Part shown: piece after piece, positions 1 through 38,455 of the stretch
Numbering within the stretch: position 1 is the first letter of the stretch
Layout of the letters: each line of letters starts with the position of its first letter
From: an uncultured Bacteroidales bacterium
Lineage (GTDB): Bacteria; Bacteroidota; Bacteroidia; Bacteroidales; JAUNSR01
Reading direction: 5' to 3'
Length of the DNA stretch: 38,455 bases
NCBI GenBank assembly: GCA_947074145.1
Contig: CAMTOJ010000032.1
Span: 1-38,455 of the forward strand
Program-made: the position numbers and the translations under genes
The notes under the pieces: generated by a model
What the model was told of the DNA's origin: nothing
Database searches by the model: none
Seen by the model: only the letters and a program-made list of their open reading frames with translations

Positions 1-47
1 GAGATGGAATCTCGTGACTGGAGTTCAGACGTGTGCTCTTCCGATCT
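1..47. other. Illumina adapter contamination at contig end
   Basis: Bases 14-47 match the TruSeq read-2/i7 adapter, ending in the characteristic GTGTGCTCTTCCGATCT (31-47). Bases 1-5 (GAGAT) match the end of the P7 flow-cell oligo. The eight bases between them (6-13, GGAATCTC) sit where the i7 index belongs, and their reverse complement GAGATTCC is, from memory, the TruSeq HT index D704. This stretch is library artefact rather than genomic DNA. Genomic sequence starts at about base 48. Confidence 0.97.
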
Positions 48-114
48 ATCCGAACTCTTTTTTGTTTATATGATTGTTTATTAGTCTTTTAAACTAATTT
101 AATTCACTTTTAAT

Positions 115-2622
115 CTATGAAAAATCAATAGAATTTTTCACTTTTTGAGGTAAAAGAGCAATATTAAGTACATCTTTTATATCTCTTACATAGTGGAAAC
201 TTAAACCTTTAAGATATATAGGTTTTATATCCTCTATATCTTTTTTATTATCAATGCATAAGATGATATCTTTTATTCCGGCTCTTTTAGCAGCTAAGAT
301 CTTCTCTTTAATTCCACCAACCGGTAAAACTTTACCTCTTAAAGTAATCTCACCTGTCATCGCCAGATTCGGCCTTACTTTTCTTTGTGTAAAAGAAGAG
401 GCTAGAGAAGTTACCATTGTAATACCTGCAGAAGGACCATCTTTTGGAATAGCTCCTTCAGGAACATGGATATGAACGCTCCATTTATCAAAAAGAGATT
501 CATCAATGCCGATCTCCTGAGAATGTGATTTAATATATTGCATAGCTATTATAGCTGACTCTTTCATCACATCTCCAAGATTTCCGGTTAAAGTAAGTTT
601 CTCCCCTTTACTCTTAGATAAAGAAGACTCTACATAAAGTATTTCACCACCAACCGAAGTCCATGCAAGACCTGTTACGACTCCGGCATACTCATTACCT
701 TCATATTTGTCTTGAAGGAAAATTTCAGCACCTAAGAAATCTTTCAGATTTTCTGGATTAAGCACAGATGGATACTCCTTTTTCAAGGCTATCTTTAGAG
801 CAAGTTTCCTCATTATCATCGCAATTTTCTTATCCAATTGACGAACGCCGGATTCACTTGTATATGATTTCACCAAAGCTTCAAGAGTTTTCTTTGGAAT
901 TTCAAATTCTATTTCTGTTAATCCGTGAGCTTCTTTTTGTTTAGGAACAAGATGTTTTCTTGCAATTTCCACCTTTTCTTCAATAATATATCCTGTTATA
1001 TCAATCATTTCCATTCTATCGAGTAATGGTTGTTGTATATTATTGATGTTATTTGCAGTAGCAATAAACAGAACATGTGACAAATCATAATCCATATCAA
1101 GATAATTATCATGAAATGTAGAGTTCTGTTCAGGATCAAGAACTTCTAAAAGAGCAGAAGAGGGATCACCTTTAAAATCTGAACCGATTTTGTCAATCTC
1201 ATCTAAAACAAATACAGGATTTGAAGTACCGGCTTTTGCAAGATTACTTATGATACGGCCCGGCATTGCCCCAATGTAGGTACGTCTGTGCCCGCGAATC
1301 TCCGATTCATCATGAAGACCACCAAACGAAACTCTTACATATTTTCTGTTCAGAGATTCTGCGATAGATTTTCCCAATGAAGTCTTACCGACTCCCGGAG
1401 GTCCATAAAAACAAATTATAGGTGATTTGAAATCTCCTCTTAATTTTAATACGGCAAGATGTTCAAGAATCCTCTCTTTAACCTTATCAAGACCGTAATG
1501 ATCTTTATTTAAAACGGTCTTAGCATGACTAAGATTTAGATTATCTTCAGAATAATGGTTCCATGGAAGAGAAAGCATCGTTTTCAGATAATTGTATTGA
1601 GTAGAATAATCAGGTGATTGAGGGTGAAGACGCTCAAGTTTTTGAATCTCTTTCTCAAATACTTTTCTTTGCTCTTTATTCCATTTTAATTTTGAAGCAT
1701 TAAGAAGCATCTCCTCTATATCTTGTGAGGATGGACTCTCTCCAAGTTCCTCTTGGATTGTTCTGATTTGAGCCTGAAGGTAGTGTTCCTTTTGCTGTTG
1801 GCTTATATCTTCTCTTGTCTTATTAGCAATAGCATTTTTTATTTCAAGAAGTTGAAATTCCTTATTAAGATTTTTAAATAACGCAAATGCTCTGTCCTTA
1901 ATAGAGTTTAAGGATAACAACTTCTGTTTTTCAGAAGGTTCGGAAGGCATATTTGAACAAAGGAAATTAACAAGATAATTATGGTTTTCGATATTTTTTA
2001 TCGCGAACATAAGTTCGCGTTGATTATCTCCTACCAATTTGAATATCTTAGTTGTCATATCACGTAAAGAATCAACAAGAGCATGAAACTCTTTATCTTC
2101 TTTTTCCGAACCAACCTCCTCATTCATTGAGATCTTTCCTCTCAAATATGGTTTTTGACTGATAATATCATTCAAAGTAATCCTTTTTTTCCCTTGCAAA
2201 ATAACAGTAGTTGTTTTGTCGGGCATCTCAAGAACTTTTAGAATCTCAGCAACAGTTCCGATATGATAGATATTTTCTTTATTAGGGTCATTAATCGAAG
2301 CATCAATCTGACAAAAAACCGCAATCAAAGATTTTTTTTCATATGCTTCTTTTATTAACTTCATAGAGCATTTTCGTCCAATAGCAACCGGCATTGCAAC
2401 TCCGGGAAAAAGAACCATATTTCTTAATGGTAAAACCGGGATATCTTCCTCATTAATTCCTTTACATGAATTATCGGGTTCTCCGCTAATATCTGTAAAA
2501 ATAGGTAAAACCGATCCGTTCATATCTGATTCGGTAATATCATCAACATCAAAATCATCATTAAAATAATAAGCAGGTGTTTTGTATGTCATTTTGTCAG
2601 TAAATGTGATCAAGTCTTTCAT
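115..2622 (-). CDS. lon: ATP-dependent endopeptidase La (Lon)
   Basis: Lon is a cytoplasmic AAA+ serine protease that degrades misfolded and regulatory proteins. The 835-residue product has the full family order: an N-terminal substrate-binding domain (from about residue 60, PVLPLRNMVLFPG), a coiled middle region, an AAA+ module with Walker A GPPGVGKT (about 407-414) and Walker B FVLDEIDKI, and a C-terminal protease domain. The catalytic serine lies in PKDGPSAGI (S731) and the catalytic lysine in GGIKEKI (K772). The ATG at 2622 is preceded by GGAGGA, a strong Shine-Dalgarno sequence that fixes the start. The gene is transcribed away from trmN6, and a dyad at 2645-2659 lies in its probable leader. 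The protein ends at TAG 115-117, about 70 bases from the adapter-contaminated edge. No convincing terminator is visible in the remaining bases. Confidence 0.97.
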   Translation of the reverse strand: MKDLITFTDKMTYKTPAYYFNDDFDVDDITESDMNGSVLPIFTDISGEPDNSCKGINEEDIPVLPLRNMVLFPGVAMPVAIGRKCSMKLIKEAYEKKSLIAVFCQIDASINDPNKENIYHIGTVAEILKVLEMPDKTTTVILQGKKRITLNDIISQKPYLRGKISMNEEVGSEKEDKEFHALVDSLRDMTTKIFKLVGDNQRELMFAIKNIENHNYLVNFLCSNMPSEPSEKQKLLSLNSIKDRAFALFKNLNKEFQLLEIKNAIANKTREDISQQQKEHYLQAQIRTIQEELGESPSSQDIEEMLLNASKLKWNKEQRKVFEKEIQKLERLHPQSPDYSTQYNYLKTMLSLPWNHYSEDNLNLSHAKTVLNKDHYGLDKVKERILEHLAVLKLRGDFKSPIICFYGPPGVGKTSLGKSIAESLNRKYVRVSFGGLHDESEIRGHRRTYIGAMPGRIISNLAKAGTSNPVFVLDEIDKIGSDFKGDPSSALLEVLDPEQNSTFHDNYLDMDYDLSHVLFIATANNINNIQQPLLDRMEMIDITGYIIEEKVEIARKHLVPKQKEAHGLTEIEFEIPKKTLEALVKSYTSESGVRQLDKKIAMIMRKLALKIALKKEYPSVLNPENLKDFLGAEIFLQDKYEGNEYAGVVTGLAWTSVGGEILYVESSLSKSKGEKLTLTGNLGDVMKESAIIAMQYIKSHSQEIGIDESLFDKWSVHIHVPEGAIPKDGPSAGITMVTSLASSFTQRKVRPNLAMTGEITLRGKVLPVGGIKEKILAAKRAGIKDIILCIDNKKDIEDIKPIYLKGLSFHYVRDIKDVLNIALLPQKVKNSIDFS

Positions 2623-2644
2623 TCTTCCTCCAATTAAATTATAA

Positions 2645-2659
2645 TGTACAGGTTGTACA
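2645..2659. promoter_or_regulatory. Dyad TGTACA-ggt-TGTACA upstream of lon
   Basis: Two copies of the palindromic hexamer TGTACA are separated by three bases, forming a 15-base dyad. It lies between the predicted lon -7 element and the lon start codon, close to the expected transcription start. This placement suits a repressor operator or a leader-RNA hairpin. The binding protein is unknown. Confidence 0.4.
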
Positions 2660-2669
2660 ATATTTATGC

Positions 2670-2700
2670 CAAAGGTATATAAAGCTTTGCTCTTATGAAA
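2670..2700 (-). promoter_or_regulatory. Putative lon promoter
   Basis: On the minus strand TACCTTTG (2670-2677) matches the Bacteroidota -7 consensus TAnnTTTG exactly. A TTTC (2697-2700) lies 19 bases upstream, one mismatch from the -33 TTTG. Transcription would begin near 2663, giving a leader of about 40 bases. Confidence 0.5.
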
Positions 2701-2718
2701 AATTTTTTTGTTACTTTG
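2686..2718 (+). promoter_or_regulatory. Putative trmN6 promoter
   Basis: TTTG (2686-2689), a 21-base spacer and TTACTTTG (2711-2718, one mismatch to TAnnTTTG) form a Bacteroidota-type promoter. It overlaps the divergent lon promoter. A transcript from about 2725 would exclude the in-frame TTG at 2708 as a start, supporting the ATG at 2750. Confidence 0.45.
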
Positions 2719-2749
2719 CTTTAATATACAGTATATATTCAGTAATAAA

Positions 2750-3469
2750 ATGAGTAATCAATTTTTTGAATTCAAAAAATTTAAAATCGATCAAAGCAAT
2801 TGTGCAATGAAAGTTGGTACCGATGGAGTACTATTGGGTAGTTGGTGCGATATCTATAATAAAAAAAATATCTTAGACATAGGAACCGGCACTGGATTAA
2901 TAGCACTAATGATGGCTCAACGAAATCCTGATGCACAAATCGATGCAATTGAATTAGATGAAAATGCTACTTTCTCGGCCAAAAAGAATTTCAATAATTC
3001 TCCATGGAGTGATCGTATCAAAGTAAAGAATATAGCACTTCAGGAATTCAATCCCGGATATAAATATGATTTAATAGTTACAAATCCTCCATTTTTTGAA
3101 AATTCATTGAAAAATCCTGATCAAAAGAGATCTCAGGCTAGGCATACCGATTCACTTCCGTTTGATTTTCTTATTGACAAATCAATTGATATGCTTAATG
3201 AAGATGGAATTTTATCAATGATAGTACCTGTTTTTTATGAAACAAGGATCAAAGATATTGTAGAAAAGAAGAATTTGAGTATATTTAGAATTGTTACAAT
3301 AAAAGGAACTTTAACAGGTAAAGCTATTCGTTTGTTAATTGAAATTGGGCATAAATCAAACTATTTTTATAGTGAGACTAAAGAGGAAACTCTTTGCATA
3401 GAGAAATCAAGACACAATTATACAGAGGAATATATAAATCTGACAAAAGATTTTTATCTAAAAATGTAA
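2750..3469 (+). CDS. trmN6: tRNA1(Val) adenine-37 N6-methyltransferase (TrmN6/YfiC family)
   Basis: This 239-residue class I SAM-dependent methyltransferase probably makes m6A37 in tRNA1(Val), as known for E. coli YfiC. The SAM-binding motif DIGTGTG is at residues 43-49 and the N6-adenine catalytic motif NPPF at 112-115. The N-terminal FxxKKFxIxQ...MKVGTDGVLLG pattern is typical of the TrmN6 group. The frame is open back to a TTG at 2708, but homologues start near MSNQFFEFKKF and the likely promoter overlaps that TTG, so the ATG at 2750 is chosen. The neighbouring trmD is also a tRNA methyltransferase gene. Substrate assignment is by family only. Confidence 0.85.
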   Translation: MSNQFFEFKKFKIDQSNCAMKVGTDGVLLGSWCDIYNKKNILDIGTGTGLIALMMAQRNPDAQIDAIELDENATFSAKKNFNNSPWSDRIKVKNIALQEFNPGYKYDLIVTNPPFFENSLKNPDQKRSQARHTDSLPFDFLIDKSIDMLNEDGILSMIVPVFYETRIKDIVEKKNLSIFRIVTIKGTLTGKAIRLLIEIGHKSNYFYSETKEETLCIEKSRHNYTEEYINLTKDFYLKM

Positions 3470-3496
3470 TATTGACACAAAAAAAACTTTAATAAA

Positions 3497-3772
3497 GTGG
3501 AAAATAAAAAGTTCATATCATTGCTACAGAAAAGAAGTGGATTAGACAAAAAAGTCATAAATTCAATCTTGTTATCAATGAATAAAGTAATTACAGAACA
3601 GTGCATAAATCTAAATTGTGTAGTTTTAGAGGGACTTGGACAATTTATTCCTAAAAAAAGAAAAGAGTTTACCCATTACGATGCAGCAACAAAGGAAACC
3701 TTGTTGTACCCACCTAAAATATCGGTAAAGTTTTCTGTTGACAAGAAAATAATTTCAAAAATTAATACCTAA
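3497..3772 (+). CDS. Small HU-family DNA-binding protein
   Basis: The 91-residue product matches the HU/IHF fold in length and pattern: two N-terminal helices (KKFISLLQKRSGLDKKVI) and a beta region with LEGLGQF, equivalent to the conserved 'GFGxF' turn of HU. It has few of the basic arm residues of canonical HU, so it may be a diverged or structural paralogue. Translation appears to begin at GTG 3497: the first in-frame ATG is at codon 28, inside the domain. It lies 27 bases after trmN6 and ends 6 bases before the larger HU-like gene, so the three are probably co-transcribed. Its N-terminal layout resembles that of the next gene, suggesting tandem duplication. Confidence 0.8.
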   Translation: MENKKFISLLQKRSGLDKKVINSILLSMNKVITEQCINLNCVVLEGLGQFIPKKRKEFTHYDAATKETLLYPPKISVKFSVDKKIISKINT

Positions 3773-3778
3773 GAGTCA

Positions 3779-5269
3779 ATGAACAGATTAATTACAGAGG
3801 AAGAATTAATTTCTTTAATTGCCCAAAAAAACAATATTGACAAAGAAGATGTCAAATCTCTTTTAACATCAATGACCTCAATTATAGAGGAGTCTTTATT
3901 AGAGGGTGAAAATGTAAAAATTGAGGGATTAGGTGAGTTTAAAATCGTCTCAACACAAGCGGGTGCCAAGAAACTTGTTGTTTTCCAAACAGATCCTACA
4001 TTAAAAAAGGGTATCAATGCTCCTTTTGAACAATTTGCACCTATTATAATAGAAACCAACAATACTTCAAATACCGAAAGAAAGGAAGAGATAAACAATT
4101 CCGATAAAATCATTATTCCTAAGACAGAGACCGAATATAAAGAGGAAACAGAACCTGTTTCTAATGAAAAAGATGATGATTCATTTAAAATAAATGAGAA
4201 GGATAATGTTTTGTCTAATAAAGAAAATAACAATCCCATTAATCAAGAGATTGAAACATCTGAAAATGATATAATTAATGACTCTAAAATTGTAGATGAT
4301 CAGATTAATAAAGATAGTGATTCCAAAGAAATGGAAACAGATTCTGCTACAACCCAGAATATGATTAATGATATGACTTCACAAAAAGACTTATCTACTG
4401 ATAATAAAATCAACGAACAAAAAAGCGAAGACCCGGACAATATATTATCTGTGGATCAGCCCGAAGATTCGGAAGATGAAAAACTACTTGAATCAGAATA
4501 TATTAATTATGATAAAAATCTCAATAAATCTTCATTGACAATCGCTCTTATTCTCATCCTTATAGCAGTTATTTGTGGCATTATATATCTATCGGTAAGA
4601 GTTGATAGAGATAAAGAAAAGTCTAAATCTCCTGAGCAAATTTTTCAGGTTGGAGCAAATGTCAAACAATCAGAAAAGAGGAACGAAAACACACTTTCTT
4701 TAACCGAGTCAAAAAAAGAAACAAAACCGGAGGCAACACAAAAAGCTAAAGAATCACAACCGGTAGTTAAAGAGGAAAAGAAACAACCAACTGAAACAAA
4801 TAAAACTGTTTCTCAGCCAAAGAAAGAGATTATTAAAAAAGACGATGCAATAGTAAAAGAGAAAAATAAACAGCCTAAAGAAATAAAGGAAACAGTTTCG
4901 CAACCAAAGAAAGAAAATATAGAAAAAATCAAAATTGAAGATAAACCGGTTTCATCAAAAACCAATAATAAAGAGAATTACCAATCATATTTAATCAGTA
5001 GTGAAACAACAACTCCTATCCCATCATCTCAGATAAAAATGGAACCTGGTGGGCGTCTTACTCTTTTAGCATTAAAGTATTATGGAAATAAGATTTTCTG
5101 GGTATATATATTCGAGGCTAATAAGGAAAAATATCCTAATCCTGAATTTATTCCTGCCGGAGCACTTTTAACAATCCCTCAGCCTTCTGAATATGGAATA
5201 AATAATAATGATCAAAAGTCATTATCTAAGGCTGCAGAACTTTCAGCAAAGATACTTAAGCAACAATAA
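3779..5269 (+). CDS. HU-domain / transmembrane / LysM-like protein
   Basis: This 496-residue protein joins modules from different compartments. Residues 1-95 form an HU-like domain (EGLGEFKI turn at 49-56). Residues 96-250 are acidic, low-complexity and rich in Asn, Asp, Glu and Lys. Residues 252-273 form one hydrophobic membrane segment. Residues 280-400 are a Lys/Glu/Pro/Gln-rich linker with an imperfect tandem repeat (about 331-351 and 360-381, each containing TVSQPKKE). Residues 420-468 resemble LysM (PGGRLTLLALKYYGNKIFWVYI...IPAGALLTIP). The inferred topology is N-terminus in the cytoplasm and LysM in the periplasm, so the protein could tether DNA, or bind a partner, near peptidoglycan. 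The domain calls are by pattern; the function is inference. It overlaps the trmD promoter region at its 3' end. Confidence 0.75.
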   Translation: MNRLITEEELISLIAQKNNIDKEDVKSLLTSMTSIIEESLLEGENVKIEGLGEFKIVSTQAGAKKLVVFQTDPTLKKGINAPFEQFAPIIIETNNTSNTERKEEINNSDKIIIPKTETEYKEETEPVSNEKDDDSFKINEKDNVLSNKENNNPINQEIETSENDIINDSKIVDDQINKDSDSKEMETDSATTQNMINDMTSQKDLSTDNKINEQKSEDPDNILSVDQPEDSEDEKLLESEYINYDKNLNKSSLTIALILILIAVICGIIYLSVRVDRDKEKSKSPEQIFQVGANVKQSEKRNENTLSLTESKKETKPEATQKAKESQPVVKEEKKQPTETNKTVSQPKKEIIKKDDAIVKEKNKQPKEIKETVSQPKKENIEKIKIEDKPVSSKTNNKENYQSYLISSETTTPIPSSQIKMEPGGRLTLLALKYYGNKIFWVYIFEANKEKYPNPEFIPAGALLTIPQPSEYGINNNDQKSLSKAAELSAKILKQQ

Positions 5270-5284
5270 TTGCTACAAAAAACA

Positions 5285-5292
5285 TATCTTTG
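5285..5292 (+). promoter_or_regulatory. Putative trmD -7 element
   Basis: TATCTTTG matches TAnnTTTG exactly, 22 bases before the trmD ATG. A clear -33 element is not seen. If used, it excludes the in-frame TTG at 5270 as the trmD start. Confidence 0.4.
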
Positions 5293-5314
5293 TGGTTTAG
5301 ATTATAATTATTAT

Positions 5315-5989
5315 ATGCGAATAGATATTATTACCGTACTTCCGGAACTACTTGATGGTCCGATTAACCATTCAATTTTAAAACGAGCTCAAAATAAGGG
5401 ATTGGTAGAGATTCATATACATAATCTGCGTGATTATACTAACAACAAACATAAACGCGTAGATGATTATCCTTTTGGAGGTCAGGCCGGAATGGTCATG
5501 CAGATAGAACCTATTGACAATTGTATTTCAAAATTAAAATCAGAAAGAGACTATGATGAAGTGATTTTCATGACTCCTGACGGAAAACGATTTGATCAGA
5601 AAGATGCCAATTCATTATCTTTATTAAAGAATATCATTATACTTTGCGGTCATTACAAAGGTATCGACTTTAGAGTAAGAGAACATATGATCACAAAGGA
5701 GATATCTATTGGTGACTATGTTTTGACGGGTGGAGAATTACCGGCAGCAATAATAACCGATGCTATAGTCAGATTAATTCCTGGAGCTATTGGAGATGAA
5801 CAAAGTGCCCTATCAGATTCTTTTCAGGATGACCTTCTTGATGCTCCTATTTATTCAAGACCGGCGAATTATAAAGGGTGGACTGTGCCTGAAATTCTAC
5901 TCTCCGGACATGAAAAAAAAATCAGAGATTGGGAGCATGAACAGGCTGTTGAGAGAACAAAAAAATTAAGACCTGATCTGCTAAAATAA
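5315..5989 (+). CDS. trmD: tRNA (guanine-37-N1)-methyltransferase TrmD
   Basis: TrmD makes m1G37 in tRNAs reading CNN codons and prevents +1 frameshifting. The 224-residue product starts [16 protein letters not shown], has the [10 protein letters not shown] segment, CGHYKGID, and the SPOUT knot motif [13 protein letters not shown], all diagnostic of TrmD rather than archaeal-type Trm5. The ATG at 5315 is chosen because it gives the standard N-terminus. The frame continues 15 codons upstream to a TTG, but that extension overlaps a likely promoter. It follows the HU/LysM gene directly. No rimM or rplS, frequent trmD partners elsewhere, is present. Confidence 0.96.
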
Positions 5990-6051
5990 TTAATTTTAGT
6001 ATATTTTATAGACATAGTTAAAACTAATTTTAAATACAACAAAAAGTAACT

Positions 6052-6108
6052 AAAGCTTGTTTATTGACTGTATAGAACTTAAAAACAATACTAATATAGA
6101 CAAGCTTT
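6052..6108 (+). repeat. Inverted repeat directly before the 6109 gene
   Basis: AAAGCTTGT (6052-6060) and ACAAGCTTT (6100-6108) are perfect 9-base complements flanking a 39-base spacer. The second arm touches the ATG at 6109. As RNA the stem would hide the ribosome-binding region; as DNA the arms could be paired protein sites. Confidence 0.5.
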
Positions 6109-7065
6109 ATGATTAATAAACTATTATCTAATCCTGATATTTCAATATATAGAGAAGAAAAGGAAACTGATCCTAAAGGCTTAAACAAATATATCGTTTC
6201 AACTCCGGAAACAAGATATATAGCAAATGACACAGAGATCTTCGGAATAGAATATAGCGAAATGCTTGAAAGGGTATGTTCAAGAATAATTTCAGCCTTT
6301 GAATTCATTACAGATCTTATACTTGATGAAGGACAAACATTAATAAAGAATAACATTCCATCCTCTTTGCCATTTAACGTAAGAGAATCTATATTTAAAG
6401 CCTACGATTGGAATTGCATACAGACAGAATTTATAAGTACGGGAACCGCCTCAACCGATGAAGACGAAAAACTTGTTGTAGAATTAAACGGTATTCTTAC
6501 CGATATACAACTAATATATGCCGATATAGTAAATGTCCCAGGTTTTTTCGAAAATTTGCTTTCAGATGTAATTGAAAAAATCGTAGAGAAAAAGAAACAA
6601 CTACGCAACATAATCTTAATTGTTTTTGGAAGTACTGAACTTGAAAACATTCTTATCTCTTTCTTGGAAGTTTGCAAAATGCATTTTCCAAGTTTTGAAA
6701 CAATAGAAGTATTTTTCCTTGAAGCTATATTTCCTTCAGATGAAGTTCAGGGAACTTATTCTCCAGAATTTATAACCTCCAAATATGAGCTACCAACCTA
6801 TCCTCTTGAAAGATCAATATTGAATGATAATGGAAATAGGGCTTATAAACCTGGAGATTATCTAAGTTCAGTAATAGAATATTGGACAAATATCAGAGAT
6901 AAGGCGTATGAAGGACTCTCGTATGAGAATTTGGTAAACGAAAAGTTTCCGGATATTGAATGTTCCAAATTCGGTAAACAAAATCTAATGTCGCTGGCAG
7001 AACAACATCTCGTAAAACTTAGGAGATTAAGCAAATGCAAACCTGATTCTTCATTATTAAAATGA
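6109..7065 (+). CDS. Protein of unknown function, 318 residues
   Basis: I do not recognise this protein. It is predicted soluble, with no signal peptide or membrane segment, and is rich in Glu, Ile, Leu and Ser. The middle (about 125-190) looks helical and amphipathic (LNGILTDIQLIYADIV, VIEKIVEKKKQLRNIILIVF). There are few cysteines and no visible nucleotide-binding or metal motif. The ATG at 6109 is the first in a long frame and codon use resembles its neighbours, so the gene is probably real. It stands alone: trmD ends 119 bases upstream and a strong bidirectional terminator follows. The inverted repeat that abuts its start codon hints at translational or operator control. Confidence 0.75.
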   Translation: MINKLLSNPDISIYREEKETDPKGLNKYIVSTPETRYIANDTEIFGIEYSEMLERVCSRIISAFEFITDLILDEGQTLIKNNIPSSLPFNVRESIFKAYDWNCIQTEFISTGTASTDEDEKLVVELNGILTDIQLIYADIVNVPGFFENLLSDVIEKIVEKKKQLRNIILIVFGSTELENILISFLEVCKMHFPSFETIEVFFLEAIFPSDEVQGTYSPEFITSKYELPTYPLERSILNDNGNRAYKPGDYLSSVIEYWTNIRDKAYEGLSYENLVNEKFPDIECSKFGKQNLMSLAEQHLVKLRRLSKCKPDSSLLK

Positions 7066-7110
7066 TATACATTAATTTTCTTATTTAACCTAAACTTTAA
7101 TTATTGCAAT

Positions 7111-7147
7111 AAAAAATGACCATCTTTATTTAGATGGTCATTTTTTT
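7111..7147. terminator. Bidirectional intrinsic terminator
   Basis: A 15-base stem (7111-7125 with 7132-7146, core ATGACCATCT/AGATGGTCAT) has a 6-base loop and T/A runs on both sides. It separates the + strand unknown gene from the - strand pyrD and can serve both. Confidence 0.9.
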
Positions 7148-7159
7148 ATTTTTAATATC

Positions 7160-8077
7160 TTAATTATTTATCTTCAATGCTCCGATTATCTCATTTACAT
7201 CCTTATAACCATGTCTGTCGAGATACTCATTTATACCATCAACAACTTTTACCGTTATTTGAGGGTCAATAAAATTAGCAGTTCCTAATTGAACAGCAGT
7301 AGCTCCACATAAAAGAAACTCAATTGCATCCGTAGCATTCATAATACCTCCTAATCCTACGATAGGAATTTTTACGGCATTATAAACTTGCCACACCATC
7401 CTTAGAGCTATCGGCTTAACAGCAGCACCCGACATACCCCCTGTTATTGTAGAAAGAAGAGGTTTTTGAGTTTCTGCATTAACCGCCATTCCCAAAAGAG
7501 TATTTATTAGAGAAACAGAATCTGCGCCTGCAAATTCAGCTGCTTTTGCTATTGATGCAATATCTGAGACATTAGGAGAAAGTTTCACAATCAAAGTTTT
7601 ATTATAAGCTTTTCTTACAGCTGAAACTACAGCCTCAGCACTCTGACAACTTGTACCAAAAGCCATACCTCCCTCTTTAACATTAGGACATGAAATATTT
7701 AACTCTATTGCCGGTATCTTATCAAGCTCATTGCATTTTTCAGCCGTAGCAACATAATCTTCTATTGTTGAACCTGAAACATTTATTATAACATTAGAGT
7801 CATAACCTTTCAACTGTGGATAAATATTATCGATAAAATAATCAATTCCTTTATTTTGCAATCCCACTGCATTTAACATTCCCATCGGAACCTCAGCCAT
7901 TCTGGGATAAGGATTTCCTTCTCTATGGTGCAAAGTAGTTCCTTTTACAATAAAACCACCCAGTCTATTAAGATCAATAAAGTCGGCGAATTCAACTCCA
8001 TATCCAAAAGTTCCGGAAGCGGTCATAACGGGATTTTTGAACTCTAAATTCCCAATATTTATATTTAGTTTTGCCAT
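7160..8077 (-). CDS. pyrD: Dihydroorotate dehydrogenase class 1B, catalytic subunit
   Basis: PyrDB oxidises dihydroorotate to orotate in pyrimidine synthesis, using FMN and, through PyrK, NAD+. The 305-residue protein opens with [19 protein letters not shown] and carries [11 protein letters not shown], whose cysteine (C130) is the class 1 catalytic base. Class 2 quinone-linked enzymes use serine instead. The C-terminal FMN phosphate region [20 protein letters not shown] is intact. The gene overlaps the 3' end of pyrK by 13 bases, so translation is probably coupled and the two subunits are made together. The assignment as NAD+-dependent 1B depends on the adjoining pyrK. Confidence 0.96.
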
Positions 8078-8847
8078 AATAATTTTTTTAGATTAAAAAC
8101 AGGACCTTCCGAACAAACACATTTATGCCCCTCTTTTGTATTCTCTACACAACAAAGACACACTCCGAAACCACATGCCATTTTGTTTTCAAGAGAAACT
8201 TCACATTCGATATTTTTCTGATCAGCATATTTTGAAATAGCCATCATCATAGGTTTGGGTCCGCAGGTATATATAAAATCAAACTCTTCTTTGTTTAAAA
8301 TAGAATGATCCACTACGTAACCCTTTTCTCCATGAGAACCGTCTTCCGTGGTAGTATAAAGATCTCCATATTTAGCAAATATATCAAGCTGAAGTAAAGC
8401 TTCTTTATCGCGTGCACCCAATAAGAATGATACATTTATAGAGTTCTGTTTTAAAACAGCACCCAAATATAACATAGGAGCAGTACCAACACCACCTCCA
8501 ACAAGAAGAACTTTTGAACCTGGCTTCAAGTCCGTTGTAAATTTATTACCTAATGGAAGTATGACATTGAGAAGATCCCCTTCTATAAGATCACCTAATT
8601 TTCTTGTGCCATCGCCGATCATTTGTATAAGAAACCAAACCTGATTTTTTTCTAAATCGACAAAGTTAATTGAGATTGGTCTTCTGAGAAAAGTATTAGG
8701 ACTGTTTTCCACTTTCAATTCAGCGAATTGGCCGGGTTGCATAATCGGCAATGGAGAGTCGTCGATTGTTGTCAATTTAAGCAATACATAATTACTGCCC
8801 GGATATTCTTTCGATACGACTCTTAAATTAAGAATAGTTTTTTTCAT
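8065..8847 (-). CDS. pyrK: Dihydroorotate dehydrogenase electron-transfer subunit
   Basis: PyrK passes electrons from PyrDB to NAD+ through FAD and a [2Fe-2S] cluster. The 260-residue product has the ferredoxin-reductase FAD motif FLRRPISI, an NAD-binding stretch [18 protein letters not shown], and C-terminal cluster cysteines spaced C-x4-C-x2-C-x9-C (CGFGVCLCC...C). This fits the PyrK family. It precedes pyrD in the transcript. A perfect -7 element lies about 55 bases upstream of the ATG. Confidence 0.95.
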
Positions 8848-8899
8848 TGAATTTATTTCATTATAATTCCTGATAATTATATCTGCGAGATATTTTTTG

Positions 8900-8907
8900 C
8901 AAAGATA
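8900..8907 (-). promoter_or_regulatory. Putative pyrKD -7 element
   Basis: On the minus strand TATCTTTG matches TAnnTTTG exactly, about 53 bases before the pyrK ATG. No clear -33 TTTG is seen. Confidence 0.4.
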
Positions 8908-8955
8908 ATAGTTTATAATCTCTTATTGGAATAATGTAAAGCCTCTATATTGAGT

Positions 8956-9411
8956 TTATTTTCTTACATGTCTTTCGGGCAAGAAATTTTCAAACGTATT
9001 ATCGGAATAAAAAACAACAATTTTTGTAACACTTTTAATTGAAGGTTTACCAAAAGATCTTTTATGTATCTTTTCTTCTTTGTCATTGTTTTCCTCTTCT
9101 TGCTGGGATAAAATCTGACACTCTTCATTTTCCTGATCAATCAAAGAAAAGGAGATATCATCTTCAATCTCTTCATCTTCTATTTTTGTGAGCTGTTGCT
9201 GATGCTTAAACATAGGCTCTTTACCAAAAAGAACCCAGTCAGTAGAAAGGTAGTCAAATCTTGTTATAATTTTTAGAAGGACATCCAAACTCGGATTATT
9301 ACGTCCACTTAGAATATGAGACATAATTGCTCTTTGAACACCTATGCTATCGGCAAAACGAGCTGACGTCATACCTTCCTGTTCCATTATTTGAATTATA
9401 CGATCTTTCAT
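8956..9411 (-). CDS. XRE-type helix-turn-helix transcriptional regulator
   Basis: The 151-residue product has an N-terminal Cro/C1-type helix-turn-helix (about residues 3-60: MEQEGMTSARFADSIGV, then MSHILSGRNNPSLDVLLKI). An acidic low-complexity linker (about 70-115) and a short C-terminal module ending KIVVFYSDNTFENFLPER follow. The ligand and targets are unknown. The frame extends upstream to 9576, but that extension is hydrophobic and unlike a repressor, so the ATG at 9411 is chosen. Upstream lies a 0.8 kb region packed with a repeated dyad. One copy at 9486-9497 contains the best -7 element for this gene, so autoregulation is the simplest reading. Confidence 0.85.
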   Translation of the reverse strand: MKDRIIQIMEQEGMTSARFADSIGVQRAIMSHILSGRNNPSLDVLLKIITRFDYLSTDWVLFGKEPMFKHQQQLTKIEDEEIEDDISFSLIDQENEECQILSQQEEENNDKEEKIHKRSFGKPSIKSVTKIVVFYSDNTFENFLPERHVRK

Positions 9412-10186
9412 ATTTTCTATTATAATGTTGAAATTAATAGAGTTTACATTTATATATTCAAAAATAAACATTTTTATCCTATGCAACAAATGTAAACTAC
9501 ACAACTTTATCAATGTATAAATATACATATGCAAAAATAGGGATACGAAAAAGAATAAAATACATTTGTAACACAAATGTATAACCTAACGATATTATTA
9601 CAAATGTAAACATGCGCACAATTAGAGCTTATTTAGCGAATTTTACATTTGTAATCATGTTATATCTACCCGCTCTTCCTTGTTACATAAAATTATATAT
9701 TCAACCCCTTTTAACCTTACACTATTACTTTATCATCTTAGCTTATATTATTGGATATCAATATGTATACACCCTGTCAACCCGAAACAGAATACAACAA
9801 TCAACAAATCTAACCACAATAAACAACCAGCATTAAACAATCAATTTACAATATTGTGCTATATGGCTGGTTATCTGTTTTATACATCACTTTAATGCCG
9901 TTATTCAAAGATGATATATTTGTAAACTACATTTGTATACACCTCTGATTAAAACTATAAATCCCATATTTTATCCACTATTTACATTTCTATATTATAA
10001 TAATAACATTTGTGCGATATATAATTTATATACATTTGTATATTGCCGGCTTTATATAATTTCATATCCATTTTGCAAACCTTGTTATTTATATACATTT
10101 TAAGCCACAGCATATCTGCTTAAGAGTTTACATTTGTATAATCCTTAATTAGTGTCCTATTATTGATAGAATATTTTTGATTATAT
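9412..10186. repeat. Cluster of TACATTTGTA-type dyad sites in a gene-free region
   Basis: The core ACATTTGT occurs nine times: + strand at 9562, 9645, 9929, 10006, 10032 and 10130; - strand at 9486-9493, 9573-9580 and 9600-9607. Looser copies start near 9443, 9915, 9981 and 10093. The consensus is about TTTACATTTGTATAA, a dyad TACA-TT-TGTA. Two copies face each other at 9560-9582 as a perfect 10-base inverted repeat with a 3-base spacer. Eight copies contain TACATTTG, which also matches the -7 consensus TAnnTTTG. No convincing gene is present here; the small open frames on the + strand lack coding character. Confidence 0.8.
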
Positions 10187-10189
10187 TTG
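10182..10189 (+). promoter_or_regulatory. Putative holA -7 element
   Basis: TATATTTG is an exact TAnnTTTG match ending 18 bases before the holA ATG. It overlaps an in-frame TTG at 10187, arguing against that codon as the start. Confidence 0.45.
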
Positions 10190-10207
10190 AATAATAATAA
10201 TACAGAC

Positions 10208-11227
10208 ATGGCTAAAAAAGAATCTCCCTCCTTTAAGGATATTATAAATGATATTTTAAATGGTAAAATCGCACCTATTTATTTCCTTATGGGTGAAGAA
10301 CCTTATTTTATCGATCTAATAACTGACACTTTGGAGAAGAATGTATTGACTGAAGAAGAGAAGGATTTCAATATGACCACTATTTATGGAGCTGATAGTG
10401 ATATAGCAACAGTTATAAATGCCTCTCGAAGATTTCCAATGCTTGCCGACAAACAACTTATTATTGTAAAAGAGGCTCAAATGTTGAGTGAATTAGATAA
10501 GCTTGAATTTTACACCAAATCCCCCTCTTTATCAACCGTATTGGTTATTAATTATAAGTACAAGAAATATGATACAAGAAAGAAGCTAATAAAGGATATC
10601 CAGGATAAAGGAATAGTATTTGAATCAAAAAAGATATACGAAGACAAGGTGCCTGATTTTATATTATCATATATAAAACCTAAGGGTTATTCTATTGATG
10701 GCAAAGCGGCTTTAATGTTAGCTAATTATATAGGTAATAATTTATCTCGTTTAACGGGAGAAATTGATAAACTCATAGTAAGATTAGGAGATAACAAGAA
10801 AATAACTTCAGATATTATAGAGGGTAATATTGGTATCAGTAAAGAGTATAATAATTTTGAATTACTTAAGGCTATAATAAACAAGGATCTTTATAAAGCA
10901 AATCTTATCTGTAGTTTTTTTGCAAAAGATCCTAAGAACAATCCGTTTGTTCTTACTCTATCTGTTCTTTTTAGTTACTTTTCAAACCTAATGCTTGCCT
11001 ATTATAGTAAAGATAAATCGGAAAACGGACTTGCACAGGAACTCAATCTGAGAAGCTCATATGCAGCAAGAGATTATCTTATCGGATTAAAGAATTATAG
11101 AGCTATTAAAACAATGGAGATTATCTCTTTACTCAGATCATATGACGCGAAATCAAAAGGATATGAAGCAAATAATATATCAGAAAATGAACTTCTCAGG
11201 GAACTAATATTTAAGATTACCCATTAA
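10208..11227 (+). CDS. holA: DNA polymerase III delta subunit
   Basis: The delta subunit opens the sliding clamp within the clamp-loader complex. The 339-residue protein shows the family N-terminus (APIYFLMGEEPYFIDLITDTLE), the FPMLADKQLIIVKEAQ segment, and the C-terminal helical region (KGYEANNISENELLRELIFKI). As is normal for delta, there is no Walker motif. Its level of conservation is low, as in this family generally. The ATG at 10208 is chosen over a TTG at 10187 that lies in the probable promoter. It is a single-gene unit ending in a strong terminator. Confidence 0.93.
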   Translation: MAKKESPSFKDIINDILNGKIAPIYFLMGEEPYFIDLITDTLEKNVLTEEEKDFNMTTIYGADSDIATVINASRRFPMLADKQLIIVKEAQMLSELDKLEFYTKSPSLSTVLVINYKYKKYDTRKKLIKDIQDKGIVFESKKIYEDKVPDFILSYIKPKGYSIDGKAALMLANYIGNNLSRLTGEIDKLIVRLGDNKKITSDIIEGNIGISKEYNNFELLKAIINKDLYKANLICSFFAKDPKNNPFVLTLSVLFSYFSNLMLAYYSKDKSENGLAQELNLRSSYAARDYLIGLKNYRAIKTMEIISLLRSYDAKSKGYEANNISENELLRELIFKITH

Positions 11228-11229
11228 AC

Positions 11230-11268
11230 AAAAAACGCCTTTTAAACAGTGTTTAAAAGGCGTTTTTT
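11230..11268. terminator. Bidirectional intrinsic terminator between holA and hisB
   Basis: CGCCTTTTAAAC and GTTTAAAAGGCG form a perfect 12-base stem with a 3-base loop, flanked by A6 and T6 that extend the pairing. It follows the holA stop by three bases and also lies just past the end of hisB on the other strand. Confidence 0.93.
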
Positions 11269-11287
11269 GCTTTGAGCATGAGTCTGA

Positions 11288-12436
11288 TTATAATATTCCT
11301 TTTGAAGAAGGTAACTCATATTTATAGATATCTCTTTTTATTGCCATTTTAATAGCTCGGGCAAATGCCTTAAAGATACCTTCAATTTTATGATGATCAT
11401 TATCTCCTTCCGCTTTGACATTAAGATTCATTTTAGCGGCATCGCTTAATGATTTAAAGAAATGGAAAATCATTTCAGTCGGAACATCTCCAACCATCTC
11501 CCGCTTAAAATCAACATCCCAAACGATCCACGGTCTGCCTCCAAAGTCAAGAACAACTGAACAAAGGCAATCATCCATAGGTAAAGAATACCCGTATCTT
11601 TCAATACCTCTTTTATTACCCAATGTCTTTAAAAGAGCCTCGCCTAATACAATACCAGTATCTTCAATTGTATGATGTTCGTCAACTTCAATATCTCCTT
11701 TTGTTTCAATAAAAAGATCAATACCAGAATGTTTTGCTATTTGATCAAGCATATGATCAAAAAATCCCAAACCTGTTGAAATATTTGATTTTCCGGTACC
11801 GTCAAGATTAACCTTAACAACAATATCTGTTTCATTGCTTTTACGCTCTATTTGAGCTATTCTCTCGCCTGCAAAAAGGTATTCGGTAATCTTATCCCAG
11901 TCATCTGTTATAAGGGCAGTAGAACGCTTAAGATTATCATTTCCGTTCTCATTATCTTCAGCCTCAATCATAGCAGTTCCCTGATTATAGTCTTTAAAGA
12001 AGATAGCTTTACAACTAAGATTAGCTGCCAATTTTATATCAGTTAATCGATCTCCGATAACATAGGATGAAGACATGTCATATTCGTTAGAAAAATATTT
12101 AGTCAACATACCGACACCGGGTTTTCTTGTAGGCAAATCCTCTTCCGCAAAAGATTTATCGATGAATATGTCATCAAATTTCACACCTTCATTTTCCAAA
12201 ACATCTAACATAAGATTATGTGGTCCCCAAAATGTTTCTTCGGGAAAAGATTCTGTCCCTAGTCCATCCTGATTAGTCACCATTGAAAGTTCATAATCTA
12301 GATTATTTGTGATGAACGATAGATTTTTTATAACTCCGGGAATAAAACTTAGTTTATTAAAACTATCAACCTGAAAATCTACAGGAGGTTCTTTTATTAT
12401 TGTTCCGTCTCTATCTATAAATAATACTTTCTTCAT
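11288..12436 (-). CDS. hisB: Bifunctional histidinol-phosphatase / imidazoleglycerol-phosphate dehydratase
   Basis: The 382-residue fusion carries out two histidine steps. The N-terminal HAD phosphatase (about 1-165) has the DxD motif FIDRDGTI with D8 and D10, and RKPG and GDRLTDI later. The C-terminal dehydratase (about 195-382) has [14 protein letters not shown] and [10 protein letters not shown], the metal-binding motifs of IGPD, and ends ELPSSKG. The loop before RKP ([10 protein letters not shown]) lacks the Cys/His zinc site found in E. coli HisB. The gene overlaps hisC by 4 bases and is last in the operon, before the terminator shared with holA. Confidence 0.96.
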
Positions 12437-13470
12437 TTTTTTGAAAACTTCGTTAATTCCTCTATCAATTTAGCGTTTTCCTCATTTTGGCCAATTGTTA
12501 TTCGCAAACAATCATTACACAATGTGATTTTTGAACGATTCCTTACAATAATACCCTTTCCTACGAGATAATCATAAATCTGATTAGCATTATCAGTCTT
12601 TACCAATAAGAAATTGGCATTTGATGGATAGATTTTTTTTACAATTTCCAATCCTTCAAGCTCTTTAATAAGAATCTCTTTTTGTTTTAAAATCTCCTTG
12701 GTCTGATCCAGAATTCCATCTTTAGAATTGAGAACCTCTAAAATATGACGCTGAGTAAGAATATTGATATTATATGGATATTTCACTTTATTGAAATATG
12801 ATATTATTTCAATTGAAGAATATGCCATACCAAGTCTGACTGATGCTTGTCCCCATGCTTTAGAAAATGTTTGAAGCACCACCAAATTATTATATCTGGG
12901 AATCTGTTGGATAAAACTCTCCTGAGGAGCAAAATCTATATATGCTTCATCAACAACTACAATTCCATTAAAAGATTTAATCAATGAAAGAATCTTATCT
13001 CTATTCAAAAGATTGCCAGTCGGATTATTTGGTGAACAAAGAAAAATAATTTTTGTATTATCGTCAGCTGCTTTGAGAATAGCATTAATATCTATATCAA
13101 AATTATCATCAAGATTTACACTTCTATATTCAACATCATTTATATCAGCACAAACCTCATACATTCCATAAGTTGGAGCTATAGCAACAACATTATCTTT
13201 TGCAGGATTACAAAAAATCCGGAACAACAAATCAATAGCCTCATCACTTCCGTTTCCTAAAAATATTGAATCTTTGTCAACATTCTTTATAGCTGATATT
13301 CTCTCTTTTACTGCATATTGAAGTGGATCGGGATATCTATTATAATCATTGTCAAAGGGACTTTCATTTGCATCAAGAAATACAGATCCTTCACCTTTAA
13401 ACTCGCTTCTTGCAGAAGAATACGGTTTGAGGTTTAATATATTTTTTCTAACAAGTTTATTTATTTCCAT
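12433..13470 (-). CDS. hisC: Histidinol-phosphate aminotransferase
   Basis: HisC is a class II PLP aminotransferase converting imidazole acetol phosphate to L-histidinol phosphate. The 345-residue protein has the family start ([16 protein letters not shown]), DANESPFDN, the SPNNPTGN substrate loop, VVDEAYIDF, and the PLP lysine in TFSKAWG (K204), followed by RLGMAY. The length is normal. It lies 36 bases after hisD and overlaps hisB by 4 bases, consistent with one transcript. Confidence 0.96.
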
Positions 13471-13506
13471 TAAAATATAATTTTAAAAATCTCTTTAAAA
13501 TCACTT

Positions 13507-14790
13507 TCATTTAATCTCTTTGAGTCTAACAGTGACTGCATTTTTATGTGCATCAAGTTGCTCTGCAAGCGCCATCTCTTCAATTACAGGACCTAAGGAT
13601 AAAAGCCCCTCTTTTGTAATTTTCTGAAATGTGATTTTTCGGTTATAACTATCTAAATTTACACCACTATAGGCTTTTGCAAAACCACTGGTAGGCAAGG
13701 TATGATTAGTTCCCGATGCATAATCACCAGCACTTTCAGGTGTATATTTACCAATAAAAACAGATCCGGCATTTATCACCTTATCAGCCAATTCATCACA
13801 GTTATTCGTTTGGATAATCAGATGCTCAGGAGCATATTCATTAGTAAACGCCATTATCTGATCATCGTTTTCCAGAATCACAATCTTGCTGTTTTTCAAT
13901 GAAAGTGAAGCAAATTCTTTTCTCGATAAATTTCCCAATTGGTTTATTAACTCTATTTCAAATCTGTCGGCAAACTCATTATCTTTTGTTACCAAAACTG
14001 ATTGACTATCCTTTCCATGTTCTGCCTGTGAAAGAAAATCAGAAGCAACAAACTCTTCATCAGCGCTATTATCGGCAATAATCAAAACCTCCGATGGACC
14101 TGCAGGCATATCTATTGCAACATCGTTAACACTTACAATTTGTTTTGCCATTGTTACATATTGATTACCCGGACCAAATATTTTATACACTTTTTCAATG
14201 CTTTCAGTTCCGTAAGCCATGGCTCCGATTGCTTGCACTCCTCCGAGTTTAAAAAAGTCGGTAACCCCTGCTATCTTTGCTGCATATAAAATAGCCGGGT
14301 CTATTTCTCCTTTTCTATTGGGCGGAGAACACAATATTATCTTCTTGCAACCTGCTATCTTTGCCGGCAATGCCAGCATCAATACTGTAGAAAATAAAGG
14401 AGCTGTACCTCCGGGCACATATAATCCGACCTTTTCAATAGGAACAGATTTCTGCCAACAGAATACGCCTTTAGTTGTCTCTATCTCTTTTGATTCGAAT
14501 TCTTGTGATTTATGAAATTTGAAAATATTTTCAGCCCCTCTCTTTATAGCATTCTTTAATTCATTTGAAATTTTATTTTCAGCCTCAAGAAATTCATGTG
14601 GAGAGACTTTTAATGAATCCAATTCTACATTATCGAATCTTTTTTCAAGTTCAAATAAGGCTTTGTCCCCTTTTGTTCTAATCTCTTGAAGGATCACTTT
14701 GACTGTTGACTCAAGATCACCCCTTTCAAAATGTGGTCGTTGAACAATTTCAGGCCAAAGAGACATTTCCGGATTTATATATTTTTGCAT
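13507..14790 (-). CDS. hisD: Histidinol dehydrogenase
   Basis: HisD catalyses the last two oxidations of histidine synthesis with NAD+ and zinc. The 427-residue product contains VGLYVPGGTAPLFSTVLM, GGVQAIGAMAYGTE, DMPAGPSEVLIIAD, LSQAEHGKDSQ and YAPEHLI, in the normal order, with the family's metal and catalytic His residues. It starts 27 bases after hisG. Confidence 0.97.
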   Translation of the reverse strand: MQKYINPEMSLWPEIVQRPHFERGDLESTVKVILQEIRTKGDKALFELEKRFDNVELDSLKVSPHEFLEAENKISNELKNAIKRGAENIFKFHKSQEFESKEIETTKGVFCWQKSVPIEKVGLYVPGGTAPLFSTVLMLALPAKIAGCKKIILCSPPNRKGEIDPAILYAAKIAGVTDFFKLGGVQAIGAMAYGTESIEKVYKIFGPGNQYVTMAKQIVSVNDVAIDMPAGPSEVLIIADNSADEEFVASDFLSQAEHGKDSQSVLVTKDNEFADRFEIELINQLGNLSRKEFASLSLKNSKIVILENDDQIMAFTNEYAPEHLIIQTNNCDELADKVINAGSVFIGKYTPESAGDYASGTNHTLPTSGFAKAYSGVNLDSYNRKITFQKITKEGLLSLGPVIEEMALAEQLDAHKNAVTVRLKEIK

Positions 14791-14817
14791 TGATCTAAAA
14801 AAAATTATGTATGATTT

Positions 14818-15669
14818 TTAATATATCATTGTCTCTATATTTAGAGCCAAAATACCTTGTGCACCAGCATTCTTAAGTTTTCCTATTATTTCCCATAGAT
14901 GCTTTTCCGAAATAACAGCATGTACTGAATGCCATCCACTATTTGCCAATGGCATAATAGTTGGACTCTTAATACCGGGAAGTAAACTTAATACATTTTC
15001 CAATGATTCATCAGGAACGTTCATTAGTACATATTTCTTATCTTCAGATTCCTGAACAGCGTTTATTCTAAATAAAAGTTCATCAAGAATCTCTTTTTTG
15101 GTTTCATCAAGTTTGTTGTTTGCAATTAAAACAGCCTCAGAGTCCATTACAACTTCAACCTCTTTTAAACGATTACTGATTAATGTACTTCCAGAACTAA
15201 CAATATCGAATATAGCATCAGATAAACCGATACCTGGTGCAATCTCTACTGATCCTGTAATTACATGCACATCAGCCTTAATATTATTTTTATTTAAAAA
15301 TTCATTAAGTATAACGGGATATGAAGTAGCAATCTTTTTATTGTTGAACCAATTTATCCCTTCATAATTTTCATCTTTTGGAATTGCTAAGGAAACACGA
15401 CATTTACTAAATCCTAAGTTTTTTATAATCTGTGCATCTTTCTTTTTTTCGGCAAATTCATTTAATCCGACAATACCAACATCTGCGATTCCTGAAGCTA
15501 CTGACTCCGGAATATCGTCATCTCTTAAAAAAAGAACCTCCAAAGGAAAATTTCTTGCCGGAATTAATAGTGTTCTTTTAGCAGAAGAAAGTTTAATACC
15601 TGCCTCTGAAAGCATTTGCATAGTATCTTCGTAAAGACGCCCTTTTGACTGTACTGCGATTCTCAACAT
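14818..15669 (-). CDS. hisG: ATP phosphoribosyltransferase, long form
   Basis: HisG commits ATP and PRPP to histidine synthesis. At 283 residues it is the long form, with a C-terminal ACT-like regulatory domain (about 210-283: SPTIMPLANSGWHSVHAVI...GAQGILALNIETMI) that mediates histidine feedback. Long-form enzymes do not need HisZ, and none is seen. The N-terminus LRIAVQSKGRL and the PRPP region (SGSTLISNRLKE) are typical. It is first in the operon, 38 bases downstream of an attenuator, so its expression is probably tuned by histidyl-tRNA charging as well as by feedback. Confidence 0.96.
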   Translation of the reverse strand: MLRIAVQSKGRLYEDTMQMLSEAGIKLSSAKRTLLIPARNFPLEVLFLRDDDIPESVASGIADVGIVGLNEFAEKKKDAQIIKNLGFSKCRVSLAIPKDENYEGINWFNNKKIATSYPVILNEFLNKNNIKADVHVITGSVEIAPGIGLSDAIFDIVSSGSTLISNRLKEVEVVMDSEAVLIANNKLDETKKEILDELLFRINAVQESEDKKYVLMNVPDESLENVLSLLPGIKSPTIMPLANSGWHSVHAVISEKHLWEIIGKLKNAGAQGILALNIETMIY

Positions 15670-15706
15670 ATAATATCTTTTTGTTAAAATTATAATTTCA
15701 GAATAT

Positions 15707-15737
15707 AAAAAAAGCCTGCCATTGTTATGGCAAGCTT
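15707..15737 (-). terminator. his operon attenuator (leader terminator)
   Basis: On the minus strand AGCTTGCCAT and ATGGCAGGCT form a 10-base stem (one G-U pair) with loop AACA and a run of at least six Ts. It lies between the leader peptide and hisG. The upstream segment GGTGAGCT (15769-15776) can pair with AGCTTGCC (15729-15736), with two G-U pairs, as a competing antiterminator. Confidence 0.85.
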
Positions 15738-15776
15738 ATAGTATCATTATTAAAGTATATGTCAATTCAGCTCACC

Positions 15777-15821
15777 CTATCGTTGAGAAAAATGATGATG
15801 ATGAATTGTAATACTTTTCAT
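15777..15821 (-). CDS. hisL: his operon leader peptide
   Basis: A 14-codon frame, MKSITIHHHHFSQR, contains four consecutive histidine codons and ends in TAG immediately before GGTGAGCT, the proposed antiterminator arm. It lies about 20 bases after the predicted transcription start and 40 bases before the attenuator. This is the classic arrangement for ribosome-mediated attenuation: a ribosome stalled at His codons leaves the antiterminator free, whereas one reaching the stop covers it and lets the terminator form. The function is inferred from position and content. Confidence 0.88.
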   Translation of the reverse strand: MKSITIHHHHFSQR

Positions 15822-15850
15822 ATTTGTTCTTTATTTTTATTAATTTGTTG

Positions 15851-15881
15851 CAAATATAACTTATAAAACAACAATGTCAAA
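15851..15881 (-). promoter_or_regulatory. his operon promoter
   Basis: On the minus strand TTTG (15878-15881), a 19-base spacer and TATATTTG (15851-15858) match the Bacteroidota -33/-7 promoter exactly. Transcription would start near 15844, about 23 bases before the leader peptide ATG. Confidence 0.75.
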
Positions 15882-15955
15882 CGATTTATAGAATAATGAG
15901 TGAAAATAATTACAATATATAATTAAAATCCACAATAATTTGACATGGTATAAGT

Positions 15956-16507
15956 TTACTTTTTACAGGATTTACAACTCTGCTCATTTATTAGTCCTTT
16001 TGGTTTTGCCTGAATCACTTCTATCGCAGCATCATAATCCGGTTCTTGTGTTATTTCAGGAACGAGTTCTTCATAAATAATATTTCCATCTTCATCTATT
16101 ACCACTATACTTCTAGCTAGTAACCCTGCAAGAGGTCCATCTATTATCTCTACTCCATAATCATCACCAAATTCGTTAGAACGAAAAGCTGAAAGTGGAA
16201 TAACATTATCTATTCCTTCTGTTGAGCAGAATCTCTCCATAGCAAAAGGTAAATCTTTACTGATAGCCAATACAACAGTGTTTGGTATATCTGTAACCAT
16301 TTTATTAAATTTTCTAACTGAGGTAGCGCAAACCGAAGTATCAAGACTTGGGAAAATATTAAGAATTATGGTTTTGCCCTGATAATCACTAATTGATGAT
16401 TCTTCAAGATTTTTTTTCACAAGTTTTGCATTAGGTGCCTTTTTCCCTTTTTCAGGTAAATCTCCTTTTGTATTTACAGGATTACCTGCAAGTTTCGTCT
16501 TTGCCAT
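15956..16507 (-). CDS. tpx: Thiol peroxidase (Tpx)
   Basis: Tpx is an atypical 2-Cys peroxiredoxin that reduces peroxides using thioredoxin. The 183-residue protein has the peroxidatic site PSLDTSVCATSVRKFN (C60) and the resolving cysteine in MERFCSTEG (C94), plus SRSIVV-like ARSIVVIDEDG. The C-terminus runs past the usual Tpx end and finishes SCKSCKK, adding a CxxC pair. No signal peptide is seen, so it is probably cytoplasmic. It starts 11 bases after a small membrane-protein gene and is probably co-transcribed with it. Confidence 0.95.
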   Translation of the reverse strand: MAKTKLAGNPVNTKGDLPEKGKKAPNAKLVKKNLEESSISDYQGKTIILNIFPSLDTSVCATSVRKFNKMVTDIPNTVVLAISKDLPFAMERFCSTEGIDNVIPLSAFRSNEFGDDYGVEIIDGPLAGLLARSIVVIDEDGNIIYEELVPEITQEPDYDAAIEVIQAKPKGLINEQSCKSCKK

Positions 16508-16518
16508 AATAATTATGT

Positions 16519-16809
16519 TTAAGTTGTTTCTTCTTTTTCAGATTTTTGAAAAATTCGGCTCATTAAGAAAAAGTAAAGAATAATTATAATCGTAAATAAA
16601 ACCATAATGGTTAAATATGAAATAAAGAAACTCCAATTCAGCTCCTCATTCAAATATGCTATTGAATTATAAATAGCTTCCACAGGATTTAATAAGTTGT
16701 TTAACTTATTTGTTCCCATGAAATTAGTAAAGTAATTTATCATTATAAATGTTAGCTCTAGTAATAAAGCCGTCGATAAATATTTTGCTATTCTCAATAA
16801 TGTTTTCAT
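16519..16809 (-). CDS. Small two-helix membrane protein, unknown function
   Basis: The 96-residue product has two hydrophobic segments (about 10-30, YLSTALLLELTFIMI; about 60-88, WSFFISYLTIMVLFTIIIIL) joined by a polar loop, and a charged tail ending SEKEETT. I do not recognise the family. Its tight spacing to tpx suggests one operon, but gives no functional evidence. Confidence 0.6.
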   Translation of the reverse strand: MKTLLRIAKYLSTALLLELTFIMINYFTNFMGTNKLNNLLNPVEAIYNSIAYLNEELNWSFFISYLTIMVLFTIIIILYFFLMSRIFQKSEKEETT

Positions 16810-16911
16810 TATGGTCTTATATATTCAACTTTTAAACAACGTTATTTTATCATTGTTCATTATCGATTAGTTAATTCAAATAATTAAAAAATGTTTAGAA
16901 GAGCTTTTTTA

Positions 16912-16944
16912 TTTGTTATTAAAAAAAAATTGGTATCATATTTG
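16912..16944 (+). promoter_or_regulatory. Putative promoter of the TPR gene
   Basis: TTTG (16912-16915), a 21-base spacer and CATATTTG (16937-16944, one mismatch to TAnnTTTG) lie about 100 bases before the ATG at 17046. Confidence 0.4.
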
Positions 16945-17045
16945 TAAGACTATAGATAAATCACTATTATTCATAATAAATATGTTATTATATAAACGAA
17001 CAGAACACCTCTGCAATCGTTATTATTTCACAGAAACAATACTAC

Positions 17046-19262
17046 ATGGACAATAAAACTATAAAGAATAAACGTTCTCATATAATAGGATTATTGGAGA
17101 ACAAGCGCTTAAAATCTGTTTTTCAAGCGATTAAAGAATTATTGTCTGAGCTATCCGACTGGCATTACAATGACAAATTAGAGGAGATTGAAAACGGGTA
17201 TAAATACATGTTGCAATATATGCAGCAAGGAGTTATTGATCCGATGCAAAGAAATTTATACAGAAAATTTATTTCTGAGTCATATATCATAAATGACAAA
17301 ATAACAGACAAGCTCTTACTGAAAGACGATTATAATCAATATTATACTAAAAGACGTTATTTTCTTTCTCAAGCAGACTGCATAAACAGTATTTATAAAA
17401 GACTGGATAAAGATCTTGCAAATATTTCACTTGCTGAGATAATTGAAGAAAATGGGGATAGTAATAATCAAAAGAATCATCTTCGTGTCAATATTGAACA
17501 CGAGACAGATAATTTGTTTAATTATGTTTGGACAAGTTATAATTGTTCAGGAGATGATGAATCTAAAATAGTTTCACTCTTTGATGACATTATAATTCCA
17601 TTAAACATAAAAGCACTCCTAATATCGGCCCTTACATTATCTCTATTGCAATATTATGAGGAACAAAAGCTTATTATTTTGTTATCTCTTATTAATAATG
17701 ATAATGATATAATTAGACAAAGAGCAATAATAGGAGCTTTACTCACGATATTGAAATATGAAAAAAGACTTGAATTATCAGAAAACATAAAATCAAGGAT
17801 TTGCGAATTAAAACAAAACTCATATTTCATCAATTCGGTGATAACTATTCAAACTCAATTCATAAGATCTCGGGAAACCGATAAGATTACGAAAAAGATG
17901 AATGAAGAGATTATTCCGGAAATGTTGAAAATGAACCCTTCTTTAAATAAGAAGAACACAGATGATATCCACTCTTTGGATATGTCTGATCTTGATTACA
18001 ATCCGGAATGGGAAGAGTATCTTAAGGAGTCGGGGATTTCTAAAAAATTAAAAGAGATCAGCGAACTTCAACTTGAAGGAGCAGATGTTTTGATGAGTAC
18101 TTTTTCTAATCTAAAAGGTTTTTCTTTCTTTACAAAAATCTCCAACTGGTTTCTTCCATTCGACAAGAATAACTCTTTCATTTGTGATCTTTTTGCCAAT
18201 AAAGTCTCCTCCGATGCTTTTCTGTCAATTATCGATAGTTCTCGTTTTATGTGTAATTCGGATAAGTACTCTTTCTGTCTTAGCATGCTTCAACTTCCAG
18301 AACAACAGAGGACTATTATGTCTGATCAATTTGCAGAACAAAATAATCAAATGAAAGAAATAGAAAAGGCAGAAGATTCTTTGTTGCCTCAACAAAACAG
18401 ATCTGAAATTATTTCTAATCAATATTTGCAGGATTTATACCGTTTTTACAAACTGAATTATCATAAGAATGAATTTGAAGATATATTCAATACAACACTA
18501 AGCATATATAGCAATAATCTTTTATCTGACGTTTTTGATCAGGATTCATTATATTTAGTAGCCGAACTGTTGTTCAAGAAGAAATATTATAAAGAAGCAT
18601 TATCTATATATCAAAAGCTGCTTGTATTAAATAATTCTGATTATTCCTTATATCAGAAAATTGGATATTGTTATCAAGAATTAGGAGAATATAAAGATGC
18701 AATTCAAGCATATATAAATTCTGACATAATAAAGAAAGATTCTCCTTGGACTTTGCGGCGCCTTGCCAACTGTTATAGATTTATTAAAGATTACTCAAGT
18801 GCAATAAATATATATAAGAGATATCTTGTTTTAAAACCTGACACTCTGTCTGTAGAACTGAGTCTTGGTCATTGTTATCTTGATCTGAAAAATTATGAAC
18901 AGGCTTTAATACACTATTATAAAATAGAATATCTGGAACCAAATAACATAAGAAGTCATAGGCCAATAGCATGGTGTTCATTCAAATTACAAAAATTCGA
19001 ACAGGCTGAAAAATTCTATAATATCATATTGGATACTAACCCGACATCTACAGATTTGATTAATGCCGGACATAATCTGTGGGCCTTGGGTAAAGTAGAT
19101 AAAGCGATTTCTTTATATAAAAAGAGTCTGAGAGAACTTCCGGACAAAATAAATCAATTCAGTGAATTGTTTTTATCAGACAAACATGATCTAATAGAAG
19201 CGGGAATAGAAGAAGATGATATATATATAATGCTCGATCAGGTTATTGATAATGAGCTATAA
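17046..19262 (+). CDS. Tetratricopeptide-repeat protein
   Basis: This 738-residue protein has no signal peptide or clear membrane segment. The C-terminal part (about 499-700) contains roughly six TPR units with the alternating pattern W/Y..LG..Y......A...Y...L...P (for example KIGYCYQELGEYKDAIQAY and LGHCYLDLKNYEQALIHYY). The N-terminal 490 residues look helical and match nothing I recognise. TPRs usually serve as protein-binding scaffolds, and the partner is unknown. The gene is monocistronic, converges on the condensin operon and ends in its own terminator. Confidence 0.85.
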   Translation: MDNKTIKNKRSHIIGLLENKRLKSVFQAIKELLSELSDWHYNDKLEEIENGYKYMLQYMQQGVIDPMQRNLYRKFISESYIINDKITDKLLLKDDYNQYYTKRRYFLSQADCINSIYKRLDKDLANISLAEIIEENGDSNNQKNHLRVNIEHETDNLFNYVWTSYNCSGDDESKIVSLFDDIIIPLNIKALLISALTLSLLQYYEEQKLIILLSLINNDNDIIRQRAIIGALLTILKYEKRLELSENIKSRICELKQNSYFINSVITIQTQFIRSRETDKITKKMNEEIIPEMLKMNPSLNKKNTDDIHSLDMSDLDYNPEWEEYLKESGISKKLKEISELQLEGADVLMSTFSNLKGFSFFTKISNWFLPFDKNNSFICDLFANKVSSDAFLSIIDSSRFMCNSDKYSFCLSMLQLPEQQRTIMSDQFAEQNNQMKEIEKAEDSLLPQQNRSEIISNQYLQDLYRFYKLNYHKNEFEDIFNTTLSIYSNNLLSDVFDQDSLYLVAELLFKKKYYKEALSIYQKLLVLNNSDYSLYQKIGYCYQELGEYKDAIQAYINSDIIKKDSPWTLRRLANCYRFIKDYSSAINIYKRYLVLKPDTLSVELSLGHCYLDLKNYEQALIHYYKIEYLEPNNIRSHRPIAWCSFKLQKFEQAEKFYNIILDTNPTSTDLINAGHNLWALGKVDKAISLYKKSLRELPDKINQFSELFLSDKHDLIEAGIEEDDIYIMLDQVIDNEL

Positions 19263-19265
19263 TTG

Positions 19266-19305
19266 AATAGGAGGAAAACCTGAATGGGTTTCCTCCTATT
19301 TTTAT
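19266..19305 (+). terminator. Terminator of the TPR gene
   Basis: Arms at 19266-19280 and 19286-19300 (AATAGGAGGAAA paired with TTTCCTCCTATT, one mismatch nearer the loop) are followed by a T run. Confidence 0.85.
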
Positions 19306-19326
19306 TTTACTCAAAAGTATATAAAC

Positions 19327-19369
19327 AAAAAGAAGGAGATTATTTAGTTAATATCTCCTTCTTTTTTTA
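19327..19369 (-). terminator. Terminator of the condensin operon
   Basis: AGAAGGAGAT (19331-19340) and ATCTCCTTCT (19353-19362) form a perfect stem extended by A4/T4. On the minus strand it follows the mksB stop by about 30 bases and runs into Ts. It closes the operon after mksB, which matters because a fourth gene (jetD) would be expected there in Wadjet. Confidence 0.8.
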
Positions 19370-19395
19370 TTGTTTTTGAATTAATTATAGTTGAA

Positions 19396-22300
19396 TTATG
19401 CAAGAACTTCAGCATCAATTTTAACTTCATCATTTCGTATAGGCATATCAAAAACTATAGAGTTTCTGTTATTATTACGTTTTACAAAATGAATAGCCGA
19501 TATATAAGGCTCCACAATATGCATTTTATCTTCAGGTGTTACCACAAGAAGTTGCAGATGTAATTGACGACATAACTCCATCAAGTAGCGGGATTTCTCA
19601 TCATCCTGATTAGAGAAAGATTCATCAACACATATGAATCGGAAAGAATCAGAATTATTTCCTTTTTGACTTATACCGAACTGATATGCAATTGCAGACC
19701 CAAGAATTGTATATGTAAGCTGAGCTTTCTCTCCTCCTGATAGTTTTCCGGTACTTTCATAAATTTTATATGTCTTACCCTCTTCATCTTCAAGATGTTC
19801 CTTAGCTTTAAATGTAAACCAGTTTCTTACATCTGTTACAGATTTTCTCCAATTATCATTATCGGAAAGATCATCGATAAGAGATTTGATTTTTTCAAAA
19901 CTATCTTCAAGTATAAGCTCATTTTGAGTCTCATTGAAAGCCTCCATATCAGGCTTCCAATTATTTAGCCTCAATCTGAAATCTTTGATATCTCTCGAAG
20001 TTTCCCTTTCTGCATAAAGTTGAATATAGGTTCTTGGGAAATTTCTAAAGGTAATTTTCTCAAGAGAATAGTTCAGTGCTTCAATATTATCTTTAATATC
20101 TTCTTCCTGACGCTCAAGCAAGACAATGAAATTGGTCATTCTATTGATCATATCTTCATTAAGATAATGCTTGAATCGTGCCTTATATTCAGTTAACTGC
20201 TGTTCGTTTATATTATTGTAGATATCGATATATTCCTGCACATAATCTATTTCTACAGGCAATTTATGCGTATCACTAACCCAATCGATAAACTTACGTC
20301 TAATCTCTTCGGTTGGTTCTCTGAAATCTCTCATCAGATTTGTTATACGATTTTGAATCTTAATCTCAACATCTCTGGTTTCCGAAATCTTTCTTTGAAT
20401 CTCTGTTTCCACTTTATGACGTACATTGTCAATATTGGCAGAATTCACATCCTCGAGCATATCTTCAAACTGAATTTTGAACTCTTTGAATTTACTATTC
20501 AAATCAATATGACGGTATGCATCAAGCATGGTTTTAAGATAATCGTATTGCATCACAATCTTATCAAGATAATCTTGGGCACGAACTTTATCTGTAGTGA
20601 AAGCCTCTTTCTTTTTTTCAAGTTCTTTAATCTCTTCTTTTAGAGATTTTAATTGATACGATAATTCCTCTACATGATTATTTGATTTTTCGAGATTACG
20701 CTTTTGTTTCTCCATTTCGCTTATCTCTACTGCTATTAACGGCCAATCAATCTCTTCAAACTTATCATATTGAAGGAAAGCGGTGATTGCATCCTTTTCT
20801 TTATGTAAAGAATCAATACGCATTTTAATAGCATTTAAAGATGTTTCCTTCAATGATAATTTCTCTTCGTGAAGTTTCAACAGCTTTAAAGTATGATTCA
20901 GTTTAGAACTATTATCCCACCCAAGCACAAAACGCTCTCTTGATCCGCTTCTGTCTCTATCATCTTTCTCATGTCTGTTATTATTTTTAATCAGACCATT
21001 AGATGTAATAGCTCTTCTGCATGTAGAGAATTTATCCATTTCATCTGTACATAAATAGTCAAATTCAGTTTTCAAACGTGATTTTAACCATTCTGCGTAT
21101 GGAGAATCATTTTTGATATCAAGTTTTGAGAATACACTATTTTCAAAATCAGAAACATAGTCATCAGTATAAAGATCCTTATTCGAAAGTTTCTGATATA
21201 CAATTCGACCTCTAAGATTTGTATTATTGACATAGTGATTAACTCTTTCATAGTACTCTTCAGGTACAACCAATCTTAAGGCATATGACTGAAGAAGCTT
21301 CTCAAGAGAAAATTCCCATTCTTTCTCATCTTCTTTTACCTGTATCAACTCTCCAATAAAAGGTATCTCCTCTTCTGTTACTCCGCAGTAATCAATAATT
21401 TCACTACGAATCTCAGCAATTCTACCTGTAATATTATTTTTATTCTTCTTTAATGTACCAAGTTGCATATTCAATTCGGAAACCTCAGAAGATAATTTCT
21501 TTATTTCACTTCTTGAATCCGACCACTGATTTTCAAATTCCGGAAGCTGATTTAAAATATTATGATATCTGATATTTGCATTATCAATATTCTCTGCAAA
21601 TTCATAATCACTTGGATCCTGTATAAGATTAATGATAGATGCAGCCTGATTATACTTGTTACATCTTTGCTTTATTGCATCACAAGCACTTTGTCTTAAT
21701 ATAATAGACTGCTGTATTGATTGTATATGTTTTCCAATCTCATCATTTCGAATAGAAGCATCAATTGCTTTTTCATCTTCTCTTTTAATATTAATTTCAT
21801 TATTACAAGCAAGTAATAATTCTGCAAGAGATGTATTTTTTTGCTTAGCCTCTTCGAGCTCAGCTTCTAAAAGATTCTTTTTCTTTGTTGCAAAGAATGG
21901 TGGCAATGTTTCTTTTAAATCATTTAAAGAGGCATAGGATGATCTTAATACTTGTAGATCATTATTTCTATCAATAATGGGTTGTAGAAGATCAAGCTGT
22001 TGTTTTGCCTTTTCTATCTCTGTGTGAGCGTTCAAAAGTTTTGAAAAGCCCTCTTTTAAAGAGATAAATTCATCCTCTATATTAGATTCCTGAAGCATAT
22101 TTTGTCTTATGAAATCATTAAGATTTCCTAAGACCTTTAACCCTACTGTTTGGCTGAATAGAGTCAGTGCTTTCTCTGATCTCATACCCAAATTACGTCT
22201 TATAGAGTTTGCATATACAGCCGGTCCATCATAAAACTCTATGATCTCACGATTATTTACTTTAGGATATTTATTTCTTAACGTTTTTCTCCAAAAACCA

Positions 22301-22803
22301 GCTGCATCAAAGGGAATAAAATCATCTTTGATTGATAATGAAGCATGAGCAAGAATATATGCTCTTCTTAATTCACTTCCTGAAAACCATCTAACCTGGG
22401 CCAGTGTAAGGTATTTTTCTACATTTTTAAATCTTGCCAATAGAACGGAAAAAGTCTTATCCTTATCAGGTCTTAAACGAAGTGTCTGCTTACCGTTTTC
22501 ATCAGATTCAGCATCTCCGAATTCACCTAATACATAACTTTCTTCTGTTCTTTCATTTCTTGTGGTACTTCCCGAAGAGAAATTATAGAAACGCATTCTT
22601 CTCTCCGGCACAATCAAAGTAAGTATAGCATCTACAAAAGATGTTTTTCCCGATCCGTTAGCACCCGTTAATAGAGAAGTATTTCCTTCAGGAGATATTT
22701 TATATATTTCTTTGTCAAATACGCCCCAATTATATATTTCTACGCAATGAAGACGATAACCAGCTGGTCCGAATTCATCTTCAAAAAGCATATTGTCTTG
22801 CAT
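19396..22803 (-). CDS. MukB/MksB-like SMC ATPase (JetC-type)
   Basis: The 1135-residue product is an SMC-like ATPase of the MksB/JetC group. The N-terminal head has Walker A GANGSGKT (47-54) after YNWGVFD. Long heptad-rich stretches (about 290-480 and 650-900) flank a middle hinge-like region. The C-terminal head has the ABC signature LSGGEK (1021-1026), Walker B FICVDE (about 1056-1061) and the D-loop SNQDDEK. The order with its two upstream genes is the same as in MksFEB and Wadjet JetABC. It probably extrudes or compacts DNA with those partners. It starts 65 bases after mksE, and no nuclease gene follows. Confidence 0.88.
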   Translation of the reverse strand: MQDNMLFEDEFGPAGYRLHCVEIYNWGVFDKEIYKISPEGNTSLLTGANGSGKTSFVDAILTLIVPERRMRFYNFSSGSTTRNERTEESYVLGEFGDAESDENGKQTLRLRPDKDKTFSVLLARFKNVEKYLTLAQVRWFSGSELRRAYILAHASLSIKDDFIPFDAAGFWRKTLRNKYPKVNNREIIEFYDGPAVYANSIRRNLGMRSEKALTLFSQTVGLKVLGNLNDFIRQNMLQESNIEDEFISLKEGFSKLLNAHTEIEKAKQQLDLLQPIIDRNNDLQVLRSSYASLNDLKETLPPFFATKKKNLLEAELEEAKQKNTSLAELLLACNNEINIKREDEKAIDASIRNDEIGKHIQSIQQSIILRQSACDAIKQRCNKYNQAASIINLIQDPSDYEFAENIDNANIRYHNILNQLPEFENQWSDSRSEIKKLSSEVSELNMQLGTLKKNKNNITGRIAEIRSEIIDYCGVTEEEIPFIGELIQVKEDEKEWEFSLEKLLQSYALRLVVPEEYYERVNHYVNNTNLRGRIVYQKLSNKDLYTDDYVSDFENSVFSKLDIKNDSPYAEWLKSRLKTEFDYLCTDEMDKFSTCRRAITSNGLIKNNNRHEKDDRDRSGSRERFVLGWDNSSKLNHTLKLLKLHEEKLSLKETSLNAIKMRIDSLHKEKDAITAFLQYDKFEEIDWPLIAVEISEMEKQKRNLEKSNNHVEELSYQLKSLKEEIKELEKKKEAFTTDKVRAQDYLDKIVMQYDYLKTMLDAYRHIDLNSKFKEFKIQFEDMLEDVNSANIDNVRHKVETEIQRKISETRDVEIKIQNRITNLMRDFREPTEEIRRKFIDWVSDTHKLPVEIDYVQEYIDIYNNINEQQLTEYKARFKHYLNEDMINRMTNFIVLLERQEEDIKDNIEALNYSLEKITFRNFPRTYIQLYAERETSRDIKDFRLRLNNWKPDMEAFNETQNELILEDSFEKIKSLIDDLSDNDNWRKSVTDVRNWFTFKAKEHLEDEEGKTYKIYESTGKLSGGEKAQLTYTILGSAIAYQFGISQKGNNSDSFRFICVDESFSNQDDEKSRYLMELCRQLHLQLLVVTPEDKMHIVEPYISAIHFVKRNNNRNSIVFDMPIRNDEVKIDAEVLA

Positions 22804-22868
22804 AATTATAAACTTTATTGTTATTAAATGGATATATATTGATTACTGCAATTTTTTACTTAAACAGA

Positions 22869-23459
22869 TTATACAGTTTCAGCAATATGTTGCAGTTTGG
22901 CTTTGAACTCTTCAAGTTTTTCGCTCGTTATTCTTGATTTTATGATTCTCTTTACTTCATATGAAATAATTTCTGAATCATCAGAATCAGCTCCGACCGG
23001 TTTTAGAAAACCAAATCTTACCATATCTTTAATATATTTATCCAGCTCTTTAAGTAGCTTAACTTTATTTGAACTTTCTCTAAAAAACACTTCTATTCTA
23101 TCCCTGAAATCTGTATGAGAAACGACTAAGGCATCGTTTTCTTTTAAATCAGTTTCATATTCATCAAGCCATTCTCTTAATAATACACATAATAAAGTTT
23201 GTTCAAAGGTCAGAGGCAAACGTCTTATTAAACCAATCGTTTTGCCCGTTTCATCAAGTTCTATCTGGCGTAAAAAAGCGTAACCATCATTTTTTTCAAC
23301 AATCAATTCTAATCCTATTTGCTCCAGATAAACAGTAATCTGTTTTTGATAGATTAATAATTCATTCCACAATGTTTTTGTTTCATCGTACAATGGCCCT
23401 TGCAAAAGTTTTACAACAACTGTTGCATATGGTGCAAGATTACATTCAAATTTTTCCAT
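22869..23459 (-). CDS. MksE/JetB-like condensin subunit (DUF4194)
   Basis: The 196-residue protein matches the DUF4194 pattern: TLWNELLIYQKQITVYLEQIGLELIVEKNDGYAFLRQ, then LLCVLLREWLDEYE and a C-terminal winged-helix-like stretch (ELDKYIKDMVRFGFLKP). In known complexes this KITE-type subunit binds the kleisin (MksF/JetA). Start and preceding stop are 2 bases apart, implying translational coupling with mksF. Confidence 0.85.
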   Translation of the reverse strand: MEKFECNLAPYATVVVKLLQGPLYDETKTLWNELLIYQKQITVYLEQIGLELIVEKNDGYAFLRQIELDETGKTIGLIRRLPLTFEQTLLCVLLREWLDEYETDLKENDALVVSHTDFRDRIEVFFRESSNKVKLLKELDKYIKDMVRFGFLKPVGADSDDSEIISYEVKRIIKSRITSEKLEEFKAKLQHIAETV

Positions 23460-23461
23460 AC

Positions 23462-24922
23462 TTATTTAAGATATATTATTTGTGGAGCTTCAAGGAATCT
23501 CTTGTTATTATTATCAAAATTCAATAATTCTTTCTTATTATAGTCAACTTCCATTTTCTGAGTGACTTCGCTAAGAGTAATATAGGCTATTAATTCACTT
23601 AGCCCCTTTTCTAGAGGATATTTGGTGATAATTTCTGACAATGATACTCTGTCTTTAGTTTTTAATACCTCTCTGACATTATTAGCAAGTATTTTTCTGT
23701 CTATCAAACGAGGATTATACAGAAGTGTCAATCTATCCAAATCTTGAGGAGTCATAGCACTCAACGGTTCAATATCATACACATTTTTGGTCGACTCCTT
23801 AGCAAGAGGACGCTCTATGGGAAGTCCCAATTCTGGCTCGAATTCCAGTACTATACCACAATCATCAGGCAATTGTGTCTCTGATAATTTTAAAGCCAAT
23901 ATTCTGATATCTCTTATTGTATCTCGGGATTTCTTATTATCAGAGTTATTCTTCTCTGCAATTACCTTTGTAAGTTTCTCTCCCAATCTATCATTTGATT
24001 CAAGCACTTTTTGGCCGGCACTATGTAATAAAGATTTTATTCTTCTGAGAAACTTCTCATTTGCATTAATTTCGCGTTTCTCTAAAATGGTTATACTTTT
24101 TTCAACAAGATTTTTTAGATTCGATTGCTCATTATCATTCAGTAGAAAATGCCAGAAGGAAAAAAAGCTTTTACCCTGATCACTTTCTTTAAGCTTATCG
24201 ACTGAATCAAAAGCATAACCTAAGAGATTTCCCTTTGTAAAGGAGTTCTGAGCCTGCTTTTCATATATATTTTTTGTTATCTCTCTAAAGTTATCTTCTA
24301 CTTCTTTGAAATCTCCGACAAGTTCGTTTGTCAATCTGTAAACATCCTCAAGACGAGTCTTAATTTGATAATCCTCATAGTGTTTAACAACTCCTTGTGA
24401 ATTAATTCTTTCAATTTCTTTCTCTATTTGACGCTTTTGGCGCTCAAGATCTGTTATGCGAGATTGAGGATCTGAAATACTATTACTTACAATATCTTCT
24501 AACTTTATAAATATATCCTGAAACTTGGATTCAGCTCCTACAAAATCTTTATCTTTCAGCACCTCTAAAATTTGAAAAACCTTTTCTGTATGCTTGGTTA
24601 AAACATAGAATATTTTTTTTGAAGAATCGTCTACATAGTTTCTCAACCAGTTTTCTTCTGTCCAAATATCAAGTAATCTTTTTGCTTTTGATATGGAATC
24701 CGGAGAATTTTTTATTAATGTGTCCTCCTCTTCGTCGGTCACCAAAAATTTATCCGAAAATGCAGCAAGTTCATCTATTAATCGATCCCCGATTATAGAT
24801 ATCTCGTTCTTTTCCTTAAATTCTTGATGTAAAAAGCTTAGAATAAATGACGATCGTTTTGCTCTTAGCAATTTCAACGATGGTGAGTTTTTTAATTTAT
24901 CTTCTAATTCCTGATATATCAT
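23462..24922 (-). CDS. MksF/JetA-like kleisin subunit (DUF3375)
   Basis: The 486-residue product has the DUF3375 signature near its N-terminus, SPSLKLLRAKRSSFILSFL, followed by a helical neck region and a central coiled coil (about 150-230). This kleisin-like subunit would link the heads of the MksB dimer. The frame reaches back to a TTG at 24970, but that codon lies about 10 bases from the predicted transcription start and the ATG at 24922 gives the usual N-terminus, so the ATG is preferred. It is the first gene of the three-gene unit. Confidence 0.85.
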   Translation of the reverse strand: MIYQELEDKLKNSPSLKLLRAKRSSFILSFLHQEFKEKNEISIIGDRLIDELAAFSDKFLVTDEEEDTLIKNSPDSISKAKRLLDIWTEENWLRNYVDDSSKKIFYVLTKHTEKVFQILEVLKDKDFVGAESKFQDIFIKLEDIVSNSISDPQSRITDLERQKRQIEKEIERINSQGVVKHYEDYQIKTRLEDVYRLTNELVGDFKEVEDNFREITKNIYEKQAQNSFTKGNLLGYAFDSVDKLKESDQGKSFFSFWHFLLNDNEQSNLKNLVEKSITILEKREINANEKFLRRIKSLLHSAGQKVLESNDRLGEKLTKVIAEKNNSDNKKSRDTIRDIRILALKLSETQLPDDCGIVLEFEPELGLPIERPLAKESTKNVYDIEPLSAMTPQDLDRLTLLYNPRLIDRKILANNVREVLKTKDRVSLSEIITKYPLEKGLSELIAYITLSEVTQKMEVDYNKKELLNFDNNNKRFLEAPQIIYLK

Positions 24923-24986
24923 TTCTTTGCTGTCAATTATGCACGATGTAAGATGAATGGATTGTCCCAATATGACTCTAATTCTA

Positions 24987-24994
24987 CAAATTTA
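24987..24994 (-). promoter_or_regulatory. Putative condensin operon -7 element
   Basis: On the minus strand TAAATTTG matches TAnnTTTG exactly, with TTGG 18 bases upstream (25013-25016) as a weak -33. The remaining 24995-25212 region is AT-rich and I see nothing else in it. Confidence 0.45.
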
Positions 24995-25215
24995 AGATGA
25001 AAATTAAAAATTCCAATATTAAAATCCTTTTGGTTTTACTTATTTGAGGAAAAAAATTCTATTTCTCAGATTTACTTGTATAAATTCTTAGAGACACATA
25101 TTCTTTTGTTTTTTTTAAAATAAAGTTGTTTCTATTTTTAACTCTAAAATCATATTAAGTAATATTTTTTCTCATTATTACATAATTTACACACCCGATT
25201 GCATATAACAAAGAA

Positions 25216-25248
25216 AAGAGTCGGAATAGAAAACTTATCCCGACTCTT
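25216..25248 (-). terminator. Terminator of the methylmalonyl-CoA decarboxylase operon
   Basis: AAGAGTCGGAATA (25216-25228) and TATCCCGACTCTT (25236-25248) form a 13-base stem with one mismatch and a 7-base loop. On the minus strand it is followed by a T-rich run, about 30 bases after the end of the beta-subunit gene. Confidence 0.85.
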
Positions 25249-25276
25249 CATCTTTAATATTTAAATTCTTATTTTA

Positions 25277-26398
25277 TTAAATCAAGAATCCCAAAAGTAC
25301 ACCCGCTGCTACAGCCGAGCCGATAACTCCTGCAACATTAGGTCCCATTGCATGCATCAAAAGGTAATTTGAAGGATCATATTCCAATCCTAATTTCTGG
25401 GAAATACGAGCCGAGTGAGGCACGGCCGATACTCCGGCATTTCCGATAAGTGGATTGATTTTATTTTCTTCCTTAAGAAAGAGATTGAATATCTTCACAA
25501 AACATACTCCAGAAGCTGTCGCTATTATGAATGAGAATGCTCCGATTGCAAAAATCAGAATTGAATCTGCAGTAAGAAAATATTTTGCCTGTGTCGATGC
25601 ACCTACCATTGTACCTAAAAGAATAGTTACAATATCAATCATAGGTCCTTTTGCTGTTTCGGCCAATCGTCTTGTCACTCCTGATTCCTTTAAAAGATTT
25701 CCAAGGAATAACATACCAAGAAGAGGTAAACCAGTAGGCACAATGAAACATGTAAGCAAAACTCCAACTATAGGAAATATAATTTTCTCTGTTTGAGAAA
25801 CAACCCTTGGAGCTTTCATTTTTATTGTACGCTCTTTGTGTGTTGTAAGTGCCCTCATCACAGGAGGTTGAAGTACCGGAACAAGAGCCATATAGGAATA
25901 AGCTGAAATAGCAATAGCTCCCATTAAGTTAGGTGCAAGTTTTGACGACAATAATATAGCCGTAGGCCCGTCCGCTCCACCGATTATACCAATTGAGGCT
26001 GCCTGATTCGGATCAAACCCCAAGGCTAATGCAATAGCGTATGCCGCAAATATACCAAACTGAGCTGCGGCTCCCACTAACATCAATTTTGGATTGGCTA
26101 TGATAGATGAAAAATCAGTCATTGCTCCAATTCCTAAAAAGATTAATGGTGGATACCATCCTCTGGCAACTCCGTCATATAATATATTCAATACAGATCC
26201 TTCTTCATAAATACCGATTTCCAAACCGGCATCCTTAAATGGAATATTACCCAAGAGTATACCAAAACCGATCGGTATCAACAACATCGGCTCAAACTCT
26301 TTGGATACGGCAAGCCACATAAAGAAGAAACCTACCAGTATCATAATCAGATTTCCAATCTCAACATTGGCAAATCCGGTATATGAGAGAAACTCCAT
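25277..26398 (-). CDS. Na+-pumping decarboxylase beta subunit (MmdB/OadB family)
   Basis: This polytopic membrane subunit decarboxylates carboxybiotin and exports Na+. The product (373 residues from the chosen start) has about nine hydrophobic segments and the family motifs ADGPTAI (in GIIGGADGPTAILLSS) and GNAGVSAVPHSAR. It matches OadB/GcdB/MmdB. The frame extends to a TTG at 26449, and there is an ATG at 26440. The ATG at 26398 is preferred because GGGAGG lies 7 bases upstream and the N-terminus then begins MEFLSYTGF. The context with a methylmalonyl-CoA carboxyltransferase favours MmdB over OadB. Confidence 0.92.
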   Translation of the reverse strand: MEFLSYTGFANVEIGNLIMILVGFFFMWLAVSKEFEPMLLIPIGFGILLGNIPFKDAGLEIGIYEEGSVLNILYDGVARGWYPPLIFLGIGAMTDFSSIIANPKLMLVGAAAQFGIFAAYAIALALGFDPNQAASIGIIGGADGPTAILLSSKLAPNLMGAIAISAYSYMALVPVLQPPVMRALTTHKERTIKMKAPRVVSQTEKIIFPIVGVLLTCFIVPTGLPLLGMLFLGNLLKESGVTRRLAETAKGPMIDIVTILLGTMVGASTQAKYFLTADSILIFAIGAFSFIIATASGVCFVKIFNLFLKEENKINPLIGNAGVSAVPHSARISQKLGLEYDPSNYLLMHAMGPNVAGVIGSAVAAGVLLGFLI

Positions 26399-26441
26399 TA
26401 TATTTCCTCCCAAAAAATGTAAGAAACTGTTATCCCCCATA

Positions 26442-26873
26442 TTATCCAATAATTATTAAGTCTGATCCCTCTAGCACAGAATCACCTTTGTTTACTTTTA
26501 TTGCTGTAATCTGTCCGTCTCTGTCGGCAAGAATACTATTTTCCATCTTCATAGCTTCAAGTACAGCAATTTTTTGTCCTCTTTTTACAGTATCACCCAC
26601 GGCAACTTCAATACTCAATATAACTCCCGGGAGTGGTGCTTTTATAGCTCCTGCCTGAGAAGAAACACTTGGTCTGCTTACAACAGGCTCTCCTGCCGCC
26701 GTTACCGGTGCTTTTTGAGGTCTCGTTAGTGGAATAATTTGTTTTTTTGACGGTTTATCCAGTTCTACCTTATAAGGGGTACCGTTAACCTCTACATTAG
26801 CAATATTTCCATCAATACTTGTAATAGATACTTTATATATATTGCCGTTTATTGTGAATTTATAATCTTTCAT
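26442..26873 (-). CDS. Biotin carboxyl carrier subunit (MmdC-type)
   Basis: The 143-residue protein has an N-terminal beta-rich domain (1-45), a Pro/Ala-rich flexible linker (about 46-75) and a biotinyl domain with LEAMKMENS. K109 is the biotinylated lysine. It shuttles carboxyl groups from the MmdA site to the membrane beta subunit. It lies 25 bases after oadG and ends about 43 bases before the preferred start of the beta subunit. Confidence 0.95.
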   Translation of the reverse strand: MKDYKFTINGNIYKVSITSIDGNIANVEVNGTPYKVELDKPSKKQIIPLTRPQKAPVTAAGEPVVSRPSVSSQAGAIKAPLPGVILSIEVAVGDTVKRGQKIAVLEAMKMENSILADRDGQITAIKVNKGDSVLEGSDLIIIG

Positions 26874-26898
26874 TATTAAATAGATCTAAAGTGACGAA

Positions 26899-27792
26899 TT
26901 AATTTTTTTTCGGATTCTCTCTCAAATTATACACCTTCGATGACCATGGCGAATATCTTTTCTCCACTTTTTTCATTGTCAGAATAGTTTCTTCATAGTC
27001 ATGATCATTATCTTCATGAAGAGACAAGGCTAAAGCTATTGCGGCATAAACCTCTCCTGATGTTTCAAGCGGATCAACTTTCCCTCCTTTAGGAACTCCG
27101 GCTGCTCTTCTTGCACGGGCTGCACCGATAGTTATTGCTATTTTTCCAATAATTTTAAAGCTAATGAACAAGCATAATAGTGCTGTGAAAACAACACTCA
27201 TTGCTGTCAATGCCATTCCTACACCATATTGATCATTCTCTTTGAAATTTTGTTCTGCAGAACTCTCAGGACCAAGATGATTAATGGCATTAGGAGAAAC
27301 AGCAGCTAATGTTGCTCTATTCTCTTTATCACCATCGTAAATGCTACCCCAGCTTGTATCACCCTTCAAAACCGGAACATTAACTTCATCTATTATATCA
27401 AGACCATTTGCACTTACAATCGCAATATAGTTTGATGTACTATCACTTAAACTAAAATTGGTATAATCTACACCATTTCTTGTATCCGAGTTACAATAAA
27501 AGAGTAATCTTTGATGAGGCTCAATCTTTGTCAAGTGATCACCTTTTATAATTCGGTATTTCTTAAGATTTAAACTATCATTAGTCAGATAGCAACCACT
27601 TATATTTACCGGGGCTGCTGTAGGATTATATACTTCAAACCACGCTACTCTCTCGCCATTTTTATTAAGAATTCCATTGACATTATTTGTCTGAACTTCA
27701 TTGATAACAAGAGAGGAAGCCCTCTGAGCATAACCTGCAACTCCAATAAATATAGCGATTATAAACAATAATCCTTTTTTTATATTATGCAT
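26899..27792 (-). CDS. OadG-type gamma subunit with N-terminal lamin-tail domain
   Basis: The 297-residue protein has a signal peptide (1-22), then a lamin-tail-like beta domain (about 26-155; SLVINEVQTNN, WFEVYNPTAAPVNISGCYL and NYIAIVSANG are typical LTD strands). A transmembrane helix (190-215) and a short cytoplasmic OadG tail with a conserved basic stretch (GAARARRAAG) and EVYAAIALALSLHE complete it. Usual gamma/delta subunits are short and lack the periplasmic domain. Gamma subunits stabilise the alpha-beta complex; the LTD may bind envelope structures, but its role is unknown. It starts 11 bases after mmdA and precedes the biotin carrier gene. Confidence 0.85.
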   Translation of the reverse strand: MHNIKKGLLFIIAIFIGVAGYAQRASSLVINEVQTNNVNGILNKNGERVAWFEVYNPTAAPVNISGCYLTNDSLNLKKYRIIKGDHLTKIEPHQRLLFYCNSDTRNGVDYTNFSLSDSTSNYIAIVSANGLDIIDEVNVPVLKGDTSWGSIYDGDKENRATLAAVSPNAINHLGPESSAEQNFKENDQYGVGMALTAMSVVFTALLCLFISFKIIGKIAITIGAARARRAAGVPKGGKVDPLETSGEVYAAIALALSLHEDNDHDYEETILTMKKVEKRYSPWSSKVYNLRENPKKN

Positions 27793-27803
27793 ATTGAAGT
27801 TTT

Positions 27804-29357
27804 TTACAATGGTAAATTATCATGTTTTTTTGCAGGATTTGACAATTTCTTTGTCTGAAGCTGCTCTAAGGCTCTGATTATTCTGAATCGTGTATTTCTT
27901 GGTTCAATAACATCATCAATATAACCGTATCTTGCTGCATTATATGGATTAGCGAACGCTTTTCTGTATTCTTCCTCTTTAGTTACTTTTGTAGCTGCAG
28001 GATCCTCCGATGAGGCAACTTCTTTTGCAAAAATAATTTCAACTGCTCCTGCTGGTCCCATAACAGCAATCTCGGCTGTTGGCCATGCATAGTTGACATC
28101 ACCTCTAAGATGTTTCGAACTCATCACACAGTAAGCTCCCCCATACGATTTTCTTAAAGTCACTGTAATTTTAGGAACCGTTGCTTCACCATAAGCATAA
28201 AGCAATTTTGCACCATGTAAAATTACGCCATTATACTCCTGTCCTGTTCCAGGCAAGAATCCAGGTACATCAACAAGCGTTACAAGTGGAATATTAAAGG
28301 CATCACAAAATCTCACAAACCGTGCGGCTTTTCTTGAAGCATTACTATCAAGACATCCAGCCATTACTTTAGGTTGATTTGCAACTATACCAACAGAAAC
28401 TCCGTTGAATCGCGCAAAACCGACTATTATATTTTGAGCATAATCACGATGTACCTCTAAGAATTCGCCGTTATCGATAATAGTACCTATAACCTCATAC
28501 ATATCATATGATTTGTTTGGCGAATCAGGGATTATATCATTTAAATTATCATCCAGTCTATCAATAGGATCATCACAAACTAATTGAGGCGCCTCTTCAA
28601 GATTATTTTGCGGCATAAATCCGATCAATTTTCTTATCAGCGTCAAACCTTCCTCTTCTGTATCTACTGCAAAGTGTGCAACTCCTGATTTTGAAGCATG
28701 AACATTTGCTCCACCAAGCTGCTCTTGGGTTACATCCTCACCTGTTACGGTTTTTACAACTTTGGGACCTGTTAAAAACATATATGAAGTCCCTTTTGTC
28801 ATTATATTGAAATCGGTTAAAGCCGGAGAGTAAACCGATCCACCGGCACACGGTCCGAAGATTCCTGAAATTTGAGGAATAACACCCGAGGCAAGTATAT
28901 TTCTTTGGAAAATTTCAGCATAACCTGCCAATGCATTTACGCCTTCTTGAATTCTGGCTCCGCCCGAATCGTTTATTCCGATAACAGGAGCTCCAACCTT
29001 CATTGCCTGATCCATTATTTTACAAATTTTAGATGCAAGCATTTCAGAAAGCGATCCACCGAAAACAGTAAAATCTTGGGCATAAATATATACTAATCGA
29101 CCCTCTATAGTTCCACAGCCGGTTACTATTCCGTCTCCAAGATAACTTTCCTTATCTATTCCAAAATTTGTTGATCGGTGACGAACAAACATATCGACCT
29201 CTTCAAAACTGCCTTCATCAAGAAGCATCGCTATTCTTTCACGTGCAGTATATTTCCCCTTTTTATGTTGAGATTCTATACGTTTTTGTCCTCCTCCAAG
29301 CCTTGCTTCTTCACGCAAAGCGATTAGCTCTCTTACCTTATCAAGCTGATTACTCAT
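27804..29357 (-). CDS. mmdA: Methylmalonyl-CoA decarboxylase alpha subunit / carboxyltransferase
   Basis: The 517-residue carboxyltransferase moves CO2 from (S)-methylmalonyl-CoA to biotin, producing propionyl-CoA. The N-terminus ([33 protein letters not shown]), the oxyanion-hole segments [15 protein letters not shown] and [14 protein letters not shown], and the C-terminal half [13 protein letters not shown] and [16 protein letters not shown] are all intact. Sequence alone does not separate it from propionyl-CoA carboxylase beta subunit. The adjacent OadG, biotin carrier, sodium-pump beta subunit and epimerase favour the decarboxylase. Confidence 0.93.
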
Positions 29358-29385
29358 AATGTGCTCTTTCTTAGATTGATGGTTA

Positions 29386-29426
29386 AATAATTATATATAC
29401 ACCTAAGTTGTGTATATATAATTATT
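29386..29426 (-). other. 17-bp perfect hairpin between mce and mmdA
   Basis: AATAATTATATATACAC (29386-29402) and its exact complement (29410-29426) flank a 7-base loop. The stem sits in the 93-base gap between mce and mmdA and is not followed by a T run, so it is unlike an ordinary terminator. An RNA processing, stability or translation element is plausible. Confidence 0.6.
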
Positions 29427-29450
29427 GATTATTTGGTTATTTTTTTCGTA

Positions 29451-29861
29451 TTATTTGTTTGGATCAAAACAAAGTTCTGTCAAAACCCCTTGAGTTGATT
29501 TAGGATGTAAAAATGCTATTTCAAGACCTTCTGCTCCGGGACGCGGTGCTTTATCTATCAATTGAACACCTTTTTCCTCAGCTTCTTTCAGAGCTCCTGG
29601 CAAATCATTTGTAGCAAATGCTATATGATGAACACCTTCACCTTTTTTTTCTATAAATTTTGCGATTGTAGAATCTTCACTTGTTGGTTCAAGCAACTCT
29701 ATTTTTGTATCTCCTATTTTGAAAAATGCTGTTTTAACTTTTTGAGAAGGAACCTCCTCTATAGAATAACATTTTAATCCCAATACATTTTCATAATATA
29801 GTATCGCTGTTTCAAGATTTTTCACGGCAATACCTAAGTGTTCGATATGACTTAAGTTCAT
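29451..29861 (-). CDS. mce: Methylmalonyl-CoA epimerase
   Basis: Mce interconverts (R)- and (S)-methylmalonyl-CoA, linking the B12-dependent mutase to the decarboxylase. The 136-residue vicinal-oxygen-chelate protein begins LSHIEHLGIAVKNLETAI and has GVHHIAFATNDLPGALKE and a C-terminal LTELCF, giving the expected metal ligands (H7-like His, the GVHHIAF His and the Glu of LTELCF). Length is normal. It is first in the operon. Confidence 0.95.
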   Translation of the reverse strand: MNLSHIEHLGIAVKNLETAILYYENVLGLKCYSIEEVPSQKVKTAFFKIGDTKIELLEPTSEDSTIAKFIEKKGEGVHHIAFATNDLPGALKEAEEKGVQLIDKAPRPGAEGLEIAFLHPKSTQGVLTELCFDPNK

Positions 29862-29898
29862 AATAAAAATAATTATTTATAGTTGTGATGTGAAATTA

Positions 29899-29920
29899 TA
29901 TTATTAATATATTAATAATA
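29899..29920. promoter_or_regulatory. 22-base perfect palindrome in mce leader
   Basis: A fully self-complementary 22-base A/T sequence (centre AATATATT) lies just downstream of the predicted mce -7 element, near the transcription start. It could be an operator or the top of a leader hairpin. A chance origin in AT-rich DNA is possible. Confidence 0.4.
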
Positions 29921-29929
29921 CACCTGACA

Positions 29930-29937
29930 CAAAGTTA
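29930..29937 (-). promoter_or_regulatory. Putative mce-mmd operon -7 element
   Basis: On the minus strand TAACTTTG matches TAnnTTTG exactly, about 68 bases before the mce ATG. No clear -33 element is seen. Confidence 0.45.
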
Positions 29938-30041
29938 GAATTTCCATTAAATTAAAGAAGATTTTTTGAATATTTTTCAAATAAAATTACCTATTGTTTT
30001 CATTTTATTTAAATATGCGTTAAAAGCGTAAATTTATAGTA

Positions 30042-30548
30042 TCATCTGACTCTTCCTGATCTATAATAAGTCAACTTATAATATTTATCATTCATACTAT
30101 CTACACGCACTCCTCCTTTTGTCGATGCATGAATAAATCTATTTTGTTTCAAATAAATACCTACATGATCAATTTTTTTGGAAGATCCGGTTCTAAAGAA
30201 AACAAGATCTCCAGGCTTTAACGAACCCTTCCTTATTCGTTTGCAATTTTTTTTGTAGATAAGATCAGAACTTCTCTCTAATTGTTTTCCATAAACTTCT
30301 TGATAAATCGCATTTGTGAAACCGGAACAGTCTACACCGTTTTTTGTTGTTCCTCCATATTTATACATAGTTCCAAGCCAACTGGCACTATTTACAAACA
30401 ATTCAAGATTATCACTTTTTTTTAGAGAAACACCCAATTTGTTTTCGGTCCTTGCCATTTCCCCTCTCAAATAAAGAGTCTTTGTCGAAACACAACCGGA
30501 AAAAACAAATAGGATAACTATAAATATTACGTTATTAAAGATTTTCAT
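30042..30548 (-). CDS. NlpC/P60 family lipoprotein peptidase
   Basis: This 168-residue secreted lipoprotein probably cleaves peptidoglycan stem peptides. The lipobox is FSGC (C19). The NlpC/P60 catalytic residues are C74 in GVDCSGF, H128 in IDHVGIYL and H140 in FIHAST. It is short, with only a small linker before the catalytic domain and no SH3 or LysM domain. It is transcribed alone. The 29862-30041 gap to mce holds the mce promoter but no strong terminator. Confidence 0.9.
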   Translation of the reverse strand: MKIFNNVIFIVILFVFSGCVSTKTLYLRGEMARTENKLGVSLKKSDNLELFVNSASWLGTMYKYGGTTKNGVDCSGFTNAIYQEVYGKQLERSSDLIYKKNCKRIRKGSLKPGDLVFFRTGSSKKIDHVGIYLKQNRFIHASTKGGVRVDSMNDKYYKLTYYRSGRVR

Positions 30549-30758
30549 TATTTATTAAAAAAGCATTTGGGCACTCTGTCATTTACTTCTAAAACAGCAG
30601 ATCCGATATTGATAATTAGATTCGTCAATATAAACTCATTTTTTTATATATTAATTCGTTTTTACATAAAAAGTGCATTTTATTAACATCTGAATACATT
30701 TAAACCTGTACTAATTCATATAAATATTTTTTTCCCTTTTATTGTTACAAAAAAACCA

Positions 30759-30766
30759 TATATTTG
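30759..30766 (+). promoter_or_regulatory. Putative promoter of the btu operon
   Basis: TATATTTG matches the -7 consensus exactly and places transcription start near 30772, at the 5' edge of the riboswitch. An ATTG at 30741-30744 is closer than a usual -33. The 30549-30740 stretch is AT-rich; I see nothing else in it. Confidence 0.55.
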
Positions 30767-30771
30767 CACAG

Positions 30772-30980
30772 TTAAGGTGATTGTAATCAACCTTTGATTA
30801 TCAATCTTAAAAGGGAATTTGGTGTGAATCCAAAACTGTCCCGCAGCTGTAAGTTTCCTTAAGAAGAAGCAATATTCTGAAATTAGCCACTGGTATTTCC
30901 CGGGAAGGCAATTGCTTCCGAAACAAGTCAGAAGACCTGCCCTAACATAAAATAATTCTAATCCTCTCGCGGAAAGAGGC
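30772..30980 (+). ncRNA. Cobalamin riboswitch with L5-L13 kissing hairpin
   Basis: The B12 box GCCACTG is at 30886-30892, with the conserved core CCCGCAGCTGTAAG (30840-30853) and the closing GTCAGAAGACCTGCC (30927-30942). P5 is TTTGG/CCAAA (30818-30834) with loop TGTGAAT. A downstream hairpin CCTCT/AGAGG (30963-30979) has a loop containing TCGC (30967-30970), which can pair with GTGA (30824-30827) in L5 with one G-U pair. This is the kissing-loop arrangement of cobalamin riboswitches. The hairpin ends 11 bases before the btuB ATG, so control of translation initiation is the best reading. Confidence 0.95.
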
Positions 30981-30990
30981 CGAATAACCT

Positions 30991-33036
30991 ATGTATTATC
31001 AAAAATATATTTATTTAAAATTTGTTCGTAGATTAATTTTACTGATTATAATGTTTAATCAGGGGGGTCAATATGCATTTAGCAAAAATGATCTTGATCA
31101 AAATTCTATAAATATTGAGAAAGAAGATGCTATACGAGAAAAATCTCTACAAAATGTGACAGTAAATGCTAAAAAAAGAGATTTTTCCATTTCCGGATCT
31201 CCATTACAAACATTGAACGAAGAGATTCTTTCTAATATCTCCTCTCCCTCTTTAAGCGATGCCGTAAAACGATTTTCAGGCGCTATGGTAAAGGACTATG
31301 GAGGCATAGGTGGTCTTAAAACCATCAATATCAGGAGCATGGGATCGGAACATACCGGAGTAAGTTATGACGGTGTTTCTATAAGCAACTGTCAATCAGG
31401 CCAAATTGATCTTTCAAACTTTTCTCTGAACAACGTTTCTGAGTTATCTCTTAGCATCGGACAAAATGAAGATATCTTTCAACCTGCCAAAATTCATGCA
31501 TCGGCTGCTACCCTATTTATAAAAACCAAAAAAAATGATCTGACATCCGATAAACCGGTTTTTATTAATGCTTTTTTTAGAGGCGGATCATATGAACTTA
31601 TCAACCCTGCTATAATGTTTTCTCAACGTATAAGTGAATCTTTATCTTATTCCTTATATGTCGATTATATTAAATCCGATGGCGAATATCCTTTTAAATA
31701 TAAAAACGGCAACAAGACCATTGATGCAAAACGTATTAACAGTGATATTGAATCTTTAAAATCTGAATTGAATATCTATAAAAATATAGGCAAACATCAA
31801 TCTCTAAACACAAAGGTTTATGCTCTGTATAGCGATCGAGGTCTTCCCGGAGGTGTAATATATGATAATACCTTTAGTGCAGAACGGCTAAAGGATAAAA
31901 ATTATTTTCTACATCTTAATTATGAAAATGAGTTCTCTTCTAAAATAAAATTCAAATCCTCTTTAAAAGGAAACTATTCATGGAATAAACATACAGATAT
32001 TCATACTCATGGTTTTACAGATAACCAATATACTCAATATGAAGGCTACGCTACTGCCTCCTTATTATATACTCCCTTAAAATCTTTGTCTTTTTCATTA
32101 TCTCAGGATTATATATACAATTATCTAAAATCAAACATTGAAAATTTTGTTTCCCCTGAAAGAAATTCAAGCCTGACATCTGTCAGCGCAAAATATTCTG
32201 ATAAATATATTACAGCTACGGCAACTCTTCTAAACACATATATAATTGAAGAATCAAACAGGTATACCTCAGCCGATAATAAAAAGAAGTTATCGCCCTC
32301 TTTCTCCATATCATACCGTCCATTTTCTTTTACCAATTTTAGAATTAGAACATCTTATAAAGAGATATTTCGTATCCCCACATTCAACGATATGTATTAT
32401 CGTGTAGTAGGAAATTCAAGTTTACGTCCTGAAACATCAAAACAATTCAATTCCGGAATCTCATGGATTGTAACTCCCGGACGTATAATGCAATATATTA
32501 ATATATCAGCTGATATATATTATAATATTATAGATGATAAAATCGTGGCATTCCCTACCTCTTTTATATGGAAAATGATGAATGTTTCAAAGGTTAAAAC
32601 CAAAGGAGCTGATTTTAATGTAAACACAAACATCAATATCTCCGAAAAATTCAATATATCTATCTCCGGTGCATATAGCTATATGGATGCAAAAGATAAA
32701 ACTGATAAATCATCTAATTTATGGAACCATCAAATCCCTTATACTCCCAAACATTCGGGCAATACAATGCTTGTATTTGAAAACCCTATTATAAATATCG
32801 GATACTCTTTAATTATGTCATCTGTGAGATACTCCTCGAACCTTAATATAAAACAAAATAAAATACCCGGCTATTATGATCACTCAATCTGGATTGAACG
32901 CTCTTTTAATCTGAAAGAACATAAATTCTCTCTTAGAGCTGATGCCATAAATATAACAGATAAGAACTATGAAGTTATACGATTTTATCCTATGCCGGGG
33001 AGAAGTTACAGATTTACAATCAATTATAAATATTAA
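30991..33036 (+). CDS. btuB: TonB-dependent outer-membrane cobalamin receptor
   Basis: The 681-residue product is an outer-membrane beta-barrel transporter. An N-terminal signal sequence (about 1-30) precedes a TonB-box-like VTVNAKK, a plug domain (about 60-175, with SDAVKRFSGAMVKDYGG and INIRSMGSEHTGVSYDGV) and a 22-strand-type barrel ending in aromatic YRFTINYKY. Cobalamin is the inferred substrate because the gene lies directly behind a cobalamin riboswitch and is followed by BtuG- and BtuF-like genes. Short plug and lack of STN domain fit a pure transporter. A second in-frame ATG at 31051 is less likely. Confidence 0.92.
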   Translation: MYYQKYIYLKFVRRLILLIIMFNQGGQYAFSKNDLDQNSINIEKEDAIREKSLQNVTVNAKKRDFSISGSPLQTLNEEILSNISSPSLSDAVKRFSGAMVKDYGGIGGLKTINIRSMGSEHTGVSYDGVSISNCQSGQIDLSNFSLNNVSELSLSIGQNEDIFQPAKIHASAATLFIKTKKNDLTSDKPVFINAFFRGGSYELINPAIMFSQRISESLSYSLYVDYIKSDGEYPFKYKNGNKTIDAKRINSDIESLKSELNIYKNIGKHQSLNTKVYALYSDRGLPGGVIYDNTFSAERLKDKNYFLHLNYENEFSSKIKFKSSLKGNYSWNKHTDIHTHGFTDNQYTQYEGYATASLLYTPLKSLSFSLSQDYIYNYLKSNIENFVSPERNSSLTSVSAKYSDKYITATATLLNTYIIEESNRYTSADNKKKLSPSFSISYRPFSFTNFRIRTSYKEIFRIPTFNDMYYRVVGNSSLRPETSKQFNSGISWIVTPGRIMQYINISADIYYNIIDDKIVAFPTSFIWKMMNVSKVKTKGADFNVNTNINISEKFNISISGAYSYMDAKDKTDKSSNLWNHQIPYTPKHSGNTMLVFENPIINIGYSLIMSSVRYSSNLNIKQNKIPGYYDHSIWIERSFNLKEHKFSLRADAINITDKNYEVIRFYPMPGRSYRFTINYKY

Positions 33037-33041
33037 ACGTT

Positions 33042-34136
33042 ATGCAAAAAAAAATCTTTAGTCCATTAATTATCACTTTAATGACAGCATCTTTAGTATC
33101 ATGTGATAAAGATGAAGATATAATATTAAATTCGGGTGAGGTAACAAATCAAGGAGCATATATAGTATGTAACGGAAACTGGAATGAAAACAACGGTTCC
33201 TTATACTTCCTTGATTTAAAGAACAAAGATATTACGGATGATATATATTATGCTGAGAATAAAAGATTAATTGGTGATACATTCCAGGATATTTGCATCT
33301 ACGGATCAAAGCTATACTGTGCCGTTACCGGGTCCTCTAAGATTGTGGTATTGGAAAAAAACGGGAAAGAGGTTAAAGAGATCAGACTTTCTACTGATGC
33401 CGAAACTCCGGTTTCTCCAAGATCAATAGTGTCATATAACGGAGATGTTTATTTCTCTGCCTTTGACGGATATGTATATAAGATGGATACTATCAATTAC
33501 GACTTAACAGGAAAAGTTCAGGTAGGAAGCTATCCTGAAGGGATGACTGTTGCAAAAGGAAAACTTTTTGTTAATAACTCTAATCACTACCTACCTGGAG
33601 ATGAAAAAAATTCTGTTTCTGTAATTGATCTGTCATCTTTTTCAAATATAAAAACAGTTCCTGTTCATCTTAATCCATATGATCAGGCTATTACAGGTCA
33701 GGATAATAATGTATATATCGTTTGTTGCGGAAATTACGGACAAAATGACGAATATTCAAACTTCACTCCTCTCTACTCAACTCTGGTTAAAATAGATCCC
33801 GATACATACGAAACAACAAATCTTACAACAGCTTCAAAAATAGCCATTAAAGGAGATATGATGTATATAATTTATAATGACTACTATGTAACAAATAGTC
33901 TTTCATATAAAATATATGATCTTAAAAACAAGAAAGAGGTTAACAATAGCTTTATCTCTACATCTTTAATTACAGATCCGGGATTTATCAATGTAAACCC
34001 TCAAACAGGTGATATATTTATCTCTCAATGGCAATACGGTTCATTAGGTGAGATATTCGAATTCAATAGCTCTTTCGAGAATACTAAAAAATATACAGTT
34101 GGATATTCTCCTGCGAAAATAAAATTTGATTTTTGA
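33042..34136 (+). CDS. btuG: BtuG-like surface beta-propeller lipoprotein
   Basis: The 364-residue protein has a lipobox LVSC (C21) and repeated blades of the YncE/beta-propeller type (for example DICIYGSKLYCAVTGSSKIVVL, VGSYPEGMTVAKGKLFVNN, TVGYSPAKIKFDF). Bacteroides BtuG proteins capture cobalamin at the surface with very high affinity and pair with BtuB, and this gene lies 5 bases after btuB. The residues after the lipid cysteine (CDKDED) resemble the Bacteroidota surface-export signal (K or acidic residues at +2 to +5). The BtuG call depends on context. Confidence 0.88.
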   Translation: MQKKIFSPLIITLMTASLVSCDKDEDIILNSGEVTNQGAYIVCNGNWNENNGSLYFLDLKNKDITDDIYYAENKRLIGDTFQDICIYGSKLYCAVTGSSKIVVLEKNGKEVKEIRLSTDAETPVSPRSIVSYNGDVYFSAFDGYVYKMDTINYDLTGKVQVGSYPEGMTVAKGKLFVNNSNHYLPGDEKNSVSVIDLSSFSNIKTVPVHLNPYDQAITGQDNNVYIVCCGNYGQNDEYSNFTPLYSTLVKIDPDTYETTNLTTASKIAIKGDMMYIIYNDYYVTNSLSYKIYDLKNKKEVNNSFISTSLITDPGFINVNPQTGDIFISQWQYGSLGEIFEFNSSFENTKKYTVGYSPAKIKFDF

Positions 34137-34156
34137 TTTTAACTGAATACAACAAC

Positions 34157-34220
34157 AAGAGGTGCCCGAAACCAATACTCATTCTGCCGAATATTAACAA
34201 AGTAAGTTTCGGCACCTCTT
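34157..34220 (+). other. Stem-loop between btuG and btuF
   Basis: AAGAGGTGCCCGAAAC (34157-34172) pairs with GTTTCGGCACCTCTT (34206-34220) over 15 bases with one bulged C and a 33-base loop. A weak pyrimidine tract follows. It could be a partial terminator or processing site setting btuF expression relative to btuBG. Confidence 0.6.
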
Positions 34221-34238
34221 TCTTCAATCTCGTAACCT

Positions 34239-35387
34239 ATGAACTATAAATTAAATTTTATTCCTTATCTACTCTCTTTTTTCCTTCTTTTATCTTGTTC
34301 TGTATCAGTTTCTGAGACATCGGAATCAGACAACCACTCCGTGAAATATGCAACAGGATATAAAATAAACAAAACTGAATCATTTACTCATATAAGAATA
34401 TATGACCCTTGGGATACTACACAATTACTCCAGAGTCTTATTCTAATTGATAAAACAAAAGAGATTCCATCTTCTCTACCTAAGGGAACAATTATTCGTA
34501 CCCCTATTGAGAAAGCTGTTGTGTTTAATTCACCTCAGTGCAATATGCTTTCATTTTTAAATTCTGAGAAAATTATAGCCGGCGTATGTGAACCGGAATA
34601 TATAACACTTCCTTATGTAAGGAAAGGATTAAAAAAGGGAGAGATAATAAATTTAGGCATGGCATCTTCTCCTGATATTGAAAAAATTATCGAACTATCA
34701 CCTGAAGTGATATTTGTCCCTGCTTTTCAAAATAACTCTTACCAAGGATTAGCAAAGACTGGTATTCCTATAATCCAATGTGCCGAATATATGGAACAGG
34801 TCCCTTTAGGCAGTAGTGAATGGATCAGACTACACTCTCTTTTTTTAGACAAGGAAACTCTTGCAGATTCTCTATTCAATGTAATAGAAGAATCATATGC
34901 AACGATTAAAAATATTGCCCTAACCTCTACGTCAAAACCTCGACTTCTCACTGATATGAGATATAATAATATCTGGTACACTCCCGGAAGCAAAAGTTTT
35001 ATGGCTACTCTATATAAAGATGCCGGTGCGGAACTTGCATTAAACAATAACAATTCAACAGGATCTATGGCATTATCAGTTGAAGAGGTATTAGACAAAG
35101 CACAAGATGCTGATATTTGGCTTATAAAATATTATAATTCTGAATACTTGAGTTATTCAGATATAAAAGATGATTTTATTATATATACAAAATTTGATCC
35201 CTGGATAAACAGGAAAATATTTGCCTGCAACACCTATTACTCCTCTTACTACGAAACTCTTCCTCTATATCCTCATTTAATATTAAAAGATCTTGTTAGA
35301 GTATTTCACCCTGATATTGTGCACAATAATCCTGAAATATTCAAACCTGAGGATATTTCATATTTCAAACCTTTAAAAGACAAATAA
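34239..35387 (+). CDS. btuF: Periplasmic corrinoid-binding lipoprotein (BtuF-like)
   Basis: The 382-residue protein belongs to the helical-backbone metal/B12 binding family. It has a lipobox LLSC (C20), then two lobes: EKAVVFNSPQCNMLSFLN, SSPDIEKIIELSPEVIFVP, and a C-terminal lobe with LSVEEVLDKAQDADIWLI. The vicinity of btuB and btuG favours cobalamin over siderophore. No cytoplasmic-membrane ABC genes (btuC, btuD) follow in this window. Unlike BtuG, the residues after the lipid cysteine (CSVSV) carry no surface-export signal, so a periplasmic location is expected. Confidence 0.85.
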   Translation: MNYKLNFIPYLLSFFLLLSCSVSVSETSESDNHSVKYATGYKINKTESFTHIRIYDPWDTTQLLQSLILIDKTKEIPSSLPKGTIIRTPIEKAVVFNSPQCNMLSFLNSEKIIAGVCEPEYITLPYVRKGLKKGEIINLGMASSPDIEKIIELSPEVIFVPAFQNNSYQGLAKTGIPIIQCAEYMEQVPLGSSEWIRLHSLFLDKETLADSLFNVIEESYATIKNIALTSTSKPRLLTDMRYNNIWYTPGSKSFMATLYKDAGAELALNNNNSTGSMALSVEEVLDKAQDADIWLIKYYNSEYLSYSDIKDDFIIYTKFDPWINRKIFACNTYYSSYYETLPLYPHLILKDLVRVFHPDIVHNNPEIFKPEDISYFKPLKDK

Positions 35388-36003
35388 TAACTTTTAAACC
35401 GGCATAGAGCAATCACCTATAGGGGCATAACAACACTGTTATTTATAAATATACTTTTGAGCAGATTAACCCTCTTATTATTTGATGATGGAACAAAATT
35501 TGGAGTATCAAATGTGATCACTTCACTCTTTATCTTTTATGTAAAGTATTGAGGAAAATCTTTTGCTTTACTCTTGCCAACCATTACTCCCTCTATTTGT
35601 TGGCCCTCTTTTTCTAATTATTTTTCAAAGATATGGCTTGTTTCAAATGATCTCTACCTTCACCCCGTATTATCAATAAAATCTTCATATTCTCTTACAT
35701 TGTTTAGACAAAGTAAAAAGCTTATAATTATAATATTAAAACACAGGAATTACATTAATGATAAAGAATTAGTCCCATCTAATTTGATTCATAATAATAC
35801 TCTTGCACTTTATATTGGAATAACTATAGAACTAAAGATTTCGTTTTTGTTAAATTTTGTATTATTGGTTTAAATTATATACTTTGGTTGTCATAAAGAC
35901 TTTTCTCTCTAACGTGATATATATTTATTAATAATGTAAATATGAGTCGGGAGATTTAACATGTTAAGTTGTATTAGAAGAATATCTCTTATTAAATCAG
36001 AAT
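35388..36003 (+). other. 616-base gene-free region after btuF
   Basis: No supported gene is seen. A 99-codon open frame at 35574-35873 has no recognisable domain or coding character. A weak hairpin GCCAAC/GTTGGC (35577-35604) followed by CCTCTTTTTC could terminate the btu transcript. AGTCGGGAG (35944-35952) recurs at 36548-36556 before fecR. I did not find remnants of btuC or btuD by eye. Confidence 0.5.
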
Positions 36004-36543
36004 ATGGATAACAAAAAAATAGAAGCTTTAATATCAGGTGATGAAAAAGTATTTGAAGAACTTTTTATTGCTTATTTCAGTAAGGTCAGAGTATTTATAA
36101 ATGGGATTATTAAATCTGAAGATGATGCCGAAGAATTGGCTCAGGATATATTTGTGAAAATATGGACTACTAAAGAAAATATAGATTCTAATAAATCAAT
36201 CTCGTCATTTATTTATGTTATGGCCCGCAACACCGCCTTTAATTATCTGAAGCATAAGGTTGTCGAACGCAATTATATGGAGAGCTTTGATACTTCTGAT
36301 TATATTGTTACTCCTGAGGAAAACTTTTTTGCTACTGAGAAAGCTATACTTCTTGAGATGCATATAAATAAAATGCCTGTACAGAGAAAGAAAATATATA
36401 AATTAAGTAGAGAAGAGGATATGAATAATGGTGAAATAGCAGAAATATTGGGGGTGAGTAAAAAGACTGTAGAGAATCAATTAAGTCTCGCTTTAAAAGA
36501 TTTGAGAAATGCGGTAAATCTGTTTAATACATTTTTTCTTTAG
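36004..36543 (+). CDS. ECF-type RNA polymerase sigma factor
   Basis: The 179-residue protein has sigma region 2 (about 10-75: FEELFIAYFSKVRVFI, DAEELAQDIFVKIW) and region 4 (about 120-172: NNGEIAEILGVSKKTVENQLSLALKDLRNAV), and lacks region 1, as in ECF factors. The gene starts a FecI-FecR-receptor series, so it is likely inactive until the FecR protein transmits a signal from the downstream receptor. Start ATG is at 36004. Confidence 0.95.
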   Translation: MDNKKIEALISGDEKVFEELFIAYFSKVRVFINGIIKSEDDAEELAQDIFVKIWTTKENIDSNKSISSFIYVMARNTAFNYLKHKVVERNYMESFDTSDYIVTPEENFFATEKAILLEMHINKMPVQRKKIYKLSREEDMNNGEIAEILGVSKKTVENQLSLALKDLRNAVNLFNTFFL

Positions 36544-36597
36544 TTTAAGTCGGGAGTTTTCAGTTATCAGGTTGTAATATAGATAAAGAGTGAAAAA

Positions 36598-37554
36598 ATG
36601 GAAAAAAATTATTTTAAGAAACTTATTGATCTATATTTTATTAACAGATATAGTGATAAAACCGAGAAAAGGGCACAGTTATGGCTTATTAAAGAATCGG
36701 GCGAAAAAGAAAAAGAGATATATCTGCGCGATATATGGGATAATCTTGATGTTAAGACAGATGCCGACATTTATCAACAATTAGATAAAGTAAAAAAGAG
36801 AGCAGGTATAACGGTAGTTCCGAAGGTAAGTTTTAGAACTATTATATGGCGGGCAGCAATGATTTTTTTGCCGCTTATGGTATCAGCAACATTTTTGTAT
36901 AAATTATTATTACCTGTTGAGATGTTAAGTTTTGAAACTCATGCAGGAGAACAAAAAGAGATTTCATTGCCGGATGGTACTGTGGTGTGGCTTAATGCTT
37001 GTAGTAAGATAACTTATCCTGAAAAATTCTCTGAAAGAGAAAGACTAGTTACTCTTGATGGTGAGGCTTATTTTGCAGTAGAAAAAAGTGAGAGTATAAA
37101 ATTTATTGTAAATGCAAAAGATATTTCGATAGAGGTTCTCGGTACAATGTTTAATGTCAGAGCTTATGAGAATGAGGAATCTGCCACGACAACACTTACA
37201 ACGGGAAAAGTGGCAGTATATACTGATTCTGATGAAACGTTTATTCTGGAGCCGGATCAGCAACTTGTATATAATATAAAAAATCACTCATCGAGATTAA
37301 ATAAGGTCAACGTTAATGATAATGATTGGAAATCGGGTGTATTATCATTTCAGGAGATGAATATAGTTGAAATATTCAGAGATTTGGAGCGTCGTTTTGA
37401 TGTAACTATAACAGTGAATAAAATAATGTCATCCGATAAATATTCAATGAAGTTTGTAAATAAAGAGGATTTGACAAATATACTTGATGTTCTTAGCGAT
37501 TTGAGTGGTGAATTTAATTATGAAGTGAAAAATAAGACAGTTATTATAAAATGA
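36598..37554 (+). CDS. FecR-family anti-sigma factor
   Basis: The 318-residue membrane protein has a cytoplasmic N-terminus (1-80), one transmembrane segment (82-105) and a periplasmic FecR domain (about 112-210, with ETHAGEQKEISLPDGTVVWL and VEVLGTMFNV-like EVLGTMFNVRAY). A C-terminal STN/DUF4974-like segment (about 248-318, IVEIFRDLERRFDVTITV) would contact the receptor's STN domain. It probably regulates the sigma factor encoded 54 bases upstream, and its stop overlaps the receptor start by 4 bases. Confidence 0.95.
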   Translation: MEKNYFKKLIDLYFINRYSDKTEKRAQLWLIKESGEKEKEIYLRDIWDNLDVKTDADIYQQLDKVKKRAGITVVPKVSFRTIIWRAAMIFLPLMVSATFLYKLLLPVEMLSFETHAGEQKEISLPDGTVVWLNACSKITYPEKFSERERLVTLDGEAYFAVEKSESIKFIVNAKDISIEVLGTMFNVRAYENEESATTTLTTGKVAVYTDSDETFILEPDQQLVYNIKNHSSRLNKVNVNDNDWKSGVLSFQEMNIVEIFRDLERRFDVTITVNKIMSSDKYSMKFVNKEDLTNILDVLSDLSGEFNYEVKNKTVIIK

Positions 37555-38455
37555 AAAAAGGTGTTAGGTTGATTTTAGGATTGATAATATTGTTTTTTTC
37601 ACTGCCGACATTCGGTCAGGAAAAGGTATTTACAATAAAAGGAATTGATGTTACAATAAAAGAGATATTTGAACAAATAGAATCTCAATGTGAATATAAA
37701 ATAGCATACAATGCAACAAAGTTTAATGCGGTAAAGAAAATAACTATTAATATAAAAGATAAGCCTCTTCAGGAGATCATGAATGTCGTATTGAAAGATA
37801 CAGGATGTAAATATAAGATAAACGGTAAGCATATTGTAATATCGCAAAATGATACAAAGTCCGAGAAAACGACTTCAGGGCAAATGACTCATATAATCAG
37901 GGGCAAAGTGACAGATGATAGTTCAGGCGAGCCACTTATAAATGTTTCTGTTTTCGTAAATAATACGACAATAGGATCTGTTACTGACATAGACGGGATG
38001 TTTGTCATAAAAGATGTTCCTATAGGTCGCTTTGACTTAATTGTTTCATATATAGGTTATGAAACAATCATAATAAAAGAGCAATTGCTAACTTCAGCCA
38101 AGGAGGGTTATTGCGAAATATTAATGAGAGAAAAAACAACAGGTCTTGAAGAGGTAATTGTTCGACCGAAAATAAATAAATCGGAACCGGTAAATAAACT
38201 GGCATCCGTAAGTTCTCGCTTGTTAAGTATTGAAGAGTCGAGCCGTTATGCCGGAGCTTTTGATGACCCGGCTCGTATGGTTTCATCTTTTGCGGGTGTG
38301 GCGGGAGATGTTTCAAGCAATGCAATTGTGGTGAGAGGTAATTCGCCTCAATATCTTCAGTGGAAACTTGATGGTGTAGAGATACCTAATCCTACTCACT
38401 TTCCGGATATAACAGGTGTCGGAGGAGGAATACTTACGGCATTGAGCAGCATGGT
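37551..38455 (+). CDS. TonB-dependent receptor with STN domain, truncated by window end
   Basis: The frame opens at ATG 37551, overlapping the fecR stop as ATGA, and stays open to the right edge (301 codons). A signal peptide (about 1-22, LPTFGQ) precedes an STN signalling domain (about 24-98: FTIKGIDVTIKEIFEQIE, LKDTGCKYKINGKHIVIS). A carboxypeptidase-regulatory-like beta domain follows (about 114-180, IIRGKVTDDSSGEPLINVSV), then the start of the plug (from about 225: FDDPARMVSSFAGVAGDV, IVVRGNSPQYLQWKLDGVEIP). It belongs to signal-transducing receptors that work with FecI/FecR. The substrate cannot be told from the visible part. Confidence 0.93.
   Translation, partial: MKKGVRLILGLIILFFSLPTFGQEKVFTIKGIDVTIKEIFEQIESQCEYKIAYNATKFNAVKKITINIKDKPLQEIMNVVLKDTGCKYKINGKHIVISQNDTKSEKTTSGQMTHIIRGKVTDDSSGEPLINVSVFVNNTTIGSVTDIDGMFVIKDVPIGRFDLIVSYIGYETIIIKEQLLTSAKEGYCEILMREKTTGLEEVIVRPKINKSEPVNKLASVSSRLLSIEESSRYAGAFDDPARMVSSFAGVAGDVSSNAIVVRGNSPQYLQWKLDGVEIPNPTHFPDITGVGGGILTALSSM

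Follow-up and report, generated by a model that had tools for sequence, protein, structure and literature searches.

Phased dyad clusters and IHF-like elements recur upstream of an XRE-family regulator gene across Bacteroidales

The window, i.e. the whole 38,455-nucleotide stretch of DNA from an uncultured Bacteroidales bacterium that was analysed here, carries a small XRE-family regulator gene. Two dihydroorotate dehydrogenase genes follow it on the same strand, and a long intergenic region separates it from a divergent gene:

7160..8077, minus strand: pyrD, class 1B dihydroorotate dehydrogenase, a neighbour in 67 of 81 loci
8065..8847, minus strand: pyrK, electron-transfer subunit of dihydroorotate dehydrogenase; it directly follows the regulator gene and is a same-strand neighbour in 56 of 81 loci
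8956..9411, minus strand: XRE/HTH_3 regulator gene (151 aa), with HTH at residues 6-59, a low-confidence linker and a C-terminal beta-hairpin, KIVVFYSDNTFENFLPE
10211..11227, plus strand: holA (DNA polymerase III delta), divergent and separated from the regulator gene by the array (Pfam DNA_pol3_delta, 1.8e-14)

The regulator was assigned to the XRE/HTH_3 family by a Pfam match to HTH_3 (PF01381; 1.2e-7, 32.1 bits against a cut-off of 23). Alignment of 19 orthologues revealed conservation of the HTH and of a C-terminal motif, K-I-x-x-F-Y-S-D-N-T-F, with a variable linker, and the AlphaFold2 model (pLDDT 77.6), which is silent on oligomers, showed this motif as a short beta-hairpin. The nearest solved folds in Foldseek were Cro/C1-type domains, including P2 C, P22 c2, SinR and DdrO, with 434 also among the matches, and the closest viral families were the phage repressors PHROG 8, 3 and 4. 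Orthologues were present in 49 of 60 relatives sampled, almost exclusively from this order, and relatives of the protein are encoded on more than 580 stretches in the named genome collection. The open literature that we searched held no description of the regulator or its array.

A sequence-only reading of this DNA had reported nine exact copies of an 8-base core, in both orientations, in a gene-free stretch of 0.7 kb. All nine copies of ACATTTGT/ACAAATGT were found, in both orientations, within 699 bp (9442-10140), starting at 9486, 9562, 9573, 9600, 9645, 9929, 10006, 10032 and 10130. The claim that this is far more than chance would give was borne out, as 3000 dinucleotide shuffles of the region gave on average 0.13 copies of ACATTTGT and never more than 3, and the 38.5-kb window had 0 copies outside the array (window-wide shuffle mean 1.93, largest 5). 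A genome-wide count, which had been proposed as a check, located TACATTTGTA 46 times in the 3.7-Mb genome, with 6 of these in the array region. The region also appeared to be free of genes, as had been stated: it held no conserved gene, and its two ORFs of 71 and 74 aa, considered as hidden short genes, were rejected since they had no match in sibling genomes. A small RNA or riboswitch in the gap of the array was likewise rejected, as neither the window nor 13 other loci gave an Rfam match at gathering score, distant tRNAs excepted.

The sequence-only reading had also proposed a search for the array beside orthologues. An unbiased dyad scan, covering every 5-mer half-site and spacer, was carried out on about 105-110 orthologous upstream regions. 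TTACA-N2-TGTAA was by far the strongest dyad, with 143 occurrences; shuffles predicted 0.3, and control DNA from downstream gave 3.5. The symmetric matrix obtained by expectation-maximisation, (T)TTACA-WW-TGTAA(A), identified 711 sites in about 105 orthologous regions as compared to 43 in shuffles, and flanking DNA of these loci had 0.19 matrix sites per 1500 bp; a few of the approximately 105 loci represent one genome reached twice, and the result was unchanged by this. The dyad thus recurs upstream of orthologues throughout the order, at a density above that of ordinary DNA, so that lack of conservation and ordinary density, named beforehand as refuting outcomes, were not observed. Within its genus, the intergenic DNA of the window can hardly be aligned (77% over 60 bp at best). 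A strict tandem-pair pattern search, which was too stringent, retrieved 3 of 60 genomes.

The orthologue-built matrix gave 12 sites in the window, 7 near the HTH gene (38, 78, 117, 154, 165, 192 and 237 bp upstream of the ATG) and 5 near holA (508, 521, 576, 624 and 722 bp upstream), and a gap devoid of operator sites (9654-9914) separates the two clusters. The facing pair noticed earlier at 9560-9582 was confirmed as an exact match. These features, none of which is assigned to a strand, are:

9445..9653: proximal cluster of operators; 10-bp cores of its 7 dyads at 9445, 9485, 9524, 9561, 9572, 9599 and 9644
9560..9582: exact facing pair ATACATTTGT-AAC-ACAAATGTAT, two dyads 11 bp apart centre to centre
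9915..10138: distal cluster of operators; its 5 dyads at 9915, 9928, 9983, 10031 and 10129, with a weak copy at 10005

In orthologous loci the proximal cluster spans about -10 to -240 and the distal one about -330 to -720, counted from the ATG. Two clusters, each of at least 2 sites and separated by at least 120 bp, were recognised in 78 of 95 loci. The window has 7 proximal and 5 distal sites, as does each of the two sibling species with the best coverage. Centre-to-centre spacings peaked at 13, 23-24, 34-35, 46-47, 57-58, 68 and 79 bp, with a period of 11.3 bp (power 117, against a maximum of 9.8 among 200 jittered sets). The phase relation across the two clusters was weaker (11.1 vs 9.0).

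Motif discovery on the same DNA with the dyads masked returned an oriented 36-bp element, CTATAAATCAGTAATTTATAnnATTTATATAAAGTA (log-likelihood 704, as compared to about 31 for shuffled DNA), with 154 copies on the gene strand and 18 reversed, where 4.8 were expected. The element was present in the gap of 62 of the 95 loci, these having both clusters as well. It often occurs as a direct pair 115 or 116 bp apart and less often 105 or 106 bp apart, i.e. one helical turn less; from some loci the second element, or a clear distal cluster, is missing. The window has both copies:

9726..9761, minus strand: IHF-like 36-bp element, proximal copy (13.9 bits)
9842..9877, minus strand: IHF-like 36-bp element, distal copy (14.8 bits), a direct repeat 116 bp from the proximal copy

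The consensus for IHF binding in E. coli is WATCARNNNNTTR, and the core of the 36-bp element falls on it in a fixed register: 60% of the 154 elements were within one mismatch of WATCARNNNNTTR, as compared to 0.4% of shuffled cores. The two copies in the window have 2 and 3 mismatches of 9 to this consensus, yet score well with the family matrix, and in the sibling species at locus L002 the fit is exact. The element differs from IHF sites of E. coli in extra conserved A/T blocks on its 3' side and in allowing C at the third position. Its conserved 3' half (TTA..TAAAGT) lies outside the E. coli consensus and, therefore, another DNA-bending protein is possible. The genome has 3 matches to the HU/IHF family above cut-off. 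Tandem genes of this family lie in the window at 3497-3772 and 3779-5269 on the plus strand (91 aa, and 496 aa with the HU domain at the N-terminus), some 5 kb away from the array; they adjoin the locus in one sibling only, and the pair was rejected as a dedicated partner of the array because it is unconserved beyond that sibling.

Several orthologues from other orders of the class, which were outside the matrix training set, also had two clusters, often with a single element between them. Upstream of the XRE start at L216, L218, L223 and L224, from four genomes that belong to the class but not to the order, a conserved, divergent gene, by eye a putative zinc carboxypeptidase, starts near the distal cluster.

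The vegetative (sigma-ABfr) promoter of Bacteroidetes carries TAnnTTTG at -7 (PMC7366714), and TACATTTG fits this pattern. Among first operators less than 60 bp from the start codon, 61 had TT at the centre, with TACATTTG reading into the gene, and 6 had AA; among operators elsewhere the two orientations were more balanced and both were common. A TTG peak was seen across orthologues 23 bp upstream, where the -33 box is expected. The sigma-ABfr arrangement (TAnnTTTG at -7, TTTG near -33) was, therefore, evident across orthologues, but was not clear in the window itself, where the copy in -7 orientation is the second site (9485-9494) and not the one nearest the ATG:

9487..9494, minus strand: candidate -7 element of the XRE promoter, TACATTTG, lying within an operator and proposed from the orientation statistics of orthologues

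Operator and -7 box appear to be the same bases in most orthologues, which supports autorepression. The sequence-only reading was, therefore, well founded as regards the dyad array and its overlap with the -7 element, which in the window concerns the second site; it had overlooked that the sites form two clusters, that they are helically phased and that IHF-type elements lie between the clusters.

We consider it likely that the intergenic region is an operator-promoter complex of the XRE protein, in which phased clusters are folded by IHF/HU-type bends and the regulator represses itself. What the analysis shows is the motif, with its clusters, phasing, conservation and overlap with the promoter, and the second element with its IHF-like consensus; binding by the XRE protein, binding of IHF or HU at the 36-bp elements, the loop, repression and the physiological signal are all inferred. 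The joint conservation of dyad and gene strongly suggests that the protein recognises a palindromic operator beside its own coding sequence. Dimers of the XRE protein, with TTTACAWWTGTAAA as predicted target, would bind about twelve copies of (T)TTACA-WW-TGTAA(A). The two clusters of copies would share a single helical face, the nearer one covering the promoter of the regulator itself and the other about 330-720 bp from the ATG. Two IHF/HU-type bend sites between the clusters, 116 bp or about 11 turns apart, would fold the distal cluster back onto the proximal one into a compact, cooperative repression complex, through which the XRE regulator would control its own transcription. Where adjacent, pyrK-pyrD and the divergent gene may also be under its control. 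The recurrence of the arrangement beside the XRE gene in most of Bacteroidales suggests an old, hitherto undescribed switch that regulates itself, and not a product of chance.

XRE/Cro-C1 autoregulators usually act through few operators over a short promoter region. P2 C, P22 c2, SinR, DdrO and the C proteins of restriction-modification systems resemble the present regulator in HTH fold, short palindromic operators and autoregulation (as proposed here), but the array differs from theirs in its two phased clusters over 700 bp and its bend elements, and the protein in its conserved C-terminal beta-hairpin motif. The LexA-like SOS repressors of Bacteroidetes also have palindromic operators, with CTAA-N5-TTAG and GGA-N5-TCC as main motifs, and carry a C-terminal S24 peptidase domain; one paralogue binds TTAC-AAATT-GTAA (PMC8565304), with half-sites similar to those found here and one more base between them. 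In contrast, Pfam search found no S24 domain in the XRE protein, which ends in the modelled beta-hairpin.

Alternatively, the operators could act independently, with the array sharpening or buffering the level of XRE protein by titration, without a loop, and with the 36-bp elements bound by an unrelated factor such as an activator. Operator clusters alone can indeed yield cooperative autoregulation, and TTACANNTGTAA is enriched genome-wide in the genus (26 vs 4 in the control for the window's own genome; 29 vs 7 in G003), so the XRE protein may have other targets, which the array could buffer. However, most genomes of the order have no such enrichment, the phase relation spans both clusters, and oriented elements at a fixed spacing of 115/116 or 105/106 bp in most gaps fit an architecture better than titration. 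We, therefore, regard independent operators as unlikely. Outside the genus, TTACANNTGTAA was enriched genome-wide in G020, G051 and G057, and a wider XRE regulon may exist in particular lineages. A coherent regulon elsewhere in the window's own genome was considered and rejected, since many of its enriched sites are inside ORFs and they mark no coherent gene set. One locus (L201, G000:C20:47700-51700) has two strong dyads, at 2013 and 2034, 21 bp apart, between ORFs that by eye resemble bioF and bioA; this pair may be the site of another regulator with a similar half-site.

The operators of phage Mu are clustered around an IHF site, and the likeness to the present locus lies in operators in the early promoter region with an IHF site that modulates regulation. 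Joint regulation of Mu by its repressor and IHF is established (PMC3820752 with its reference 36; Krause and Higgins 1986, as cited in PMC3820752). The Mu-type layout, in which an IHF-type site separates two clusters of operators, is the one seen in the 62 loci mentioned above, but the array differs from Mu in its chromosomal XRE protein, its approximately 12 operators, the two bend sites often present at fixed spacing and its order-wide conservation. Moreover, the protein matched HTH_3 and general phage repressor PHROGs rather than Mu c, and no transposition genes were found by Pfam among the window genes checked. The locus could still descend from the immunity region of an ancient Mu/P2-like phage, as a remnant or in domesticated form, with the XRE repressor in continued control of its old operators; the PHROG families and the P2 C, P22 c2 and 434 folds listed above would suit such a descent, as would the Mu-like clustering around an IHF site. 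No phage genes were identified among the neighbours checked and orthologues adjoin pyrK-pyrD in most loci, so any capture from a phage would predate the order, and we find this origin improbable. It concerns where the region came from, and is compatible with the looped-operator mechanism.

Iteron-like phased repeats, IHF-like sites and AT-rich DNA are features of plasmid and Vibrio chromosome II origins, and the array shares them, with holA adjoining it in this genome; it could, accordingly, be read as a replication origin or a centromere-like partition site. This is highly improbable, since holA adjoins the XRE locus in only 20 of 81 loci, the upstream gene being variable, and no initiator or Par gene was seen. 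In G201, a single contig, sampled GC skew switches near 1.05 and 2.5 Mb whereas the gene lies mid-arm at 0.45 Mb, and in G281 the skew signal was weak, with the estimated origin elsewhere. No dnaA was found near the locus among comparable coordinates, which is of little help as contigs differ. That the repeats are merely dense sigma-ABfr promoters is scarcely credible: TACATTTG does fit TAnnTTTG (PMC7366714), but the two-fold symmetry reaches past the -7 box, any of TT, AA, AT and TA may stand at the centre, and a strong orientation bias exists only near the gene.

The proposed looped, self-repressing XRE complex may bear on pyrimidine synthesis through its neighbours. The array itself was ruled out as a part of pyrK-pyrD: where pyrD is on another contig (e.g. 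G019 and G045), the XRE gene retains the array next to it, and two pyrKD genomes without a detectable XRE gene had no operator sites upstream of pyrK. The array thus follows the XRE gene. Within the order, co-occurrence of XRE protein and class 1B PyrD was weak (28 of 49 vs 2 of 11; Fisher p = 0.04). Outside the order, at L215 and L221 (G221 and G254), a class 2 quinone-dependent PyrD lies about 920-970 bp downstream of the XRE start, where it is the next larger gene on the same strand. The dihydroorotate dehydrogenase neighbourhood, class 1B in Bacteroidales and class 2 in these two genomes, thus survives a change of enzyme class, and a link of the switch to pyrimidine synthesis is possible because such an enzyme follows the XRE gene outside the order as well. 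The frequent linkage suggests that the switch may sense or set pyrimidine or redox state.

On the wider reading our judgement is evenly divided: the locus may be an undescribed, anciently conserved switch of Bacteroidia, in which a small protein of the XRE family would assemble with two arrays of helix-phased operators and with one or two bend sites of IHF type into a higher-order nucleoprotein complex of the Mu kind, often linked to dihydroorotate dehydrogenase and sensing or setting pyrimidine or redox state. Few cellular, non-phage regulators are known to have clustered, phased operators together with architectural bend sites. The present XRE regulator occurs in the majority of genomes sampled from a major gut order, and its array is conserved in layout but not in sequence. 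The 36-bp element provides a candidate consensus for natural IHF/HU sites in Bacteroidota, and the locus allows a possible connection of pyrimidine synthesis with a DNA-looping switch to be tested.
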